This document shows positions 1 through 64,000 of a stretch of DNA of 64,000 bases, one piece after another (position 1 is the stretch's first letter; each line of letters starts with the position of its first letter). The notes beneath the pieces were generated by a model. The model did no database searches and was not told the DNA's origin. It was given only the letters and a program-made list of their open reading frames with translations. Both the position numbers and the translations under genes were made by a program. The DNA is from Blastococcus xanthinilyticus. GTDB lineage: Bacteria; Actinomycetota; Actinomycetes; Mycobacteriales; Geodermatophilaceae. The stretch is taken from contig NZ_VNHW01000009.1 of NCBI RefSeq assembly GCF_008124835.1, positions 62,001 through 126,000 of the forward strand. The letters run 5' to 3'.

Positions 1-1
1 C

Positions 2-901
2 GGCGACGCCTCCGGCGAGGACGTCGACCGCCCGAACTTCGCCGACCGCAGGAAGCAGCCGCGGGACGACGCCCCGGTGCCGGGGCAACCCTGGCAGCCC
101 CCGGGCTGGGACCTGCCGCCGGCCGAGGGGCAGCGCCCGGTGCCCCCGGCCGCCGGTGGCGCGGTGCCCCCGGCTCCGGACGGCGCGGCACCCGGGAGCC
201 GGTCGCCCGAGGACGCTGCGCCGCCGGCGCAGGACGTCCCGCCGGCCGCTCCGGGCCCGCTCCGGGGCGGTGGGCTCTTCGGCCGGCGCCGCCGGCAGCC
301 GACCGTGGCCGAGCGGGTGTTCGCCTACGAGGGCGACGCCGTGGGCGCGCAGGGCTGGGCACTGCAGCAGGGCTGGACGGTGTCCGACGGCACCGCGCCG
401 GAGGACGCCGCCCTGGCCGACCTGATCGCCGGCTCGCCGGTGCGCGCGACCAAGGACCACCGGGCGGCCAACGTGCTCCGCGGCCGCGCCGGCTCGCTCG
501 AGGTCGTCGCCTTCGACGTCGTCTACGCGTCGGGCCGGTACCTGGTCCCGGAGTACGCCATCACCGCCGTGCCGATGCTCGGCGGCGTCCCCGGCTTCCG
601 GCTGAGCCCGTCGCGGTTCTGGCGGCACGGGACCGGCGGCCTGCTGCCGATGCCCAGCGGCGACGAGGCGTTCGACGCCCGCTGGCTGCTGCTGGCCGCC
701 GAGGACAGCCCCCAGCTGCGCCGGCTGGTCCAGGACCCGACCGTGCACGGCCTCCTGCTCGGCAGCGACGACGGCGACGAGTTCTGGTCCGGTGCCGGCC
801 ACGTGGCGGCGGTCCGGCCCGACGGGCACCGGCCGCAGCTGCTCGAGCACCACGGGCGGCTGCTGACCGCCATCGCCGGGGCGTTGATGGCCGGCGCGTG
901 A
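2..901 (+). CDS. Hypothetical protein, 5' end outside window
   Basis: The frame is open from base 2, so the gene almost certainly begins upstream; the GTG at 77 is probably internal. The visible N-terminal ~90 residues are rich in Pro, Ala and Gly (disordered). A folded domain of about 190 residues follows an RRRR stretch. It has no signal peptide, membrane segment or catalytic motif I recognise. The stop overlaps the GTG of the ABC exporter by four bases (GTGA), which implies translational coupling and perhaps a shared role. I do not recognise a family and assign no function. Confidence 0.75.
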   Translation, partial: GDASGEDVDRPNFADRRKQPRDDAPVPGQPWQPPGWDLPPAEGQRPVPPAAGGAVPPAPDGAAPGSRSPEDAAPPAQDVPPAAPGPLRGGGLFGRRRRQPTVAERVFAYEGDAVGAQGWALQQGWTVSDGTAPEDAALADLIAGSPVRATKDHRAANVLRGRAGSLEVVAFDVVYASGRYLVPEYAITAVPMLGGVPGFRLSPSRFWRHGTGGLLPMPSGDEAFDARWLLLAAEDSPQLRRLVQDPTVHGLLLGSDDGDEFWSGAGHVAAVRPDGHRPQLLEHHGRLLTAIAGALMAGA

Positions 902-2661
902 CCGCTCCCGCGATCTCCGGACCGGAGGCGGCCCCGACCGGGGTCGGCGTCCGGCACCTGCTCCCGCTGCTGAGCCCGCACCGGCGTCCCCTGCTGCTCG
1001 CCGGAGGGCTGTCGCTGGTGGCCGCGGCCGGCGCGCTGGCCCAGCCGGCACTGGTCGCCCGGGTGATCGACGTCGTCGGCTCCGGGCAGCCGCTGCTGCC
1101 CGCGGTCGCGCTCCTCGTGGTGGTGCTCGTGGCCGCCTCGGCGGTGGGCGCCTTCCAGCAGTTCCTGCTGCAGCGCACCGCCGAGGGCGTCGTGCTCACC
1201 ACCCGGCAGACGCTCACCGACCGGCTGCTCCGCCTGCCGGTGGCCGAGTACGACCGGCGCCGCACCGGTGACCTGATGTCGCGGGTCGGCGCGGACACCA
1301 CGCTGCTGCGGGCGACGGTCACCTCCGGCGTCGTCGACGTGGTCGGCTCGGTCGTCGTCGGCGTGGGTGCCCTGATCGCGATGGCGCTGGTCGACGTCTG
1401 GCTGCTGCTCGTGACCGTGGGCGCCGTCGCCGTGGGCGTGACCACCGCGGTCCTGGCGTCGCGGGGCGTGCGCCGGCTCTCCCAGCGGGCGCAGGAGGAG
1501 GTCGGCGCGATGTCGGCCGCCGTCGAGCGGGCGCTCTCGGCGGTGCGCACCATCCGGGCCAGCGGGGCGACGGAGCGGGAGGTCGCGGCGGTGGGCGCCA
1601 GTGCCGAGCGCGCGTACGCGGCCGGCGTGCAGGTGGCCCGGCTTGAGGCGCTCGTGTCGCCGGCCGGGTCGATCGCCGTCCAGGGGGCGTTCCTCGCCGT
1701 GCTGGGCGTCGGCGGGTACCGGGTGGCCGAGGGCACGATCAGCGTGGCCGAGCTGGTCGCCTTCATCCTCTACCTGTTCCTGCTGGTCATGCCCCTGGGT
1801 CAGGCGATCTCCGCCTGGACCCAGCTGCAGACGGGGCTGGGGGCGCTCACCCGCATCCAGGAGGTGCTCGGCCTGGAGCCCGAGCACGAGGACCGTCCCG
1901 AGCGCCCCGGCACCGGCGGATCCAGCGCCGGCGCCCCGCTGCTGGAGCTGGACGGGGTCTCGTTCCGGTACCCCGACGGGACGCCGGTGCTGAACGCCGT
2001 CTCGCTGCGGGTGGCCGCGGGCAGCCGGGTGGCGCTGGTGGGCCCCTCCGGTGCGGGCAAGTCCACCGTCCTCGCGCTGATCGAGGGCTTCTACCCGGTG
2101 GACTCCGGCGTGATCCGCTGGGCGGGCACCGACGTCCGGGAGCTCCCGCGCGCCGGGCTGCGGGCCCGGCTGGGCTACGTGGAGCAGGAGGCCCCGGTGC
2201 TGGCGGGCACGGTGCGGGAGAACCTGCTCCTCACCCGGCCCGGCGCGACCGACGACGAGCTGTGGGCCGTGCTGGCCGACGTCGGCCTCACCGAGGTGGT
2301 GCGCCGCTCACCGCTCGGGCTGGACGTGCTGGTCGGCGACGAGGGCGTGCTGCTCTCCGGCGGGGAACGCCAGCGGCTGGCCATCGCCCGCTCCCTGCTC
2401 GCCCGCCCGGACCTGCTCCTGCTCGACGAGCCGACGGCCAGCCTCGACGCCCGCAACGAGAGCCTGCTGCGCGACACGCTCGCCGCGGCCGGGGCGGACC
2501 GGGCGCTGCTGGTCGTCGCGCACCGGCTGTCCACCGTCCTGGACAGCGACGAGATCGTGGTGCTCGACCAAGGCCGGGTCGTGGGCCGGGGCACGCACCA
2601 CGAGCTGCTGGACAGCAGCCCGCTGTACCGGGAGCTGGCGTCGGCGCAGCTGCTCGTCTGA
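898..2661 (+). CDS. ABC exporter, fused permease and ATPase
   Basis: A 587-aa half-transporter of the ABCB/MsbA type. The N-terminal half (about residues 15-310) is a six-helix transmembrane domain. The C-terminal nucleotide-binding domain has Walker A GPSGAGKST near residue 382, signature LSGGERQ near 485, Walker B LLLLDEP near 505 and the H-loop VAHRLST near 541. All catalytic motifs are intact, so it should work as an ATP-driven exporter, probably as a homodimer. The substrate cannot be told from sequence. The GTG start overlaps the stop of the preceding gene (GTGA). Convergent with the SDR gene; a hairpin and a second palindrome follow the stop. Confidence 0.9.
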   Translation: MTAPAISGPEAAPTGVGVRHLLPLLSPHRRPLLLAGGLSLVAAAGALAQPALVARVIDVVGSGQPLLPAVALLVVVLVAASAVGAFQQFLLQRTAEGVVLTTRQTLTDRLLRLPVAEYDRRRTGDLMSRVGADTTLLRATVTSGVVDVVGSVVVGVGALIAMALVDVWLLLVTVGAVAVGVTTAVLASRGVRRLSQRAQEEVGAMSAAVERALSAVRTIRASGATEREVAAVGASAERAYAAGVQVARLEALVSPAGSIAVQGAFLAVLGVGGYRVAEGTISVAELVAFILYLFLLVMPLGQAISAWTQLQTGLGALTRIQEVLGLEPEHEDRPERPGTGGSSAGAPLLELDGVSFRYPDGTPVLNAVSLRVAAGSRVALVGPSGAGKSTVLALIEGFYPVDSGVIRWAGTDVRELPRAGLRARLGYVEQEAPVLAGTVRENLLLTRPGATDDELWAVLADVGLTEVVRRSPLGLDVLVGDEGVLLSGGERQRLAIARSLLARPDLLLLDEPTASLDARNESLLRDTLAAAGADRALLVVAHRLSTVLDSDEIVVLDQGRVVGRGTHHELLDSSPLYRELASAQLLV

Positions 2662-2678
2662 CCGCGGCCCCCGCTGAT

Positions 2679-2695
2679 GATCAGGTGACCTGATC
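2679..2695. promoter_or_regulatory. Perfect palindrome, unknown role
   Basis: GATCAGGTgACCTGATC is a perfect 8-bp inverted repeat around one base, 17 bp after the exporter stop. It looks like a dimeric-regulator site, but it lies between convergent genes with no promoter in view, so an operator role is doubtful. It could be part of a termination region or of a dispersed repeat. Confidence 0.4.
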
Positions 2696-2701
2696 GTTCC
2701 G

Positions 2702-2735
2702 GGTCCTGGCTCACCGTCGGTGCTGAGCCAGGACC
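2702..2735. terminator. Hairpin between convergent genes
   Basis: A 12-bp perfect inverted repeat, GGTCCTGGCTCA and TGAGCCAGGACC, with a 10-nt loop, between the convergent exporter and SDR genes. No T-tract follows, as is usual for actinobacterial terminators. A further direct copy of TGAGCCAGGAC lies at 2744-2754, next to the SDR stop, so the element is a hairpin plus a repeated arm. Confidence 0.6.
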
Positions 2736-2760
2736 ACCGGAGGTGAGCCAGGACGGCGGG

Positions 2761-4248
2761 TCACGCCTTCCGCTCAGCCGCCCGCGCCATGCCCGTCACC
2801 ATGCCGCCGAACACGATCCCGTGGAACGCGGCCACCGCCCACCAGTAGAGGTGCCCGAACAGGCCCCTCGGCGCGAAGGTCGCCCGCTGGCGGAGCAGGG
2901 AGCCGCCGGTCACCCGGTCGTGTTCCACGTGGAACTCCAGCCAGGCCAGCCCGGGCAGCCGCATCTCCGCCCGGAGCCGGAGCAGCCGGCCGCGGTCGAG
3001 CTCCTCGACCCGCCAGAAGTCCAGGGCGTCGCCGACGTACAGCCGGTCGGGGTCCCGCCGTCCCCGGCGCAGGCCCACGCCACCGACCGCGCGGTCCAGC
3101 CAGCCGCGGATCCGCCAGGCGAGCGGCCAGGAGTACCAGCCGCGCTCGCCGCCGATCCCCTCGACGACCTGCCACATCGCCTCGGGCGGCGCCGCGGTCG
3201 GCTGGATGCGGTCGTCGACGTAGAGGCTGCCGCCGGCCCACCCCGGATCGGTGGGCAGCGGGTCCGACGGGGCGCCGGGGACGGACGCCGAGGCCCAGCG
3301 GGTGGTGACCGCCGCGTCGCGGACCCGCTGGACGGCCAGCCGCACGGCCTCGTCGAAGCCGAGCAGCCCCTCCGGCGGGTCGGGCACGTAGCGGGCGATG
3401 TCGTGCTCCCCGCAGACGACGGTGTTGCGCAGCGACTCCACCAGCGGGCGGGCGATGCCGGCGGGCACCGGCGTGATCAGGCCGACCCAGTGGCTGGACA
3501 GCGACGGGGTGAAGATCGGGACGGGCAGGATCCGGCGCCGCGGCAGGTCGGCCACCCGGGCGTACCGCTGCATCATCTCGGCGTAGTCCATGACGTCCGG
3601 CCCGCCGATGTCGAAGCAGCGGTGGACGTCGGCCGGCAGCTGGGCGCAGGCCACCAGGTAGCGCAGCACGTCGCGGATCGCGATCGGCTGGATCCGACTG
3701 TGCACCCAGCGCGGGGTGACCATCACCGGCAGCCGCTCGGTCAGGTACCGCAGCATCTCGAACGAGGCCGACCCGGAGCCGAGCACCACCGCGGCCCGCA
3801 GCACGACCGTCGGGACGCCGGAGCCCAGCAGGATCCGCGCCACCTCGGCCCGGGAGCGCAGGTGCGGGGAGAGCTCCTCGTCGTCGGGTGCCAGTCCGCC
3901 GAGGTGGACCAGCCGGCCGACGCCGGCCGCCCGCACGGCCCCGGCCATCACCCGTGCCGTGCGGCGGTCGGTCTCGGCGAACTCGGGGCCGGTGCCGAGG
4001 GCGTGGATCAGGTAGTACGCGACGTCGACCCCGGCGCAGGCCCGCTCGACGGCGTGCGCGTCGCCGGCGTCCCCGCGCACCACCTCGACCTCGGCGGCCC
4101 ACGGGTGGTCGCGCAGCCGCTCCGGCGAGCGGCTCAGGACGCGGACCCGGTGCCCGGCGGCCAGCAGCTCGGGCACCAGCCGCCCGCCGACGTAGCCGGT
4201 CGCGCCCGTGACGAGGCAGGTCCGGGGCGCAGCGGGGGAGTCGGCCAT
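2761..4248 (-). CDS. SDR-type NAD(P)-binding protein with DUF2867 domain
   Basis: A 495-aa protein. Residues ~8-290 form an NmrA/extended-SDR Rossmann domain with the nucleotide motif GATGYVGG at ~15-22. The remaining ~170 residues match the DUF2867 type of C-terminal domain. Proteins of this architecture are usually annotated as nucleoside-diphosphate-sugar epimerase-like; the substrate is unknown. The ATG start is followed at once by the Rossmann motif. A parS-like palindrome (2922-2935) lies inside the coding sequence. Transcribed convergently with the ABC exporter and divergently from the permease. Confidence 0.85.
   Translation of the reverse strand: MADSPAAPRTCLVTGATGYVGGRLVPELLAAGHRVRVLSRSPERLRDHPWAAEVEVVRGDAGDAHAVERACAGVDVAYYLIHALGTGPEFAETDRRTARVMAGAVRAAGVGRLVHLGGLAPDDEELSPHLRSRAEVARILLGSGVPTVVLRAAVVLGSGSASFEMLRYLTERLPVMVTPRWVHSRIQPIAIRDVLRYLVACAQLPADVHRCFDIGGPDVMDYAEMMQRYARVADLPRRRILPVPIFTPSLSSHWVGLITPVPAGIARPLVESLRNTVVCGEHDIARYVPDPPEGLLGFDEAVRLAVQRVRDAAVTTRWASASVPGAPSDPLPTDPGWAGGSLYVDDRIQPTAAPPEAMWQVVEGIGGERGWYSWPLAWRIRGWLDRAVGGVGLRRGRRDPDRLYVGDALDFWRVEELDRGRLLRLRAEMRLPGLAWLEFHVEHDRVTGGSLLRQRATFAPRGLFGHLYWWAVAAFHGIVFGGMVTGMARAAERKA
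2922..2935. other. parS-like ParB-binding palindrome (copy 1)
   Basis: GTTCCACGTGGAAC, a perfect 14-bp palindrome that differs from the classical parS core GTTTCACGTGAAAC by one symmetrical change in each half. The same 14-mer recurs at 31802 and 38132. This copy lies within the SDR/DUF2867 coding sequence. ParB binding is inferred from similarity. Confidence 0.65.
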
Positions 4249-4380
4249 GGGCCCAGTGTCCGGCGGGGATGCCCGAGGTGCTCGAGTCGCGGACCGGCGT
4301 ACCCGGGGCCAGCATCATGCGCAGCCAGGGCAGCGCAGCCGACGGCACCCCGGACAGCCCCGATCCAGTGGAGGCCCGAG

Positions 4381-8128
<3,748 letters not shown>

Positions 8129-8136
8129 CCGGTCCC

Positions 8137-8185
8137 CCGTCCCGGGGCCCACCCGCTCCCGTACCCGGGGGTGGGCCCCGGACGG
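8137..8185 (+). terminator. Hairpin between gyrB and gyrA
   Basis: A long GC-rich inverted repeat just after the gyrB stop: an 18-nt left arm ending in GGGGCCCACCC and a right arm starting GGGTGGGCCCC, with one bulged base. There is no T-tract. It may attenuate read-through or stabilise the 3' end of gyrB mRNA rather than fully separate the two genes. Confidence 0.5.
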
Positions 8186-8210
8186 GGCCAGTACTCGTCG
8201 ACTTGGCCTT

Positions 8211-8240
8211 TTGTCCACCCCTGTGCACCGACCTGTGGAG
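8211..8240. promoter_or_regulatory. DnaA-box-like pair upstream of gyrA
   Basis: TTGTCCACC (8211-8219) matches the actinobacterial DnaA box TTGTCCACA in eight of nine positions, and CTGTGGAG in the opposite sense lies 14 bp on, ending 10 bp before the gyrA GTG. DnaA control of gyrA is inference; the sites could also be chance. Confidence 0.3.
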
Positions 8241-8249
8241 ACCTGAACC

Positions 8250-10718
8250 GTGACGGAGACCCCACCCCGCGACCGCGTCGAACCGGTCGACCTCCAGCAG
8301 GAGATGCAGCGCAGCTACATCGACTACGCGATGAGCGTCATCGTGGGCCGTGCGCTGCCGGAGGTCCGCGACGGCCTCAAGCCGGTGCACCGCCGCGTGC
8401 TCTACGCGATGTACGACCAGGGCTTCCGCCCCGACCGCGGCTACGTGAAGTGCGCCCGCGTCGTCGGTGAGGTGATGGGTAACTACCACCCGCACGGCGA
8501 CAGCTCGATCTACGACGCCCTCGTCCGGCTCGCCCAGCCGTGGTCGATGCGCTACCCGCTGGTCGACGGCCAGGGCAACTTCGGCTCGCCGGGCAACGAC
8601 CCGGCCGCGGCCATGCGGTACACCGAGGCCCGGCTGACCCCGCTGGCCATGGAGATGCTGGCGAACATCGACGAGGAGACCGTCGACTTCCAGCCGAACT
8701 ACGACGGCAAGAACCAGGAGCCCCTGGTCCTGCCCGGGCGCATCCCGAACCTGCTGATCAACGGCTCGGCCGGCATCGCCGTCGGCATGGCCACGAACAT
8801 GCCGCCGCACAACCTGCGCGAGGTCGCGGCCGCCGTCTTCTGGATGCTCGACCACCCCGACGCGGAGGCCGAGGAGGCCCTCACCGCGTGCATGGAGCGG
8901 ATCAAGGGCCCGGACTTCCCCACCTACGGCCTGATCGTCGGCCGCGACGGCATCGAGGACGCCTACCGCACCGGTCGCGGGTCGGTGCGCATGCGCGCCG
9001 TCGTCACCGTCGAGGAGGACGCCCGCGGCCGGGTCCAGCTGGTCTGCACCGAGCTGCCCTACCAGGTCAACCCGGACAACCTCGCCGAGTCGATCGCCGA
9101 GGCGGTGAAGGAGGGCCGGCTGCAGGGCATCAGCGAGATCGCCGACGAGTCCAGCGACCGCGTCGGCCGCCGGCTGGTCTTCACGCTCCGCCGTGACGCC
9201 GTCGCAAAGGTCGTGCTGAACAACCTCTACAAGCACACCCAGCTGCAGACCACCTTCGGCTGCAACATGCTCTCCATCGTCGACGGCGTCCCCCGGACGC
9301 TGCGGCTGGACGAGCTCGTGCGCGAGTACGTGAACCACCAGATCGAGGTCATCCAGCGGCGCACCCGGTACCGGCTGCGCAAGGCCGAGGAGCGCGCGCA
9401 CATCCTGCGCGGCTACGCCAAGGCGCTCGACCAGCTGGACGCGGTCATCACGCTCATCCGCAACAGCGAGTCCGCCGACGCCGCGCGCACCGGGCTCATG
9501 GAGCTGCTGGACGTCGACGAGATCCAGGCGACGGCGATCCTGGACATGCAGCTGCGCCGGCTGGCCGCCCTGGAGCGGCAGCGGATCATCGACCAGCTGG
9601 CCGAGATCGAGCGGGAGATCGCCGAGCTGGAGGCGATCCTCGCCTCGCCCGAGCGGCAGCGGCAGATCATCCACGACGAGCTCGCCGAGATCGTGGAGAA
9701 GTACGGCGACGACCGGCGGACCCAGTTCGTCGCGCACGACGGCGACGTCTCCATGGAGGACCTCATCGCCGAGGAGGAGGTCGTCGTCACCATCACCCGC
9801 ACCGGGTACGCCAAGCGGACGAAGAGCGACCTCTACCGGTCGCAGCGCCGCGGCGGCAAGGGCGTGATGGGTGCGGCCCTGAAGCAGGACGACATCGTCG
9901 ACCACTTCTTCGTGGGCTCCACGCACGACTGGATCCTGTTCTTCACGAACAAGGGCCGGGTGTACCGGGCCAAGGCCTACGAGCTCCCGGAGGCCAACCG
10001 CACCGCCCGCGGGGCGCACGTGGCCAACATCCTGGCGTTCCAGCCGGACGAGAAGATCGCCCAGGTCATGCAGATCAAGGACTACGGGGTCGCCCCGTTC
10101 CTGGTCCTGGCGACGGCGAAGGGCCAGGTGAAGAAGACCCGGCTGACCGACTTCGACTCGCCCCGCCAGGGCGGCGTCATCGCGATCAACCTTCGCGAGG
10201 GCGACGAGCTGGTCGGCGCGGCGCTGATCGACAGCACGTCGGACCTGCTCCTGGTGACCCGCAAGGCGATGTCGATCCGGTTCACCGCCGACGACGGCGC
10301 GCTGCGGCCGATGGGCCGGGCCACCGAGGGCGTGCGGGGCATCTCGCTGTCCGAGGACGACCGGTTGCTGTCGATGATGGTCGTCCAGGAGGGCGTCGAC
10401 GTCCTCGTCGCCACCGAGCGCGGCTTCGCCAAGCGCACCGGCATCGAGAACTACCCGAACCAGGGCCGGGGCGGCAAGGGCGTGCTCACGGCCGACCCGA
10501 AGGCGCGCAAGGGGGCCCTCGTCGGCGCCCTGGCGGTGGAGCTCGGCGACGAGCTCTACGCGATCACCTCCGGCGGCGGCGTCATCCGGACGCCGGTCAA
10601 CGGGGTGCGCCACAACAAGGACCGCGCCACCATGGGTGTCAAGCTCATGAACTTGCCGGAAGACGTCAGCATCGTGGCGATCGCCCGTACGACGGACAAC
10701 GACGAGCCTGCGGCCTAG
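8250..10718 (+). CDS. gyrA: DNA gyrase subunit A
   Basis: The 822-aa breakage-reunion subunit of gyrase. The catalytic tyrosine is Tyr124 in the [10 protein letters not shown] motif. The quinolone-resistance region reads [17 protein letters not shown], with Ser85 at the position where M. tuberculosis has Ala90. The C-terminal beta-pinwheel carries GyrA boxes (SQRRGGKG and similar repeats) needed for DNA wrapping. The GTG start is followed by an expected N-terminus leading to [18 protein letters not shown]. The protein forms the A2B2 enzyme with the upstream gyrB product. Confidence 0.98.
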
Positions 10719-10828
10719 GGTGAGTAGTTAGTCACGCACGCGACCGCGGTCCCGTGCCGCCCCGATCGGGGTGGCACGGGGCCGGGCACCGAGACAGCGG
10801 CACCGCCGCCGGGGAACGGGAGACAGGC

Positions 10829-11569
10829 ATGAGCGACCGGACGCACGGTTCGGTGCGCACCGACTCCCGGGCCGGCGACGGCGCCCCGGGGGACGGCGCC
10901 GGCACCGGGAACGGCGTCTCCGCGACGCAGTCGATCCCCACGACGGGCAGCCAGCGGGCCCAGGGTCCGGCGTCCGGCGCGGTGCCCGTCGTCCCGCAGC
11001 CGCTGTCGGACAGCGGTGCCTCCCCGGCCGGGGGAGCCCCGGCGGCCCAGCCCGCCGGCGGTACGGCCGCCGGCCAGGCGGGTGCCCCGGAGACCGGCGA
11101 GTCCGCGCCGGTGGTGGGTCCCACGAACGGCCCCATCGGCACCGGTGACGGTGCCGCCGGACCGGCCGCGCCCAAGGCCGGCCGTGGCCGGCAGTCCGGC
11201 CGCGGACCCCGGCGGGCCCGGCTGCAGCTGCGGCACATCGACACCTGGTCGGCGCTGAAGATCTCGCTGGTCCTGTCGATCGCCCTGTTCTTCATCTGGA
11301 TGGTGGCCGTCGGGCTGCTGTACATGGTGCTGGGCGGGCTGGGCGTCTTCGATGCCATCAACGACCTCGTCGGCCAGATCGGCAGCGCCTCCGGGTCCGA
11401 TGAGGGCGGCGACGTGCTCACCGCCGGCGTGGTGTTCGGCGGGGCCGCCGTCATCGGCGCGATCAACGTCGTCCTGCTCACCGCGCTGTGCACGGTGGGG
11501 ACGTTCATCTACAACCTCTGCTCCGACCTGGTCGGCGGCCTCGAGGTCACCCTCTCCGAGCGCGACTGA
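10829..11569 (+). CDS. DUF3566 membrane protein
   Basis: A 246-aa protein. The first ~130 residues are low-complexity Gly/Ala/Pro/Thr. The C-terminal ~110 residues are the DUF3566 domain: an Arg-rich entry (RRARLQLRHIDTWSALK), a first helix around SLVLSIALFFIWMVAVG and a second around GGAAVIGAINVVLLTAL. The gene next to gyrA in most Actinobacteria is of this family (Rv0007 in M. tuberculosis); its function is not established. ATG 10829 is preferred over an upstream in-frame codon because GGGAGA lies 8-10 nt before it. Probably transcribed with gyrA. Confidence 0.88.
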   Translation: MSDRTHGSVRTDSRAGDGAPGDGAGTGNGVSATQSIPTTGSQRAQGPASGAVPVVPQPLSDSGASPAGGAPAAQPAGGTAAGQAGAPETGESAPVVGPTNGPIGTGDGAAGPAAPKAGRGRQSGRGPRRARLQLRHIDTWSALKISLVLSIALFFIWMVAVGLLYMVLGGLGVFDAINDLVGQIGSASGSDEGGDVLTAGVVFGGAAVIGAINVVLLTALCTVGTFIYNLCSDLVGGLEVTLSERD

Positions 11570-11582
11570 GGCTGTGTGATCT

Positions 11583-11599
11583 GTCGTCCTCCGGACGAC
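11583..11599 (+). terminator. Small hairpin after DUF3566 gene
   Basis: GTCGTCC and GGACGAC separated by 3 nt, 13 bp after the stop. A plausible but short terminator for the gyr-DUF3566 transcript; no T-tract follows. Confidence 0.4.
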
Positions 11600-11729
11600 A
11601 CCGCGGCCACGTGCCGTCCCCCTGGGGCGGCGAGCGCGTCCGTCGCGCCTGCGCGGGACCCTCCGGGCTCCACTCGGCGCGACCCTGCAGAGGACGGGAC
11701 CCCCTCGCCGGCCCGGAGTCGGGGGCACG

Positions 11730-11735
11730 TATGCT
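11730..11735 (+). promoter_or_regulatory. -10 box for tRNA-Ile
   Basis: TATGCT, a TAnnnT-type -10 hexamer ending 13 nt before the mature tRNA 5' end. No good -35 is visible. Confidence 0.5.
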
Positions 11736-11748
11736 GTTCGAGGTTCAC

Positions 11749-11822
11749 GGGCCTGTAGCTCAGGCGGTTAGAGCGCATCCCTGATAAGGATGAGGCCGGA
11801 GGTTCAAGTCCTCCCAGGCCCA
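11749..11822 (+). tRNA. ileT: tRNA-Ile(GAT)
   Basis: A 74-nt tRNA. The acceptor stem GGGCCTG pairs with CAGGCCC, discriminator A. The D-loop TAGCTCAG motif, T-arm GGTTCAAGTCC and the anticodon loop with GAT are all present. The 3' CCA is not fully encoded. It sits in the conserved actinobacterial position between gyrA/DUF3566 and tRNA-Ala. Confidence 0.97.
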
Positions 11823-11902
11823 CCCGTGTACCGGAACCCCGGTTCCGCGTTCCTCCGGTCGTCGCCTCCGCGGCGGGCGAAGCGCTCGAGGAGGTTCTCC
11901 AC

Positions 11903-12043
11903 GTGCTGAAGAAGCTGGCGCTCGCCGCCGTCGCGGCCGGTGCCCTGGCCGCGGTCCGCAAGCGGTCCTCCGGCCGCACCGAGGCCGACCTGTGGCACGA
12001 GGCCACCAGCGGGCCCGGGGCGGTCAGCACGCCGACCCGCTGA
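11903..12043 (+). CDS. DLW-39 family small protein
   Basis: A 46-aa protein too short for ordinary gene finding. It starts at GTG (MLKKLALAAVAAGALAAVRK) with GAGGAGG about 9 nt upstream. It has one short hydrophobic Ala/Leu helix with basic flanks, then a segment with the hallmark ADLWHEAT that gives the DLW-39 family its name. Members occur in Actinobacteria in exactly this place, between tRNA-Ile and tRNA-Ala after gyrA. Function unknown; probably membrane-associated. Confidence 0.85.
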   Translation: MLKKLALAAVAAGALAAVRKRSSGRTEADLWHEATSGPGAVSTPTR

Positions 12044-12065
12044 ACTCCCGGCCTCCGGGCCACCC

Positions 12066-12138
12066 GGGGACGTAGCTCAATTGGCAGAGCACCGCCTTTG
12101 CAAGGCGGGGGTTAGGGGTTCGATTCCCCTCGTCTCCA
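12066..12138 (+). tRNA. alaT: tRNA-Ala(TGC)
   Basis: A 73-nt tRNA. Acceptor GGGGACG pairs with CGTCTCC (one G-U pair), discriminator A. The anticodon loop TTTGCAA contains TGC, and the T-arm reads GGTTCGATTCC. CC but not CCA follows in the DNA. Confidence 0.97.
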
Positions 12139-12200
12139 CCCACGGTCGCTGACCGAAGGTCCCGCCCGGGCCGACCGGTGGCCGCTGCGCAGCGCACGGG

Positions 12201-13466
12201 TCACCGCCGCTGCGGCCGTGCCCGGACCCGTTCCCGCTCCGGGGGCTGCGGACCTCCCCCCGATGACCACGCCTCAGACGTCGCCTCAGACGTCGCCTCA
12301 GACGTCGCCTCAGACGTCGCCGGCGCGGCGGGAAGCGGCAGCGCGGCGGCCGCGGCGAGCAGCGCGGCCAGCACCAGCAGGGACGTCCGGAGCCCTGCGG
12401 CCGCCGCGAGCAGGCCGAGCGCCGGCAGCGCCACGAGCACCGCCAGGTTCTGGGCGAAGCCGAGCAGGGCCTGGAAGCGCGCGAGCATGCCCTCCGGTGT
12501 GGCCCGGACCAGCAGGGGCATCGCCGTCGTCGTCCACACGGCCGTGCCAACCCCGAGCAGGACGAGGGCGAGCGCGCCCAGGGCGGCCGACCGGGTGACG
12601 GCGAGCAGCGCGATCCCGAGGGCCCCGACGCCCGGCCCGACCGTGCGGGCCCGGGCGCCGACAGCGCCGTACCGCGCGACGAGGGCGGTGACGACGAACG
12701 TCCCCACCGTCCAGCACCCCACGACGGCACCCGCCGCCGGCGCCGACCAGCCCCGGTCCCGCCCGGCCAGGGGCACCGCCAGCGTCACCACCGGCAGGAC
12801 AGCGGCGCCGAGCAGGGTGACGGCGACCAGCAGTGGTGCCACGCCCGTCCGCCGGGCGGCCCGCAGCGCGCTGACCGTGCCCCGGAGCAGCGTCTCGGAG
12901 GAGCGCAGCACCTCCGCCCGTGGTGGTCGCACGCGCAGCAGGACGACGAGCACGAGGACGTACGTCAGGAGGTCCACCGCGGTCGTCAGCGGCAGTCCAC
13001 CCCAGCCCAGGAGGAGCCCGCCGAGCGCCGGGCCGCCGGTGCGGGCCGCCTGCAGCAGCAGGCTCACCGAGGCCAGCGCCCGGGCGAGCTCGGCATCGGT
13101 CGCGAACAGGCGCGGGAACGCGCCGTCGGCCGGACGGCGCAGCGCGGCAGCCGTGCCCGACGCGGCCGCGAGCACGCCCAGTCCCAGCAGCGACGGGCCG
13201 TGCAGGGCGTGCGCGAGGAACGCCAGCAGCACCAGGACCATCGCGGCGTCGCAGGCCATCATCGTGCGGCGGATGCCCCAGCGGTCCGCGACGGCTCCGC
13301 CCAGCAGGACGAGGACGCACAGCGGTACCGACTGCACGGTCAGCACCAGGCTCGCCGCCCCGGGGCTGTACGCCGCCGCGCTCCAGCCGACGGCGAAGTA
13401 CGTGATCGAGTCGCCGAGCGTCGAGGCGGCAGCGGCCAGGGACCACACCCGGAAGCCGCGCCTCAT
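12201..13466 (-). CDS. MFS transporter
   Basis: A 421-aa membrane protein with about 12 hydrophobic segments. Loop signatures include GDSITYFAVGWSAAAYSP in helix 1 and GGAVADRWGIRRTMMACD in loop 2-3, the typical MFS G-x-x-x-D-R motif. Probably a drug or metabolite effluxer of the EntS/MDR type; the substrate is unknown. The hydrophilic tail ends in SEAT repeats encoded by a 12-bp tandem repeat. Its ATG overlaps the stop of the upstream MerR gene (ATGA), so the pair is translationally coupled and the regulator probably governs the transporter. The pair interrupts the conserved tRNA-Ala/ppiA neighbourhood. Confidence 0.88.
   Translation of the reverse strand: MRRGFRVWSLAAAASTLGDSITYFAVGWSAAAYSPGAASLVLTVQSVPLCVLVLLGGAVADRWGIRRTMMACDAAMVLVLLAFLAHALHGPSLLGLGVLAAASGTAAALRRPADGAFPRLFATDAELARALASVSLLLQAARTGGPALGGLLLGWGGLPLTTAVDLLTYVLVLVVLLRVRPPRAEVLRSSETLLRGTVSALRAARRTGVAPLLVAVTLLGAAVLPVVTLAVPLAGRDRGWSAPAAGAVVGCWTVGTFVVTALVARYGAVGARARTVGPGVGALGIALLAVTRSAALGALALVLLGVGTAVWTTTAMPLLVRATPEGMLARFQALLGFAQNLAVLVALPALGLLAAAAGLRTSLLVLAALLAAAAALPLPAAPATSEATSEATSEATSEAWSSGGGPQPPERERVRARPQRR
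12272..12319 (+). repeat. 12-bp tandem repeat, four copies
   Basis: Four exact copies of CCTCAGACGTCG, in the 3' end of the MFS gene. Read on the coding strand they give the repeated SEAT tetrapeptide. The unit length is a multiple of three, so copy-number change would not break the frame. Confidence 0.9.
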
Positions 13467-14521
13467 GGCCGCTCGAGCGTCGGCATGACGAGCGCCTCGA
13501 AACCGGGCTGGTCCGGCGACGTGAGCACCGCCGGGCGGTCGGCGGCGGAGATGTCCACCTGCACCTTCCGGCCGACGCAGGACCCGAGTGCCCGGAGCAG
13601 CAGCGAGCTCCGGAACCCCACCTCGAGCCCGGCGCCGGCGACGACCGCGGGCACCTCCACGTCGCCCACCCGGAACCGCTCCCCGTACCGCAGGAGCACC
13701 ACCGCCCGGTGCGCCCGCGTCACGGCCCGCACGAGGGACTCCGCCGGGACGAGCACCGTCGAACCCGGCGGGTCCAGCGCGTCCAGGACGAGGCGGTACG
13801 ACGGGTAGGGGCGCGGGTCGCCGGCGATCTCCAGCGCGTCGGCTCCCGTGGCCACGGTGAGGCCCTCGCCGGCCCGGAGGACCAGGTCGACCTCGCGGGA
13901 CCGCTCGAGGCGGTCCACCAGGTCGTCGACCGTCGGGAGGCCCAGCACGACCCGCGCCTCGCCGTCCCCCTCCGCCCGTACGCCCAGGACGCGGCGCGCC
14001 AGCCAGTGCCGGTTCGTCGCCACGACGTCGAGCAGGCCGTCCCGGGCGTCCAGCAGCACGGCGGCCAGCGGCGAGGCGGCCGCCGTGTCCGCGGCGGTGC
14101 GTACCTGCTGCAGCGCGGCGGCGAGGACCGGTCCGCTCGCGCGCAGGCGCACGGCCGGCTGGGGCCGCTGTCGTTCGAGCCGGGTCAGCACCTCGCCCAG
14201 CGCCTCCCGGGTGCGCAGCGCCTCCTGCTCACGACCGGCGGCGAGCCCGGCCAGCACGTCGCGGGCCTGCTCCGCGTCGCCGTCGAGCACCAGGCGCATC
14301 TGCTCGATCGGGACGCCGACGCCGCGCATCATCGCGATCAGCCGACCCCGCTGCTCGAGGGCCGGGGTGTAGTAGCGGTACCCGGTCGACGCGTCGGTCC
14401 GGGCCGGCACCAGCAGCCCGCACTCGTCGTAGTGGCGCAGCGCGCTCGTCGGCAGCCCGACCGCCCGCGCGAAGCTCCCGATCGTCAGCAGATCGAGATC
14501 CAGATGCCCCTCCGCGTCCAC
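13463..14521 (-). CDS. MerR regulator fused to DnaN-like clamp domains
   Basis: A 352-aa protein. Residues ~12-80 are a MerR winged helix (LTIGSFARAVGLPTSALRHY, then GYRYYTP), followed by a dimerisation coiled coil to ~125. Instead of a usual ligand-binding domain, residues ~130-350 resemble DNA polymerase III beta clamp domains II and III. These include a segment like the DnaN 'VVLAATDRFRLAVREL' region (DVVATNRHWLARRVL), PYPSYRLVL where DnaN has EFPKFRQLL, and a C-terminus RPAVLTSPD...ALVMPTL like DnaN 'KPALLRP...LLMPVRL'. The clamp similarity is read by eye. GTG start, leaderless promoter (next entry). Likely autoregulatory; controls the coupled MFS gene. It could respond to DNA or a protein partner instead of a drug. 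Confidence 0.8.
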   Translation of the reverse strand: MDAEGHLDLDLLTIGSFARAVGLPTSALRHYDECGLLVPARTDASTGYRYYTPALEQRGRLIAMMRGVGVPIEQMRLVLDGDAEQARDVLAGLAAGREQEALRTREALGEVLTRLERQRPQPAVRLRASGPVLAAALQQVRTAADTAAASPLAAVLLDARDGLLDVVATNRHWLARRVLGVRAEGDGEARVVLGLPTVDDLVDRLERSREVDLVLRAGEGLTVATGADALEIAGDPRPYPSYRLVLDALDPPGSTVLVPAESLVRAVTRAHRAVVLLRYGERFRVGDVEVPAVVAGAGLEVGFRSSLLLRALGSCVGRKVQVDISAADRPAVLTSPDQPGFEALVMPTLERP

Positions 14522-14558
14522 GCGTGCAGCCTGATCCTTCAGGCCGCTGGAAGGTCAA
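14522..14558 (-). promoter_or_regulatory. MerR-type promoter/operator, leaderless
   Basis: On the reverse strand TTGACC (14553-14558) and CAGGCT (14528-14533) are separated by 19 bp, the over-long spacer typical of MerR-activated promoters. The dyad CCTTC-n9-GAAGG lies at 14536-14554. The -10 box ends 6 nt before the GTG of the MerR gene, so the transcript should be leaderless. Confidence 0.7.
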
Positions 14559-14651
14559 GCACACCCGGCTCCCTGCGCCGCTGCCCCACGGGAGCGCCGG
14601 CTCCCGCGGCCCCGCGCCCGCACCGCCGCGCGGGGTGGGAGAGTGGAGGCC

Positions 14652-15185
14652 GTGACTGAATCGACTCCCGCCCGCCGCGCGGTCCTGCACACCAACCACG
14701 GCGACATCACCGTGGACCTGTTCCCCGACCACGCGCCGAAGACGGTGGCCAACTTCGCCGACCTGGCCGAGGGCCGCCGCGAGTGGACCCACCCCGCCAC
14801 CCGCGAGAAGACCACCGACAAGCTCTACGACGGCACGGTCTTCCACCGCATCATCGACGGCTTCATGATCCAGGGCGGCGACCCGCTCGGTCAGGGCATC
14901 GGTGGCCCGGGCTACCAGTTCGGCGACGAGATCCACCCCGACCTGGCCTTCACCAAGCCGTACCTGCTGGCCATGGCCAACGCCGGGCCGGGCACCAACG
15001 GCTCGCAGTTCTTCATCACCGTGGCCCCCACCAGCTGGCTGACCGGCAAGCACACCATCTTCGGTGAGGTCGCCGACCAGCCCAGCCGCGACGTGGTCGA
15101 CCGGATCGGCAAGGTCTCCACCGGCCGCAACGACCGCCCGGTCGAGGACGTGGTGATCGAGTCCGTCGAGGTGCAGCGCAGCTGA
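14652..15185 (+). CDS. ppiA: Peptidyl-prolyl cis-trans isomerase, cyclophilin type
   Basis: A 177-aa cytosolic cyclophilin. The core motifs are present: HTNHGDITVDLFPDHAPKTV, FHRIIDGFMIQGGDP with the catalytic Arg-Ile-Ile region, and GTNGSQFFIT. It has no signal peptide. GTG 14652 is preferred (GGGAG about 10 nt upstream), but GTG 14643 in frame is possible and would add three residues. It corresponds in sequence and position to Rv0009 of M. tuberculosis. The following rhomboid frame begins within its stop codon region. Confidence 0.93.
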   Translation: MTESTPARRAVLHTNHGDITVDLFPDHAPKTVANFADLAEGRREWTHPATREKTTDKLYDGTVFHRIIDGFMIQGGDPLGQGIGGPGYQFGDEIHPDLAFTKPYLLAMANAGPGTNGSQFFITVAPTSWLTGKHTIFGEVADQPSRDVVDRIGKVSTGRNDRPVEDVVIESVEVQRS

Positions 15186-16075
15186 CCACCGGACCTGACG
15201 GCGGGGGTGCCGGCGCGCAGCCGGCCCCCCCGCCCGCGACCTGCTACCGGCACCCCGACCGGCCCACGGGGATCTCCTGCACCCGGTGCGGGCGGCCGAT
15301 CTGCGCGGAGTGCATGATCCCGGCCTCCGTCGGGTTCCAGTGCCCCGAGTGCGTCCAGCAGGGCGCCGCCTCGGTGCGCGCGCCCAGGCGTCCCTCAGGG
15401 GTGCGGTCCGCGGCGTCCCGCTGGGGTGCGGTGACGCTGACCCTGATCTCGGTCAACGTGGTCATGTTCCTGGTGACCGCGGTGTCGGCGGGGCTGGTCG
15501 GCAACGACCCGTTGGACAACTACCGGTCCCCGGTGTTCGTCGACCTCGCGCAGTACCCGCTCGCGGTGGAGATCGGCGAGCCGTGGCGGCTGCTCACCGC
15601 CGCCTTCCTCCACATCGGGCTGCTGCACCTGGTGCTCAACATGCTGGCGCTGCTGGTCTTCGGCTCCGAGCTGGAACGCCAGCTGGGGCGGGTGCGCTAC
15701 CTGAGCCTCTACCTGGTGTCCGCGCTCGGTGGGTCCACGGCGATCCAGCTGTTCGGCGATCCGCTCCGCCCCGTCGCCGGTGCGTCCACGGCGATCTACG
15801 GGCTCCTCGGCGGCCTCGGCGTGCTGATGCTGGTCCGCCGCCAGGACATCCGGGGCATCCTCGTGCTGCTGGCCATCAACGTGTTCATCAGCTTCCTCCC
15901 CGGGGTCTCGCTGCTGGGGCACCTCGGCGGCCTGGTGACCGGCGCCGCCGTCGCGGGGGTCCTGGTCGCCACCCGTCGCCGGAAGGCGGTGCAGCTCGCC
16001 GGGATCGGCGCGCTGGCCGCGGTGCTCCTCGTCCTCGCGCTGGGCGTCTCCACGCTCGCGGTGGCCGGCGTCTAG
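15182..16075 (+). CDS. Rhomboid family intramembrane serine protease, N-terminal zinc finger
   Basis: About 297 aa when started at CTG 15182. The N-terminus holds a B-box-like zinc finger (CYRHPDRPTGISCTRCGRPI, CAEC, FQCPEC), normal for actinobacterial rhomboids. Six hydrophobic segments follow. Catalytic features are HIGLLHLVLNM (His/Asn), GASTAIYGLLGG with the nucleophilic Ser, and GHLGGL with the base His. The first in-frame ATG (15314) would cut off most of the zinc finger, and no ATG, GTG or TTG lies in frame between the ppiA end and the finger. CTG 15182 overlaps the ppiA stop (CTGA) and has GAGG 10 nt upstream. It cleaves membrane proteins; the substrate is unknown. Confidence 0.85.
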   Translation: MTTGPDGGGAGAQPAPPPATCYRHPDRPTGISCTRCGRPICAECMIPASVGFQCPECVQQGAASVRAPRRPSGVRSAASRWGAVTLTLISVNVVMFLVTAVSAGLVGNDPLDNYRSPVFVDLAQYPLAVEIGEPWRLLTAAFLHIGLLHLVLNMLALLVFGSELERQLGRVRYLSLYLVSALGGSTAIQLFGDPLRPVAGASTAIYGLLGGLGVLMLVRRQDIRGILVLLAINVFISFLPGVSLLGHLGGLVTGAAVAGVLVATRRRKAVQLAGIGALAAVLLVLALGVSTLAVAGV

Positions 16076-16097
16076 ACCGCCCGGCGGCAACGGAGCT

Positions 16098-16514
16098 CTA
16101 GACCGCTCCGCGGCCGTGGGCCTCCAGCGCCCGCGCGACCGCCTCCGGATCGGCCCCGAGGTCCCACCGGCCGAGGACGACGAGCACGCCGTCGTCGTCC
16201 TCGGCGCGGGGCCACGTCTCCAGCTCCAGCGTGCGGATGGTGGTGCCCCACCGCCGGGCGGTGCGGACGCGCACCCGGAGCACACCCCAGGGGAGCAGCC
16301 GCCGGCCGGTGAGCGTGCGCACCTCGACGCCGTCGGCCCCGGCGGCCAGCCGCGGCCGCAGCACCGCCTCGCGGGCGGCCATGGCCAGCATCAGCAGGGC
16401 GGCCCCGCCGACCAGCACGCGGCCCGCCGGGTCGAGCAGCACCGCCACCGCGGCGAGCGCCAGGCCGGCCAGCGCGAGGGCGGCCGGGACGAGCACGGGC
16501 GGCGACCACTGCAC
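16098..16514 (-). CDS. PH-domain-like membrane protein (Rv0010c-type)
   Basis: A 138-aa protein with two N-terminal transmembrane segments (about residues 8-60), then a bacterial PH-like domain ending RWDLGADPEAVARALEAHG. Size, strand and position next to ppiA and crgA match Rv0010c of M. tuberculosis. Function unknown. GTG 16514 is chosen (MQWSPP): CAGGGT lies 7 nt upstream as a leaderless -10. An in-frame ATG at 16547 has no ribosome site. Convergent with the rhomboid gene; both stops lie within copies of TCTAGACCGC. Confidence 0.75.
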   Translation of the reverse strand: MQWSPPVLVPAALALAGLALAAVAVLLDPAGRVLVGGAALLMLAMAAREAVLRPRLAAGADGVEVRTLTGRRLLPWGVLRVRVRTARRWGTTIRTLELETWPRAEDDDGVLVVLGRWDLGADPEAVARALEAHGRGAV

Positions 16515-16607
16515 GGTGCCCACCCTGCCAGCTGTGGCGCGGAACATACGATCGCGGAGGGGTGGCCGGTGTGGTGTGCCCCACCGTCGTCGACGAGGAG
16601 TGGGTCC

Positions 16608-17768
16608 ATGCGTGATGCCGTCATCTGTGCCGCCGTCCGTACACCGGTGGGCAAGCGAGGGGGAGGGCTCTCCGGCGTGCACGCCGTCGACCTCTCCGCG
16701 CACGTGCTGGGGGCGCTCGCCGAGCGTTCGGGCATCGACCCGGCCGTCGTCGAGGACGTCTTCTGGGGCTGCGTGAGCCAGGTGGGCGAGCAGACCTTCA
16801 ACATCGGCCGCAACGCCCCGCTGGCGGCGGGCTGGCCGGAGTCGGTGCCCGGCACCACGATCGACCGGCAGTGCGGCTCCTCGCAGCAGGCCGTCGCCTT
16901 CGCGGCCGCCACGGTGATCAGCGGCCAGGCCGACGTCGTGGTCGCCGGCGGGGTGGAGTCGATGAGCCGGGTGCCGATGGGATCGGCCCGTGGCGACGGC
17001 TCGGCGGGCAGGCCGCTCGGCCCGCGCTTCATGGCGCGTTACGACGGGGTCTTCCCCAACCAGGGCGTCGGCGCCGAGATGATCGCCGAGCGCTGGGGCC
17101 TCTCCCGCACCCAGCTCGACGAGTTCGCGCTCAGCTCCCACGAGCGGGCCGCCAAGGCGCAGGCCGACGGCGCCTTCGACGAGGAGATCGCCCCGGTCAC
17201 CCTCGACGACGGCACGGTGATCAGCGCGGACGAGGGGATCCGTCCCGGCGGCACGCTGGAGAAGCTGGCCTCGCTGAAGACCCCCTTCAAGGAGGACGGC
17301 GTCATCAGCGCCGGCAACGCCAGCCAGATCTCCGACGGCTCCGCCGCGCTGCTGGTGACCACCAGCGAGAAGGCCCGGGAGCTCGGGCTGCGGCCGATCG
17401 TCCGCATCCACACGACGGTGATGGCCGGCGACGACCCGGTCATCATGCTGACCGCGCCGATCCCGGCGACGCAGAAGGTGCTCGCCCGCTCCGGGCTGTC
17501 GGTCGACGACATCGGCGTCTTCGAGGTCAACGAGGCGTTCGCGCCGGTTCCCCTGGCGTGGATGGCCGACCTCGGTGCCGACGCCGCGCGGGTGAACCCG
17601 CTGGGCGGGGCCATCGCGCTGGGCCACCCGCTGGGCGGGTCCGGCGCCCGCATCATGACCACGCTGGTCCACCACATGCAGGCCACCGGCACCCGCTACG
17701 GGCTGCAGACGATGTGCGAGGGCGGCGGCACCGCGAACGCGACCATCCTCGAGCTCGTCGACGCCTGA
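16608..17768 (+). CDS. Acetyl-CoA acetyltransferase (thiolase)
   Basis: 386 aa, full length for thiolase II. It should catalyse reversible condensation or thiolysis of acyl-CoA, in fatty-acid degradation or acetoacetyl-CoA formation. The acylated Cys (~89) is in DRQCGSSQQ, the catalytic His (~342) in GHPLGGSG, and the second Cys (~370) in MCEGGG; NEAFAP is also conserved. ATG has GAGGAG 8 nt upstream, and a TACGAT -10 candidate lies at 16547. It stands alone between the Rv0010c homologue and crgA, where M. tuberculosis has no gene, so it is an insertion into a conserved cell-division block. Followed by a strong terminator. Confidence 0.93.
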   Translation: MRDAVICAAVRTPVGKRGGGLSGVHAVDLSAHVLGALAERSGIDPAVVEDVFWGCVSQVGEQTFNIGRNAPLAAGWPESVPGTTIDRQCGSSQQAVAFAAATVISGQADVVVAGGVESMSRVPMGSARGDGSAGRPLGPRFMARYDGVFPNQGVGAEMIAERWGLSRTQLDEFALSSHERAAKAQADGAFDEEIAPVTLDDGTVISADEGIRPGGTLEKLASLKTPFKEDGVISAGNASQISDGSAALLVTTSEKARELGLRPIVRIHTTVMAGDDPVIMLTAPIPATQKVLARSGLSVDDIGVFEVNEAFAPVPLAWMADLGADAARVNPLGGAIALGHPLGGSGARIMTTLVHHMQATGTRYGLQTMCEGGGTANATILELVDA

Positions 17769-17780
17769 CCGTCCGACTCG

Positions 17781-17815
17781 ACAGCCCCCGGCCGCCCGAC
17801 GGCCGGGGGCTGTCG
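17781..17815 (+). terminator. Terminator of thiolase gene
   Basis: A perfect 15-bp inverted repeat (GACAGCCCCCGGCCG and its complement) with a 5-nt loop, 12 bp after the thiolase stop. A GTC-rich stretch follows instead of a T-tract. Confidence 0.85.
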
Positions 17816-17918
17816 TCGTCCCAGGGGTTGTCGTCGTCGAGGTCGTCGTCGTCCCGGGTTGGGGACGGCGTCGGCGTTCAGTGCCGGGCTGCTCGCCCAG
17901 GGTGAGCGGACAGGTCCG

Positions 17919-18210
17919 TCCACATCGCCGTCGCGGGAGGTGTATCCGCAGGTCAGGCGGGGTAAGGCGGGGGTCGGTCACCGGCTCCGGGGCACGGACA
18001 TGTCGACTCGTCCACAGCTGGGTACACAGCTGGGGACAGACTCACACAGCTGTAGTTACGGCGATGGACGCCCTGTCACACGAGTCCCATCCGCGGGAAA
18101 ACCGCAGGTCAGCCGCGCACCGGCCACCGCGGCCCCTCCACATCCGGTGGACAACCCTGGGGGTCCGCCGCCATGTCGACCTGTGGACGCCGGTCAGCGG
18201 CTGTGCACAG
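17919..18210. other. Non-coding region with DnaA-box-like cluster
   Basis: The 578-bp gap between the convergent thiolase and crgA genes has no credible gene. It holds TCCACA-type hexamers at 17919 (CCGTCCACA), 18011 (TCGTCCACA), 18137 (CCCTCCACA) and, reversed, 18182 (TGTGGA), plus a near match TTGTCCACC reversed at 18147-18155. The first three fit the Streptomyces DnaA-box form (Y-Y-[GAC]-TCCACA). Three direct CACAGCTG copies (18013, 18025, 18045) and the palindrome CTGTGCACAG (18201-18210) add structure. No AT-rich unwinding region is seen, so an active origin is not claimed. Confidence 0.45.
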
Positions 18211-18281
18211 TCGCGGGGTTCCCGTCCCCGCCGGCTGCCGGCCGCGGCGGGTGCGCACCGGTTCCCGGGCGGGGGACGACG

Positions 18282-18314
18282 GAGGCCCCCGTCCCCTGAG
18301 GGGACGAGGGCCTC
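18282..18314 (-). terminator. Terminator of crgA
   Basis: A 15-bp inverted repeat with one mismatch (GAGGCCC/GGGCCTC and CGTCCCC/GGGGACG arms) around a TGA loop, 32 bp downstream of the crgA stop on the reverse strand. Confidence 0.8.
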
Positions 18315-18346
18315 GCGCGGAACCGTGCGGACGCGGTGCTGCCGGG

Positions 18347-18619
18347 CTACCGCCAGCGCATCGACATGATCAGCCCGGCCACCATGGCGCCGAAGCCGAT
18401 CGCGAAGTTCCCGGCCCCCAGCGACACCATGAACGGGATCTGCTCGCCGGCGACGTAGTAGACGACGATCCACAGCAGACCGAAGAGCATCAGCGCCACC
18501 ATCACCGGCGCGTACCACCGGGGGCTGGGCTGCAGCGCCTTGGCCTGCGAACTGCGGGCGCGGTCGGCGTCGACCGGCGGTGTGTACACCGACTTCTTGC
18601 GCACCTTCGACTTGGGCAC
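18347..18619 (-). CDS. crgA: Cell division protein CrgA
   Basis: A 90-aa protein with the family N-terminus MPKSKVRKKSVYTPP, then two transmembrane helices (about 38-58 and 66-86) joined by a short loop (GEQIPFM). In mycobacteria and Streptomyces CrgA is a septal membrane protein that interacts with FtsZ, FtsQ, FtsI and PBPs; in Streptomyces it inhibits FtsZ ring formation. The GTG start has GGGAGGGAG upstream. Divergent from the DUF881 gene, as in M. tuberculosis (Rv0011c and Rv0012). Confidence 0.95.
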   Translation of the reverse strand: MPKSKVRKKSVYTPPVDADRARSSQAKALQPSPRWYAPVMVALMLFGLLWIVVYYVAGEQIPFMVSLGAGNFAIGFGAMVAGLIMSMRWR

Positions 18620-18751
18620 GTGCGTACTCCCTCCCGGGGCCGGGCTCGTCCTCCCCGCCCGAACTGCCACCAAGCCTAAACTCGACGGCGACGAGGTCGA
18701 TGGCGCCTCACCCGAGCGGGCGCCGGTCGTGGCGCCGGAGGAGAGGTGCGC

Positions 18752-19501
18752 GTGCCCCGATCGCTGTGGACGGGCCGCCGTCCCTCGCCCTGGAGCGCCC
18801 TGGTGCCGGTCGTCGCCGTCGCGGCGGGGCTGCTGTTCGCCACCTCCGGGCGCACCGCGCAGGGCAGCGACCTGCGGGCCGGTGAGATCACCCAGCTCTC
18901 CCAGCTGATCGAGGAGCGCGACGCCGCCGTCGCCCGGCAGGAGCGCCAGCTGGCCGGTCTGCAGGGCGACGTCCAGTCCCTCACCGACGAGGCCGCCAAG
19001 CGGGACAGCGCCGTCGCGACGGCCCGGGAGCTCGGCGCCACCGGCGGGTTCGCCGCCGGCCTGATCCCGGTGACCGGCGCCGGTGTGGTCATCACCCTCG
19101 ACGACGCCCCCCAGCGCCCCGACGGCAGCCTCCCGGGCGGTGCCCGGGCCGATGACCTCGTCATCCACCAGAGCGACGTCCAGGCGGTCGTGAACGCCCT
19201 CTGGGCGGCCGGCGCGGACGGGGTGTCGGTCATGGACCAGCGGCTCATCTCCACCAGCGCGGTGCGCTGCGTGGGGAACACCCTCCTGCTGCAGGGCCGG
19301 ACGTACTCGCCGCCGTTCGTCGTGTCGGCCGTCGTCGACGCCGCGGCGGTCGAGGCGGAGCTGGACGGCTCCCCCCAGGTGCGGGTCTTCCAGCAGGCGG
19401 TGGACTCCTACGGGCTGACGTTCGAGGTGCGCGAGCGGCCCGAGGTGGCGGTGCCCGCCTACGATGGCGGCCTCACCCTGCAGTACGCGGTCGCCGGCTG
19501 A
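18752..19501 (+). CDS. DUF881 family protein
   Basis: 249 aa. An N-terminal membrane anchor (about residues 14-32) is followed by a coiled coil (EITQLSQLIEERDAAVARQE) and the extracytoplasmic DUF881 domain with VTGAGVVITLDDA, VIHQSDVQAVVNALW and GAEAVSVMDQRL-like motifs. Family members sit beside crgA and pabA across Actinobacteria, and some resemble DivIC/FtsL in outline. Role undefined, presumably cell envelope or division. GTG 18752 is preferred to GTG 18746 because GGAGGAG lies 8 nt upstream of the former. Confidence 0.88.
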   Translation: MPRSLWTGRRPSPWSALVPVVAVAAGLLFATSGRTAQGSDLRAGEITQLSQLIEERDAAVARQERQLAGLQGDVQSLTDEAAKRDSAVATARELGATGGFAAGLIPVTGAGVVITLDDAPQRPDGSLPGGARADDLVIHQSDVQAVVNALWAAGADGVSVMDQRLISTSAVRCVGNTLLLQGRTYSPPFVVSAVVDAAAVEAELDGSPQVRVFQQAVDSYGLTFEVRERPEVAVPAYDGGLTLQYAVAG

Positions 19502-19562
19502 GCCGGCGGCAGCGGGCGCGGGGCCGACCGGTGCGCCGCCCAGCGAGGAGTTCCCGACCGCG

Positions 19563-20222
19563 ATGACCGCTCCCGACCGTCCGGTCCTCGTCGTCGACAA
19601 CTTCGACAGCTTCGTCTACAACCTCGTCCAGTACCTGGGTCAGCTGGGCGTCCGGTGCGTGGTGCGCCGGAACGACGCCGTCGACGTCGACGAGCTCGCC
19701 GACCTCGACGTCGCCGGGGTGCTGCTCTCCCCCGGCCCCGGCACCCCCGCCGGCGCCGGCGTGACGGTCCCGATGGTCCGGGCGGCCGCCGGGCAGGGCA
19801 CCCCCGTGCTCGGGGTCTGCCTGGGCCACCAGGCGATCGCCGAGGCCTTCGGGGCCGAGGTGGTCCGGGCCCCCGAGCTGCTGCACGGCAAGACCAGCCA
19901 GGTCGTGCACGACGGCCAGGGCGTCCTCGCCGGCCTGCCCTCGCCGTTCACCGCGACGCGGTACCACTCCCTCGCCGTCGATCCGGCCACGGTGCCCGAC
20001 GAGCTCGAGGTCACCGGGCACACCCCCTCCGGCCTGGTCATGGCGCTGCGGCACCGCGAGCTGCCGATCGAGGGCGTGCAGTTCCACCCCGAGTCGGTGC
20101 TCACCGAGGGCGGCCACCAGATGCTGGCGACCTGGCTCGCGGAGTGCGGGCTGGCCCCCGACGAGTCGGTGCTCGCTGCCGCGTCGGCCACCGCGGCGCG
20201 GCTCTCCTCCGCCACGGCCTGA
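19563..20222 (+). CDS. pabA: Aminodeoxychorismate/anthranilate synthase glutamine amidotransferase
   Basis: A 219-aa class I glutamine amidotransferase that releases ammonia from glutamine for the chorismate-using partner in folate (PabB) or tryptophan (TrpE) synthesis. It has the N-terminal DNFDSFVYNLVQYLG, SPGPGTP, the nucleophile Cys (~86) in GVCLGHQ and the His-Glu pair in QFHPES. No synthase component lies nearby, so it may serve both. This is the trpG/pabA of the conserved DUF881-pabA-pknB order. Transcription ends at the shared hairpin facing pknB. Confidence 0.93.
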   Translation: MTAPDRPVLVVDNFDSFVYNLVQYLGQLGVRCVVRRNDAVDVDELADLDVAGVLLSPGPGTPAGAGVTVPMVRAAAGQGTPVLGVCLGHQAIAEAFGAEVVRAPELLHGKTSQVVHDGQGVLAGLPSPFTATRYHSLAVDPATVPDELEVTGHTPSGLVMALRHRELPIEGVQFHPESVLTEGGHQMLATWLAECGLAPDESVLAAASATAARLSSATA

Positions 20223-20231
20223 CCTCCCCCG

Positions 20232-20280
20232 CGGACGACGAAGGGCTCCTCCCGCGGCGGGAGGAGCCCTTCGTCGTCCG
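20232..20280. terminator. Bidirectional terminator, pabA and pknB
   Basis: A perfect 24-bp inverted repeat around one central base, between the convergent pabA and pknB genes. The symmetry suits termination in both directions. Confidence 0.9.
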
Positions 20281-20288
20281 GGCGACCG

Positions 20289-22199
20289 TCAGTCGGCGTC
20301 AGGCGCCTGCGGGTTCAGGATGACGGCGATCGTGGTGGTCGGCGGCTGCGGTGTGCCGGCCGCCGGCTCGGTGCTGACGACCTGCCCCGGGCCGACGCCC
20401 GGGTCGAGCACGTCGCTGTCGCTGAACTGGATGTTGGTGAATCCGACGGCCCGCAGGTTGGCCTCCGCGGCCTCGCGGCTCTGCCCGCGCAGGTTGGGCA
20501 CGGTGAGCTGGGCGACGCCCCCGGAGACCTGCAGGACGATGCGGGAACCGGCGGAGGCCGGGCTCGCCGGGGTGGGCGTGGTGCTGACGACCGTGCCCTC
20601 CGGCGCGTCGGAGTCGATCTCCTCGACGGTGATCTGGGCCTCGGTGAAACCGGCGTCGGTGAGCGTCGCGATCGCCTCGGCCTGCGGGCGGCCGGTCACG
20701 TCGGGCATCGCGATGGTGCCCGTGGACAGCCCGAGCTCGACCGTGCCGTCCACCGCGACGGACTCCCCAGACGCGGGGGAGACCGAGACCACGGTGCCCT
20801 CGTCCTGCAGGGAGTCCTCCTCCCGGGTGTCGACGCTGCCGGTGAAGCCGGCCCGCGTCAGGGCCTCGCGTGCCTGCTGCTCGGTGAAGTTGACCAGGCT
20901 CGGGACGGTGATCGCGTCGGGAGCGACGCCGACGACCAGGCCCACGGAGGTGCCCCCGTCGACCAGGACACCGCCGGCCGGGGTGGTCTGGAGCACCGTC
21001 CCCTGCTCGGCGGGGTTGGTGGTCGGCTGATCGGTGGTGTCGCCGACCTCCAGCCCCGCGTCGGTGATGGCCTGCTCGGCCTCGGCGACCGGCTGGCCCA
21101 CCACGGCGGGCACCTCCACCTGCTGCGCGGCGACCGGATCGTCGTCGGCGTTCATCGCGATCGCGGCCGCGATGACGCCGCCCAGCAGGAGCACGGCGAG
21201 CACGCTGACGATGGCGATGATCCGCCGCTTGCGCTTCCGGGCCTGCTCGTCGTCCCAGTCGTCGTCCGAGCCGTAACCGCTGGAGCCGTAGCCGCCGACC
21301 GGCGCGCCGATGATCGCCGTCTTCTCGGCGTCGCCCATGACCGGCGTCGCCTCGACCCGCTGCCCGGCCAGCGCCCGCAGCAGGTCGTTGCGCATGTCGG
21401 CGGCGGACTGGTACCGGTTGGCCGGGTTCTTGCTCATCGCCTTGAGCAGGATGGCGTCGAGCTCCGGCGGCACGTCGGGGTTGATGGACGACGGCAGCCG
21501 CGGGTCCTCGCGGACGTGCTGGTAGGCGACCGACACGGGGGAGTCCCCGGTGAACGGGGGCGCGCCGGTGACCAGCTCGTACAGCAGGCAGCCCAGGGAG
21601 TAGACGTCGGAGCGGGCGTCGACGCTCTCGCCGCGAGCCTGCTCGGGGGAGAGGTACTGGGCGGTCCCTATCACGGCGGCGGTGGAGGTCATCGTGGCCG
21701 CGGAGTCGGAGACCGCGCGGGCGATGCCGAAGTCCATGACCTTGACCGTGCCCTGCGGCGTGATCATGACGTTCCCGGGCTTCACGTCCCGGTGCACGAT
21801 GCCGTTGCGGTGGCTGAAGTCCAGCGCTCCGCAGATGTCGGCGGCCAGGCTCATGGCCCGCTCGATCGGCAGCCGGCCCTCGCGACGCAGCACGTCGCGC
21901 AGCGTCTCGCCCTCGACGTACTCCATGACGATGTACGGGGTGGCGCCGGTGGGCGTGCGGTCCTCGCCGGTGTCGTAGACCGCCACGATCGCGGGGTGGT
22001 TCAGCGACGCCGAGGCCTGGGCCTCGCGGCGGAAGCGCACCTGGAACGACGGGTCGCGGGCCAGGTCGTGGCGGAGGACCTTGACCGCGACCTCGCGGCC
22101 CAGCCGCAGGTCGCGTCCGTGGTGCACCTCGGCCATGCCGCCGCGGCCCAGGACCCCGCCGATCTCGTAGCGCTCACCGAGCACCTGCGGCGTGGTCAT
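20289..22199 (-). CDS. pknB: Ser/Thr protein kinase PknB with PASTA domains
   Basis: A 636-aa receptor kinase. The N-terminal kinase domain (about 11-270) has the Gly loop GRGGMAEV, ATP-binding Lys40 (VAVKVL), HRDVKP and DFG. A juxtamembrane linker of basic residues (RKRKRR) leads to a helix near 330-350. Four extracellular PASTA repeats begin VEVPAVVGQ, ITVPSLVNF, IAMPDVTGR and LTVPNLRGQ. It is expected to sense muropeptide/lipid II and to phosphorylate division and wall-synthesis proteins. GAGAGGA lies before the ATG. Last gene of the fhaA-to-pknB block; 142 bp separate it from pknA. Confidence 0.96.
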   Translation of the reverse strand: MTTPQVLGERYEIGGVLGRGGMAEVHHGRDLRLGREVAVKVLRHDLARDPSFQVRFRREAQASASLNHPAIVAVYDTGEDRTPTGATPYIVMEYVEGETLRDVLRREGRLPIERAMSLAADICGALDFSHRNGIVHRDVKPGNVMITPQGTVKVMDFGIARAVSDSAATMTSTAAVIGTAQYLSPEQARGESVDARSDVYSLGCLLYELVTGAPPFTGDSPVSVAYQHVREDPRLPSSINPDVPPELDAILLKAMSKNPANRYQSAADMRNDLLRALAGQRVEATPVMGDAEKTAIIGAPVGGYGSSGYGSDDDWDDEQARKRKRRIIAIVSVLAVLLLGGVIAAAIAMNADDDPVAAQQVEVPAVVGQPVAEAEQAITDAGLEVGDTTDQPTTNPAEQGTVLQTTPAGGVLVDGGTSVGLVVGVAPDAITVPSLVNFTEQQAREALTRAGFTGSVDTREEDSLQDEGTVVSVSPASGESVAVDGTVELGLSTGTIAMPDVTGRPQAEAIATLTDAGFTEAQITVEEIDSDAPEGTVVSTTPTPASPASAGSRIVLQVSGGVAQLTVPNLRGQSREAAEANLRAVGFTNIQFSDSDVLDPGVGPGQVVSTEPAAGTPQPPTTTIAVILNPQAPDAD

Positions 22200-22341
22200 C
22201 GACGGTCCTCTCGGGCGGTTCGGTGCAGCGTCCGCGGGCCGGTGCCACGCGGTGTCGCGGCGGAGGTCGCCGCGGACGGGAAGCCGTCGGCGAGCGTAAC
22301 CGCCGTGGCGGCCGGAAGCGGGGATCCGGAGACCAGTGGCC

Positions 22342-24141
22342 TCACTGGCTGTCACCTGCCCCTGCCGCTGCGTCGACCGGATCGGTGCGGGCCTGTCCGT
22401 TGACGACCGGGGGTTCGGACTCCGTCGTCGTGCTGGTCGACGGCGTGGTGGTCGTCGACGTGGTGGTCGGCGACGTGGTCGTCGTCCTCGTGGTCGTCGT
22501 CCTCGTGGTCGAGGCCGTTGGCTTCGGCGCGGTGGTGCCCCCCTGGTTGCCCGGGGTCTCCTCCACCTCCGGCTCGTCCTCGTCCTCGGTCTCCGACGGC
22601 GTCGTCGTCTCCGACGGGGTGCTGCTCTCGCTGGTGGGCGGGGTGGTCGGCGTCGGCTCCTCCTGCTCGTCCTCCGGCTGCCAGCCGTCGACGGCGACGA
22701 AGAGGGTCACCTCGGTCTCCGCGGTCGCCAGCTCGCCGGACGGGTCGATCGCGGCGACCGCGTTCTCCTCCAGCGCCCGGCCGAGGTCGGCGAGGGTGGC
22801 CTCGTCGGCCTCCTCCCGCCGGACGAGCACGACGCCCGCCTCGTTCAGCTCGGCCTCGACCGTGTCGGCGTCCCGGCCGACGAACACCGCCGGGTCCAGC
22901 AGGATCCCGGCCGTCTCGCTGGTGCTGGTGGTGGGATCGCTCGTGGGGGTCGCCGCGGAGCGGTCCTGCCCCGCGCCGTCCTGGGTCAGCAGGACGTAGG
23001 TGACCCCGGCGATCACCAGCAGGAGGACCACGGCGGCCAGCGGCCAGGCCCAGCGGCGGCCGGACCCCGGCGGCTCGTCGCCGCGGGTCCAGTCGTCTTC
23101 GCGACCCGGCGGCGCGGCCAGCGGCGGCATCGGGCGGCCCCCGGTCGCGGGGGACACCGCGGGCATCCCGGCAGCGGGGGTGGCGAACACCTGGGTGTGC
23201 CCGTCGGTGGACACGTTCCCGTCCGCGCCGACGTGCACGATCTGGGTCGGCGCGGTGGCGGGCGCGACGACGGCCACACCGCCGGCCCCGGCGCCCGCGA
23301 CCTGCCCGCCGTCGGCGACCCGGCGGACCGCCTCGGCGAACGCGCCGCCGTCGGGGAAGCGGTCGGACGGGTCCTTGGCGAGGGCCCGGTCGATCAGCAG
23401 CCGCACCGTCGGGGGGATGTCGCCGGGCAGCGGAGGCGGGGGCCGGTTGATGTGCGCGAGCGCGATCGCCACCTGCGAGGCGCCGTCGAAGGGGCGCACG
23501 CCGGCGAGGCACTCGAAGCCGACGACCCCCAGCGAGTACACGTCGGAGGCGGCGTTGACCTCCAGGCCCTGGGCCTGCTCGGGGGAGAGGTACTGGGCGG
23601 TGCCCACGACCATGCCGGTCTTGGTCAGTGGGGCGGCGTCCCGGGCCTGGGCGATGCCGAAGTCGGTCAGCTTCACCACGCCGTCGGGACGGACGATCAG
23701 GTTGCCCGGCTTGATGTCCCGGTGCACCACACCGGCGCGGTGGGCCGCGGAGAGCCCGTCCGCCGCCTGGCCCAGCACGTGCAGCGTCCAGTCGACCGGC
23801 AGCCGGCCCTCCTCGTGCAGGATCGTCACCAGGGGCTGCCCCTCGACGAACTCCATCACCAGGAACGCCATCGTCTGCACGCCGCTGTCGTCGGTCGTCT
23901 CGCCGTAGTCGTAGACCGACGCGATGTTCGGGTGCGACAGCGCCGCGGTGTGCCGCGCCTCGTTGCGGAAGCGCGCCAGGAAGCTCGGGTCGTTGGTGTA
24001 CTCGGTCTTGAGCACCTTGGCCGCGACGATCCGGTCCAGGACCTGGTCGCGGGCCTTCCACACCTCGCCCATGCCGCCGGTGGCGATCGGCGCGGTGATC
24101 TCGTACCGGCCGGCCAGGAGGCTCCCGATGCCCAGCGCCAT
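22342..24141 (-). CDS. pknA: Ser/Thr protein kinase PknA
   Basis: 599 aa. The kinase domain (about 10-275) has ATGGMGEVW, the AAKVLKTEY lysine, HRDIKPGN and DFGIA. A transmembrane helix lies near residues 370-390 (WPLAAVVLLLVIAGVTYVLL). The extracellular part has one PASTA-like module (FVGRDADTVEAELNEAGVVL) and a long Thr/Ser/Pro/Glu-rich low-complexity tail of about 100 residues, longer than in M. tuberculosis PknA (431 aa). The ATG overlaps the pbpA stop by one base. It works with PknB in growth and cell-shape control. Confidence 0.94.
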   Translation of the reverse strand: MALGIGSLLAGRYEITAPIATGGMGEVWKARDQVLDRIVAAKVLKTEYTNDPSFLARFRNEARHTAALSHPNIASVYDYGETTDDSGVQTMAFLVMEFVEGQPLVTILHEEGRLPVDWTLHVLGQAADGLSAAHRAGVVHRDIKPGNLIVRPDGVVKLTDFGIAQARDAAPLTKTGMVVGTAQYLSPEQAQGLEVNAASDVYSLGVVGFECLAGVRPFDGASQVAIALAHINRPPPPLPGDIPPTVRLLIDRALAKDPSDRFPDGGAFAEAVRRVADGGQVAGAGAGGVAVVAPATAPTQIVHVGADGNVSTDGHTQVFATPAAGMPAVSPATGGRPMPPLAAPPGREDDWTRGDEPPGSGRRWAWPLAAVVLLLVIAGVTYVLLTQDGAGQDRSAATPTSDPTTSTSETAGILLDPAVFVGRDADTVEAELNEAGVVLVRREEADEATLADLGRALEENAVAAIDPSGELATAETEVTLFVAVDGWQPEDEQEEPTPTTPPTSESSTPSETTTPSETEDEDEPEVEETPGNQGGTTAPKPTASTTRTTTTRTTTTSPTTTSTTTTPSTSTTTESEPPVVNGQARTDPVDAAAGAGDSQ

Positions 24142-25583
24142 CAGCCCCGCCCCTCGAAGTAGGCCGCCATCACGTCGCGGGCGATCGGGGCGGAGAGGTC
24201 GCCGCCCGTGCTGCCGCCGTTGACCACGAGGACGGCGACGGCGATCTCCGGCTCCTCGGCCGGGGCGAAGCCCATGAACCAGTTGTGGTCGGGGACGCCC
24301 GGCCGGACCTGGGCGGTGCCGGTCTTGCCGGCCACCTCGATGCCCGGGAGCCGGGCGGCGCGGCCGGATCCGCGCTCCACGACGCTGACCATCATCTCGG
24401 TGAGCCCTTCTGCGACCTCGGCCGAGATGGGCTCGCGCAGGACCTCCGGCTCGGTCTCCTCGAGCACCGACAGGTCCGGCGCGCGCAGCTCGTCGATCAG
24501 GTAGGGCGCCATCTGGACGCCGTCGTTGGCCACCGTGGCGGCGACGAGGGCGGCCTGCAGGACGGTCATCCGGACGTCGCGCTGGCCGATCGAGGTCTGC
24601 GCGAGCGCGGCCTCGCTCTCGATCGTGCCGACCCCGCTCGGAACGACGTCGAGGGGGATCTCCATGCCCTCGTCGTCCAGGCCGAAGGCCTCGGCCATGT
24701 CGCGGACCGCGTCCTCGCCGAGGTCGATCCCGAGCTGCCCGAACGCGGTGTTGCAGGAGATGGTCAGCGCGTCGATCAGCGGCTGTTCCTGGTCGGGGTC
24801 GCAGCTGGAGCCGTTGAAGTTCGGCAGCGTCGCCGTCGACTGGGGCAGCTGGAGCAGGTCGACCGCGGGCACCACCGTCTCGGGCGTGTAGCCGTCCGCC
24901 AGCGCGGCGGCGGAGACGATCACCTTGAACAGCGAGCCGACCTGGTAGTTCTCCGAGATCGCCCGGTTCAGCCGCGGATCGGGGTCCTGCCCGGTGATTC
25001 CGTCCATGTTCGCCCGGATGCCCGCCGGGTCGTGGCCGGAGACGAGGCCGGGGTCGTACGTCGGGGTGCTCGCCAGGCCGAGGATCGCGCCGGTCTGCGG
25101 GTCCAGCGCGACGACGGCACCGGTCAGGCCCTCGAGACCGGCCATCGCGGCGGCCTGGACCGCCGGGTCCAGGGTCAGCACGACGTCGCCGCCGGCCGGG
25201 TCGCGGCCGGTGAACAGGTCGGCGATGCGGCGGACGAACAGCCGGTCGTCCTCCCCGGAGAGGACGTCGTCCATGACGTCCTCCAGGTAGGTGTTGCCGT
25301 ACACCAGGGAGTGGTAGCCGGTGACCGGCGCGTAGAGCGGGCCCTGCGGATAGGTCCGCAGGTAGGTGAGGCGGCCGTCCGTGGGCACGGACAGGGCGAC
25401 CTCGGTGCCGTCGACGATGATCGAGCCGCGTTCCCGGTCGTAGGTCTCGGCCAGCACCCGGGTGTTGCGGGAATCCCCCCGGAGCGAGTCCGAGCGGATC
25501 ACCTGGATGACGTTCACGTTGATGATCAGCAGCGTGAAGAGCACCAGCACGCTGATGGCGACGCGGCGCAGCGGGGCGTTCAC
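24141..25583 (-). CDS. pbpA: Class B penicillin-binding protein, transpeptidase
   Basis: 480 aa with an N-terminal membrane anchor (about 8-28), a PBP dimerisation region and a C-terminal DD-transpeptidase domain. The active-site motifs are SLFK (Ser ~217, Lys ~220), SCN in ISCNTAFG, and KTGTA (~418). It crosslinks peptidoglycan in the periplasm; in mycobacteria PbpA works with RodA and is phosphorylated by PknB. GTG start inside the rodA stop (GTGA overlap), consistent with equal production of the polymerase/transpeptidase pair. Confidence 0.95.
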   Translation of the reverse strand: MNAPLRRVAISVLVLFTLLIINVNVIQVIRSDSLRGDSRNTRVLAETYDRERGSIIVDGTEVALSVPTDGRLTYLRTYPQGPLYAPVTGYHSLVYGNTYLEDVMDDVLSGEDDRLFVRRIADLFTGRDPAGGDVVLTLDPAVQAAAMAGLEGLTGAVVALDPQTGAILGLASTPTYDPGLVSGHDPAGIRANMDGITGQDPDPRLNRAISENYQVGSLFKVIVSAAALADGYTPETVVPAVDLLQLPQSTATLPNFNGSSCDPDQEQPLIDALTISCNTAFGQLGIDLGEDAVRDMAEAFGLDDEGMEIPLDVVPSGVGTIESEAALAQTSIGQRDVRMTVLQAALVAATVANDGVQMAPYLIDELRAPDLSVLEETEPEVLREPISAEVAEGLTEMMVSVVERGSGRAARLPGIEVAGKTGTAQVRPGVPDHNWFMGFAPAEEPEIAVAVLVVNGGSTGGDLSAPIARDVMAAYFEGRG

Positions 25584-26986
25584 GGCACCACCACCTCCGT
25601 CGGGGCGTCGCCGAGCCGGATCGGCGCCGCGTGCTGCGCGGCCGGGCGGCGCGCGGCGTCGCTGATCCGCACGAGCAGCGCCACCAGCACGAAGTTGGCG
25701 ACCAGCGACGAGCCGCCGTAGGCCAGGAACGGCGTGGTGAGACCGGTGAGCGGCAGCAGGCCGGTGACGCCGCCGAGGACGACGAAGACCTGCCAGGCGA
25801 TGGCGAAGGCCAGGCCCGCGGCCAGCAGCTTGCCGAACGAGTCGCGGACGACGAGGGAGGTGCGCAGCCCGCGCTCGACCAGGATCAGGTAGACCACGAT
25901 CACCGCGACCAGGCCGAAGAGCCCGAGCTCCTCACCCACGGCGGCGGCGATGAAGTCGCTCTTCGCGACCGGCACCTGGTCGGGGCGGCCGCCACCGAGG
26001 CCGGCGCCGAACAGCCCACCGGTGCCCAGGCCGAAGAGCGACTGCATCAGCTGGTAGCCGGCGCCGTCGTAGTACTCGGAGGGGTCCAGCCAGGTGTTCA
26101 CGCGGGCCTGCACGTGGCCGAAGATCTGGTAGGCGATCATGGCGCCGCCGGCGAACAGCGCCAGGCCGATGAACAGCCAGCTGGCCCGCTCGGTGGCGAC
26201 GTAGAGCATCACCACGAAGATGCCGAACAGCAGCAGCGAGCTGCCCAGGTCGCGCTCGAACACCAGCACGAGGATGGACAGGATCCAGGCCAGCAGCACC
26301 GGGCCCAGGTCGCGGCCCCGGGGGAGCTCCAGGCCGGCGACCTTCTTGCTGGCCAGCGCCAGCACGTCGCGCTTGTCGACCAGGTAGGCGGCGAAGAAGA
26401 CGACCAGGCAGATCTTGGCGAACTCGCCCGGCTGGATGGAGAAACCGGCGACCCGGATCCAGATCTTTGCGCCGTTCACCTCGGAGATCGAGGCGGGCAG
26501 CACGGCCGGGAGGGCGAGCAGCACGATGCCCAGCAGGGCGAGGGTGTAGGCGAACCGGGAGAGCGTCCGGTGGTCCCGGACCACGACCAGGACGGCGACG
26601 AACAGCGCCACGCCGAGCGTCGCCCAGACCAGCTGCACCGGGGCGTCCTCGCGCGAGGCGGTGTCGCCGGACACCTCGGCAGCCAGGTCCAGCCGGTGGA
26701 TGACCGTGAGGCCCAGGCCGACGAGCAGGGCGACGGCCGGCAGGAGCAGCGGGTCGGCGTAGGAGGCGAACCGGCGGACGACCAGGTGCGCCACCACCCA
26801 CAGCGCGGTGATCCACACGCTGAACGTGGCCATCTCCGGGCGGAGCGCGCCGGTGACGGTGAGGTCGACGATGGCCTGGGCGGCCACGGTGATCAGCACG
26901 GCGAAGGCGAGCAGGGCGGCCTCGGTGCCGCGGCGGGTCGGCGTGCCGGCCGCGGCGGCGCGGGGATCGGTGACGGGCCCGGCCAT
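25580..26986 (-). CDS. rodA: SEDS glycosyltransferase RodA/FtsW family
   Basis: 468 aa, about 12 transmembrane segments. SEDS features include GVALFVAVLV, PAGEFAKI-like IQPGEFAKICLVVFFAAYL, GRDLGPVLLAW, the conserved Asp in FERDLGSSLL and the C-terminal GLLPLTGLTTPFLAYGGSS. It polymerises lipid II into glycan strands; the neighbouring pbpA supplies the transpeptidase. Rv0017c is the positional equivalent. The start overlaps the pstP stop by one base. The large loop between helices 7 and 8 is on the outside. Confidence 0.95.
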   Translation of the reverse strand: MAGPVTDPRAAAAGTPTRRGTEAALLAFAVLITVAAQAIVDLTVTGALRPEMATFSVWITALWVVAHLVVRRFASYADPLLLPAVALLVGLGLTVIHRLDLAAEVSGDTASREDAPVQLVWATLGVALFVAVLVVVRDHRTLSRFAYTLALLGIVLLALPAVLPASISEVNGAKIWIRVAGFSIQPGEFAKICLVVFFAAYLVDKRDVLALASKKVAGLELPRGRDLGPVLLAWILSILVLVFERDLGSSLLLFGIFVVMLYVATERASWLFIGLALFAGGAMIAYQIFGHVQARVNTWLDPSEYYDGAGYQLMQSLFGLGTGGLFGAGLGGGRPDQVPVAKSDFIAAAVGEELGLFGLVAVIVVYLILVERGLRTSLVVRDSFGKLLAAGLAFAIAWQVFVVLGGVTGLLPLTGLTTPFLAYGGSSLVANFVLVALLVRISDAARRPAAQHAAPIRLGDAPTEVVVP

Positions 26987-28389
26987 CAGTCGACCTCCCG
27001 GCAGTTCTCCCCCGGTTCGGCCGACGACGTCGTCCGGGGCGCCGCCGAGGTCACCGGCTCGTCGGTGGCCGTGCCCTCCGGCGCCGCCGGGTCACCGGGC
27101 GCGGGCTGCTCGGCGGCGGTCGGGGCGGCCGCCGGCGGGGTGCCCGTGGCATCGCCGGGAGCGCGCTCGGGGGAGGGGCACAGCGGCAGCCGCTGGTCGC
27201 GGAGCGCCTCGAGGATCCGGTCGGCGTCGCCGGCGTCGTCGGCGGTGATGCTGCCGACGACCCGGCTCCGGGCGGCCGGCGTCAGGTCGGCCAGGGCGAG
27301 GTCGGTGCCCCGGTCGAGGCGGTAGAGGTCCAGGCCGAGGAGCGAGACGTCCAGCCCCCGGAAGACGGCGACCTGCTGGTCGTCGCCGGAGCCGTTGACC
27401 CCGACGAACCAGTGGTCGAGCGCCCACACGTACATGCCGATCGCCCCTGCCACCAGCACGGTGAGAAGGGCCCCCGCCACCAGGAGGATGCGTCGCGGGC
27501 GGCGGCGGGCGGAGGGGCCGCCGCCCGTCGGCAGTGTGAGCGGCGGAGGAGCCGGGGGCCCCTGGTCGGCCAGGGCGGCCCGGCCCGCGGCGGAGCGCGG
27601 GTCGACCTCCCGCTGACCGATGTTGTCACCGGCCGCACCGTCGACGACGGGGTCGAACCGGCCGTTGCTGCCGGTGTCCTCCAGCACGTCGGCGACGATG
27701 ACCGTGATGTTGTCCGGCCCGCCGCTGCGCAGCGCGAGCTCGACCAGCCGGTCGGCGGTGGCCTCCGGATCCGGGTCCTTGAGCGCCTCGGCCAGGGTCT
27801 CCTCGCTGACGACGCCCGACAGCCCGTCGGAGCACAGCAGGTACCGGTCGCCTGGGCGCGCCTCGCGCATCGAGAGGTCGGGCTCGACCTCCTGCCCGTT
27901 GAGCGCGCGCAGCAGCAGCGACCGCTGCGGGTGGGTGTTGGCCTCCTCCGGCGTGATCCGGCCGTCGTCGATCAGCGTCTGCACGAACGTGTCGTCGTGG
28001 GTGATCTGGGTGAACTCGCCGTCCCGCAGCAGGTACGCGCGGGAGTCGCCGACGTGGCAGAGCGCCAGCCGGCCGCCGGCGAAGAGGATCGCCGTGAGCG
28101 TGGTGCCCATGCCCTCGAGCTGGGGGGACTCGCGGATCACCTCGCGGAGGTGCTCGCTGCCCTCGAAGACCGCCGCCCCCAGCGCCTGCAGCATGTCGCC
28201 GGAGGGCGTGTCGTCGTCGAGGTGCTCGAGGGCGGCGATGACCACCTTGCTCGCGACGTCACCGGCGGCGTGGCCGCCCATGCCGTCGGCCACGGCCAGC
28301 AACCGGGGCCCGGCGTACACCGAGTCCTGGTTGTTGCCGCGGATGAGGCCGCGGTCGGAGCGCGCGGCGTAGCGCAGAACCAGGGTCAC
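26986..28389 (-). CDS. pstP: PP2C-type Ser/Thr phosphatase
   Basis: 467 aa. The cytosolic PP2C domain (about 5-235) has NQDSVY, DGMGGHAAG (metal-binding Asp35), GDSRAYLLR, CSDGLSG and GGPDNITVIV, so all metal ligands are present. One transmembrane helix lies near 310-335 and an extracellular Ala/Pro-rich tail of ~130 residues follows. It reverses PknA/PknB phosphorylation. GTG 28389 overlaps the fhaB stop (GTGA); longer N-terminal extensions in frame would run into fhaB and are not supported. Confidence 0.95.
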   Translation of the reverse strand: MTLVLRYAARSDRGLIRGNNQDSVYAGPRLLAVADGMGGHAAGDVASKVVIAALEHLDDDTPSGDMLQALGAAVFEGSEHLREVIRESPQLEGMGTTLTAILFAGGRLALCHVGDSRAYLLRDGEFTQITHDDTFVQTLIDDGRITPEEANTHPQRSLLLRALNGQEVEPDLSMREARPGDRYLLCSDGLSGVVSEETLAEALKDPDPEATADRLVELALRSGGPDNITVIVADVLEDTGSNGRFDPVVDGAAGDNIGQREVDPRSAAGRAALADQGPPAPPPLTLPTGGGPSARRRPRRILLVAGALLTVLVAGAIGMYVWALDHWFVGVNGSGDDQQVAVFRGLDVSLLGLDLYRLDRGTDLALADLTPAARSRVVGSITADDAGDADRILEALRDQRLPLCPSPERAPGDATGTPPAAAPTAAEQPAPGDPAAPEGTATDEPVTSAAPRTTSSAEPGENCREVD

Positions 28390-28844
28390 GAACGCAGCTC
28401 CAGTGCGGTCTGGCCGATGCGGATCGGCTGGCCGGGGGCGACCAGCAGCGGGCCCTGCACGCGCTGCTGGTCCAGGTAGGTCCCGTTCGTGGAACCGAGG
28501 TCCTCGACGTACCACTGGCCGCCCCGGTTGGTCAGGCGGGCGTGCCGGGAGCTCGCGAAGTCGTCGGTGAGGACGAGCGTCGAGTCGTCGGCCCGGCCGA
28601 CCAGGATCGGCTGGTCACCGAGGGTGATCTTGGTGCCGGTCAGCGGGCCGGCGGTCACGACGAGGGACTTGGGGCCCTTCTGGCCGCGCTTCTTCGGCGT
28701 CGCCGACCGCGGCGGGACCGAGGCCACGCGGCCGGGGCGGCCGCCGAACAGGTCGGCCCGCACCACGCGGAAGGCGGCGAAGATGAACAGCCAGAGCAGC
28801 AGCAGGAAGCCGAAGCGGAAGATCTGCACTACCAGTTCGGTCAT
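28386..28844 (-). CDS. fhaB: FHA-domain protein FhaB (FipA-type)
   Basis: 152 aa. An N-terminal transmembrane helix (about 8-27, FGFLLLLWLFIFAAFRVV) precedes a basic linker with a TPKKR motif. The FHA domain (about 65-150) has GRADDST, SSRHA and DLGSTNGTYL, the phosphothreonine-binding core. It reads kinase phosphorylation and in mycobacteria links FtsZ and FtsQ at the septum under oxidative stress. Directly coupled to pstP downstream; 85 bp from fhaA. Confidence 0.94.
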   Translation of the reverse strand: MTELVVQIFRFGFLLLLWLFIFAAFRVVRADLFGGRPGRVASVPPRSATPKKRGQKGPKSLVVTAGPLTGTKITLGDQPILVGRADDSTLVLTDDFASSRHARLTNRGGQWYVEDLGSTNGTYLDQQRVQGPLLVAPGQPIRIGQTALELRS

Positions 28845-28929
28845 GCGACCACCGCCGGAGCGGTGGACGTGCCGGTACCGCGGCGGAGCCCGGTGCGGAT
28901 CCCGTCGTGCTGCGTGCGCGGGGCCCCGG

Positions 28930-29748
28930 TCACGCCCCGTCCTGCCGGTAGACCAGGACCGAGTGGCCGATGCGGATCACGTCGCCGTCGCTGAGCGGCT
29001 GACGGGTGACGCGGCGACCGTTCACCAGCGTGCCGTTGGTGGACCCGAGGTCCTCCACGGTGGCGACGTCACCGTCGAGGACGACGTCGACGTGCTTGCG
29101 GCTGACGCCGGTGTCCGGCAGCCGGATGTCGGCCTCGGTGCCCCGGCCGATCACGTTGCGCCCGGTGGACAGCTCGTGCCGCGTGCCCGGGCCGTCGACC
29201 ACCAGCACGTGGGTGTGCGCGGCGCGGGAGCCGGCGCGGCCGACGACCGAGGGGTTCTGCTTCCCGGTGTCGGTGGCCATGCGGCCGCGCAACGGCGGCA
29301 GCGGGGGCAGCGGCGGGTGGCCGCCGACCGGCGCCGAGGCCAGCGGGGGGACCTCGGCGCGCAGCCCGGGACGGGCCGGGTCGGCGACCTCGGAGCTCAC
29401 CTCGAAGACGCCGGTGGTCAGCTCGTCGTCGAGCTCGAGCGTGACGGTGACCTTGTCGAAGACCTGGTAGCCCTCGTCCTCGATGTGCTCGGTGACCATG
29501 TCGGCCAGCTCGCCGGCGAGCTGGTCGGACCACTGGCCGAGGTGCTCGTAGTCGGTCTCGCCGAGGCGGACGACGTAGACGTTGGGTGCGAGGACCCGGC
29601 CCTCACCGAGGACGGCGCGCTGCTCGTCGGCCTCGCGTTGGAGGGCCGTGGCGATCTCGGCCGGGTGCACCTTGCCCTTGAAGAGCCGGGCGAAGGCCAG
29701 GCCGACCATGCCCTCGAGCCGGCGCTCGAAGCGCTGCAGAACACCCAC
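28930..29748 (-). CDS. fhaA: FHA-domain protein FhaA (DUF3662 plus FHA)
   Basis: 272 aa. The N-terminal DUF3662 domain (about 1-115: MGVLQRFERRLEGMVGLAFA, then VHPAEIATALQREAD) is followed by a Pro-rich linker and a C-terminal FHA domain with GRGTEADIRLPD, SRKHV and GSTNGTLVNG. The linker is shorter than in M. tuberculosis FhaA (527 aa). FhaA binds phosphorylated MviN/MurJ and regulates peptidoglycan precursor flipping. The GTG start has GAGGAG 6 nt upstream. First gene of the reverse-strand kinase/wall operon. Confidence 0.94.
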   Translation of the reverse strand: MGVLQRFERRLEGMVGLAFARLFKGKVHPAEIATALQREADEQRAVLGEGRVLAPNVYVVRLGETDYEHLGQWSDQLAGELADMVTEHIEDEGYQVFDKVTVTLELDDELTTGVFEVSSEVADPARPGLRAEVPPLASAPVGGHPPLPPLPPLRGRMATDTGKQNPSVVGRAGSRAAHTHVLVVDGPGTRHELSTGRNVIGRGTEADIRLPDTGVSRKHVDVVLDGDVATVEDLGSTNGTLVNGRRVTRQPLSDGDVIRIGHSVLVYRQDGA

Positions 29749-29904
29749 AGTCGCTCCTCTGCGCTCGCCGGACGTGTCTCTCTGCCACCCGTGATCGTAG
29801 CCGGGCCGGGCGGGCCTGACCGCCCAGGAAGCCGCGACGCCCCGACACGGCTTCCCGCGACGCCCGGCGGGCGACCCCCGCTCCGGGGTGCGGCACGTGG
29901 CTGC

Positions 29905-29910
29905 TACTGT
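29905..29910 (+). promoter_or_regulatory. -10 box for tRNA-Leu
   Basis: TACTGT, a TAnnnT -10 hexamer ending 12 nt before the mature 5' end of the tRNA. Confidence 0.55.
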
Positions 29911-29922
29911 CTTCCCTCGCCA

Positions 29923-30008
29923 GGGCAAGTGGCGGAATGGCAGACGCGCACGGTTCAGGTCCGTGTGTCCGAAAGGACGTGGGGGTTCAACTCCCCCCTT
30001 GCCCACCA
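29923..30008 (+). tRNA. leuT: tRNA-Leu(CAG), CCA encoded
   Basis: A class II tRNA. Acceptor GGGCAAG pairs with CTTGCCC, discriminator A and encoded CCA. The anticodon stem-loop CACGG-TTCAGGT-CCGTG gives CAG; a long variable arm and T-arm GGTTCAACTCC are present. The same tRNA follows fhaA in M. tuberculosis (leuT). Confidence 0.97.
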
Positions 30009-30014
30009 GGCAGA

Positions 30015-30053
30015 CGACGAGCGCCGGTTCCCCTCGGGGGCCGGCGCTCGTCG
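30015..30053 (+). terminator. Terminator of tRNA-Leu
   Basis: A perfect 13-bp inverted repeat (CGACGAGCGCCGG and complement) with a 13-nt loop, directly after the CCA end. Confidence 0.8.
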
Positions 30054-30103
30054 CATCTGGGGCGTCGCCGGCCCCCGGGGCCGGCGCCCGTCGCACCAGG
30101 TGG

Positions 30104-30490
30104 TCAGGCCGACCCGCTCGTCCCCTGCACGAAGGCGGCGGAGTCGTAGTAGGTGCGGACGGCGCTCAGCCGGTCTTCGTCGCCCTCGATGACGGTCACG
30201 CCCCGGTAGGTGAAGGGCTTCCCGCTGCGCAGCGTGCCGGTCGACGTCCACTCCAGCGCCGCGCTGCTCTCCCCGATGATGGAGTGGGTGAACGACGTCT
30301 CCAAGTCGCCGAAGACGTTGCGGTAGTCCTCCCAGAAGACCTTCGCGCCGTCCTTGCCCGACGTCTCGTGGTGCTCGTCGAGCTTGACCAGCTGGGCGTC
30401 CTCGCCGGTGATCTCGAGCATCGGCCCGACGTCGCGGTCGCTGTCGAGCGTGTGCAGTGCCGCGGTGAAGCGCTCGGTCATCGACTGCAC
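30104..30490 (-). CDS. SnoaL/NTF2-like protein
   Basis: 128 aa, the size and pattern of the NTF2/SnoaL-like cone fold: an N-terminal helix (MTERFTAALHTLD) followed by four strands, ending RTYYDSAAF. Family members are small-molecule isomerases, hydrolases or scaffolds; no catalytic role can be assigned. GTG 30490 has GGAGG 4 nt upstream; ATG 30481 (MTERF) is the alternative, with spacing of about 13. Convergent with tRNA-Leu. Confidence 0.75.
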   Translation of the reverse strand: MQSMTERFTAALHTLDSDRDVGPMLEITGEDAQLVKLDEHHETSGKDGAKVFWEDYRNVFGDLETSFTHSIIGESSAALEWTSTGTLRSGKPFTYRGVTVIEGDEDRLSAVRTYYDSAAFVQGTSGSA

Positions 30491-30634
30491 GATTCCTCCA
30501 GGGGGCGGTCGGTGCGGCGGCGCGCGCCGCGGGGCGGACCTCGTCGCACCCCGTCGCGCCCTACCCCATCGCGCACCGCCCACCAGTCGGCCGCCGCGCG
30601 CCGCGCTCAGCCGGGGATGCGCCGACGCGCGCGA

Positions 30635-31087
30635 TCAGGTGGGGACGTCGGCGCCGGTCTCGGCGACGAGGTGGGTGACGGGGACGTCGCAGCCCTTGCG
30701 CAGCCGCGACGGCAGGTCGCGCCGGAGCCACTGGGATCGCCCTCGGGGCAGGGTGGAGACCACGATCTCGTCGGCGCGGAAGTGGCCGAGGGCGTCACGG
30801 ACCGCCTGCAGCGGATCGGCGTCGCCCACCTCGCCGTCGACGCCGGCCCCGAGGGTGCGCAGGTGCTCCAGCGCCCGGTCGAGGCGTTGCCGGGCCAGCG
30901 CGTAGGCGCGGTCGGTCGCCGAGGGCGCGGCCGCATGGGCTCCCGCCCCCTCGACGTCGTCGTGCACCGGGGTGGCGGGTGCGACGAGGAGGAACTCGTG
31001 CGGTCCGGCGGCCAGCCGCTCCTGGACGGCCCGGTCGAGCGTGTCGGTGCGGAGGGTCTGGTTGGCGACGATCAGGCAACGGCGCAT
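30635..31087 (-). CDS. UspA-like nucleotide-binding stress protein
   Basis: 150 aa. It begins MRRCLIVANQTL and alternates hydrophobic strands with helices as in the universal stress protein fold (LLVAPATPV, GEVGDADPLQAVRDALG, ADEIVVSTLP). The region GRSQWLRRDLPSRLRK occupies the place of the usual G-x9-G-S/T nucleotide loop but is poorly conserved, so ATP binding is uncertain. Stands alone; no regulatory link is visible. Confidence 0.6.
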   Translation of the reverse strand: MRRCLIVANQTLRTDTLDRAVQERLAAGPHEFLLVAPATPVHDDVEGAGAHAAAPSATDRAYALARQRLDRALEHLRTLGAGVDGEVGDADPLQAVRDALGHFRADEIVVSTLPRGRSQWLRRDLPSRLRKGCDVPVTHLVAETGADVPT

Positions 31088-31286
31088 GGCCTGTGCTCCC
31101 GGTCGGTGGGGCCCTGCGGACGGCCACAGTGTGGGGTGCGTCGTCGCGCGCGGCCACCCCGACCGCCGGCCGGCATCGGTGTCCCCCGTCGCTGCGCCCG
31201 GTGGTCGCCATCCGGCTCGTGACGACCACCGACGGTGAGCAGCTCAGGGAGTCCCGGACCCGCTGCGGCCGTGGTCGTCCGGGCGG

Positions 31287-31730
31287 TCACCTGCCCGGCC
31301 GCTGGCCCGCCCGAGCCCCGAGCCGGCCCATCAGCAGCATCCCGCCCCAGGGGACGATCACCCAGAACGGCCAGAAGTAGAGCAGCTCCTGGGCGGCCAG
31401 CGAGGTCGCCGCCCAGATGAACAGGACGATCAGCGCGGTGCTGGACCACGATCCCCAGGCCGGCCAGCCGTGCCGGCCGTGCAGGCCGTGTGCCGCCCAC
31501 GCGGGCACCGGCGCGGCGGTGGCCGCCGGCGGGGGCGCCGGCGCGCTGATCGTGCGCGGCAGGTCGGCGGTCAGCTCGGTCAGCTCGCCGAAGGTGCGGG
31601 CGGCGTAGGCCCGGGCCAGCCGTTCGTCGTACTCGGCGACGGTCAGCCGGCCCTCGGACATGGCCTCCCCCAGCGTGGCGGCGACGGCGGCGCGGTCCTG
31701 GTCGGCTGCGCGGAGGTGGGACTCGGGCAT
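31287..31730 (-). CDS. DUF1707 plus 2TM membrane protein
   Basis: 147 aa. The N-terminal DUF1707 domain (about 1-55: LRAADQDRAAVAATLGEAMS, EGRLTVAEYDERLARAYAA, TFGELTELTADLP) is followed by a Pro/Ala linker and two transmembrane helices with a short polar turn. Proteins of this plan are common in Actinobacteria and have no defined function. ATG 31730 has GAGGAG 7 nt upstream; an upstream in-frame start would lack a ribosome site. Confidence 0.82.
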   Translation of the reverse strand: MPESHLRAADQDRAAVAATLGEAMSEGRLTVAEYDERLARAYAARTFGELTELTADLPRTISAPAPPPAATAAPVPAWAAHGLHGRHGWPAWGSWSSTALIVLFIWAATSLAAQELLYFWPFWVIVPWGGMLLMGRLGARAGQRPGR

Positions 31731-31797
31731 GGCGTGCTCCTCGCTCGGGGGCCCAAGTCTGTTCCGGCGGTATGCCCGAGGGCTACTGACAGCTGTC

Positions 31798-31819
31798 ACG
31801 GGTTCCACGTGGAACCCGT
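31798..31819. other. parS-like palindrome (copy 2, extended)
   Basis: The 14-mer GTTCCACGTGGAAC (31802-31815) sits in a perfect 22-bp palindrome whose last base touches the stop codon of the acyl-CoA dehydrogenase. It lies in an 88-bp gap between two reverse-strand genes. Proposed ParB binding site by likeness to parS. Confidence 0.7.
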
Positions 31820-32982
31820 CAGCCGGCGGGCGGCACGACCTCCGAGGTGAGGTGCCGGCCGATGACCATCCGCTGGATCTGGTTGGTGCCCTCGAAGATC
31901 TGCATGACCTTGGCCTCCCGCATGTAGCGCTCGGCCGGGTGGTCGCGGGTGTAGCCCGCCCCGCCGAGCACCTGGACGGCGTCGGTGGTGACCTTCATGG
32001 CGGCGTCGGTGGCCACCAGCTTGGCGATGCTCGCCTGTCGGGAGAACGGTTTGCCGGCGTCCTTGCGACGGGCGGCCACCAGGTAGGTGGCGCGGGCGGA
32101 CTCGACGGCCGCGGCCATGTCGGCCAGCAGGAACGCCACGCCCTGGTGCTCGGCGATCGGGCGGCCGAACGCCGACCGCTCCACCGCGTAGGCGACGGCG
32201 ACGTCGAGGGCCGACTGCGCCAGCCCGACCGCGACGGCGCTGACGCCCAGCCGCCCGGAGTCCAGCGCCCCGAGCGCGATCGCCATGCCGCGGCCGGGCT
32301 CCCCGACCAGCCGGTCGGCGGGGACCGGCACGTCGTCCAGCCGGATCGCCGCCGTCGTGGAGCCGGTCAGCCCCATCTTCTCCTCGGGCTTCGCGGCGCT
32401 GAAGCCGGGCAGGTCGGGGGTGAGGTGGAAGCAGGAGATCGCGCGGTCGCCGTCGACCGGGGTGCGCAGGAACGTCGAGTAGAAGTCGGCGTGCCCGCCG
32501 TGGGTGACCCACGCCTTCTCCCCGCGGGCCAGCCAGCCGTCGTCGGACGGGGTGGCGCTCGCCCGCATCGCGGCGACGTCGGAGCCGGCGTGCGCCTCGG
32601 ACAGGGAGTAGGCGCCGAGCAGCGTGCCGCCGACCATCTCGGGCAGCAGGTCGCGGCGCTGGGCCTCGGTGCCGAAGTTCGCGACGGGGGAGCAGGCCAG
32701 GGTGTGCACGCTGATGCCGAGCGCCACGGTGGCCCACCGGGCGGCGAGCTCCTCGAGCACCTGCAGGTAGACGGCGTAGGGCTGACCGCCGCCGCCGATC
32801 TCCTCGGGGAAGGGCAGCCCCATCAGCCCGGCGTCGCCCAGGAGGCGGAAGACCTCCCGCGGGAACCGTTCGGCGCGCTCGTGCTCCGCGGCCTTCGGCG
32901 CCAGCTCGGCGTCGGCGATCTCGCGGGTGAGGGCCAGCAGGTCCTCGGCCTCGCGGCTGGGCAGTTCACGGTCGACCGGCAC
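31819..32982 (-). CDS. Acyl-CoA dehydrogenase
   Basis: 387 aa, standard family length. FAD-dependent alpha,beta-dehydrogenation of an acyl-CoA, with electrons passed to ETF. Characteristic stretches are YSLSEAHAGSD (flavin contact), WVTHGGHADFYSTF, FGRPIAEHQGVAFLLADMA and QVLGGAGYTRDHPAERYMRE, with GTNQIQRMVIGRHL at the C-terminus. Chain-length preference cannot be read. The GTG start has AAGGAG 6 nt upstream. No other beta-oxidation gene is adjacent. Confidence 0.93.
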   Translation of the reverse strand: MPVDRELPSREAEDLLALTREIADAELAPKAAEHERAERFPREVFRLLGDAGLMGLPFPEEIGGGGQPYAVYLQVLEELAARWATVALGISVHTLACSPVANFGTEAQRRDLLPEMVGGTLLGAYSLSEAHAGSDVAAMRASATPSDDGWLARGEKAWVTHGGHADFYSTFLRTPVDGDRAISCFHLTPDLPGFSAAKPEEKMGLTGSTTAAIRLDDVPVPADRLVGEPGRGMAIALGALDSGRLGVSAVAVGLAQSALDVAVAYAVERSAFGRPIAEHQGVAFLLADMAAAVESARATYLVAARRKDAGKPFSRQASIAKLVATDAAMKVTTDAVQVLGGAGYTRDHPAERYMREAKVMQIFEGTNQIQRMVIGRHLTSEVVPPAG

Positions 32983-33044
32983 GGTGCTCCTTCGTCGGTG
33001 GGCTGCCTCCTGACGCTACCGCCGGCGGGCCGCGCCCTCCTGCC

Positions 33045-33521
33045 ATGATCGCGCCCGTGATCATCGAGGGGGCCGGCTGGGACGATCCGGACGTCCGGCG
33101 GCTCACGGCCGACCAGCAGACCGAGATCCGCGCCCGCTACGGCGGCAAGGAGGAGCCGGGCCGGCCGCCGACGGCCGCCGACGTGAGCGTGGTCCTCGTG
33201 GCCCGCGGCGATGACGGGGCCGCGGTGGGCTGCGGTGCCCTCCGCGAGCTGGGCGACGGCGCCGCCGAGGTCAAGCGCATGTACGTGGTGCCGGCGGCGC
33301 GGGGGCGCGGGGTGTCGAAGGCGGTGCTCGCCGGTCTCGAGACCGCCGCCCGCGACCGGGGCTGGACGACGCTGCGGCTGGAGACGGGCCCCCTCCAGCC
33401 CGAGGCGGCCGGGCTGTACGCCGGCGCGGGCTACCGCGAGATCGGCCCGTTCGGGGCCTACCTCGACGACCCCGACGCGACCGGCTCGCTGTTCTTCGAG
33501 AAGGCGGTCGGCGCCGGCTGA
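33045..33521 (+). CDS. GNAT-family N-acetyltransferase
   Basis: 158 aa. The GNAT core is present: VKRMYVVPAARGRGVSKAVL carries the acetyl-CoA-binding R-x-x-G-x-G/A loop, followed by LRLETGPLQPEAAGLYAGAG. The acceptor is unknown. ATG 33045 is used; GTG 33057 is an alternative and neither has a clear ribosome site. Divergent from the acyl-CoA dehydrogenase, 62 bp apart. Confidence 0.88.
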   Translation: MIAPVIIEGAGWDDPDVRRLTADQQTEIRARYGGKEEPGRPPTAADVSVVLVARGDDGAAVGCGALRELGDGAAEVKRMYVVPAARGRGVSKAVLAGLETAARDRGWTTLRLETGPLQPEAAGLYAGAGYREIGPFGAYLDDPDATGSLFFEKAVGAG

Positions 33522-33634
33522 GCGGTTCGGGTCCGGCGTGGAGCCGGGTGCGGGCCCCGATGTGTGAGGGTGGGCGCGACGTCACCGCTCGCGGCCGTAC
33601 CGGTACGGATCGGCCGCACCCCGAAGGGACCCCC

Positions 33635-33982
33635 ATGCGCATCCGGAAGCTCGCCCTCGTGGCGGCCGCCGCCACCCTCCCGCTCGGCCTCACCGCGTGC
33701 GGTGGCGGCGCGAGCGTCGATGACTTCTGCGAGCAGTTCGAGTCCATCGACCAGATCGCCGAGGAGGACGCCGACCAGGCGAAGGGCGAGCTCGAGGAGC
33801 TGGCCGACGTCGTCCCCGAGGAGGCCGGGGACGACGTGCAGGAGGCCGTGGACCTGCTGGCCGAGGACTTCCCGGCGGACGGGGACATCGAGGGCGCCAT
33901 CGCGAGCGGTGACCTGACGGAGGAGTTCCTCACCGCCGCCCAGGCGGTCGAGAGCTACGGCAGCGAGAACTGCGCGGAGTGA
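33635..33982 (+). CDS. Small lipoprotein, acidic
   Basis: 115 aa. A type II signal peptide MRIRKLALVAAAATLPLGLT is followed by the lipobox LTAC, so Cys22 should be lipidated and the protein anchored outside the membrane. The mature part is strongly acidic and helical (EEDADQAKGELEELADVV), with two further Cys residues, one near the start and one at the end (ENCAE), that could form a disulfide. GAAGGGA lies 6 nt before the ATG. No family recognised. Confidence 0.75.
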   Translation: MRIRKLALVAAAATLPLGLTACGGGASVDDFCEQFESIDQIAEEDADQAKGELEELADVVPEEAGDDVQEAVDLLAEDFPADGDIEGAIASGDLTEEFLTAAQAVESYGSENCAE

Positions 33983-34075
33983 TCTCCGGCCGCGTCCCCG
34001 GCGTCCGGTGCCCGGGACGCGGCCGCTCCCGTCCGGCGGCGTGAACCCGATCCGTCGCATCGGACATGAAGGGGT

Positions 34076-34765
34076 GTGACGACTTCACCCCTCGCGGCCG
34101 GATCATCACCTGCCGTGACTCCGACGGCGCTGCACCGGTCCGCCGGTCCGCCCGCCGAACCCCCACGGCTGCGCGCCCTCCCCGACGCCCTGCCGGGCGA
34201 CGCGGAGCTGATCGCCCGGTCGCTCGACGACCCGGCGCAGTTCGCGCCGCTGTTCGACCGGCACGCGGCCACCGTGCACCGCTACCTGGGCCGCCGGGTC
34301 GGTGAGCTCGCCGACGACCTGCTCAGCGAGACCTTCCTCATCGCGTTCCGCCGGCGGGCGGCCTACCGGCCCGAGCACGTCGAGGTGCGGCCCTGGCTGC
34401 TCGGCATCGCCACCAACGTGGTGCACGGGCACGTCCGCACCGAGCAGCGCCGGTACAAGGCGCTGGCCCGGGCCGCCGCCGAGCCCGAGCGCCCCGGGGA
34501 CGACCCGGGCGAGGCCGGCGACCGGCTGGACGCGCAGGCGATGCGCGGCCCGCTCGCCGCGGCGCTCGCCGGGCTGAAGCCCCGCGACCGCGACGCCCTG
34601 CTGCTCCTGGCCTGGGGGCAGCTGGGGTACGAGGAGATCGCCGCCGTCCTCGACGTCCCCGTCGGCACGGTGCGCTCCCGGCTGCACCGGGCCCGCCGCC
34701 AGACCCGCGCCGCGCTCGGCGGCGTCTCCCCGTTCGACCCGACCTCCGAGGAGGGGGACCGATGA
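34076..34765 (+). CDS. ECF-type RNA polymerase sigma factor
   Basis: 229 aa. Sigma region 2 (about 55-120: FAPLFDRHAATVHRYLGRRV, then DDLLSETFLIAFRRR) and region 4 (about 150-210: LKPRDRDALLLLAWGQLGYE, EIAAVLDVPVGTVRSRLHRAR) are clear. It directs RNA polymerase to a regulon that cannot be named. The first ~40 residues are Pro/Ala-rich; a later GTG at 34115 would trim 13 of them. The stop overlaps the ATG of the next gene (ATGA), whose product is its probable partner or antagonist. Confidence 0.93.
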   Translation: MTTSPLAAGSSPAVTPTALHRSAGPPAEPPRLRALPDALPGDAELIARSLDDPAQFAPLFDRHAATVHRYLGRRVGELADDLLSETFLIAFRRRAAYRPEHVEVRPWLLGIATNVVHGHVRTEQRRYKALARAAAEPERPGDDPGEAGDRLDAQAMRGPLAAALAGLKPRDRDALLLLAWGQLGYEEIAAVLDVPVGTVRSRLHRARRQTRAALGGVSPFDPTSEEGDR

Positions 34766-35838
34766 ACGACCTCACGCTGCTCCGCGACGCCGGACCAGAC
34801 GCCCCGGCGCTGTCCGCCGCCACCCGCTCGGCCGCCCGCGCGGCGCTGCTGGCGGAGATCGACGGACCGGCCCCCCGGCGGCGCCGGGTCCCCGGCCGGA
34901 AGGCCACCCTCCGCATCGGGCTGGCCGCCGTCACCGCGGCAGCTGCCTGGGCCGCCGCCGTCGTCGTCACCGGAGCGGACGGGCCCGGCCCGGTGCCCAC
35001 CGGCACCGGCGGCATGACCCTGGTGGCGGTCGAGGAGATCACCTTCCCGCTCTCCCTCGACCCCGTGCCGGCCGGCATGACGCCGAGCTTCACGGGCGCC
35101 GCCGGCAGCGACGAGGCCGTCGCCGGTTACTCGTTCCCCGACGGGACCGGCTTCTCCGTCCACCTCGCCCCCGAGGAGCCGGCCTGGGCCTTCCAGCAGC
35201 ACGAGGCGGCGGACGTCACCGGGACGGGGACCACGACGGTCGCCGGCGTCGAGGCGCGCTACGTCGTCGGCTCGACCGACCGGCTGTGCACGATCGTCAA
35301 CGAGTGCTTCGAGGACCTCCCCTTCGCCCAGCTCGTCTGGGAGCGGGCGCCCGGTGAGTGGGTGTACCTGGCGGGCGAGAAGGTCCACGGTGACCTGGCC
35401 GCGCTGGTCGCGGTGGGCGAGTCGCTCGTCGACCGTCCGCAGCCGATCAACCTCCAGGTCGGTCTGGCCCCGGCCGGCTGGTCGGTCGTCGACTGGCACG
35501 AGAGCAGCGGAGCCATCGGGGTGGCCGCCGACGACGACCCGACCCAGGTCCTCGGGGTGCAGTGCATGGCGGAGGCCCGGCCCGGCTCGGGGATGGACAA
35601 CGGGTCGGCCGAGCAGCGGATCGACTCGGTCACCGCGATCGACCCACCCGTCGACACCGAGATCGACGGCGCACCCGCGAGGATCGTCCACGCCCACGAC
35701 CACATGGACGAGGCGAACCGCTTCTGGCTGGTCGCGTGGGAGCTGCCCGACGGCACCCTGTGCACCGTCCACGCGCCCCAGGGCTTCGCCCAGGACGACG
35801 TGCTCGCCATCGCGGCGGGGGTCACCTACACGCCCTGA
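34762..35838 (+). CDS. CU044_5270-like membrane protein, sigma-factor partner
   Basis: 358 aa. A cytoplasmic N-terminus (MNDLTLLRDAGPDAPALSAA) of about 50 residues precedes a single transmembrane helix (about 55-73) and a ~280-residue extracytoplasmic domain. This is the layout of the CU044_5270 family commonly found after ECF sigma genes. It has no zinc-binding HxxxCxxC anti-sigma motif, so an anti-sigma role is inferred only from the ATGA overlap and topology. Confidence 0.7.
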   Translation: MNDLTLLRDAGPDAPALSAATRSAARAALLAEIDGPAPRRRRVPGRKATLRIGLAAVTAAAAWAAAVVVTGADGPGPVPTGTGGMTLVAVEEITFPLSLDPVPAGMTPSFTGAAGSDEAVAGYSFPDGTGFSVHLAPEEPAWAFQQHEAADVTGTGTTTVAGVEARYVVGSTDRLCTIVNECFEDLPFAQLVWERAPGEWVYLAGEKVHGDLAALVAVGESLVDRPQPINLQVGLAPAGWSVVDWHESSGAIGVAADDDPTQVLGVQCMAEARPGSGMDNGSAEQRIDSVTAIDPPVDTEIDGAPARIVHAHDHMDEANRFWLVAWELPDGTLCTVHAPQGFAQDDVLAIAAGVTYTP

Positions 35839-35925
35839 CCCGGTGGGCCGCACCGGGCGCCCGATCACCGGGCCCGGGTGCGGTCCACCGCGCCGCCGGG
35901 GGACCCCCCTTCGAGGGAGATCGCG

Positions 35926-35951
35926 GCCCGCCCGGGATTGCCCGGGCGGGC
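35926..35951 (+). terminator. Terminator of sigma-factor operon
   Basis: A perfect 11-bp inverted repeat GCCCGCCCGGG/CCCGGGCGGGC with an ATTG loop, extendable by three pairs. It lies about 90 bp after the CU044_5270-like stop. Confidence 0.8.
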
Positions 35952-36015
35952 TGCGGTCATCTGCTTGGTGTCACCAACCAATCATGCGCAGTCAGGTTGC
36001 CCACCATGCAGAGGC

Positions 36016-36153
36016 AGCACGGAGGAGATCGCCGGCACGGCGACCGCCACGGCCGGCACCGCGGCCACGGTGACCGCCGACGCCAGCCGGTTGCTGCAGG
36101 AGCTCGCCGGCCAGCTGGAGGAGCAGGTCGCCCTCTTCCGCACCCGCGCCTGA
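36016..36153 (+). pseudogene. Remnant of a chemoreceptor (MCP) C-terminus
   Basis: A 45-codon in-frame piece (STEEIAGTATATAGTAATVT, ending ELAGQLEEQVALFRTRA and a stop) reads like the last segment of a methyl-accepting chemotaxis protein, downstream of its signalling hairpin. No HAMP or signalling-tip sequence precedes it; the DNA immediately upstream (to 35952) has no MCP similarity. Best explained as the 3' scar of a deleted MCP gene. The rest of the 414-bp gap holds only the terminator at 35926. Confidence 0.55.
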
Positions 36154-36252
36154 CCCGCGGGATCGGCGCACACGTCGCCATCGGACCGCGATGACCACGA
36201 GCGCGCCGGTCTCGGCAGGTGGACCGGCGCGGGCATGTGGTGAGCTGAGCGC

Positions 36253-37170
36253 ATGCCCGATCCCTGGCCGGACGCCGGCCGCACCGAGGTGGAACTGACC
36301 GCCGGCGATGCCCGGCTGGCCGTCGACCTGCGCGGCGGCACGCTGCGCCGGCTGACCGTCGGCGACCGGGAGGTGCTGGACGGGTACGCCGCCGGCACGG
36401 TCGAGCCCGGCTGGCGCGGCGCGGTCCTGGTGCCCTGGCCGAACCGGATCCGCTCCGGGCAGTGGTCGTGGCAGCGCACCGACCTGCAGCTCGACGTCCA
36501 GTCGCCGGCGGAGCCGCACGCCATCCACGGCCTCGTGGCCTGGCAGCCGTGGACCGTGCTCGCCGAAGGGGACGGATCCGTCACGGTCGGGACGACGGTC
36601 GAGCCGCACCCCGGCTACCCCTTCCGCCTCGCGGTCGCCGTCGACCACGCGCTCGACGCCGGCCGGCTCAGGAGCACGCTGCGGGTGCGGAACACCGGGG
36701 TGCAGCCGGCGCCGTTCGGTGCCGGCTTCCACCCCTACCTCTCCGTCGGCGCCACCGCCGACGGCGGCATCGGCGAGGCCGAGCTGGACCTGCCGGGCCG
36801 CACCGAGCTGGTGCTGGACGGCGGGATGCCCACCGGGGAGCGGCGGCCCTTCGACGGCGCCGTCGGCCGGATCGGCGACCGCGCGCTGGACACCCCGCTG
36901 ACCGATCTGGAGCGGGACGCCGAGGGCTGGGCACACGTGCGGCTGCGCGGCGCCAGCGGCGAACTGGTGCTCTCCGCCGACGCCGCCTGGCCCTGGCTGC
37001 AGGTCTACACCGGCGACACCCTCCCCGCCGGGCAGTGGCGGCGCAGCCTCGCCGTCGAGCCGATGACCTGCCCGCCCAACGCGCTCGCCGACGGCGTCGA
37101 CCTGCTGGTGCTCGAGCCGGGCCAGGAGTGGTCGGGCAGCTGGTCGCTGGCCTGGGACCGGGCGGCCTGA
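36253..37170 (+). CDS. Aldose 1-epimerase family protein
   Basis: 305 aa, beta-sandwich mutarotase fold. It has PWPNRIRSGQWSW, the catalytic-type His in PHAIHGLVAWQPW and the second His in GAGFHPYLSVG, plus EPMTCPPNAL near the C-terminus with the conserved Glu base. It should interconvert sugar anomers; the DNA encodes no neighbouring sugar operon, so the substrate is open. Followed after one base by the MOSC gene. Confidence 0.88.
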   Translation: MPDPWPDAGRTEVELTAGDARLAVDLRGGTLRRLTVGDREVLDGYAAGTVEPGWRGAVLVPWPNRIRSGQWSWQRTDLQLDVQSPAEPHAIHGLVAWQPWTVLAEGDGSVTVGTTVEPHPGYPFRLAVAVDHALDAGRLRSTLRVRNTGVQPAPFGAGFHPYLSVGATADGGIGEAELDLPGRTELVLDGGMPTGERRPFDGAVGRIGDRALDTPLTDLERDAEGWAHVRLRGASGELVLSADAAWPWLQVYTGDTLPAGQWRRSLAVEPMTCPPNALADGVDLLVLEPGQEWSGSWSLAWDRAA

Positions 37171-37171
37171 C

Positions 37172-37903
37172 GTGCGGGTGCTGGAGCTGTGGCGCTACCC
37201 GGTGAAGTCGCTGCAGGGGGAGCGGGTGATGCAGGCGGGGCTGGGCCCGCTCGGCCTCGACGGCGACCGTCGCTGGGCGCTGTTCGACCGGGACACCGGG
37301 CTGGGCCTCACCGCGCGGCGGCTGCCCGACCTGCTGTTCGGCGCCGCTCGGCTGCGGCCCGACGGTGGTGTGGAGGTCGTCCTCCCCGACGGCACGGTGA
37401 CCTCGGACGACGAGGTCATCTCCGGCTGGCTCGGCCGGCGGGTGGAGCTCCGGGTGGCGCCGGAGGACGACGCCGACGCCCCCGTCTACGAGTCCGCGGT
37501 GGACGCCGACGAGCCTGACCCCACCGAGTGGCGGCAGTGGGAGGGTGCGCCCGGGCCGTACCACGACAGCCCGCGGATCCGGCTCTCGCTGGTCTCCACC
37601 GGCACCCTCGGCACCTGGGACCGCCGTCGCTTCCGGGCCAACGTCGTCCTCGACGGCGAGGGGGAGGACGCGTTGCGCGGCACGGAGGCCGACCTGGGCG
37701 GGGCGCGACTGCGCTTCGGCGCCGGCATTCCGCGGTGCGTGATGACCACCCGGCCGCAGCCCGGCGGCATCGCCCGCGACACCTCGGTGCTGAAGACCGT
37801 CCACCGCGAGCGGGACGGCCTGCTCGCGGTGCGCGCCGCGGTCCTCACGGCCGGGACGGTCCGGGTCGGCGACGCGCTGGTCCCGGACGGCGGGGGAGAC
37901 TGA
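37172..37903 (+). CDS. MOSC domain-containing protein
   Basis: 243 aa. An N-terminal MOSC beta-barrel (LELWRYPVKSLQGERV, GPLGLDGDRRWALFD) and a C-terminal MOSC domain with RFRANVVLDG and IPRCVMTTRPQPG, holding the conserved Cys. MOSC proteins carry or transfer sulfur/molybdenum cofactor units and include mARC-type reductases; specific chemistry is unknown. GTG starts one base after the epimerase stop, suggesting one transcript. Confidence 0.88.
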   Translation: MRVLELWRYPVKSLQGERVMQAGLGPLGLDGDRRWALFDRDTGLGLTARRLPDLLFGAARLRPDGGVEVVLPDGTVTSDDEVISGWLGRRVELRVAPEDDADAPVYESAVDADEPDPTEWRQWEGAPGPYHDSPRIRLSLVSTGTLGTWDRRRFRANVVLDGEGEDALRGTEADLGGARLRFGAGIPRCVMTTRPQPGGIARDTSVLKTVHRERDGLLAVRAAVLTAGTVRVGDALVPDGGGD

Positions 37904-37906
37904 GCC

Positions 37907-38122
37907 GTGCGCACCATCGACCTCCGCCCCGGCGAGGACAGCATCCGGCTCGGTCAGCTGCTCAAGCTCGTCGACGCCGTCCCCACCGGCGCGCAGGTGA
38001 AGGACGTCCTGCTCGCGGGTTCGGTGACGGTCAACGGCGAGCCGGAGGAGCGCCGCGGCCGCCAGCTCCGGTCGGGCGACGTCGTGGCGGTCGAGGGGCA
38101 CGAGGACGTCCGGATCCGGTGA
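37907..38122 (+). CDS. S4 RNA-binding domain protein
   Basis: 71 aa, a single S4 domain: RLGQLLKLVDAVPTGAQVKD, VLLAGSVTVNGEPEERRGRQ, LRSGDVVAV. Small proteins of this size include the YlmH/RqcP (YaaA) type that binds ribosomal RNA or tRNA in ribosome quality control; specific membership is not proven. GTG start three bases after the MOSC stop. A parS-like palindrome follows the stop by 6 bp. Confidence 0.85.
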   Translation: MRTIDLRPGEDSIRLGQLLKLVDAVPTGAQVKDVLLAGSVTVNGEPEERRGRQLRSGDVVAVEGHEDVRIR

Positions 38123-38128
38123 CCCGGA

Positions 38129-38148
38129 GCGGTTCCACGTGGAACCGC
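38129..38148. other. parS-like palindrome (copy 3, extended)
   Basis: GTTCCACGTGGAAC (38132-38145) within a perfect 20-bp palindrome, in the 40-bp gap between the S4 gene and the aminotransferase. Its right end adjoins the GGAAGGAG ribosome site. Proposed ParB site. Confidence 0.7.
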
Positions 38149-38162
38149 GCGGAAGGAGCAGC

Positions 38163-39359
38163 ATGACCGCACCGCTGGCGTCCCGCCTCCGCGGCTTCGG
38201 CACGACGGTGTTCGCCGAGATGAGCGCGCTGGCCGTCGCCACCGGATCGATCAACCTGGGCCAGGGCTTCCCCGACTACCCGGGCCCGCCCGAGGTGCTG
38301 GACGTCGCCCGCGCCGCCATCGGCACGGGGGCCGACCAGTACCCGCCGGGCCCCGGTATCCCGGAGCTGCGGGCCGCCGTCGCCGAGCACCGGCAGCGGT
38401 TCACCGGTCAGGCCTACGACCCGGACACCGAGGTGCTCGTCACCGCCGGCGCCACCGAGGCCCTCGCCGCGGCGATGCTGGCGCTGCTGGAGCCCGGCGA
38501 CGAGGTGGTGCTGTTCGAGCCGATCTACGACAGCTACAGCGCGTCGGTCGCCATGGCCGGCGGGGTGGTCCGCCCCGTGCCGCTGCACCCACCGGCGGCG
38601 TCGTCCCCCACCTCCCCGGCGGCTCCGTGGACCTTCGACGAGGCCGAGCTGCGGGCCGCGGTCACCCCGCGCACCCGGCTGCTGCTGGTCAACTCCCCGC
38701 ACAACCCCACCGGCACGGTGCTCACCGACGACGAGCTCGCCGTCCTCGCCGAGCTGGCGACCACCCGCGACCTCACGGTGATCACCGACGAGGTCTACGA
38801 GCACCTGGTCTTCGACGGGGCGCGGCACCGCTCGCTCGCCACGCTGCCGGGCATGCGGGAGCGCACGCTGGTGGTCTCCAGCGCCGGCAAGACGTTCAAC
38901 GTCACCGGCTGGAAGATCGGCTGGGTCTGCGGGCCCGCGCCGCTGGTGACCGCCGTCCGGACGGCCAAGCAGTTCCTCACCTACGTCAACGGCGGCCCGC
39001 TCCAGCCCGCCGTCGCCGCCGGGCTGGGCCTGCCCGACGCGTGGTTCGCCGGGATCGCCCGCGACCTGCAGCGCCGGCGCGACGTCCTGGTCTCCGGCCT
39101 GCGGGACGCCGGGCTGCCGGTGATCGCCCCGCGGGCCACCTACTTCGCCACCGTCGACGTCCGCGGGGTGCAGCCCGACGGCGACGGCCTGGCCTTCTGC
39201 CGCGCGCTCCCGGAACGGGTCGGCGTGGTCGCCGTCCCCACCGTGGTCTTCTACACGCCGGAGCACGCCGCCCTGGGGCGGCACCTGGTGCGGTTCGCGT
39301 TCTGCAAGAGCGATGCGGTGCTCGGCGAGGCGGTCGAGCGGTTGAGGAGGCTGGGATGA
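38163..39359 (+). CDS. PLP-dependent aminotransferase (class I, YbdL/KAT-like)
   Basis: 398 aa. Fold-type I aminotransferase with NLGQGFPDYPGPPEVLD, NSPHNPTGTVL, DEVYEHLVFDG and the PLP Lys243 in SSAGKTFNVTGWKIGW. This profile fits the kynurenine/glutamine transaminase K, methionine (YbdL) and DapC group. The next gene overlaps by ATGA and encodes a nitrilase-type hydrolase; a transaminase plus omega-amidase pair points to glutamine-dependent transamination, for example methionine salvage. DapC is a possible alternative. GGAAGGAG lies 6 nt before the ATG. Confidence 0.9.
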   Translation: MTAPLASRLRGFGTTVFAEMSALAVATGSINLGQGFPDYPGPPEVLDVARAAIGTGADQYPPGPGIPELRAAVAEHRQRFTGQAYDPDTEVLVTAGATEALAAAMLALLEPGDEVVLFEPIYDSYSASVAMAGGVVRPVPLHPPAASSPTSPAAPWTFDEAELRAAVTPRTRLLLVNSPHNPTGTVLTDDELAVLAELATTRDLTVITDEVYEHLVFDGARHRSLATLPGMRERTLVVSSAGKTFNVTGWKIGWVCGPAPLVTAVRTAKQFLTYVNGGPLQPAVAAGLGLPDAWFAGIARDLQRRRDVLVSGLRDAGLPVIAPRATYFATVDVRGVQPDGDGLAFCRALPERVGVVAVPTVVFYTPEHAALGRHLVRFAFCKSDAVLGEAVERLRRLG

Positions 39360-40117
39360 GGGTCGCGGCGGTGCAGCACGACATCGTGTGGGAGGACCGG
39401 GAGGCCAACTTCGCCCGGCTCGCGCCGCAGGTGGCCCGGGCCGCCGGGGCGGGCGCCGACCTGGTGCTGCTCACCGAGACCTTCTCCACCGGCTTCTCCA
39501 TGACGCCGGGGATCGGTGAGCCCGAGGGCGGCCCCTCGGCGCAGTTCCTGGCCGGGCAGGCCGCCGAGCACGGGGTCTGGGTGGGCGGGAGCTGCCCGGA
39601 GATCGCGCCGGACGGCCCACTCCCCTACAACTCCTTCGTGCTGGCCGGGCCCGACGGCTCGACCCACCGCTACCGCAAGCTGCACCCGTTCACCCACGGC
39701 GGCGAGCACGAGCGGTTCCGGGCCGGCGCCGGCCCGCTGACCGTGGAGATCAGCGGGCTCCGGATCACGCCGTTCGTCTGCTACGACCTGCGCTTCGCCG
39801 ACGTCTTCTGGCGGGCGGCGCCGGAGACCGACCTCTACGTGGTGGTGGCCAACTGGCCGGCGGCCCGCCGGCTGCACTGGCAGACGCTGCTGCAGGCCCG
39901 GGCCATCGAGAACCAGGCCTACGTCGTGGGCTGCAACCGGGTCGGCACCGCCGGCGACGGCACCGAGCACGCCGGTGACAGCCGCGTCGTCAGCCCGATG
40001 GGGGAGCTGCTGGCGACCGGGGCGGGCGTCGAGACCCTGGTGCTGGCGGAGGTCGACGCCGCGGAGGTGGCGGCCACCCGCGACCGGCTGCGGTTCCTCC
40101 CCGACCGGCGCGGCTGA
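39356..40117 (+). CDS. Carbon-nitrogen hydrolase, probable omega-amidase
   Basis: 253 aa, nitrilase superfamily. The Glu-Lys-Cys triad is complete: Glu41 in LLTETFSTGF, Lys108 in YRKLHPF and Cys142 in FVCYDLRF. WPAARRLHWQTLLQARAIEN and the final region match the YafV/Nit2 omega-amidase type, which hydrolyses alpha-ketoglutaramate made by glutamine transaminases. Overlap with the aminotransferase supports this pairing; direct specificity is inferred. Confidence 0.88.
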   Translation: MRVAAVQHDIVWEDREANFARLAPQVARAAGAGADLVLLTETFSTGFSMTPGIGEPEGGPSAQFLAGQAAEHGVWVGGSCPEIAPDGPLPYNSFVLAGPDGSTHRYRKLHPFTHGGEHERFRAGAGPLTVEISGLRITPFVCYDLRFADVFWRAAPETDLYVVVANWPAARRLHWQTLLQARAIENQAYVVGCNRVGTAGDGTEHAGDSRVVSPMGELLATGAGVETLVLAEVDAAEVAATRDRLRFLPDRRG

Positions 40118-40128
40118 CCGGCTCCTGC

Positions 40129-41064
40129 TCAGCCGCGGGGCGAGTCCTCTTCGAGCACGATCCGCTCCCGCTGCACCCGCTCGGTGACCGTCTCCTGGTC
40201 CTGCACGAGGTCGGTGCGCAGCCGCACCCGCTCCACCGGCACGACCTCCAGGCTGATGACCGGCCGCTCGCTGTGCAGCACGATGTCCTCGGGCAGGCCG
40301 GCCGCGGCGGTGGGGGCGTTCCCGTGGGGGACCAGCGACTCGCCGCCGACCGCTCCGCTGTCGTCGTCGGCGCCCAGCGGGATCTCCTCCAGCCGGATCT
40401 CCTCGCGCCGGATGGGCACCGTCACCTCGACGTTCTCGGTGACCACGTACTTGACCAGGCGGACCCGGGTGGCGGCGACCTGCTCGGTGCCCACCCGCAG
40501 CCGCTCCTCGCTGCGGGTCATGGCGCCGTCGGCGGACGCGTTCGTCGAGGTGTCCATGGCTGTGTCCGTGGCTGTGTCCGTGGGCGTGTCCCTGGCCGTG
40601 TCCCTGGCCGTGTCCGTGGTGCCGGCCGCGGGCGGCGGCGGGACGGCCGGTACCGCCACCGTGTCCGTGGGACCGGCCTGCGGTACGACCGCGTCTCGGT
40701 CGGTCTCGCGGTGCTGGTCGGTCTCGCGGTGCTGGTCGGTCTCGCGGTGCCGGCCGCCCTCGAGGCCGTAGTGGCGGCGCAGCTCGGCCTCCTCGCCCGG
40801 GTCGAGGTGGTTGCCGTTCATCGAGGGCGCGTTCTTGACCGCCTCTGCGCTCACCGGCAGGCGCAGCGTGCCGTCGTCCCAGACCGCCTCGCGCGCCGGC
40901 ACGACCGAGTGGCGGGTGCCGAACAGCCCGGTGGTGACGGCGACCCAGGTGGGCTCACCGGTCCGGTCGTCGACGAAGAAGTGTTCGACGGTGCCCAGCT
41001 TGTCCCCGCCGTCGCCGTAGGCGGTGCTGCCGATGGCGGCGGTCACCTCGCGCTCGCTCAACAT
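40129..41064 (-). CDS. PRC-barrel and DUF2382 protein with repeats
   Basis: 311 aa. An N-terminal PRC-barrel (about 5-75: GSTAYGDGGDKLGTVEHFFV), a disordered centre of HRETDQ and DTARDT-like repeats, and a C-terminal DUF2382 domain (about 185-305: EERLRVGTEQVAATRVRLVK, RREEIRLEEIP). This combination is common in actinobacterial and cyanobacterial stress-response proteins of unknown biochemistry. The ATG has GGAGGGGAG upstream. Lies downstream of the EEP gene on the same strand. Confidence 0.85.
   Translation of the reverse strand: MLSEREVTAAIGSTAYGDGGDKLGTVEHFFVDDRTGEPTWVAVTTGLFGTRHSVVPAREAVWDDGTLRLPVSAEAVKNAPSMNGNHLDPGEEAELRRHYGLEGGRHRETDQHRETDQHRETDRDAVVPQAGPTDTVAVPAVPPPPAAGTTDTARDTARDTPTDTATDTAMDTSTNASADGAMTRSEERLRVGTEQVAATRVRLVKYVVTENVEVTVPIRREEIRLEEIPLGADDDSGAVGGESLVPHGNAPTAAAGLPEDIVLHSERPVISLEVVPVERVRLRTDLVQDQETVTERVQRERIVLEEDSPRG
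40550..40750 (-). repeat. Coding tandem repeats in DUF2382 gene
   Basis: Two arrays. Around 40550-40622, imperfect 12-bp units (TGTCCGTGGCTG and variants) encode D-T-x-x repeats. At 40702-40750, an 18-bp unit (GGTCTCGCGGTGCTGGTC) occurs twice exactly plus a partial third and encodes HRETDQ. Unit lengths are multiples of three. Confidence 0.85.
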
Positions 41065-41157
41065 GGTCGGCTCCCCTCCGTGCGGTGCACGCCGGTGCGC
41101 GCCGCATGCCAGGGGCTGCCCAGCGGAGCGGCCCGGCGAACATCGGTCGTGCCGATC

Positions 41158-42150
41158 TCAGCCGGCGGCGCCGCCGGGCGGGAGCACCAGGTCGACCACG
41201 AGCGCCCGGTGGTCGCTGCCGCGCACCGGTACCGGTACGCAACCGGCCACGGCCAGCCGCGGGTCGACGAGGACGTGGTCGAGGGTGAGCCAGGGGAACC
41301 GCAGCCGCAGCGGCCGCCACGTCCACGCGAGCCCGCGGCCGGCGGCCCGCGCGGCGTCGACGTAGCCGCGGCGCAGGACGTCGCGGAAGGCGGCGTGGTC
41401 GGCGGTGGCGTTGAAGTCACCGGCGAGCACCCGCAGGACCTCCGGCGCGGGGGAGGGGAGCGCAGCGAGGTCGGCCGCCCAGCCCCGGACCGCGGCCGGG
41501 GAGGTGGCCGGCGGCCGGGTGTGCACCGCGGTGATCTCCAGACGGGGGCCGTCGGCGCGGTCGAGCCGCACCGTGGGCTGCTCGAACCCGCCGGCGACCG
41601 ATCCGTGCGGGGTCAGCGGCAGCCGGCTCCACACCGCGCCGGACGCGGACACCACGGCGCCGGGCCGGGCCGGGATGACGTGGGCGTGCGGCAGGGCGCG
41701 GAGGAGCCCGGCCCCGGTCAGCCGCCGTTCCGCGTCGGGCGTCAGCTCCTGCACCACCAGGACGTCGACGTCGTGCCGGATGACGAGGTCGACGACCGGC
41801 TCGGCGGGCACCAGCCCTCGCCGCAGGCTCACCGTGGCGATCCGGACGCGCGTGCTCCCACCGGCGGGTCCGGGCGCTCTCCCGGCCCGGTCCGCGAGCA
41901 CGACCGTGCCCAGCCAGGCGCCGGAGGCGAGGGCCAGCGCGACCCCGGCGCGGGACCTGGTGCGGACGGCGGCCGCCAGCGGCAGCAGCGCGGTGGCGGC
42001 GGCGTACGGGGTGAAGGCCAGGGCCGGCACCAGCGGGAAGCCGCGTTCCCGCCCGGTGCCGCGGATCAGGGCCCACACCGCCCAGGGGAGCGCCGCCGCC
42101 ACCGTCACCGCCGAGGCCGCCCGTCGCCGGTCCCGCGACGTCGGAGGCAT
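41158..42150 (-). CDS. Endonuclease/exonuclease/phosphatase family membrane protein
   Basis: 330 aa. Three hydrophobic N-terminal segments (to ~residue 95) precede an EEP domain with VLVVQELTPDAERRL (metal-binding Glu), LAGDFNATADHAAFRD (Asp, Asn), DHVLVDP and GSDHRALVVDL (catalytic His). The active site faces outward by topology or acts at the membrane. Substrate unknown: phosphodiester or phosphoinositide-like. ATG 42150 has a TACGTT -10 only 7 nt upstream, so the transcript is probably leaderless. Divergent from the CYTH gene. Confidence 0.87.
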   Translation of the reverse strand: MPPTSRDRRRAASAVTVAAALPWAVWALIRGTGRERGFPLVPALAFTPYAAATALLPLAAAVRTRSRAGVALALASGAWLGTVVLADRAGRAPGPAGGSTRVRIATVSLRRGLVPAEPVVDLVIRHDVDVLVVQELTPDAERRLTGAGLLRALPHAHVIPARPGAVVSASGAVWSRLPLTPHGSVAGGFEQPTVRLDRADGPRLEITAVHTRPPATSPAAVRGWAADLAALPSPAPEVLRVLAGDFNATADHAAFRDVLRRGYVDAARAAGRGLAWTWRPLRLRFPWLTLDHVLVDPRLAVAGCVPVPVRGSDHRALVVDLVLPPGGAAG

Positions 42151-42157
42151 GGCGGTC

Positions 42158-42163
42158 AACGTA
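42158..42163 (-). promoter_or_regulatory. Leaderless -10 box for EEP gene
   Basis: TACGTT on the reverse strand, 7 nt before the ATG of the EEP gene. Confidence 0.5.
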
Positions 42164-42201
42164 GCCAGCAGGCCCCGGCCCCGCCGGGCGGAGGGGTCGC
42201 C

Positions 42202-42207
42202 TACGGT
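42202..42207 (+). promoter_or_regulatory. Leaderless -10 box for CYTH gene
   Basis: TACGGT exactly 6 nt before the GTG start, so transcription would begin at or next to the start codon. Confidence 0.6.
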
Positions 42208-42213
42208 CGGGCG

Positions 42214-42840
42214 GTGGTCCACGAGCAGCTGGAGATCGAGCGGAAGTTCGACGTCGACCCCGGGTTCGTCCCGCCCGCGCTCGGCGGTGTGCCGGGTGTC
42301 GCCGCCGCCGGTCCGCCGCGGGTCCACGACCTGGAGGCGGTCTACCACGACACCGCCGATCTGCGGCTGGCGCGCGGGCGGGTCACCCTCCGCCGGCGCA
42401 CCGGGGGGCCGGACGCGGGCTGGCACCTGAAGCTGCCGGCCGGCGCGGCCCGCCGGGAGGTGCACCTGCCGCTGGACCGGGGCACCGACGTGGCCCCCGC
42501 CGAGCTGCTGGAGCTGGCCGCCGGGCTGCTGGAGGGTGCCCCGACCGGCCCGGTGGTGACGCTGCGGACCCGGCGGGTGGTCGTCGAGCTGCGGGACGGC
42601 GCGGGCCGGGTGCTGGCCGAGGTCGCCGACGACACGGTCACGGCGACGCTGCCCCCGACCGCTTCCGGGGTGGCGCCCGAGGTGCGGTCCTGGCGGGAGC
42701 TCGAGGTGGAGCTGGTCGACGGCGAGGAGCCGCTGCTGGCCGCCGTCGGCGAGGTCCTGGTCGCGGCCGGGGCGCGTCCGTCGCCGCGCGCTTCCAAACT
42801 GGCGTTCGCGCTCTCGGCCAGGCTGGCGGACGAGGGCTGA
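42214..42840 (+). CDS. CYTH domain protein
   Basis: 208 aa. The CYTH signature E-x-E-x-K is at residues 6-10 (LEIERKF). The tunnel-fold residues follow as LARGRVTLRRRTGG, GWHLKLPAG and WRELEVELVDGE. The family hydrolyses or binds triphosphates (thiamine triphosphate, inorganic triphosphate, cAMP synthesis); no CHAD domain is fused here. GTG start served by a leaderless promoter. Reaction: most likely inorganic triphosphatase, but unproven. Confidence 0.87.
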   Translation: MVHEQLEIERKFDVDPGFVPPALGGVPGVAAAGPPRVHDLEAVYHDTADLRLARGRVTLRRRTGGPDAGWHLKLPAGAARREVHLPLDRGTDVAPAELLELAAGLLEGAPTGPVVTLRTRRVVVELRDGAGRVLAEVADDTVTATLPPTASGVAPEVRSWRELEVELVDGEEPLLAAVGEVLVAAGARPSPRASKLAFALSARLADEG

Positions 42841-42852
42841 CCCGGTCCGGGA

Positions 42853-42874
42853 ACGACCGGCAGTGGTCGGTCGT
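42853..42874 (+). terminator. Weak hairpin after CYTH gene
   Basis: ACGACCG and CGGTCGT separated by 8 nt, 12 bp after the CYTH stop. Could terminate or be incidental. Confidence 0.4.
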
Positions 42875-42933
42875 CCTCCCTCTGGGCCGGGCGCATCCGC
42901 CCGCCCGCACGTCCGACATCCAGGAGGCCCCCC

Positions 42934-44517
42934 CTGTCCGTCGTCGGCCTCCTGGGCTTCGGCACCGTCGTCCTGCTGGCCGTGGGGCTGCTGCACGGCT
43001 ACCTGTGGTTCCGCCTGGTGCGGGCCACCACGGAGCCGGGCCGGGCCCGCCGCCGGCTGACCGCGCTGACGGTGCTGCTGGCCGTCCTGCCGGTCGCGGC
43101 CGTGGTCACCCGCGGGGTGCTGCCGCTCGAGGCCGCCACCCCGCTCAGCTGGATCGGCTTCATCTGGCTGGGCGTCGCCCTCTACGCGTTCCTGGCCCTG
43201 CTCGCGCTCGAGCCCGTGCGGCTGATCGGCAACGCCCTGATCCGTAGACAGGCCCGCTCTGTCCTCCCGAGTGGGCCCCGGAGGGGTCCGCGCAGGGACG
43301 ACGCAGCGGCTCAGGGCGACGGGGGAACGGCACCTGGCCGCGGTGCGGTCCGGGAGGACCGCAGTGTCATAGCTCCGCGCAGGGACGACGAAGCGGCTCA
43401 GCTCGACGGGGGAACGGCACCTGACCGCGGTGCGGTCCGGGAGGACCGCGATGTGATCGTCCCGAGTGGGGCCCGGAGGGTCCCGCGCAGGGACGACGCA
43501 GCGGCTCAGGGCGACGGGGGAACGGCTCCTGGTGGCGGTGCGGTCCGGGAGGACCGCGATGTGATCGTCCCGAGTGGGGCCCGGAGGGCTCCGCGCAGGG
43601 ACGACGAAGCGGCTCCGCTGGAACCGGGCACGGCACCTGGCCGCGGTGCGGTCCGGCAGGACCGCAATGTTCTGGCCCGGCGCCGGTTCCTGGCCCGCGG
43701 GCTCGCGGTGACGGCCGGGGCGGTGGCGCTCGGCACCGCCGGCACGGGCGCGTACTTCGCGAACAGCAGCCCGGTGGTGCGCCGGGTGCCGGTGACGCTG
43801 CGCGGGCTGGATCCGGCGCTGGACGGGCTGCGGATCGTCACCTTCGCCGACGGTCACCTGTCGGCCACCTATGGCGGCCGGCGGTTCGAGCGGGTGGTCG
43901 AGCTGGTCAACGAGCAGCGCCCCGACGTCGTGGCGATCGTGGGCGACCTGGTGGACGGGGGCGTGGACGAGCTCCGGGAGGAGGTCGCGCCGCTCGCCGA
44001 CCTGGTCAGCGAGCAGGGTGTCTTCTTCGTCACCGGCAACCACGAGTACTTCGTCGACACCCAGGCCTGGATGCGGCACCTGCCGACCCTCGGCGTGGAC
44101 GTGCTGCGCAACGAGCGGGTGGCCATCCGCCGCGGTGGCGCGTCGTTCGACCTCGCGGGCATCGACGACCGGACGGCGGCCGCCTCGGGGTTGCCCGGGC
44201 ACGGGGCCGACCTGGAGGCCGCGCTGGACGGCCGCGACGACGCGACGCCGGTGGTTCTGCTCGCGCACCAGCCGGCGCAGGTGGAGCAGGCGGCCGCGGC
44301 GGGGGTGGGCCTGCAGCTGTCCGGGCACACCCACGGCGGGCAGCTGTGGCCCTTCGACTACGCCGTACGCCTGGACCAGCCCGCCGTCGAGGGGCTCTCC
44401 CGGCACGGCGACACCCAGCTGTACGTGACGTCGGGGGCCGGCTACTGGGGCCCGCCGATGCGGATCGGGGCGCGGCCTGAGGTCACGGTCGTGGAGCTCC
44501 GGGCACCGCGCAGCTGA
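42934..44517 (+). CDS. Membrane metallophosphoesterase with internal repeat linker
   Basis: 527 aa from a CTG start. AGGAGG lies exactly 6 nt before CTG 42934, and the added residues (LSVVGLLGFGTVVLL) complete the first transmembrane helix, which the first GTG (42982) would cut. About three helices are followed by a ~145-residue linker built from a 29-36 aa repeat. An ARRRFLARGLAVTAG segment (Tat-like RR) then leads to a YkuE-type phosphoesterase domain: FADGHLS, GDLVDGG, GNHEY, LAHQP, SGHTHGGQ. All five metal-binding motifs are present. The substrate may be a lipid or nucleotide phosphoester. Confidence 0.85.
   Translation: MSVVGLLGFGTVVLLAVGLLHGYLWFRLVRATTEPGRARRRLTALTVLLAVLPVAAVVTRGVLPLEAATPLSWIGFIWLGVALYAFLALLALEPVRLIGNALIRRQARSVLPSGPRRGPRRDDAAAQGDGGTAPGRGAVREDRSVIAPRRDDEAAQLDGGTAPDRGAVREDRDVIVPSGARRVPRRDDAAAQGDGGTAPGGGAVREDRDVIVPSGARRAPRRDDEAAPLEPGTAPGRGAVRQDRNVLARRRFLARGLAVTAGAVALGTAGTGAYFANSSPVVRRVPVTLRGLDPALDGLRIVTFADGHLSATYGGRRFERVVELVNEQRPDVVAIVGDLVDGGVDELREEVAPLADLVSEQGVFFVTGNHEYFVDTQAWMRHLPTLGVDVLRNERVAIRRGGASFDLAGIDDRTAAASGLPGHGADLEAALDGRDDATPVVLLAHQPAQVEQAAAAGVGLQLSGHTHGGQLWPFDYAVRLDQPAVEGLSRHGDTQLYVTSGAGYWGPPMRIGARPEVTVVELRAPRS
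43288..43665 (+). repeat. In-frame tandem repeat array (87 and 108 bp units)
   Basis: Units start at CCGCGCAGGGACGACG, positions 43288, 43375, 43483 and 43591 (steps 87, 108, 108). Each contains the hairpin-forming palindrome GCGGTCCGGGAGGACCGC (43345, 43432, 43540; the fourth at 43648 has GGC for GGG). The short unit lacks a 21-bp block. All steps are multiples of three. The encoded peptide is charged and Gly/Pro-rich. Confidence 0.9.
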
Positions 44518-44584
44518 CCGGATCGGGCCGGGGGGAGCCCGCACCGGGTGACCCGGAGTGTGACGTCCCATACGACATGACGAC

Positions 44585-44609
44585 CAGACGTCTGTTCGGG
44601 CAGTACCTT
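44585..44609 (+). promoter_or_regulatory. Leaderless promoter and operator of GntR gene
   Basis: TACCTT (44604-44609) is 6 nt before the GTG. The palindrome CAGACGTCTG (44585-44594) lies just upstream, inside the spacer region, a likely site for autoregulation by the GntR protein. Confidence 0.55.
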
Positions 44610-44615
44610 TGACGC

Positions 44616-45356
44616 GTGGCCAGCCCCGTTGCCGGACCGAAGTACCTCTCGGTCCGCGAACACCTCCGGCGGCGGGTGGCCGCGCTCCCCGAGCACACGC
44701 TGCTCCCGCCCGAGCCGGTGCTCTGCGCCGAGTACGGCGTCAGCCGGATCACCCTGCGGCGCGCGGTCGACGGACTGGTCGCCGACGGTCACCTGGTCCG
44801 GGAGCAGGGCCGGGGCACCTACGTGACCCGGCCGGCCATCCGGCACGAGTACCGCGAGAGCTTCGTGCACCGGATCGCCGGCTTCAACTCGGTGATGTCC
44901 GAGCACGGCGCCACCGTGGGGACGACGGTGCTCACCCAGCGGGTGGTGCCGGTCCCCGCCGCGGTCGCGCCCGAGCTGCAGCTGGACTCGGCGTCCGACG
45001 TGGTGGAGCTCGTCCGCCTGCGCAGCGTCGACGGGGCGCCGAACCATGTCGCGCACAGCTTCCTGCCCGCGCACTTCTTCCCCGGCGCGGCGAAGGAAGA
45101 CTTCCGGCAGGGCTCCCTGTACGACTACCTGCGCCGTGAGTACGGCGCCGACCTCGCGCACGGGCGGATCGTCGTCGACGTCGGCACCGCCGCCCCCGAC
45201 GAGGCCGACCTCCTGCAGGTGGTCGCCGGGTCACCCCTGCTGGTGGTGCGGACCACCGTCCGCGACCGGGCCGGGCTGCCGCTGGTGCACAGCTTCTCCC
45301 GGCTGCGGCCGGACGTCAGCCAGGTGGAGTTCGAGGTCTCGGTCGGGGGGCGCTGA
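44616..45356 (+). CDS. GntR/HutC-type transcriptional regulator
   Basis: 246 aa. The N-terminal winged helix (about 10-75: YLSVREHLRRRVAALPEHTL, GVSRITLRRAVDGLVADGHL) is followed by a UTRA effector domain (about 85-240) ending SFSRLRPDVSQVEFEV. It should bind a small molecule and repress nearby genes; the coupled SRPBCC gene starts one base after its stop. GTG start, leaderless promoter. Confidence 0.92.
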   Translation: MASPVAGPKYLSVREHLRRRVAALPEHTLLPPEPVLCAEYGVSRITLRRAVDGLVADGHLVREQGRGTYVTRPAIRHEYRESFVHRIAGFNSVMSEHGATVGTTVLTQRVVPVPAAVAPELQLDSASDVVELVRLRSVDGAPNHVAHSFLPAHFFPGAAKEDFRQGSLYDYLRREYGADLAHGRIVVDVGTAAPDEADLLQVVAGSPLLVVRTTVRDRAGLPLVHSFSRLRPDVSQVEFEVSVGGR

Positions 45357-45357
45357 G

Positions 45358-45828
45358 GTGACCACCGCGAGCGGGACGTGCGAGGTGCCGGAGGCGCGGG
45401 CGCTGGTCTGGCGCGCGCTGGCGGTGCTCGAGCCGTACTGCGCGGTCTGCGACGTCTCCTACGTCGTCGACCGGGGGGCCGGCCGGCCCGGCGTGGGGAC
45501 GACGTTCGTCTGCGCGCCCGGGCAGCTCGACGGGGGTGTGCCGCGGGCCGGTGCCCCGCGCGGGGAGATCCTCGACTGGGACGAGCCGCGGCTGGTCGTC
45601 TCCCGGCTGGACCTCACCCCGGAGAGCTGGACGACGCGGATCGAGCTCGCCGACGCCCCGGGCGGCGGAACCCGGGTGTCGATCACCCTCACCCACGAAC
45701 CCACGGGCGGGAACCGGGTGGTCCGTCGGCTGCAGCGCGCCTCCATGCAGCGGCTGGTCCAGCGGACCGTCGACGCGGAGTTACGGAAGGTGCCGGCTCA
45801 CGTGGCGCGGGTCACCAATACCTCCTGA
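45358..45828 (+). CDS. SRPBCC-like protein
   Basis: 156 aa, predicted START/Bet v1-like fold: ALVWRALAVLEPYCAVCDVS, EILDWDEPRLVVSRLDLTPE, TRVSITLTHEP. These proteins bind hydrophobic ligands; no catalytic role is evident. GTG starts one base after the GntR stop, so the two genes are probably co-transcribed and the regulator may respond to a related ligand. Confidence 0.7.
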   Translation: MTTASGTCEVPEARALVWRALAVLEPYCAVCDVSYVVDRGAGRPGVGTTFVCAPGQLDGGVPRAGAPRGEILDWDEPRLVVSRLDLTPESWTTRIELADAPGGGTRVSITLTHEPTGGNRVVRRLQRASMQRLVQRTVDAELRKVPAHVARVTNTS

Positions 45829-45965
45829 ACTGCGCAGTCGCCACCCTGATCGGGGGAATGACGCATCACCGTAACGCGGGCGGGTACAGCACCTCGTCGT
45901 GCACCGGCTGCGCACCCGACACCGAGCCGGGACCGCGCGAGCCGGGCTGAATCGAGGAGATGACC

Positions 45966-46241
45966 ATGGAAATCATCGGACTGCTCATCGCGGGCCTCAT
46001 CATCGGCCTGCTCGGCAAGTTCGTCGCCCCCGGCGACAAGGACAACATCCCCATCTGGCTCACCGTGCTCTGCGGCATCGGCGGTGTGCTGATCGGGTAC
46101 TACGTGAGCGGCGCGCTGGGCGTCGGCGACACCGGCGGCATCGACTGGATCCGGTGGATCATCTCCATCGTCCTGGCGGCCGTGCTCGTGATCGCGGCCT
46201 CCACGCTGACGGGTCGCAACAACCGCTCCGTCCGGCGCTGA
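45966..46241 (+). CDS. GlsB/YeaQ/YmgE stress-response membrane protein
   Basis: 91 aa, two to three transmembrane helices with glycine zipper motifs (LLIAGLIIGLLGKFVAPG, then ILAAVLVIAASTL). The transglycosylase-associated protein family is induced by stress; molecular role unknown. ATG 45966 is chosen over ATG 45960 because GAGGAG sits 6 nt upstream of it but directly abuts the first ATG. Confidence 0.9.
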   Translation: MEIIGLLIAGLIIGLLGKFVAPGDKDNIPIWLTVLCGIGGVLIGYYVSGALGVGDTGGIDWIRWIISIVLAAVLVIAASTLTGRNNRSVRR

Positions 46242-46253
46242 TCCCGCTGGCCG

Positions 46254-46286
46254 CCGGGGGACTCAGAGCTCGACCGAGTCCCCCGG
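46254..46286. terminator. Bidirectional terminator, GlsB and MBL genes
   Basis: An 11-bp perfect inverted repeat CCGGGGGACTC/GAGTCCCCCGG with an 11-nt loop between convergent genes; the right arm is inside the last codons of the MBL gene. Confidence 0.75.
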
Positions 46287-46901
46287 CGCCAGCCGGCTGA
46301 CGGGGGTCGGGGTCCCCGGACCCCGCTCCCCGAGCAGCCCGCCGACGACGCCGAGACCGGTGTCGTTGAGCAGCCCGTCGTGCACGACGAACGCCTGGTC
46401 GGCGTGGACCGCCCGCAGGTAGTCGATGACCTCGGCGGTGGCCGACCACGGCGCGTGCATCGGCACCAGCAGGTTCGGCACCGGCACCTCGGGCACCGTG
46501 AAGGCGTCGCCGGGGTGGAAGACCAGCCCGTCGACGAGGAAGCCGACGTTGGCCACCCGTGGCAGTTCCGGGTGGATCTCGGCGTGCAGCTCGCCGTGCA
46601 CCTGGACGTCGAACCCGGCGATCGTCAGCGCGTCGCCGGCGCCGACCACGTGCACCCGGTCGCCCGCGCCCTCGAGGTGCGCCGCCACCGACCGGTTGGT
46701 CCACACCTCCAGGCCGGGGGTGCTGTCCAGGGCGGCGCGCAACCGGTCGGGCACGAAGTGGTCCGGGTGCTCGTGGGTCACGAGCACGGCCGTGGCTCCG
46801 GAGAGGGCGGCCGGATCGGTGAAGGCGCCGGGGTCGACGACCAGGCGCCGGTCGCCCTCGGCGAGGACGACGCAGGCGTGTCCGTGCTTGGTCAGCTCCA
46901 T
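46263..46901 (-). CDS. MBL-fold metal-dependent hydrolase
   Basis: 212 aa. The metallo-beta-lactamase motif THEHPDHF is complete, with further ligands in ELHAEIHPE, HPGDAF and VPMHAPW. The short form resembles the UlaG/YtnP-like group of cytosolic hydrolases; substrate unknown. ATG 46901 is used; ATG 46910 is an alternative. CAGGAT 7 nt upstream may be a leaderless -10. Confidence 0.88.
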   Translation of the reverse strand: MELTKHGHACVVLAEGDRRLVVDPGAFTDPAALSGATAVLVTHEHPDHFVPDRLRAALDSTPGLEVWTNRSVAAHLEGAGDRVHVVGAGDALTIAGFDVQVHGELHAEIHPELPRVANVGFLVDGLVFHPGDAFTVPEVPVPNLLVPMHAPWSATAEVIDYLRAVHADQAFVVHDGLLNDTGLGVVGGLLGERGPGTPTPVSRLAPGDSVEL

Positions 46902-47028
46902 GCCCGGCATCCTGCACCCGGCCGTCCCGCTGCGCAGCGGCCCCCCTCGCGGGCGTCCCTCCCCCGTCGGGGGGAGGACCGGCCGGGCATCCGTAACGGT
47001 CGCCGGCCGACGTGCCGACGACCTCCGC

Positions 47029-47247
47029 ATGATGCTGCAGACCATCGTGTTCGCCGCCGCGCGCAGCCGGGCTCACGGCCCCACCGCCGCGCTCTGGCAC
47101 GCCGTGGAGCTGCACCGGCCGGCCGCCGAGGTCGACGGTGCGTGCGAGCTCACCCTCTGCGGTGCGCTGGCCCGGGTCTCCCCGGAGCAGCAGTGGCCGG
47201 TGGCGGCGTTCGACGTCTGCCCGGCCTGCGTCCCGCTCGCCCGCTGA
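47029..47247 (+). CDS. Small Cys-containing hypothetical protein
   Basis: 72 aa. It has paired cysteines (CELTLC, then VCPAC) spaced to bind zinc. The first ATG (47029) or the next codon (47032) could be the start; no strong ribosome site is visible. Codon use is GC-rich as in neighbours. I do not recognise a family. The pattern of a helix followed by two Cys pairs suggests a small zinc-ribbon-like fold. Confidence 0.55.
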   Translation: MMLQTIVFAAARSRAHGPTAALWHAVELHRPAAEVDGACELTLCGALARVSPEQQWPVAAFDVCPACVPLAR

Positions 47248-47324
47248 CCCCCTGACGCCCTGCTGCCGGCCGGACCGGACCGCCGACGGCAGGTGCACCC
47301 GTCCCGGCCCGTGCCGGGCAGCCC

Positions 47325-48110
47325 TCAGCGACCCGTGAACCGCGGCGCGCGCTTGGCGAGGAAGGCCTCGACCGCCTCCCGGTGGTCGGCGGTCTGCCCG
47401 AGCTCGGCCTGGAGCCGGCCCTCGAGCGCCAGCGTCTCCTCGAGCGGGTCGGTGGCCGCCGTCGCCAGTACCGTCTTGACCGCCCGGTAGGCGGCGGTCG
47501 GGCCGGCGGCCAGGCGCAGCGCCAGCTCCCGCGCGGCGGGCAGCACCTCCTCGGGCGCGACCACCCGGTGCACCAGCCCCCACTGCTCGGCGGTCTCGGC
47601 CAGGAAGGGCTCGGGCAGCAGGAGCAGCTGGGTGGCCCGGGAACCCCCCACGCTGTGCACCAGCCGGGCCGCCAGCGCCGAGTCGCTGGACAGCCCGATC
47701 CCGGTGAACGCGGTGGTGAACTTCGCGCCGGCCGCGGCCACCCGCAGGTCGCCGGCGAGGGCGATGCCCAGCCCCGCGCCCGCGCAGGCGCCGTTGATCC
47801 CCACGACGAGCGGCACCCGCAGGCCGGCCAGCGCCAGCACCAGCGGGTTGTACTCGCGCTCGACGACCGACAGCGGGGCATCCGCCGCGTCCCCGCCGCC
47901 CTGCAGCTTCGCCAGGTGCTCGTCGAGGTCCTGCCCGACGCAGAACGCCCGGCCCGTGCCGGTCAGCAGCACCGCGCGCACCGACTCGTCGGCCGCCACG
48001 GCCTCCACCGCGGCGAGCAGGTCACGGCGCAGCGCCGAGGACAGCGCCGGGCGGAGCAGGGTGAGGGTCGCGACGCCGTCGGCGTCCTCCCGGGTCACGG
48101 TGTCGGACAT
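47325..48110 (-). CDS. Enoyl-CoA hydratase/isomerase
   Basis: 261 aa, crotonase fold. Oxyanion-hole residues lie in GRAFCVGQDLDEHL and INGACAGAGLGIALAGDLRV; FTGIGLSSDSAL and the C-terminal helix ending LAKRAPRF also fit. It is closest in outline to PaaG-type isomerases (Asp in the SSDS region in place of the second Glu). It probably acts in aromatic or fatty-acid degradation. ATG 48110 is chosen; GTG 48170 in frame would add 20 residues. Confidence 0.88.
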   Translation of the reverse strand: MSDTVTREDADGVATLTLLRPALSSALRRDLLAAVEAVAADESVRAVLLTGTGRAFCVGQDLDEHLAKLQGGGDAADAPLSVVEREYNPLVLALAGLRVPLVVGINGACAGAGLGIALAGDLRVAAAGAKFTTAFTGIGLSSDSALAARLVHSVGGSRATQLLLLPEPFLAETAEQWGLVHRVVAPEEVLPAARELALRLAAGPTAAYRAVKTVLATAATDPLEETLALEGRLQAELGQTADHREAVEAFLAKRAPRFTGR

Positions 48111-48333
48111 CCTGGGCCCCGCCTTCCGGCTCGTTCGCGTGCCGCCGTCGTGCGGCGCCGTCGCGGTCACCTTGCCAGGCCCGGGCGGAGGCAGGGATCA
48201 CCCGCCTCCGGGCCGGAGGCCGTCGTTACGCTCGGGTGGTCGACCGGCCGGGGACCAGCCCCTGCGCGAGGCGACCGGCGCGGGCCTCCGCGGATCCGGA
48301 TCCCGGCGGTCGTCGTCGATCGATGAGGGAGCG

Positions 48334-49647
48334 ATGCGCGAGTCCGCCGTGCCGGAGCAGCACCCGGGGGGGTTGTCCCGCCGTCGGCTGTTCGGCCTCG
48401 TGGGCGCCGGCACGGCCGGTGCCCTGGTCGCCGGTGGCGTCGGCGGCGCCATCGGCCGGGCCACCGCCGCCGACGCGCCGGGTGTGGAGGCCGCGGCAAC
48501 GGACGCGGCAACGGACGCGGTGCCGTTTCCCGGTGCCCATCAGGCGGGCATCGTCACCCCCGCCCAGGATCGGCTGCACTTCGTCGCCTTCGACGTGACC
48601 ACCGGCGACCGGGACGAGCTGGTCGAGCTGCTGCGGGCCTGGACGGCCGCCGCCCGGCGGATGACCGCGGGCCGGGACGCCGGTCCGGTGGGCGCCGTCG
48701 ACGGCGACCCCGACGCCGCGCCGGACGACACCGGGGAGGCGATCGGCCTCCCGGCGTCGCGCCTGACGCTCACCATCGGTTTCGGGCCGACGCTCTTCCG
48801 GACCGCGGACGGCGTCGACCGCTTCGGTCTCGAGGAGCGGCGCCCGGCGGCGCTGACCGAGCTCCCCGCGTTCCCCGGTGACGAGCTGGACCCGGCGATC
48901 AGCGGCGGGGACCTCTGCATCCAGGCCTGCGCCGACGATCCGCAGGTCGCCGTGCACGCCGTCCGGAACCTGATCCGGCTCGGCACCGGGGTGGTCCGCG
49001 TCCGGTGGTCCCAGCTGGGCTTCGGGCGGACGACGTCCACCAGTACCGCGCAGGCCACGCCGCGGAACCTCTTCGGCTTCAAGGACGGGACGAACAACCT
49101 CAAGGCCGAGAACGGCGCCGCGCTGGACCGGTTCGTGTGGGTCGGCCACGAGGACGGCGGGGGCGACTGGCTGGCCGGCGGCTCGTACCTGGTGACCCGC
49201 CGGATCCGGATGCTGGTCGAGACCTGGGACGCCTCCTCCCTCGACGAGCAGCAGCGGACCATCGGCCGGGCGAAGGGCAGCGGGGCGCCCCTGGGGCAGC
49301 GCGCGGAGTTCGACCCGGTGGACATGACGGCCCAGGGCGAGGGCGGGCCCGCCGTCCCCGAGACCTCGCACGTCTTCCTCTCCCACCCGACCAACGCCGG
49401 GACGGCGCTCCTGCGCCGCGGCTACAGCTTCGTCGACGGCTCCGACGGGCTCGGCCGGCTGGACGCCGGGCTGTTCTTCATCGCCTACCAGCGCGATCCG
49501 GGGACCGGATTCGTGCAGGTGCAGGAGAACCTGCGGGGGGACGCGATGAACGAGTACATCCGGCACACCTCGTCGGCGGTGTTCGCCTGCCCGCCCGGCG
49601 TGCAGGGCGAGGACGACTGGTGGGGGCGCGCGCTCTTCTCGGCGTGA
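48334..49647 (+). CDS. DyP-type heme peroxidase, Tat-exported
   Basis: 437 aa. The twin-arginine signal SRRRLFGLVGAG leads the N-terminus, with AxA cleavage expected near residue 45, so the enzyme folds with heme in the cytoplasm and is exported. The DyP signature GFKDGTNN (Asp ~251) and the distal Arg region RRGYSF are present; SHPTNAG fits the proximal part. EfeB-like enzymes normally sit with efeU/efeO; those genes are not here. GAGGGAG is 3 nt before the ATG. Confidence 0.9.
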   Translation: MRESAVPEQHPGGLSRRRLFGLVGAGTAGALVAGGVGGAIGRATAADAPGVEAAATDAATDAVPFPGAHQAGIVTPAQDRLHFVAFDVTTGDRDELVELLRAWTAAARRMTAGRDAGPVGAVDGDPDAAPDDTGEAIGLPASRLTLTIGFGPTLFRTADGVDRFGLEERRPAALTELPAFPGDELDPAISGGDLCIQACADDPQVAVHAVRNLIRLGTGVVRVRWSQLGFGRTTSTSTAQATPRNLFGFKDGTNNLKAENGAALDRFVWVGHEDGGGDWLAGGSYLVTRRIRMLVETWDASSLDEQQRTIGRAKGSGAPLGQRAEFDPVDMTAQGEGGPAVPETSHVFLSHPTNAGTALLRRGYSFVDGSDGLGRLDAGLFFIAYQRDPGTGFVQVQENLRGDAMNEYIRHTSSAVFACPPGVQGEDDWWGRALFSA

Positions 49648-49868
49648 GCAGGGCGGTGGCCCTCCGGACACGGGGCGCAGTCGGCGCGCCGGGGGCGGGT
49701 CGGGCCGGCGGTCACCCGTCCGGCTGACGTGCCGCGTTCGGCCACGATGGATCGGCCCGCCATGTGTAGGCGGTGGTACCAGTGGACAAGGAGAGCCGGG
49801 GAGCGGTGCGCCCCGGACGGGAACGGATCGGCCCGATGGCCCGGGCCGGGCAGACGGGAGATACCTCC

Positions 49869-51500
49869 GTGGTGGAGCCAGGGCGCACGTGCCTGGGACG
49901 CCGCTACGAGCTGGCCCGGCTGATCGCCGCGGGTGGCATGGGCCAGGTCTGGCGGGCGACCGACCGTGCCCTGCACCGGCAGGTCGCCGTCAAGGTGCTG
50001 CGCAGCGAGTACACCGGCGACCCGACCTTCGTGGCCCGGTTCCGGGCGGAGGCCCAGCACGCCGCCGCGCTCAGCCACCCGCACATCGCGGCCGTCTACG
50101 ACTACGGCGAGGAGACGGCCGCCGACGGCTCGGGGGAGACCCTCGCCTACCTGGTGATGGAGCTGGTCGAGGGGGAGCCGCTGTCGGCGCTCCTGCAGCG
50201 CGAGGGCGCGCTGGGCGCCACGACCACGCTGTCGCTGCTGCGCCAGACCGCCTCGGCGCTGGCCGAGGCGCACCGGGCCGGGATGGTCCACCGGGACGTC
50301 AAGCCCGGGAACATCCTGGTGCGCCCCGACGGCACGGTGAAGATCACCGACTTCGGCATCGCCTGGTCGGCGCGCAGCGTCGCCCTCACCCGCACCGGCC
50401 AGGTCATCGGCACCCCCCAGTACCTCTCCCCCGAGCAGGCGGAGGGCCGGCACGCCACCCCGGCCAGCGACGTCTACGCGCTCGGGCTGATCGGCTACGA
50501 GTGCCTCACCGGCCATCCCGCCTTCGAGGGCGACAACGCGGTGACCATCGCGCTCAAGCAGGTGCGGCAGGACCCCGATCCGCTGCCGGCCGAGCTGCCC
50601 CCGGGCGTCCGGACGCTCATCGGGCGCGCGCTGCTCAAGGACCCGGCCGCGCGGATCCAGGACGGGGCCGGCTTCGCCGCGGCGGTCGCCGACGTCGAGG
50701 CCGGCCGGGAGCTCCCGCAGAGCACGGTGCTGAGCGACGCGGTGCGGCCGCCCCGCCGCCGCGGTGGCGGGTCCCGCCGCGGGCGTCGGGCGGTCGCCGG
50801 GCCGGCCACCCGGCCGGGGACGGCCGGCCCGCCGGCGGCCCGGCGGCGGGGCCGGCTCGCCGTCGTCCTCATGCCGCTGCTGGCGCTGCTGGCCGGTGCC
50901 GGCATCACCGCCGGGCTGCTGCAGTCGCTGATCGAGGAGACGCCCCGGTCCACGGCCATCGCCGCCGAGGAGCGCACCGCCGGCAGCATCGTGCTGGCGG
51001 AGGAGGACTACGTGGGGCTGCCCGTCGGGGAGGTCGCCGAGCGGCTGGCCGGGCTGGGCCTCACCGTCACCGTCCGCGCCGAGGAGCGCGAGGACGTCGT
51101 CCCCGACCAGGTCACCGGCATCGAGCCGGCCGGCCGGCCGCTGGCCGCGGGGGCCCGGGTGCTGGTCCGCTACGCCACGGCCCCCCAGCAGGAGGAGCGG
51201 TCGCGCGGCCCGGCGGTCACCGGCGCGGGCGTGACCCCGGCGGCGCCGCCGTCGAGCACCCGGCCCACCGAGCCGGCGCCCCCGACGTCCACGTCCACCT
51301 CGACGCCGACGTCGTCGGAGCCGGAGACCCCGACGTCGACGCTGCCCGCCTCGCCGACCGGCAGCGAGACGCCCACGACCGAGACGCCCTCGGAGACGTC
51401 GGCCCCGACCTCGACCAGCACCTCGACGCCTCCGTCGTCCTCCCCGACCACGACCCCGAGCACGCCGACGTCGTCGACGACGACGTCCCCGCTGCCGTGA
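49869..51500 (+). CDS. PknA-like Ser/Thr protein kinase (tandem copy 1)
   Basis: 543 aa. The kinase domain (about 10-270) has IAAGGMGQVW, the Lys in VAVKVLRSEY, HRDVKPGN and DFGIAWS with all catalytic residues. A transmembrane helix follows near residue 350, then one PASTA-like module (YVGLPVGEVAERLAGLGL) and a Thr/Ser/Pro tail. GTG 49869 (GGGAG 8 nt upstream) is preferred; GTG 49773 and ATG 49836 are in frame. The stop overlaps the next kinase start (GTGA). Third member of the PknA set with the copy at 22342-24141. Confidence 0.9.
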   Translation: MVEPGRTCLGRRYELARLIAAGGMGQVWRATDRALHRQVAVKVLRSEYTGDPTFVARFRAEAQHAAALSHPHIAAVYDYGEETAADGSGETLAYLVMELVEGEPLSALLQREGALGATTTLSLLRQTASALAEAHRAGMVHRDVKPGNILVRPDGTVKITDFGIAWSARSVALTRTGQVIGTPQYLSPEQAEGRHATPASDVYALGLIGYECLTGHPAFEGDNAVTIALKQVRQDPDPLPAELPPGVRTLIGRALLKDPAARIQDGAGFAAAVADVEAGRELPQSTVLSDAVRPPRRRGGGSRRGRRAVAGPATRPGTAGPPAARRRGRLAVVLMPLLALLAGAGITAGLLQSLIEETPRSTAIAAEERTAGSIVLAEEDYVGLPVGEVAERLAGLGLTVTVRAEEREDVVPDQVTGIEPAGRPLAAGARVLVRYATAPQQEERSRGPAVTGAGVTPAAPPSSTRPTEPAPPTSTSTSTPTSSEPETPTSTLPASPTGSETPTTETPSETSAPTSTSTSTPPSSSPTTTPSTPTSSTTTSPLP

Positions 51501-53038
51501 GCGGGCGTCCCCCGGCCGCCACGAGGTTGCTCGACGGCCGGTACGAGCTGCTCTCGCTGCTCGCCACGGGCGGCATGGGCCAGGTGTGGCGGGCCCGCGA
51601 CGTCGTGCTGCAGCGGCCGGTGGCGGCGAAGGTGCTGCGCAGCGAGTACACCGGCGACCCGACCTTCCTCGCCCGCTTCCGGGCCGAGGCGCAGCACACC
51701 GCGCTGCTCCCCCACCGCAACATCGCCGCGGTGTTCGACTACGGGGAGACCGCGGCCGACGACGGCGAGCGGCTCGCGTACCTCGTCATGGAGCTGGTCG
51801 AGGGGGAGTCGCTGGCCCAGCTGCTGGCCCGGGAGGGGCGGCTCGACGCCGACCGCACCCTCGACGTGCTGCGCCAGGCGGCCGACGGCCTGGCCGCCGC
51901 GCACGCCGCCGGCCTGGTGCACCGGGACGTGAAGCCGGGGAACGTGCTGGTCGGCTCCGACGGCACGGTGAAGCTCACGGACTTCGGGATCGCCTGGTCG
52001 GCGGCCAGCGCCCCGCTCACCCAGACCGGCCAGGTGGTCGGCACCGCCCACTACCTGTCCCCCGAGCAGGCGGCTGGGAACAAGGCGGGCCCGGCGAGCG
52101 ACGTCTACGCCCTCGGGATGATCGGCTACGAGTGCCTGGCCGGGCACCGCGCCTTCGACGGCGAGAACTCGGTGCAGATCGCGCTGCGCCAGCTGCGCGA
52201 CGTGCCGGCCCCGCTGCCGGCCGACGTCCCGGAGCAGCTGCGCACGCTGGTCGACCGGGCGCTGCTGAAGGACCCGGCCGAGCGGTTCGCCGACGGGGCG
52301 GCCTTCCGGGACGCCGTCGACGACGTCCGCGCCGGGCGGCCGCTGACGCCGGTCCCGGCGGGGAGCACCACCCGGCCGCTGCCGCACCGCCTGCCGCACC
52401 GCCCGGCGCGGCGGCTGGTGGGACCGCTGGCCGCCCTGCTGGTGGGCGCCGGCCTCGGGGTGGCGGCGCTCCAGGTGTGGGGCGGGTCGCCGGCCGATCC
52501 GGGCACTCCCACGTCGGAGTCCCCGGATGCGGTCGTGCTCGTGGCGGGGGACTACCTGGGCCGGCCGGTGGCGCAGGTGGAGGGCGAGCTGGCCGCCGCC
52601 GGGCTCGGCGTGGACCTGGTCGCCCGCGAGACCACGACGGCGTCCGCCGACTCGGTCCTGGCGGTGTCCCCCGTCGGATCGGTGCCCCGTGGCTCGGTCG
52701 TCACCGTCACGTACGCCGTCGTCCCGCCCGCGCCGCAGCCCGACCCCTCACGCACCCCGGATCCCACGCCCTCCCCGGACCCCGTGCCTTCTCCCGTACA
52801 GGTCACCCAGCCGGCCCAGGAAGCCCCGCCCGCCCCCACCGGGGGTGGGGACAGCGAGGACTCCGTGGACGACGACGGCGAGGACTCCGGTGGCGACGAC
52901 GACTCCGGGGGCGACGACGGCGAGGACTCCCCGGGCCGGAGCGAGGCCGCCGGAGGCGGTCCGGGCAACGGCAACGGAGTGGGGAACGGGTCGGGCAACG
53001 GGCGCGGGAACGGCCGGGGCGCCGGACGGTCGGGGTAG
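51497..53038 (+). CDS. PknA-like Ser/Thr protein kinase (tandem copy 2)
   Basis: 513 aa. The kinase domain shares with copy 1 long identical runs (KVLRSEYTGDPTF, ARFRAEAQH, HRDVKPGN, DFGIAWS), evidence of local duplication. HRD, DFG and the ATP lysine (VAAKVL) are intact. A helix near residue 310 leads to one PASTA-like module (DYLGRPVAQVEGELAAAGLG). The tail is unusual: Pro-rich, then strongly Asp/Glu/Ser (DSEDSVDDDGEDSGGDD), then Gly/Asn-rich to the end. Starts by overlap with copy 1 (GTGA). Confidence 0.9.
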   Translation: MSGRPPAATRLLDGRYELLSLLATGGMGQVWRARDVVLQRPVAAKVLRSEYTGDPTFLARFRAEAQHTALLPHRNIAAVFDYGETAADDGERLAYLVMELVEGESLAQLLAREGRLDADRTLDVLRQAADGLAAAHAAGLVHRDVKPGNVLVGSDGTVKLTDFGIAWSAASAPLTQTGQVVGTAHYLSPEQAAGNKAGPASDVYALGMIGYECLAGHRAFDGENSVQIALRQLRDVPAPLPADVPEQLRTLVDRALLKDPAERFADGAAFRDAVDDVRAGRPLTPVPAGSTTRPLPHRLPHRPARRLVGPLAALLVGAGLGVAALQVWGGSPADPGTPTSESPDAVVLVAGDYLGRPVAQVEGELAAAGLGVDLVARETTTASADSVLAVSPVGSVPRGSVVTVTYAVVPPAPQPDPSRTPDPTPSPDPVPSPVQVTQPAQEAPPAPTGGGDSEDSVDDDGEDSGGDDDSGGDDGEDSPGRSEAAGGGPGNGNGVGNGSGNGRGNGRGAGRSG

Positions 53039-53068
53039 CCCGCGGCCCAGCCGATCAGCCGCGGGTGG

Positions 53069-53806
53069 TCAGTCGTCCCGGCTCGCGGCGAGCCACACCG
53101 CGCCGCCGAGCGCGGCCAGTGCGGCGGTGTGCAGGAAGCCGCGGTCGCTGTCGGCGTTCGGGAGCACGACGAGGACCCAGAAGACCGCCAGGCCGGTGAG
53201 CCCCCCGGCGGCGATGCGCCAGCCGGTCCGCGGCGCCGGACGCCGGCCCGCGGGCAGCAGCGACGAGGAGGCGGCCAGGCCCAGCAGGACGCAGCCGGTG
53301 GCGAACAGCGACCACAGCGGCAGCGCCGACCAGAACGACACGGTGCCGAACTCGAGCACCAGCCCGAACTGCAGCAGGACCAGGGAGAGCAGGACCAGCC
53401 CGGCCGGGACGAGGGCGCCGCGGTCGCGCGGCGCGGTGGCCGCGGCGGGGTCGTCGCCGGCCCCGGTCTCCTCCGGCGACGGGCCGGCGCCCGGGGTCGC
53501 GGGATCGGGGAACCCGGGGATGAAGCCGACCGGCCCGGTGGGCTGGGCCGCGGAGGCGGGGCCGGCCTGCGGGGCGGCGGTGCCCGGCTGCGCCGCGGTG
53601 CCCGGCTGCGCAGGGGGAGCGCTCTTGGTCGCGGCGGTGGCGCCCTTCGGCGCCGCGCCAGGGGGCGGGACGGGTGCTGACGGCGGCGGGAGCTGCTGGA
53701 TCGTCGTCCGCGCCGAGGCCGGTGGCGTCACCGGGAGCTCGGCCGTCGCGGGCTGCGCGGGGTCGGCGTCCGGAGTGGGCGGCTTCGGGTCGGACGGCGT
53801 GCTCAC
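53069..53806 (-). CDS. Pro-rich membrane protein, about four helices
   Basis: 245 aa. Residues 1-120 are Pro/Ala-rich and disordered. Four hydrophobic segments follow (ALVPAGLVLLSLVLLQFGLV, ALPLWSLFATGCVLLGLA, WRIAAGGLTGLAVFWVLVVL, HTAALAALGGAVWLAASR). No family recognised. GTG has AGGAGG 5 nt upstream. Convergent with the second kinase, 30 bp apart; a kinase substrate is conceivable but unsupported. Confidence 0.75.
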   Translation of the reverse strand: MSTPSDPKPPTPDADPAQPATAELPVTPPASARTTIQQLPPPSAPVPPPGAAPKGATAATKSAPPAQPGTAAQPGTAAPQAGPASAAQPTGPVGFIPGFPDPATPGAGPSPEETGAGDDPAAATAPRDRGALVPAGLVLLSLVLLQFGLVLEFGTVSFWSALPLWSLFATGCVLLGLAASSSLLPAGRRPAPRTGWRIAAGGLTGLAVFWVLVVLPNADSDRGFLHTAALAALGGAVWLAASRDD

Positions 53807-53936
53807 GGGGCCTCCTGGCGGGCGCCGGGGCTGCGCCCCGGTCGGGTTGTTCCCCCCGCACGCTAGCGGCGGCGCGGTCGATGGTCGGGGTGCCACCCGG
53901 TGGGAGGTCCGGCCTGCTCCCCGGAACCGCCGCGCC

Positions 53937-53942
53937 TAGGGT
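53937..53942 (+). promoter_or_regulatory. Leaderless -10 box for cinA
   Basis: TAGGGT, exactly 6 nt before the GTG at 53949; this favours GTG over the ATG at 53955. Confidence 0.5.
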
Positions 53943-53948
53943 CGGGTC

Positions 53949-55232
53949 GTGGTCATGCGCGCGGGCATCGTCGTCACCGGGACCGAGGTGCTCACCGGGC
54001 GGGTGCCCGATCGCAACGGTCCCTGGCTGGCCGAGGAGCTGCGGCGCCTGGGGGTCGACGTCGGGTACGTCGTGGTCGTCGGCGACCGCCCCGGCGACGT
54101 CACGTCGGCGCTGTCCTTCCTCGCGTCCACGGGGGTCGACCTCCTCCTGACCACCGGCGGGCTGGGGCCCACCGCCGACGACCTGACCGCGCAGGTGGTG
54201 GCCGACTTCCAGGGGCGTCCGATCGCGGTGGACCCCGAGCTGGAGCAGCGGGTGGCGCGGATCGTCGAGCGGCTGATGGCCCGGCGCGGCTGGCGGGCCG
54301 ACGCCGACGCCACCGCCGCCGGTGTGCGCAAGCAGGCCATGGTGCCCCGCGGCGCCACGGTGCTCGAGCCGGTCGGCACCGCGCCGGGGCTGGTGGTCCC
54401 GCCCGCGGAGGAGCGCACCGGCCCGCCGGTGGTCGTCCTCCCCGGCCCCCCGGGAGAGCTGCGCGGCATGTGGCCGGCGGCGGTGGCCGCCGCGCCGGTC
54501 CGCGCCGTCCTCGCGGGCGCGCCCGAGCTGCGGCAGGAGACCCTCCGGATGTGGGGGACGCTCGAGGCGCAGCTGGCCGCCACGCTGCGCGAGCTGGAGC
54601 CGGAGCGGACCGGCCTGGAGATCACCACCTGCCTCCGCGAGGGGGAGCTGGAGATCGTCACCCGGTTCCCCGCCGGCGGGCAGCCGGCCTACGACCGGTT
54701 CGCCGCCGAGCTGGCCGGGCGCTACGCCGGCACCGTGTTCTCCACCGGACCGACCCTCGACGACCTCGTCGGGGAGGCGCTCGCCGCGCGCGGGCTCACC
54801 GTGGCCACCGCCGAGTCGTGCACCGGGGGGCTGCTGGCCGCCCGGCTGACCGAGCGGGCGGGGGCGTCGGCGACGGTGCTGGGCGGGATCGCCGCCTACG
54901 CGAACAGCGCGAAGGAGCAGCTGCTGGGCGTGCCGGCGGGCCTGCTCGCCGAGCACGGCGCGGTCAGCCCCGAGGTCGCCCGCGCCCTGGCCGAGGGGGC
55001 CCGGACGCGGTTCGGCGCGGACGTCGGCGTCGGGATCACCGGGGTGGCCGGACCCGGTGGGGGCAGCGCGGAGAAGCCGGTGGGCACGGTGCACCTGTGC
55101 GTCGTCGGCGCCGGGACCGAGCTGACCCGGGCGCTGGCGCTGCCCGGCTCGCGGTCGGCGGTGCGGAACCGGTCCGTCACGATGGCGATGCACCTGCTGC
55201 GCGAGCTGCTGCTGGGTGGCCCGCCCGCCTGA
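53949..55232 (+). CDS. cinA: CinA: NMN amidohydrolase with MoCF domain
   Basis: 427 aa. The N-terminal MoCF-like (molybdopterin-binding) domain has [14 protein letters not shown] and [12 protein letters not shown]. The C-terminal PncC domain (about 275-420) has [16 protein letters not shown] with the catalytic Ser/Cys region, [11 protein letters not shown] and [12 protein letters not shown]. It deamidates nicotinamide mononucleotide in NAD salvage. Full length for actinobacterial CinA. The leaderless -10 points to the GTG; ATG 53955 would give MRAGIVV and is the alternative. Confidence 0.93.
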
Positions 55233-55241
55233 ACCCCGCAG

Positions 55242-55667
55242 GTGTTCGCCGTGCCGGTCGCGGGCACCTCCCGGCCCGTGACCACGCTCACCGTGCACGC
55301 GACCGGACCCGCTCCGCCCGACGAGGTCTGGGAGCGCTACGCCGTCCCCGCCCGCTGGCCGGAGTGGTCGCCGCAGATCACGGGTGTGGAGCTGCCGGTC
55401 GACCGGCTGGCGGCAGGAGTCTCCGGCCGGGTGCGCGGCCCGCTGGGACTGGCGGTACCCGTCACCGTCGAGCACGTCGACGAGGCCGCCCGCCGGTGGT
55501 CGTGGCGCGTGGCGGTCGGCCCGCTGCGCCTGTCGCTGCTGCACTGGGTGTCCGACGGGCCGCACGGCGGGACGACCACCGGACTGCGGCTCTCCGGGCC
55601 CGCGCCGCTCGTCCTCGCCTACGCTCCGCCGGCGCGCCTCGCACTGGGCCGCCTCGTGCGCCGCTGA
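55242..55667 (+). CDS. SRPBCC-like protein
   Basis: 141 aa, Bet v1-like: PPDEVWERYAVPARWPEWSP at the N-terminus, VTVEHVDEAARRWSWRVAVG in the middle, and helix APPARLALGRLVRR at the end. The pattern 'W-E-R-y-a-x-x-x-W-P-E-W' is typical of polyketide cyclase/START domains. Start uncertain (GTG 55242 or 55278; neither has a ribosome site). Follows cinA by 9 bp. Confidence 0.75.
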   Translation: MFAVPVAGTSRPVTTLTVHATGPAPPDEVWERYAVPARWPEWSPQITGVELPVDRLAAGVSGRVRGPLGLAVPVTVEHVDEAARRWSWRVAVGPLRLSLLHWVSDGPHGGTTTGLRLSGPAPLVLAYAPPARLALGRLVRR

Positions 55668-55721
55668 CCGCTTCCCGGCGTCGGCCCGCCGGGGAACGGT
55701 GGCCCCGGCCACGCGCCGGAT

Positions 55722-55727
55722 TACCGT
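55722..55727 (+). promoter_or_regulatory. Leaderless -10 box for AidB-like gene
   Basis: TACCGT, exactly 6 nt before the ATG at 55734. Confidence 0.55.
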
Positions 55728-55733
55728 GCGGGC

Positions 55734-57353
55734 ATGACCGCCACCCACGAGGTCACCAACCAGGTGCCGCCGCTGACCGGGCACGACCCGATCGCCGGCG
55801 ACGCGGCGCTGTCCGAGGCCTGCCTCCGGCACGCCGACGCCGCGACGCTGGGCTCGCTGGCGGGCCTGGGCCGGCTGGCCGGCAGCGAGCAGGCGCGGGA
55901 GTGGGGCCGGCTGGCGAACGAGAACCCGCCGAAGCTGCGCACGCACGACCGGTACGGCCACCGGATCGACGAGGTCGAGTTCCACCCCGCCTGGCACGAG
56001 CTCATGCGGGTGGCCATGGAGCACGGGCTCGGCGGGGCGCCGTGGGCCGACCCGTCCCCGCACGCCCACGTCCGGCGCGCCGTCGGCTACCTCGGCTGGA
56101 CGCAGGTCGAGATGGGGCACGGCTGCCCCGTCACCATGACCTACGCCGTCGTCCCCGCATTGCGCCGGGCACCGGCGGTCGCCGCCCGCTACGAGGCCGG
56201 GCTCACCGCGCGCGCCTACGAGTTCGGGCTCACCGACCCCACGGCCAAGCGCGGTCTCGTCGCCGGCATGGGAATGACCGAGAAGCAGGGTGGCTCCGAC
56301 GTCCGGGCCAACACCACGCGGGCGGTCGCCCGGGCCGACGGCAGCCACGGGCTCACCGGGCACAAGTGGTTCACCTCCGCGCCGATGAGCGACCTGTTCC
56401 TGGTGCTCGCCCAGCTGGAGGAGGGGGTGTCGTGCTTCGCGGTGCCGCGCGTCTTCCCCGACGGCAGCCGCAACGTCTTCCGCCTGCAGCGGCTCAAGGA
56501 CAAGCTCGGTGACCGGTCCAACGCCTCCAGCGAGGTGGAGTTCGACGGCACCACCGGCTGGCTGGTGGGCGAGCCCGGCCGGGGCGTGCCGGCGATCATC
56601 GAGATGGTCAACATGACCCGGCTGGACTGCGTGCTGGGCTCCGCGGCCACCGTCCGGGCCGCGCTCACCCAGGCGATCCACCATGCACGCCACCGCTCCG
56701 CCTTCGGCGCCCGCCTCGCCGACCAGCCGCTCATGCAGAACGTGCTGGCCGACCTCGCCGTCGAGAGCGAGGCCGCCACCGCGCTCGCGGTCCGGCTGGC
56801 CGCGGCCGTGGACGGCGGCGAGGCGGCGTTCCTGCGGCTGGCGGGTGCGGCGGCCAAGTACTGGGTGTGCAAGCGGACGCCGGGAGCGGTGGCCGAGGCG
56901 ATGGAGGTCCTGGGCGGCAACGGCTACGTCGAGGAGTCGGGCCTGCCCCGGCTGTACCGGCAGGCGCCGCTGAACTCCATCTGGGAGGGCTCGGGCAACG
57001 TCATCGCCCTCGACGTCCTCCGGGCGCTGGAGCGCTCGGGCGAGTCGCTGGCCGCCGTCACCGCCGAGATCGAGCTCGCCCGCGGCGCCGACCCGCGGTT
57101 CGACGACGCCGTGAAGCGGCTGTCGGCGGAGCTCGGGAACCGGGACGGGCTGCCGTTCCGGGCCCGGCGGATCGCCGGGCTGGTCGCCCTCTGCCTCCAG
57201 GGTTCGCTGCTGCTCCGGTACGCCCCGCCGGCCGTGGCCGACGCCTTCTGCGCCTCCCGCCTGGGGAGCGACGCGGGCACGGTGCTCGGCACGCTGCCGG
57301 CCGGCGCCGCCGCCGGGGAGATCGTCACGCGGGCCGGCATCGCCCTGCCCTGA
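55734..57353 (+). CDS. AidB-like acyl-CoA dehydrogenase
   Basis: 539 aa, longer than typical acyl-CoA dehydrogenases and built like AidB: an N-terminal THEVTNQVPPLTGHDP motif, GMGMTEKQGGSDVRANTT, RLKDKLGDRSNASSEVEFDG, LGGNGYVEESGLPRLYRQAP and NSIWEGSGNVIALDVLRAL. AidB protects DNA during alkylation stress and has isovaleryl-CoA dehydrogenase activity. The N-terminus fits AidB better than beta-oxidation enzymes. It is not next to ada/alkA genes here. Leaderless promoter. Confidence 0.85.
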   Translation: MTATHEVTNQVPPLTGHDPIAGDAALSEACLRHADAATLGSLAGLGRLAGSEQAREWGRLANENPPKLRTHDRYGHRIDEVEFHPAWHELMRVAMEHGLGGAPWADPSPHAHVRRAVGYLGWTQVEMGHGCPVTMTYAVVPALRRAPAVAARYEAGLTARAYEFGLTDPTAKRGLVAGMGMTEKQGGSDVRANTTRAVARADGSHGLTGHKWFTSAPMSDLFLVLAQLEEGVSCFAVPRVFPDGSRNVFRLQRLKDKLGDRSNASSEVEFDGTTGWLVGEPGRGVPAIIEMVNMTRLDCVLGSAATVRAALTQAIHHARHRSAFGARLADQPLMQNVLADLAVESEAATALAVRLAAAVDGGEAAFLRLAGAAAKYWVCKRTPGAVAEAMEVLGGNGYVEESGLPRLYRQAPLNSIWEGSGNVIALDVLRALERSGESLAAVTAEIELARGADPRFDDAVKRLSAELGNRDGLPFRARRIAGLVALCLQGSLLLRYAPPAVADAFCASRLGSDAGTVLGTLPAGAAAGEIVTRAGIALP

Positions 57354-57368
57354 GGACGCGTGGGCTAC

Positions 57369-57374
57369 TACCCT
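57369..57374 (+). promoter_or_regulatory. -10 box for the EAL gene
   Basis: TACCCT, 61 nt before ATG 57436; a transcript would have a leader of about 55 nt. Confidence 0.4.
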
Positions 57375-57435
57375 CAGGGACGGTCCACGTGCTGCCCGTC
57401 GAACTTCCGGGGTGGTGGGTGCCCGGCGTCCGTGG

Positions 57436-59586
57436 ATGCGGACGGACGACGACTGGACGAGAGCGGGCAGCGTGCACTCTGGCGACGACCGGCCCTCCGG
57501 GGTCCGGGCGGACCCGTTGAGCGGTGTCCCCGACGCCGTCTACCGGCTGGACGACCAGGGGCGCTTCGCCTACCTCAACGAGGCTGCCGAACGGCTCCTG
57601 GGGCACCGCGCCGACGAGCTGCTCGGCCGGGACGCCCGCGAAGCCTTCCCGGGACTGCGCGGCTCGCTCGCCGAGGAGCAGTACCGACAAGTGCTCGAGG
57701 ACGGCCGCTCGCGCGAGTTCCACTTCTTCTACGAACCGTCGTCCCGCTGGTACGAGGTGCGGGTGTTCGCCGACCCCGCGGGCGCGGCCGTGCTCTTCCG
57801 GGACATCGACACCCGCCGGCGCAGCGACGACGACCGCGACACCCAGCTCCGCGAGCTGGCCGCCGTGCTCGAGGCGCTGCCCTCGCCCACGGTCCTCGTC
57901 GGGCCGGACGGGCGGATCCTGTCGACGAACGGCGCCTGGGACCGCAACGGCCGGCGGCTGCTGCCGGACGGGATCTGGCCCGGGCGGCCGGGTGAGGACT
58001 ACCTGGCGAGCATGATCCGCAGCCTGGAACCCGCTGCGCACGACGATCTGGCCACCGGTCTCCGGTCGCTGCTCACTGATGCCGCGAACTCCGACGGCCG
58101 CTCCTTCGGGCTCGACTACGCCTCCACGACGCGGGAGGGGAAGCTCTGGTTCCACCTGCAGGCCACCCGGGTCGACGCGGCGGGCCGCGTGGTCGTCACC
58201 CACACCGACATCACCGACCAGGTGCGGGCCCGCGACGAGCTGCTCTGGAAGGTCCGGCACGACGACCTCACCGGGCTGCCCAACCGCGCGCGGTTGCTGG
58301 AGCTGACCACCGAGGCACTGGGCGCCGACCACCTCGAAGGTGTCGCACTCCTGGTCCTGGACCTGGACGCGTTCAAGACGGTCAACGACTCCCTGGGGCA
58401 CCAGGTCGGTGACGAGCTGCTGCGGCTCGTGGGCGGCCGGCTCTCCGAGCAGCTGCGCCCGGGCGACACCGTGGCGCGGCTGGGCGCCGACCAGTTCGTC
58501 GTCCTCGCCCACGGCTGCGACGCCTCGGAGGCCGCCACCCTGGCGTTCCGCCTCCAGACGGCGTTCGCCCGGCCCTTCACCGCCGGCGAGATCTCGGTGC
58601 CGCTGAGCGCCAGCATCGGGGTGGCCGTCGCCCGCTCCGAGGTCCGCGACGCCCACCACCTGCTCAGCGACGCCGACGCGGCCATGTTCGCGGCCAAGAG
58701 TTCCGGGCGGGACCGCGTCCACCTGTTCTCACCGGCCCTGCGCGAGGCGGCCCGCTGGCGGCTGGAGGTCGCCACCCGGCTGCGCGGCGACGCGATCGAC
58801 CAGCTGGTCGTGCACTACCAGCCCGTCGTCCGGCTGGACACCGGCGAGGTGGACGGGGTGGAGGCGCTGGTGCGCTGGCAGCACCCCGAGCGCGGCCTGC
58901 TCGCCCCCGACACCTTCCTCTCCGTGGCCGAGGAGACCGGCCAGATCATCCCGATCACCCGCTGGCTGCTGCGGGAGACGACCCGGAAGGCCGCCGAGTG
59001 GGCGGACCGGGGCATGGACCTGCGCATGTCGGTCAACGTCAGCGCGCGGCACTTCTCCGCCGAGACCCTGGTGCGGGACGTGCGGGTGGCCCTCCAGCAC
59101 TCCGGGCTGCCGGCCGACCAGCTGGTCCTGGAGCTGACCGAGACAAGCGTGGCCGAGGACCCCACCCGCGCCGAGGACCAGTTGGCCGTACTCCGCCGGC
59201 TGGGGGTCCGGGTGGCGATCGACGACTTCGGCACCGGCTGGTCCTCGCTGGCGCAGCTGTTCTCGCTGCCCATCGGCACGCTGAAGATCGACCGCTCGCT
59301 GCTGGCCGCCGCGGAGCGGGTGGCCGCCGGGGACACCGGCGCGGTGCTGGCCGCGATCGTCGGCCTGACCCGCACGCTGGGCATCCGCTCGGTGGCCGAG
59401 GGGATCGAGACCCCCGAGCACCTGCGGATGGTGCGCGCCGCGGGGTGCGACCTCGCGCAGGGCTGGCTGCTGGGCCACCCGATGCCGGCCGACCGGGTCC
59501 CCACCTGGCTGGAGGAGGTCCGCCGCGCCGGGGGCGACGTCTGCGCGATGGCGGCCGCCGGGCAGGTCGTCCCCTCCGCCCGGTGA
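57436..59586 (+). CDS. PAS-PAS-GGDEF-EAL protein, GGDEF degenerate
   Basis: 716 aa. Two PAS-like domains (about 30-140 and 140-255) precede a GGDEF domain (about 265-425) and an EAL domain (about 445-700). The GGDEF active-site motif reads G350-A-D-Q-F354 rather than GGDEF, so cyclase activity is doubtful. The EAL domain keeps EALVRW (Glu476), the ELTE metal site, DDFGTG and the catalytic Lys in KIDRS, so c-di-GMP hydrolysis is likely. Start uncertain: GTG 57412, ATG 57436 or GTG 57472. The PilZ gene downstream could be a c-di-GMP receptor. Confidence 0.88.
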   Translation: MRTDDDWTRAGSVHSGDDRPSGVRADPLSGVPDAVYRLDDQGRFAYLNEAAERLLGHRADELLGRDAREAFPGLRGSLAEEQYRQVLEDGRSREFHFFYEPSSRWYEVRVFADPAGAAVLFRDIDTRRRSDDDRDTQLRELAAVLEALPSPTVLVGPDGRILSTNGAWDRNGRRLLPDGIWPGRPGEDYLASMIRSLEPAAHDDLATGLRSLLTDAANSDGRSFGLDYASTTREGKLWFHLQATRVDAAGRVVVTHTDITDQVRARDELLWKVRHDDLTGLPNRARLLELTTEALGADHLEGVALLVLDLDAFKTVNDSLGHQVGDELLRLVGGRLSEQLRPGDTVARLGADQFVVLAHGCDASEAATLAFRLQTAFARPFTAGEISVPLSASIGVAVARSEVRDAHHLLSDADAAMFAAKSSGRDRVHLFSPALREAARWRLEVATRLRGDAIDQLVVHYQPVVRLDTGEVDGVEALVRWQHPERGLLAPDTFLSVAEETGQIIPITRWLLRETTRKAAEWADRGMDLRMSVNVSARHFSAETLVRDVRVALQHSGLPADQLVLELTETSVAEDPTRAEDQLAVLRRLGVRVAIDDFGTGWSSLAQLFSLPIGTLKIDRSLLAAAERVAAGDTGAVLAAIVGLTRTLGIRSVAEGIETPEHLRMVRAAGCDLAQGWLLGHPMPADRVPTWLEEVRRAGGDVCAMAAAGQVVPSAR

Positions 59587-59726
59587 TCGTCCGCCGACGC
59601 GCGCGGCGGGCCACCTCCCCGGCCGGCCCACCGCCGCCCGCCGCCCCGGACCCGGGTGCCGCCGCCGTCCCCTACCCCGGCGCTCCGGGCGCACCGCCCC
59701 CGGCGACGGCCGCTGTCGGCGCCGGG

Positions 59727-59732
59727 CACACT
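59727..59732 (+). promoter_or_regulatory. Possible leaderless -10 box for NYN gene
   Basis: CACACT (A2 and T6 kept) is 6 nt before GTG 59739, the same spacing seen at other leaderless genes in the window. Confidence 0.35.
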
Positions 59733-59738
59733 GTGCCC

Positions 59739-60431
59739 GTGCTGGACATTCCCGAGGCCCCGGCCGAGCAGGGCGGCGAGCCGGAGCGCGCCGCCGACGA
59801 CGGCCGGTCGCGTCCGCCGCTGGACCTGCTGATCTGGGACGCCCCGAACATCGACATGACCCTGTCGACGGTCATCGGCGCCCGGCCCACGGCCGCGTCC
59901 CGGCCCCGGTTCGACGCGATCGCGGCCTGGTTCGTCGAGGGCGCCGGCGATCCCGGTGCCTCCGACGTCGAGGCCTGCGTATTCGCCAACATCCCGCCGC
60001 AGCCGGGGTCGCTGCAGCGCTGGGTCGAGGCGCTCCGGGGGTTCGGCTACTCGGTGTTCGCGCGGCCGAAGCAGCAGCCCGACGACGACATCGACCAGGA
60101 CATGCTCGACCACATCGCCGTCCGGCAGCACAGCCACCGGCTGCGGCGGCTGGTCGTCTTCTCCGGCGACGGGCGCAACTTCGCCGAGCCGCTCGAGGAG
60201 CTGGTCCGGCAGGGCACCGAGGTCGTCGTCGTCGCCTTCAGCGAGGTGGCCGGGTACGCCATCGGCTCGGACCTGCTCCAGTTCATCGACATCGAGGACG
60301 TGCCCGGCGCGTTCACCGAGCCGCTCGACCGGGTCCGTCTCGACGCGCTCCCGCCGGACGGCGCCTGGCTGCGGCCGACCCGCAGCCTGCGCGAGTTCGT
60401 CGCCGGCTTCACCGCCCGCCGCGCCGGCTGA
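59739..60431 (+). CDS. NYN-domain RNase-like protein
   Basis: 230 aa. NYN (PIN-like) domain: LLIWDAPNIDMTLST with the first Asp, QDMLDHIAV, and RLVVFSGDGRNFAEPLEELV with the second acidic site. Such proteins are single-strand ribonucleases or RNA-processing factors; actinobacterial copies are uncharacterised. GTG 59739 is chosen on promoter spacing. A longer reading from GTG 59583, which overlaps the EAL stop (GTGA), is open and Pro-rich and cannot be excluded. A terminator follows the stop. Confidence 0.82.
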   Translation: MLDIPEAPAEQGGEPERAADDGRSRPPLDLLIWDAPNIDMTLSTVIGARPTAASRPRFDAIAAWFVEGAGDPGASDVEACVFANIPPQPGSLQRWVEALRGFGYSVFARPKQQPDDDIDQDMLDHIAVRQHSHRLRRLVVFSGDGRNFAEPLEELVRQGTEVVVVAFSEVAGYAIGSDLLQFIDIEDVPGAFTEPLDRVRLDALPPDGAWLRPTRSLREFVAGFTARRAG

Positions 60432-60437
60432 GCAGGT

Positions 60438-60461
60438 CCCCGTCCCGGCTCCGGGACGGGG
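60438..60461 (+). terminator. Terminator of NYN gene
   Basis: An 11-bp perfect inverted repeat CCCCGTCCCGG/CCGGGACGGGG with a 2-nt gap, 6 bp after the stop. Confidence 0.75.
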
Positions 60462-60538
60462 TACCGGCACGTCGCGAGCACGGCGTGGCGCCCCGGCGCG
60501 TCGCCGGACCGGGACGCGGCCGGCCGGGGGAGGGCGGC

Positions 60539-60544
60539 TACGGT
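60539..60544 (+). promoter_or_regulatory. -10 box for PilZ gene
   Basis: TACGGT, 61 nt before the PilZ ATG. Confidence 0.4.
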
Positions 60545-60605
60545 TCCCGCGCGGGTGCGGCGACCGGACCGGCCGCCCGCCCGAGGTCCTGAGCGGAGAG
60601 GTTCC

Positions 60606-61244
60606 ATGAGCAGCGTTCCCGGCGTCGACCACCCGGCGGAGCAGACCGAGGCGGAGGTGCGGCTGGCCGGCAGCAACGTCGCCGTCAGCGCCCGGGTCGA
60701 GGTGGTGCACGAGGGCGTCATCTCCGTCCGGCCCTCGGCGGGGGAGTACGTCGCGGACACCGTCGTGCAGCCCGGGGACCCTGTCGAGGTCTTCTGGAAG
60801 GGCGACGACGGCTATCGCGCGCTGCCGGCCGACGTGCTCGACGTCCAGCAGGGCGCGGTCGTGCGCTGGCGGCTGACCGTCACCGGCCCCGCCGAGCACA
60901 GCCAGCGGCGGGCCGCCGTCCGCGGCCAGGTCACCGTCCCGGTGCAGGCCACGTACGGCGGCGTGGACCTCGAGGGGAAGACCCTGGACGTCAGCGAGGC
61001 CGGCATCCGCGCGCAGTTCGAGGGCTTCGGCCTGGCGCCGGAGGCGGGCACGACGCTGGCCCTGACGATCGCCTTCGAGGACGGCCCGCTGCGCACCCGG
61101 GCCGAGGTCATCCGGCTGCAGACCAGGGCCACCCGCTGGATCATGAGCATCCGGTTCGTCGACATCCCCGAACGCGAGCAGGACCGGGTCCGCCGGCGGG
61201 TGTTCCAGGCCCTCCGCGAGGAGCGCGCCCGGCTCGCCGACTGA
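60606..61244 (+). CDS. PilZ-domain c-di-GMP-binding protein
   Basis: 212 aa with a YcgR-like N-terminal barrel (~1-95) and a PilZ domain (~97-205). The RxxxR motif is in QRRAAVR (near 100) and the D-x-S-x-x-G motif in DVSEAGI (near 128), both required for c-di-GMP. Output partners are unknown. GAGAGG lies upstream of the ATG. Close to the EAL-domain gene, which may lower its ligand. Confidence 0.88.
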   Translation: MSSVPGVDHPAEQTEAEVRLAGSNVAVSARVEVVHEGVISVRPSAGEYVADTVVQPGDPVEVFWKGDDGYRALPADVLDVQQGAVVRWRLTVTGPAEHSQRRAAVRGQVTVPVQATYGGVDLEGKTLDVSEAGIRAQFEGFGLAPEAGTTLALTIAFEDGPLRTRAEVIRLQTRATRWIMSIRFVDIPEREQDRVRRRVFQALREERARLAD

Positions 61245-61297
61245 CCCGACCGCGAACCGGCGGGTAGCCGACCGCGTCGCGGGGCAGAGCAGCAGGC

Positions 61298-63001
61298 GTG
61301 AGCCCGCCCCCGACCCGCCTGCCCGACGCGCTGACGCTCCTCCGCGACGGGCTGGCCGCCGCCCCCCTCGGGCTGGCCACCCCCGGCCGGGATCCCGCCG
61401 TCCGCGCCGCCCGGGGGGTCGTCGACCAGATCGACGACTACCTGCTGCCCCGGCTGCGCGACCTGGACGCGCCCCTGCTCACCGTCATCGGCGGCTCGAC
61501 CGGCGCCGGCAAGTCCACCCTGGTCAACAGCCTGGTCGGCGCCCCGGTCACCACCGCGGGCGTGCTCCGGCCGACGACCCGCGCCCCGGTGCTGGTCTGC
61601 TCGCGGGCCGACGCGGCGAGCTTCGCCGGCGAGCGGGTGCTGCCGGGCCTCGCCCGGGTCACCGGCGGCGACGGCGGCCCGGGGACGGTGCAGCTCGTCG
61701 TCCGGGACGACGTCCCGGCGGGGCTGGCCCTGCTCGACGCACCGGACGTCGACTCGGTGGTCGCGTCCAACCGCGACCTGGCCGGGCAGCTGCTGGCCGC
61801 GGCGGACCTGTGGGTCTTCGTGACGACGGCGGCCCGCTACGCCGACGCCGTCCCGTGGGACCTGCTGCGCACGGCGCAGGAGCGGGGGACGGCGCTGGCC
61901 GTCGTCCTGGACCGCGTGCCGCCGGAGGCGTCGGCGGAGGTCGCCGCGGACCTGGCCGGCATGCTCGAGCGCGCGGGGCTGGCGTCGGCCCGCCTGTTCG
62001 TCGTCGAGGAACGCCCGCTCGCCGACGGCCGGCTGCCCGACGACCAGGTGGCGCCGCTGCGCGGCTGGCTGCACGGGCTGGCCGCCGACCAGGAGCAGCG
62101 CGCGGCCGTCGTCCGGCAGACCCTGGAGGGGGCGCTGGACAGCCTTGCGCAGCGCACCGGCGCGGTGGTGGGCGCGGTCGAGGAGCAGCTCACCGTGGCC
62201 GGGGCCCTGCGGGACGCCGCGGCCGCCGCCTACGACGGGGCCCGGGACGGCGTGGACGAGGGCATCCGCAGCGGCAGCCTGCTGCGCGGGGAGGTGCTGG
62301 CGCGCTGGCAGGAGTTCGTCGGCACCGGCGAGTGGATGCGGTCGCTCCAGCAGCGGGTCGGCCGGGCGCGGGACCGGCTGGCCGCCGCCCTGACCGGCCG
62401 GCCGGCCCCGGCGGAGAGCCTGCGGGGGGCGCTGGAGAGCAGCGTGGAGCACCTGCTGCGCGCCGAGGCGGACCGGGCGGCCGAGCGGACCGTCACCGCC
62501 TGGCGCGCACTCCCGGCCGGGCCCCCGCTGCTCGCCGGGGAGGAGCGGGAGCTGGCGCGGGTGTCGGCGGACTTCCCGGAGGCGGCGGCGGCGCAGGTGC
62601 GGGACTGGCAGGGCGCGGTGCTCGAGCTGGTCCGCGAGGAGGGCGCGGACAAGCGCTCGAAGGCGCGACTGCTGTCCTGGGGGGTCAGCGGGACCGGCGC
62701 GGTGGTGATGGTGGCGGTCTTCGCGCAGACCGGCGGCCTGCTCGGGGGCGAGGTGGCCGTGGCCGGGGGCACGACCGCCATCGGCCAACGGGTCCTCGAG
62801 GCGGTGTTCGGGGACGCCGCGGTGCGCGCGCTGGCGGAGCGTGCCCGCGCGGACCTCCGCGAGCGGGCCGACGGCCTGCTGGCCTACGAGCAGGACCGCT
62901 TCGACGCGCGGGTGGCCGCGGTGGCCCCCGGCCCGGCGGCCGCCGACGAGCTGCGCGCGGCGACCGCGGCGCTCGCCGGGGCCCGGCGGGCGGGCGCATG
63001 A
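61298..63001 (+). CDS. Dynamin/YfjP-like GTPase with C-terminal membrane segment
   Basis: 567 aa. P-loop GGSTGAGKS near residue 65, switch-type PTTRAPV after it, LLDAPDVDSV for G3 and VLDRVPPEAS where G4 would be. A long helical region and a hydrophobic pair near residues 465-500 (GAVVMVAVFAQTGG) follow, as in bacterial dynamin-like proteins. Stop overlaps the start of the next GTPase (ATGA). The pair resembles actinobacterial dynA/dynB-type operons; Streptomyces DynA/DynB stabilise septal FtsZ rings. That functional link is inference. Confidence 0.8.
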   Translation: MSPPPTRLPDALTLLRDGLAAAPLGLATPGRDPAVRAARGVVDQIDDYLLPRLRDLDAPLLTVIGGSTGAGKSTLVNSLVGAPVTTAGVLRPTTRAPVLVCSRADAASFAGERVLPGLARVTGGDGGPGTVQLVVRDDVPAGLALLDAPDVDSVVASNRDLAGQLLAAADLWVFVTTAARYADAVPWDLLRTAQERGTALAVVLDRVPPEASAEVAADLAGMLERAGLASARLFVVEERPLADGRLPDDQVAPLRGWLHGLAADQEQRAAVVRQTLEGALDSLAQRTGAVVGAVEEQLTVAGALRDAAAAAYDGARDGVDEGIRSGSLLRGEVLARWQEFVGTGEWMRSLQQRVGRARDRLAAALTGRPAPAESLRGALESSVEHLLRAEADRAAERTVTAWRALPAGPPLLAGEERELARVSADFPEAAAAQVRDWQGAVLELVREEGADKRSKARLLSWGVSGTGAVVMVAVFAQTGGLLGGEVAVAGGTTAIGQRVLEAVFGDAAVRALAERARADLRERADGLLAYEQDRFDARVAAVAPGPAAADELRAATAALAGARRAGA

Positions 63002-64000
63002 GGGGCGCGGACCGGAGCCTGGCGGACCGGCTGGGTGCGCTGCGGGAGGCCGTGGAGGTGGCCGAGGGGCGGCTGGACGCCCCCGAGGTGGGCCGGGCGC
63101 GGGCCGTGCTGGCCAAGGCCGGGGCCCGCGAGGCCCTCGGCGACGCGACGGTCGTGGCGCTGGCGGGAGCCACCGGCAGCGGCAAGTCCACGCTGTTCAA
63201 CGCGCTGTCCGGCAGCGAGGTGAGCACCCCCGGCGTCCGCCGGCCGACCACCGGCGTCGCGCACGCCACCGTCTGGGGCGGCCCCGACGACGGGGCTGAC
63301 CGGCTGCTGGACTGGCTGGAGGTGCCCCGCCGGCACCGGCGGGAGCCCGAGCCGGCCCTGGACGGGCTGGTGCTGCTGGACCTCCCCGACCACGACAGCG
63401 TCCGCCTGGAGCACCGGCTCGAGGTGGACCGGCTGGTGGGGCTGGTCGACGTCCTGGTGTGGGTGCTGGACCCGCAGAAGTACGCCGACGCCGCCGTCCA
63501 CGAGCGCTACCTCGCCCCGCTGGCCGGTCACGCCGGCGTGCTGCTCGTCGTGCTCAACCAGGTCGACCGGCTCGATCCGCAGGCGGTCCGCGCCTGCCTG
63601 GAGGACCTGCGCGGACTGCTGGACCGGGAGGGGCTGGCGGCCACGCCCCTGCTGGCCGTCTCGGCCCGGACCGGCGCCGGGCTGGCGGAGCTCCGCGGCG
63701 AGCTGGCCCGCCGCGTGGGGGCCCGGCGGGCGGCGACCGAGCGGCTGGTCGCCGACGTGCGCGGCAGCGCCGCGGCTCTCGCCGTGCACTGCCCGGAGCC
63801 GACGGCCGGGCGCAACCGGAAGTGGGGGCGGTCGGCGGCCGGCGCGGAGACCACCGACGAGCTCGCCGACGCCCTGGCCGAGGCCGCCGGGGTGCCCACC
63901 GTCACCGCCGCGGTCGAGCGCTCCACCCGCCGGGCGGGCACCGGCCGCACCGGCTGGCCGCTGCTGCGCTGGACGCGCCGGCTGCGCTCCGACCCGCTGG
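62998..64000 (+). CDS. YfjP/dynamin-like GTPase, cut by window end
   Basis: The first 334 codons are visible and the frame runs off the window. P-loop GATGSGKST near residue 60, RRPTTGVAHATVWG, LLDLPDHDSV (G3) and LNQVDRLD (G4, NxxD) make a complete G domain. Overlaps the preceding GTPase gene by ATGA, so the two products are probably made together and may form a hetero-oligomer. C-terminal membrane parts, if any, lie outside. Confidence 0.85.
   Translation, partial: MRGADRSLADRLGALREAVEVAEGRLDAPEVGRARAVLAKAGAREALGDATVVALAGATGSGKSTLFNALSGSEVSTPGVRRPTTGVAHATVWGGPDDGADRLLDWLEVPRRHRREPEPALDGLVLLDLPDHDSVRLEHRLEVDRLVGLVDVLVWVLDPQKYADAAVHERYLAPLAGHAGVLLVVLNQVDRLDPQAVRACLEDLRGLLDREGLAATPLLAVSARTGAGLAELRGELARRVGARRAATERLVADVRGSAAALAVHCPEPTAGRNRKWGRSAAGAETTDELADALAEAAGVPTVTAAVERSTRRAGTGRTGWPLLRWTRRLRSDPL

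Follow-up and report, generated by a model that had tools for sequence, protein, structure and literature searches.

The window, by which we mean the whole stretch of 64,000 nt from Blastococcus xanthinilyticus analysed here (NZ_VNHW01000009.1), encodes a fusion of a MerR regulator with domains II and III of the sliding clamp, DnaN (below, the window copy or window protein). The balance of probability tips slightly towards this fusion being a one-component MerR-type activator, with a ring-incompetent piece of clamp as the sensor, which would detect ligands of the clamp pocket and activate its own gene and an MFS gene. The merR-dnaN fusion gene (13463..14521, minus strand), recognised as an open reading frame with profile matches, has a GTG start and encodes 352 amino acids. 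Residues 13-80 (14282..14485, minus strand) form the MerR winged-helix DNA-binding domain, with two Pfam models above their cut-offs (MerR_1, PF13411, 2.5e-12; PF00376, 2.2e-9). A probable dimerisation helix, a coiled coil at residues about 83-117 (14171..14275, minus strand), was placed between the DNA-binding and sensor parts by a low-confidence single-sequence AlphaFold model (mean pLDDT 38), in the position expected in MerR proteins, and all residues before about 124 belong to the MerR part and linker. The remainder is clamp-like: domain II at residues about 124-250 (13772..14152, minus strand) and domain III at about 251-350 (13472..13771, minus strand), both assigned by profile, alignment and structure comparison, with approximate boundaries. 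The first helix of the domain III-like part and the strands following it are shortened.

In the window protein, the individual clamp models scored below their cut-offs (Pfam DNA_pol3_beta_2, 0.0038 at 132-216; DNA_pol3_beta_3, 2.2e-4 at 291-348), as did the DnaN model TIGR00663 (4.4e-5), which was nonetheless colinear with it (residues 132-347 on model positions 133-364 of 367). Domain II exceeded the Pfam cut-off of 27 bits in all three relatives scanned (51.0, 51.2 and 43.7 bits). Profile-profile comparison of the clamp parts of 37 of 38 fusions, including the window protein, with 11 DnaN sequences gave a probability of 99.9 and an E value of 2.2e-35, with alignment to residues 127-366 of the E. 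coli beta clamp, and the window protein alone matched the DnaN profile at 95.9% (5.1e-9). All 55 matches of the family clamp profile to PDB sequences were named beta clamps. These matches and the E value of 2.2e-35 rule out a chance resemblance to DnaN. The MerR head followed by DnaN domains II and III that had been read from the letters in the first-pass annotation was therefore borne out, and the profile check proposed there recovered the clamp. The order of motifs seen there is also that of the E. coli clamp, with VATNRHWLA, YPSYRLVL and LVMPT aligning with VATDGHRLA (170-178), FPDYRRVL (241-248) and VVMPM (360-364), respectively. The window protein has the clamp fold of domains II and III; its AlphaFold model was confident when built with a DnaN alignment, whereas the model built from the single sequence carried no useful information.

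Domain I is absent, the best alignment beginning at E. coli residue 127. A weaker second alignment of the fusion clamp parts with domain I (3-144, E value 3.6e-12) overlapped the domain II match, the clamp being built of repeats of one domain, and the domain I model PF00712 scored just above its cut-off in one relative. At the domain III interface (I272, L273 and the acidic patch 298-304), the DnaN-type residue was found at position 272 in none of 38 fusions and at 273 in two. Acidic positions 300, 301, 303 and 304 carried a residue seen in DnaN in 3, 5, 2 and 0 fusions, respectively, and positions 300-304 were gapped in 21 to 30; the window protein has R, gap, gap, gap, gap, D and V at these dimer-interface positions. 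With neither domain I nor most of the dimer interface, the fusion is unlikely to encircle DNA as suggested in the first-pass annotation. A sensor that encircles DNA, or forms a mixed ring with the host DnaN, has in its favour the homology to a protein that forms rings and the retention of a single interface position, 298, in 20/38 fusions, but a MerR dimer would bring four clamp domains together rather than the six of a ring, and the hydrophobic core and most of the acidic patch of the domain III interface are lost or deleted. We rejected a ring or mixed ring on the basis of this lost interface, and such an arrangement appears barely credible.

The peptide- and griselimycin-binding pocket has fared differently from the interface, both being considered here as defined in the available text of PMC11139829. 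Griselimycin and mycoplanecin bind this pocket, according to the part of PMC10817943 available. The 38 fusions were 62% identical to the DnaN of the window genome at 18 pocket positions versus 22% elsewhere, and 48% versus 17% identical to the E. coli clamp; none of 20,000 random position sets reached the pocket identity. In a fairer control, restricted to 28 DnaN-invariant positions, 0.85 was retained at eight pocket positions and 0.43 at the 20 others (40/20,000). As judged from sequence, the pocket is retained above background across the family, and it is best preserved in the larger clade of 22 genes (224/252 subsite I cells and 146/168 subsite II cells), with N320 present in 19 of 21 rows and R365 in 18. 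The window protein has a DnaN-seen residue at 9/12 subsite I positions and 3/8 subsite II positions and differs from DnaN at R176, N320, Y323 and R365, and a second set of fusions has likewise lost much of subsite II. With this loss, the window copy and its relatives probably have different ligands. The earlier proposal of a putative sensor that would bind clamp partners or ligands gains support from the selective retention of the pocket over the family; the griselimycin-type ligand suggested for the window protein is a guess, because it is in the clade of 22, and not in the window protein with its four altered positions, that the complete pocket, Arg365 included, is best preserved.

These same alterations would be in keeping with reuse of the clamp fold as a scaffold, with domains II and III serving for dimerisation or for an unrelated ligand bound elsewhere and pocket conservation a by-product of fold constraints. 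The effector domains of MerR proteins are often borrowed folds. The pocket positions of the family are, however, kept more than other equally DnaN-invariant positions, and we consider this explanation unlikely. The retained pocket is also the partner pocket of the clamp, and it might bind a QLxLF-type motif in a protein of the replisome or of DNA repair, so that the fusion would report free or excess clamp partners. The larger clade does keep subsite II, the seat of the glutamine of this motif, but much of this subsite is gone from the second set and from the window protein. A sensor of replication state has some plausibility, although we would not expect it to be the correct reading.

We identified a MerR-type promoter/operator upstream from the window copy (14528..14558, minus strand), consisting of TTGACC (14558-14553), a 19-bp spacer with a dyad and CAGGCT (14533-14528). 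It ends 6 nt before the GTG start, a leaderless-like arrangement. The pattern TTGACY-N19-nAnnnT, with a dyad in the spacer, was present at the gene start in 45/46 fusions, the window copy included, and the one exception (L186) had the spacer dyad without the first element, which on its own was found at only one of the 486 remaining genes in these loci. In the window genome, a search allowing up to one mismatch yielded four sites, two of them fusion promoters; one-mismatch matches occur by chance, given that two of the four sites lay within called genes and that one site was also obtained in the reversed control. Within the window alone, with up to two mismatches, 0.08 sites were expected and seven of 100 shuffles contained one or more. 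In 20 other genomes with fusions, there were 10 exact sites, eight of them at the fusion promoter, and none in the reversed control. A spacer of 19-20 bp with an internal palindrome is characteristic of MerR promoters (PMC9909328, available text). The fusion genes have promoters of this type, to which binding of the fusion protein is predicted. As far as it was searched for, the site points to the fusion gene itself rather than to replication genes, which argues against the sensing of replication state.

The MFS exporter gene (12201..13466, minus strand; Pfam MFS_1, 3.2e-26, 92.5 bits against a cut-off of 33.4; NCBIfam TIGR00900, 4e-25, below cut-off) has an ATG overlapping the fusion stop codon by four bases (ATGA), and because of this overlap the two genes are probably co-transcribed and translationally coupled. 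The coupling noted from the letters was borne out, and the MerR-type promoter immediately precedes the start of the gene pair. A same-strand MFS gene also follows the fusion in L095 and the second piece of a split fusion gene in L100. As an MFS-like gene follows in just 3/46 loci (by three MFS queries and partial Pfam scanning of neighbours, by which other transporters may be missed), control of an exporter is not general in the family. A small TPR-like protein follows the fusion in 12 loci, and in 19/46 the next gene is on the opposite strand, so nothing is co-transcribed with the fusion there. A dnaB-type gene lies directly upstream from two second-set fusions (L102 and L110) and three genes upstream from a third (L112), the Pfam scan for DnaB covering that of L102. 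This proximity would suit a sensor of replication state, but the directly downstream gene, the only neighbour examined for this purpose, contained a QLxLF-type motif in just 3/46 loci (L091, L094 and L100), the motif-bearing gene of L100 being in fact the second part of its split fusion gene; none of the TPR or MFS genes directly downstream in the 46 loci had such a motif. No griselimycin- or mycoplanecin-type cluster was noticed by eye near the window fusion among the genes at 6-22 kb.

Of the known regulators, the TipA class (TipAL/TipAS of Streptomyces, SkgA) is among the closest in organisation, sharing with the fusions a MerR head and, as predicted for them, a C-terminal drug-binding domain and autoregulation. 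According to the available text of PMC7762955, TipA is a MerR protein that regulates its own gene and acts as both sensor and sponge for drugs. Its short form, TipAS, is the C-terminal part alone, and in the larger clade of fusions 19/22 genes have, where the MerR and clamp parts meet, a start codon preceded by GGAG, probably an internal start with the same outcome. The product of codon frequencies was 10^-4.2 over the 19 genes, and about 10^-2 when each lineage contributed a single gene; in the same 22 genes, GGAG also stood 4-10 nt before 31 of 507 other in-frame ATG or GTG codons, several of which were close to the start of the gene. This modest case hints at a TipAS-like second product in the larger clade. 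In the window gene, no in-frame ATG or GTG with GGAG 4-10 nt upstream was seen by eye near the domain boundary, a start elsewhere, or one with another kind of ribosome-binding site, being possible. The sensors also differ: TipA proteins carry the TipAS domain, PF07739, which was not found in the window protein by a Pfam scan at E values up to 1, and the fusions carry a clamp fragment. BmrR-type MerR multidrug regulators have a ligand-binding domain and an adjoining MFS exporter gene. They share with the window copy a MerR regulator beside an MFS gene, and match its MerR part in phmmer searches, but they have another sensor fold, and in the window there is a four-base overlap between the regulator gene and that of the exporter. 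GriR and MypR, named as self-resistance genes of the griselimycin and mycoplanecin clusters in the portion of PMC10817943 available, are second DnaN proteins; as there described, they would share with the fusions the use of a clamp homologue for a purpose other than replication, namely to cope with clamp-binding antibiotics, but they are DnaN proteins, whereas the fusion has no domain I and has a MerR head. With DnaN domains II and III themselves, the fusion shares the fold, pocket subsite I and motif order, and it differs in the lack of domain I, the loss of most of the dimer interface and the added MerR domain.

The 46 fusions examined are from actinomycetes (the family counts given here treat related sequences as independent), and the window genome has a second one, a paralogue with a patchy distribution (12/23 same-genus genomes). 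Among 112 genomes of the family to which the strain belongs, no closer orthologue of the window gene was found at E values up to 1e-14 (best, 33% identity), and the window copy forms a long branch, of unsure position, in the tree. One further region (L113 in G358; 172 bits, model positions 1-174) was left out because gene calls yielded no fusion, and a contig scan with the window protein alone found one locus, encoding a MerR protein with a match confined to residues 11-140. Scanning of viral contigs with the fusion alignment yielded no confirmed phage-borne fusion: there were 20 pattern matches, and both of the patterns lay within the MerR part. An anti-phage system gained no support from PADLOC, which matched the MerR head alone (mad1, 1e-7) and found no match for the MFS protein and two TPR-like proteins. 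We found no paper on the MerR-DnaN architecture in a search outside which most subscription journals lay; it may well be present in Pfam/InterPro architecture lists. For many members, autoregulation is the sole regulatory link visible, and this, together with the free clamp part that an internal start may yield in one clade, would fit a protein that modulates the host replisome dominantly, with the clamp part competing with DnaN for partners and the MerR part setting only its own dose. Such a role would, however, require strong partner binding, doubtful with the altered pocket of the window protein, and the paralogue is patchy; we regard it as very improbable.

Under the favoured reading, that of a one-component activator with a clamp-derived sensor, a MerR dimer would sit on its own promoter, and a clamp-pocket ligand, either a clamp-targeting natural product resembling griselimycin or mycoplanecin or a different hydrophobic compound of peptide-like nature, would bind the clamp domain. 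The MerR part of the ligand-bound fusion would then kink the promoter, leading to production of the fusion and the exporter, and the clamp domain produced in this way may in addition sequester the compound, shielding the real DnaN. More tentatively, as a possibility to which we give the lesser weight, a decoy of the antibiotic's own target may have become a MerR sensor: a ring-cut clamp fragment, the part bound by griselimycin-like compounds, with a MerR head, autoregulated, which the larger clade would also make as the fragment alone (a single gene then serving as sensor, switch and sponge towards clamp-binding natural products), the window copy having swapped the sponge for an exporter.

It would be unusual for a sensor to be made from the target of the drug that it detects, and the sliding clamp is of current interest as an antibiotic target (griselimycins and mycoplanecins). 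If the fusions do respond to clamp-binding compounds, this would suggest that soil actinomycetes encounter such compounds frequently enough for dedicated sensors to be maintained, and the fusions would provide a ready-made reporter for new clamp inhibitors and show how a fragment of a replication protein became a signalling domain. Even without a ligand, the loss of the ring and the retention of the pocket in dozens of genomes constitute a natural experiment on the clamp pocket alone.

The product of the minus-strand gene at 13463–14521 (352 amino acids) combines a MerR head with clamp (DnaN) domains II and III. Residues 13–80 matched MerR_1 (2.5e-12), and the DnaN model TIGR00663 was colinear with residues 132–347 (4.4e-5, under the model's cut-off). 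The Pfam clamp domains were also under cut-off in this protein, domain II being above it in all three relatives scanned. A profile of the fusion clamp parts, built from 37 of 38 sequences, matched 11 DnaN sequences over E. coli residues 127–366 (99.9%, E = 2.2e-35), and the window protein alone matched the DnaN profile at 95.9% (5.1e-9). A weaker second alignment placed the first part of the clamp profile on domain I (E = 3.6e-12), as expected because the clamp domains are repeats. A separate comparison of 12 clamp parts with 10 DnaN gave 99.7% (5.4e-27). The PDB search with the clamp profile (E up to 0.01) yielded 55 distinct sequences, every one named beta clamp; the top match was 5ah2 (1.2e-34), by its title a Mycobacterium smegmatis clamp with a natural product. 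Judged from these comparisons, the fusion is real.

Searches of 60 relatives and of a sample of the class recovered full-length fusions; in the class sample, at least 30 of 394 genomes gave a match scoring at or above 212 bits (at least 31 matches, two of them partial, in G076 and G265). At least six of 198 genomes sampled across the phylum matched with E up to 1e-45, and all six listed belong to the same class. Five plasmid records from Streptomyces and Embleya matched along the whole query with 42–44% identity, and their annotation, where any exists, is MerR family regulator only. Within the genus, 12 of 23 genomes, own included, carry a more conserved fusion paralogue. The own-genome copy (G000:C5:168708–169691; L114:5988–7004) is a second fusion in this genome, 32% identical to the window protein; its pocket is fuller and its promoter is of the same type. 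Of the 39 fusions in the tree, 22 form one clade and another 16 a second set, and the window protein sits by itself on a long branch (1.19). By path, the window protein lies nearest to members of the set of 16 (L107, L102, L104, L110 and L112), with a best identity of 38% (L112), and its position is unsure. Second, divergent full-length DnaN genes were observed in three genomes (G047:C1:5685407–5686510, G039:C1:2160646–2161740 and G049:C202:17897–18985) and are possibly of the GriR/MypR self-resistance kind. DnaN homologues are also encoded by 43 viral contigs (L128–L170), the best segment being 23–54% identical to actinomycete DnaN.

Across the family the partner-binding pocket of the clamp has been retained, in part also by the window copy, and most of the ring interface is lost. 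The E. coli beta residues that define pocket and interface follow PMC11139829, and counts were made for 38 fusions (the 39 of the tree minus L100) on a single alignment in which related rows count as independent. Identity to the DnaN of the window genome was 62% at the 18 pocket positions, 7% at the seven interface positions and 22% elsewhere; the corresponding values for E. coli beta were 48%, 2% and 17%. When 18 positions were drawn at random 20,000 times, no draw was as high as the pocket identity. Because the pocket is the most conserved part of DnaN too, a fairer control considered only positions without variation among 11 DnaN (28 in all): retention was 0.85 at the eight pocket positions versus 0.43 at the 20 others (40/20,000). 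At the interface, residues that occur in any of the 11 DnaN were present in none of the 38 fusions at position 272, two at 273, and 3, 5, 2 and 0 at 300, 301, 303 and 304, respectively, and in 20 at position 298. DnaN-seen residues occupied 224/252 subsite I and 146/168 subsite II cells in the larger clade (21 rows), 158/192 and 66/128 in the second set (16 rows), and 9/12 and 3/8 positions in the window protein. The pocket of the latter has L155, T172, R174, H175, L177, P242, V247, L360, M362 and P363, with contrasting residues S152, W176, L246, R320, L323, D344, T364 and L365.

In 19 of the 22 larger-clade genes, an in-frame ATG (15) or GTG (4) lies at the MerR/clamp boundary (residues about 107–123), with GGAG 6 or 9 bases ahead of it, which suggests a clamp-only second protein in this clade. 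Statistical support for this putative start is modest, and the same signal also occurs elsewhere: 31 of 507 further ATG/GTG codons in the same genes have GGAG in range. No such internal start was found at the domain boundary in the window gene or the second set. According to a portion of PMC7762955, a short form, TipAS, exists alongside TipAL; the putative clamp-only protein would be its counterpart.

Within each clade, a common upstream block abuts the start codon (by eye), consisting of TTGACY, 19 bases with a dyad, and nAnnnT; in the close pair L086/L119, the upstream regions align throughout, not just in this block. The promoter was found in 45 of 46 fusion genes (the exception being L186), the second element having both its A and its T in 45/45, and the first element in one of 486 other genes of the same loci. 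For the window fusion, TTGACC (14558–14553) and CAGGCT (14533–14528) precede the GTG start at 14521 on the minus strand. Such a spacer length and palindrome typify MerR promoters, as described in part of PMC9909328. With up to two mismatches, the first element plus dyad pattern identified a single window site, the fusion promoter (0.08 expected). With up to one mismatch, it identified four sites in the own genome (reversed control, one), namely the promoters of the two fusions and two positions within called genes. Twenty other fusion genomes gave 10 exact sites, eight of them at the fusion gene (reversed control, 0), and in the other 12 of these genomes the fusion promoters match the looser form only. 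One of the two exact sites away from fusions precedes a MerR-like gene, the other not clearly any gene. A MerR-like gene of G055 (L202:1225, minus strand), not tested for a clamp part, has a very similar site; the site is therefore not wholly specific to fusions. As sites found with these stricter patterns lie mostly at fusion genes, the main target of each fusion seems to be its own gene, along with any genes co-transcribed with it.

At its ATG, the MFS exporter gene of the window (12201–13466, minus strand) overlaps the fusion stop by four bases. A same-strand MFS-like gene follows the fusion in three of 46 loci: the window, which lies outside the larger clade, and L095 and L100, within it. 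A stretch of N divides the L100 fusion gene in two, and the MFS-like gene comes after the second piece. In 12 of 46 loci, namely 11 of the 16 second-set rows (L098, L102, L104–L110, L112 and L120) and the later-added L180, the fusion is followed by a protein of 158–217 amino acids with weak TPR matches (three were scanned, two having sub-cut-off matches and one none), which is perhaps a partner of the fusion; in L099, a TPR-like stretch shares one reading frame with the fusion (by eye). A dnaB-type gene lies upstream, one gene away in L102 and L110 and three in L112, and farther out comes a MatE-type exporter gene (Pfam scan for L102 only); these three fusions come from two families. Directly upstream are a FUSC-like gene in four of seven same-genus loci (L114, slightly under the Pfam cut-off, L121, L122 and L124) and an MFS gene in L117, L182 and L183, separated from the fusion by its own promoter. 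The next downstream gene is on the opposite strand in 19 of 46 loci.

The own genome (G000) is 4.6 Mb in size, the window being C9:62001–126000. The locus reads gyrB, gyrA, a DUF3566-like gene, tRNA-Ile, tRNA-Ala, MFS (minus), fusion (minus) and a peptidyl-prolyl isomerase-like gene, the flanking protein genes being what we take them to be from their sequence. The stretch from tRNA-Ala to the isomerase gene (12141–14642) differs within the genus. Before the isomerase gene, neither a fusion nor a gene like the window MFS was found in six same-genus genomes: L196 and L198 have no called gene from tRNA-Ala to the isomerase gene, different genes occupy this interval in L197 and L200, and different genes precede the isomerase gene in L195 and L199, the tRNAs of which lie outside the region compared. 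Given this absence and variability, the fusion–MFS pair was probably acquired by insertion into a site that varies between genomes.

A ligand would bind the clamp pocket of the fusion, the ligand-bound fusion would activate its own promoter, and the MFS exporter would pump the ligand out. That this ligand is a dedicated clamp-targeting antibiotic is a tentative proposal, which we hold to be somewhat improbable. Taken as a whole, the reading towards which we lean slightly is that the fusion may serve as a sensor of pocket ligands.
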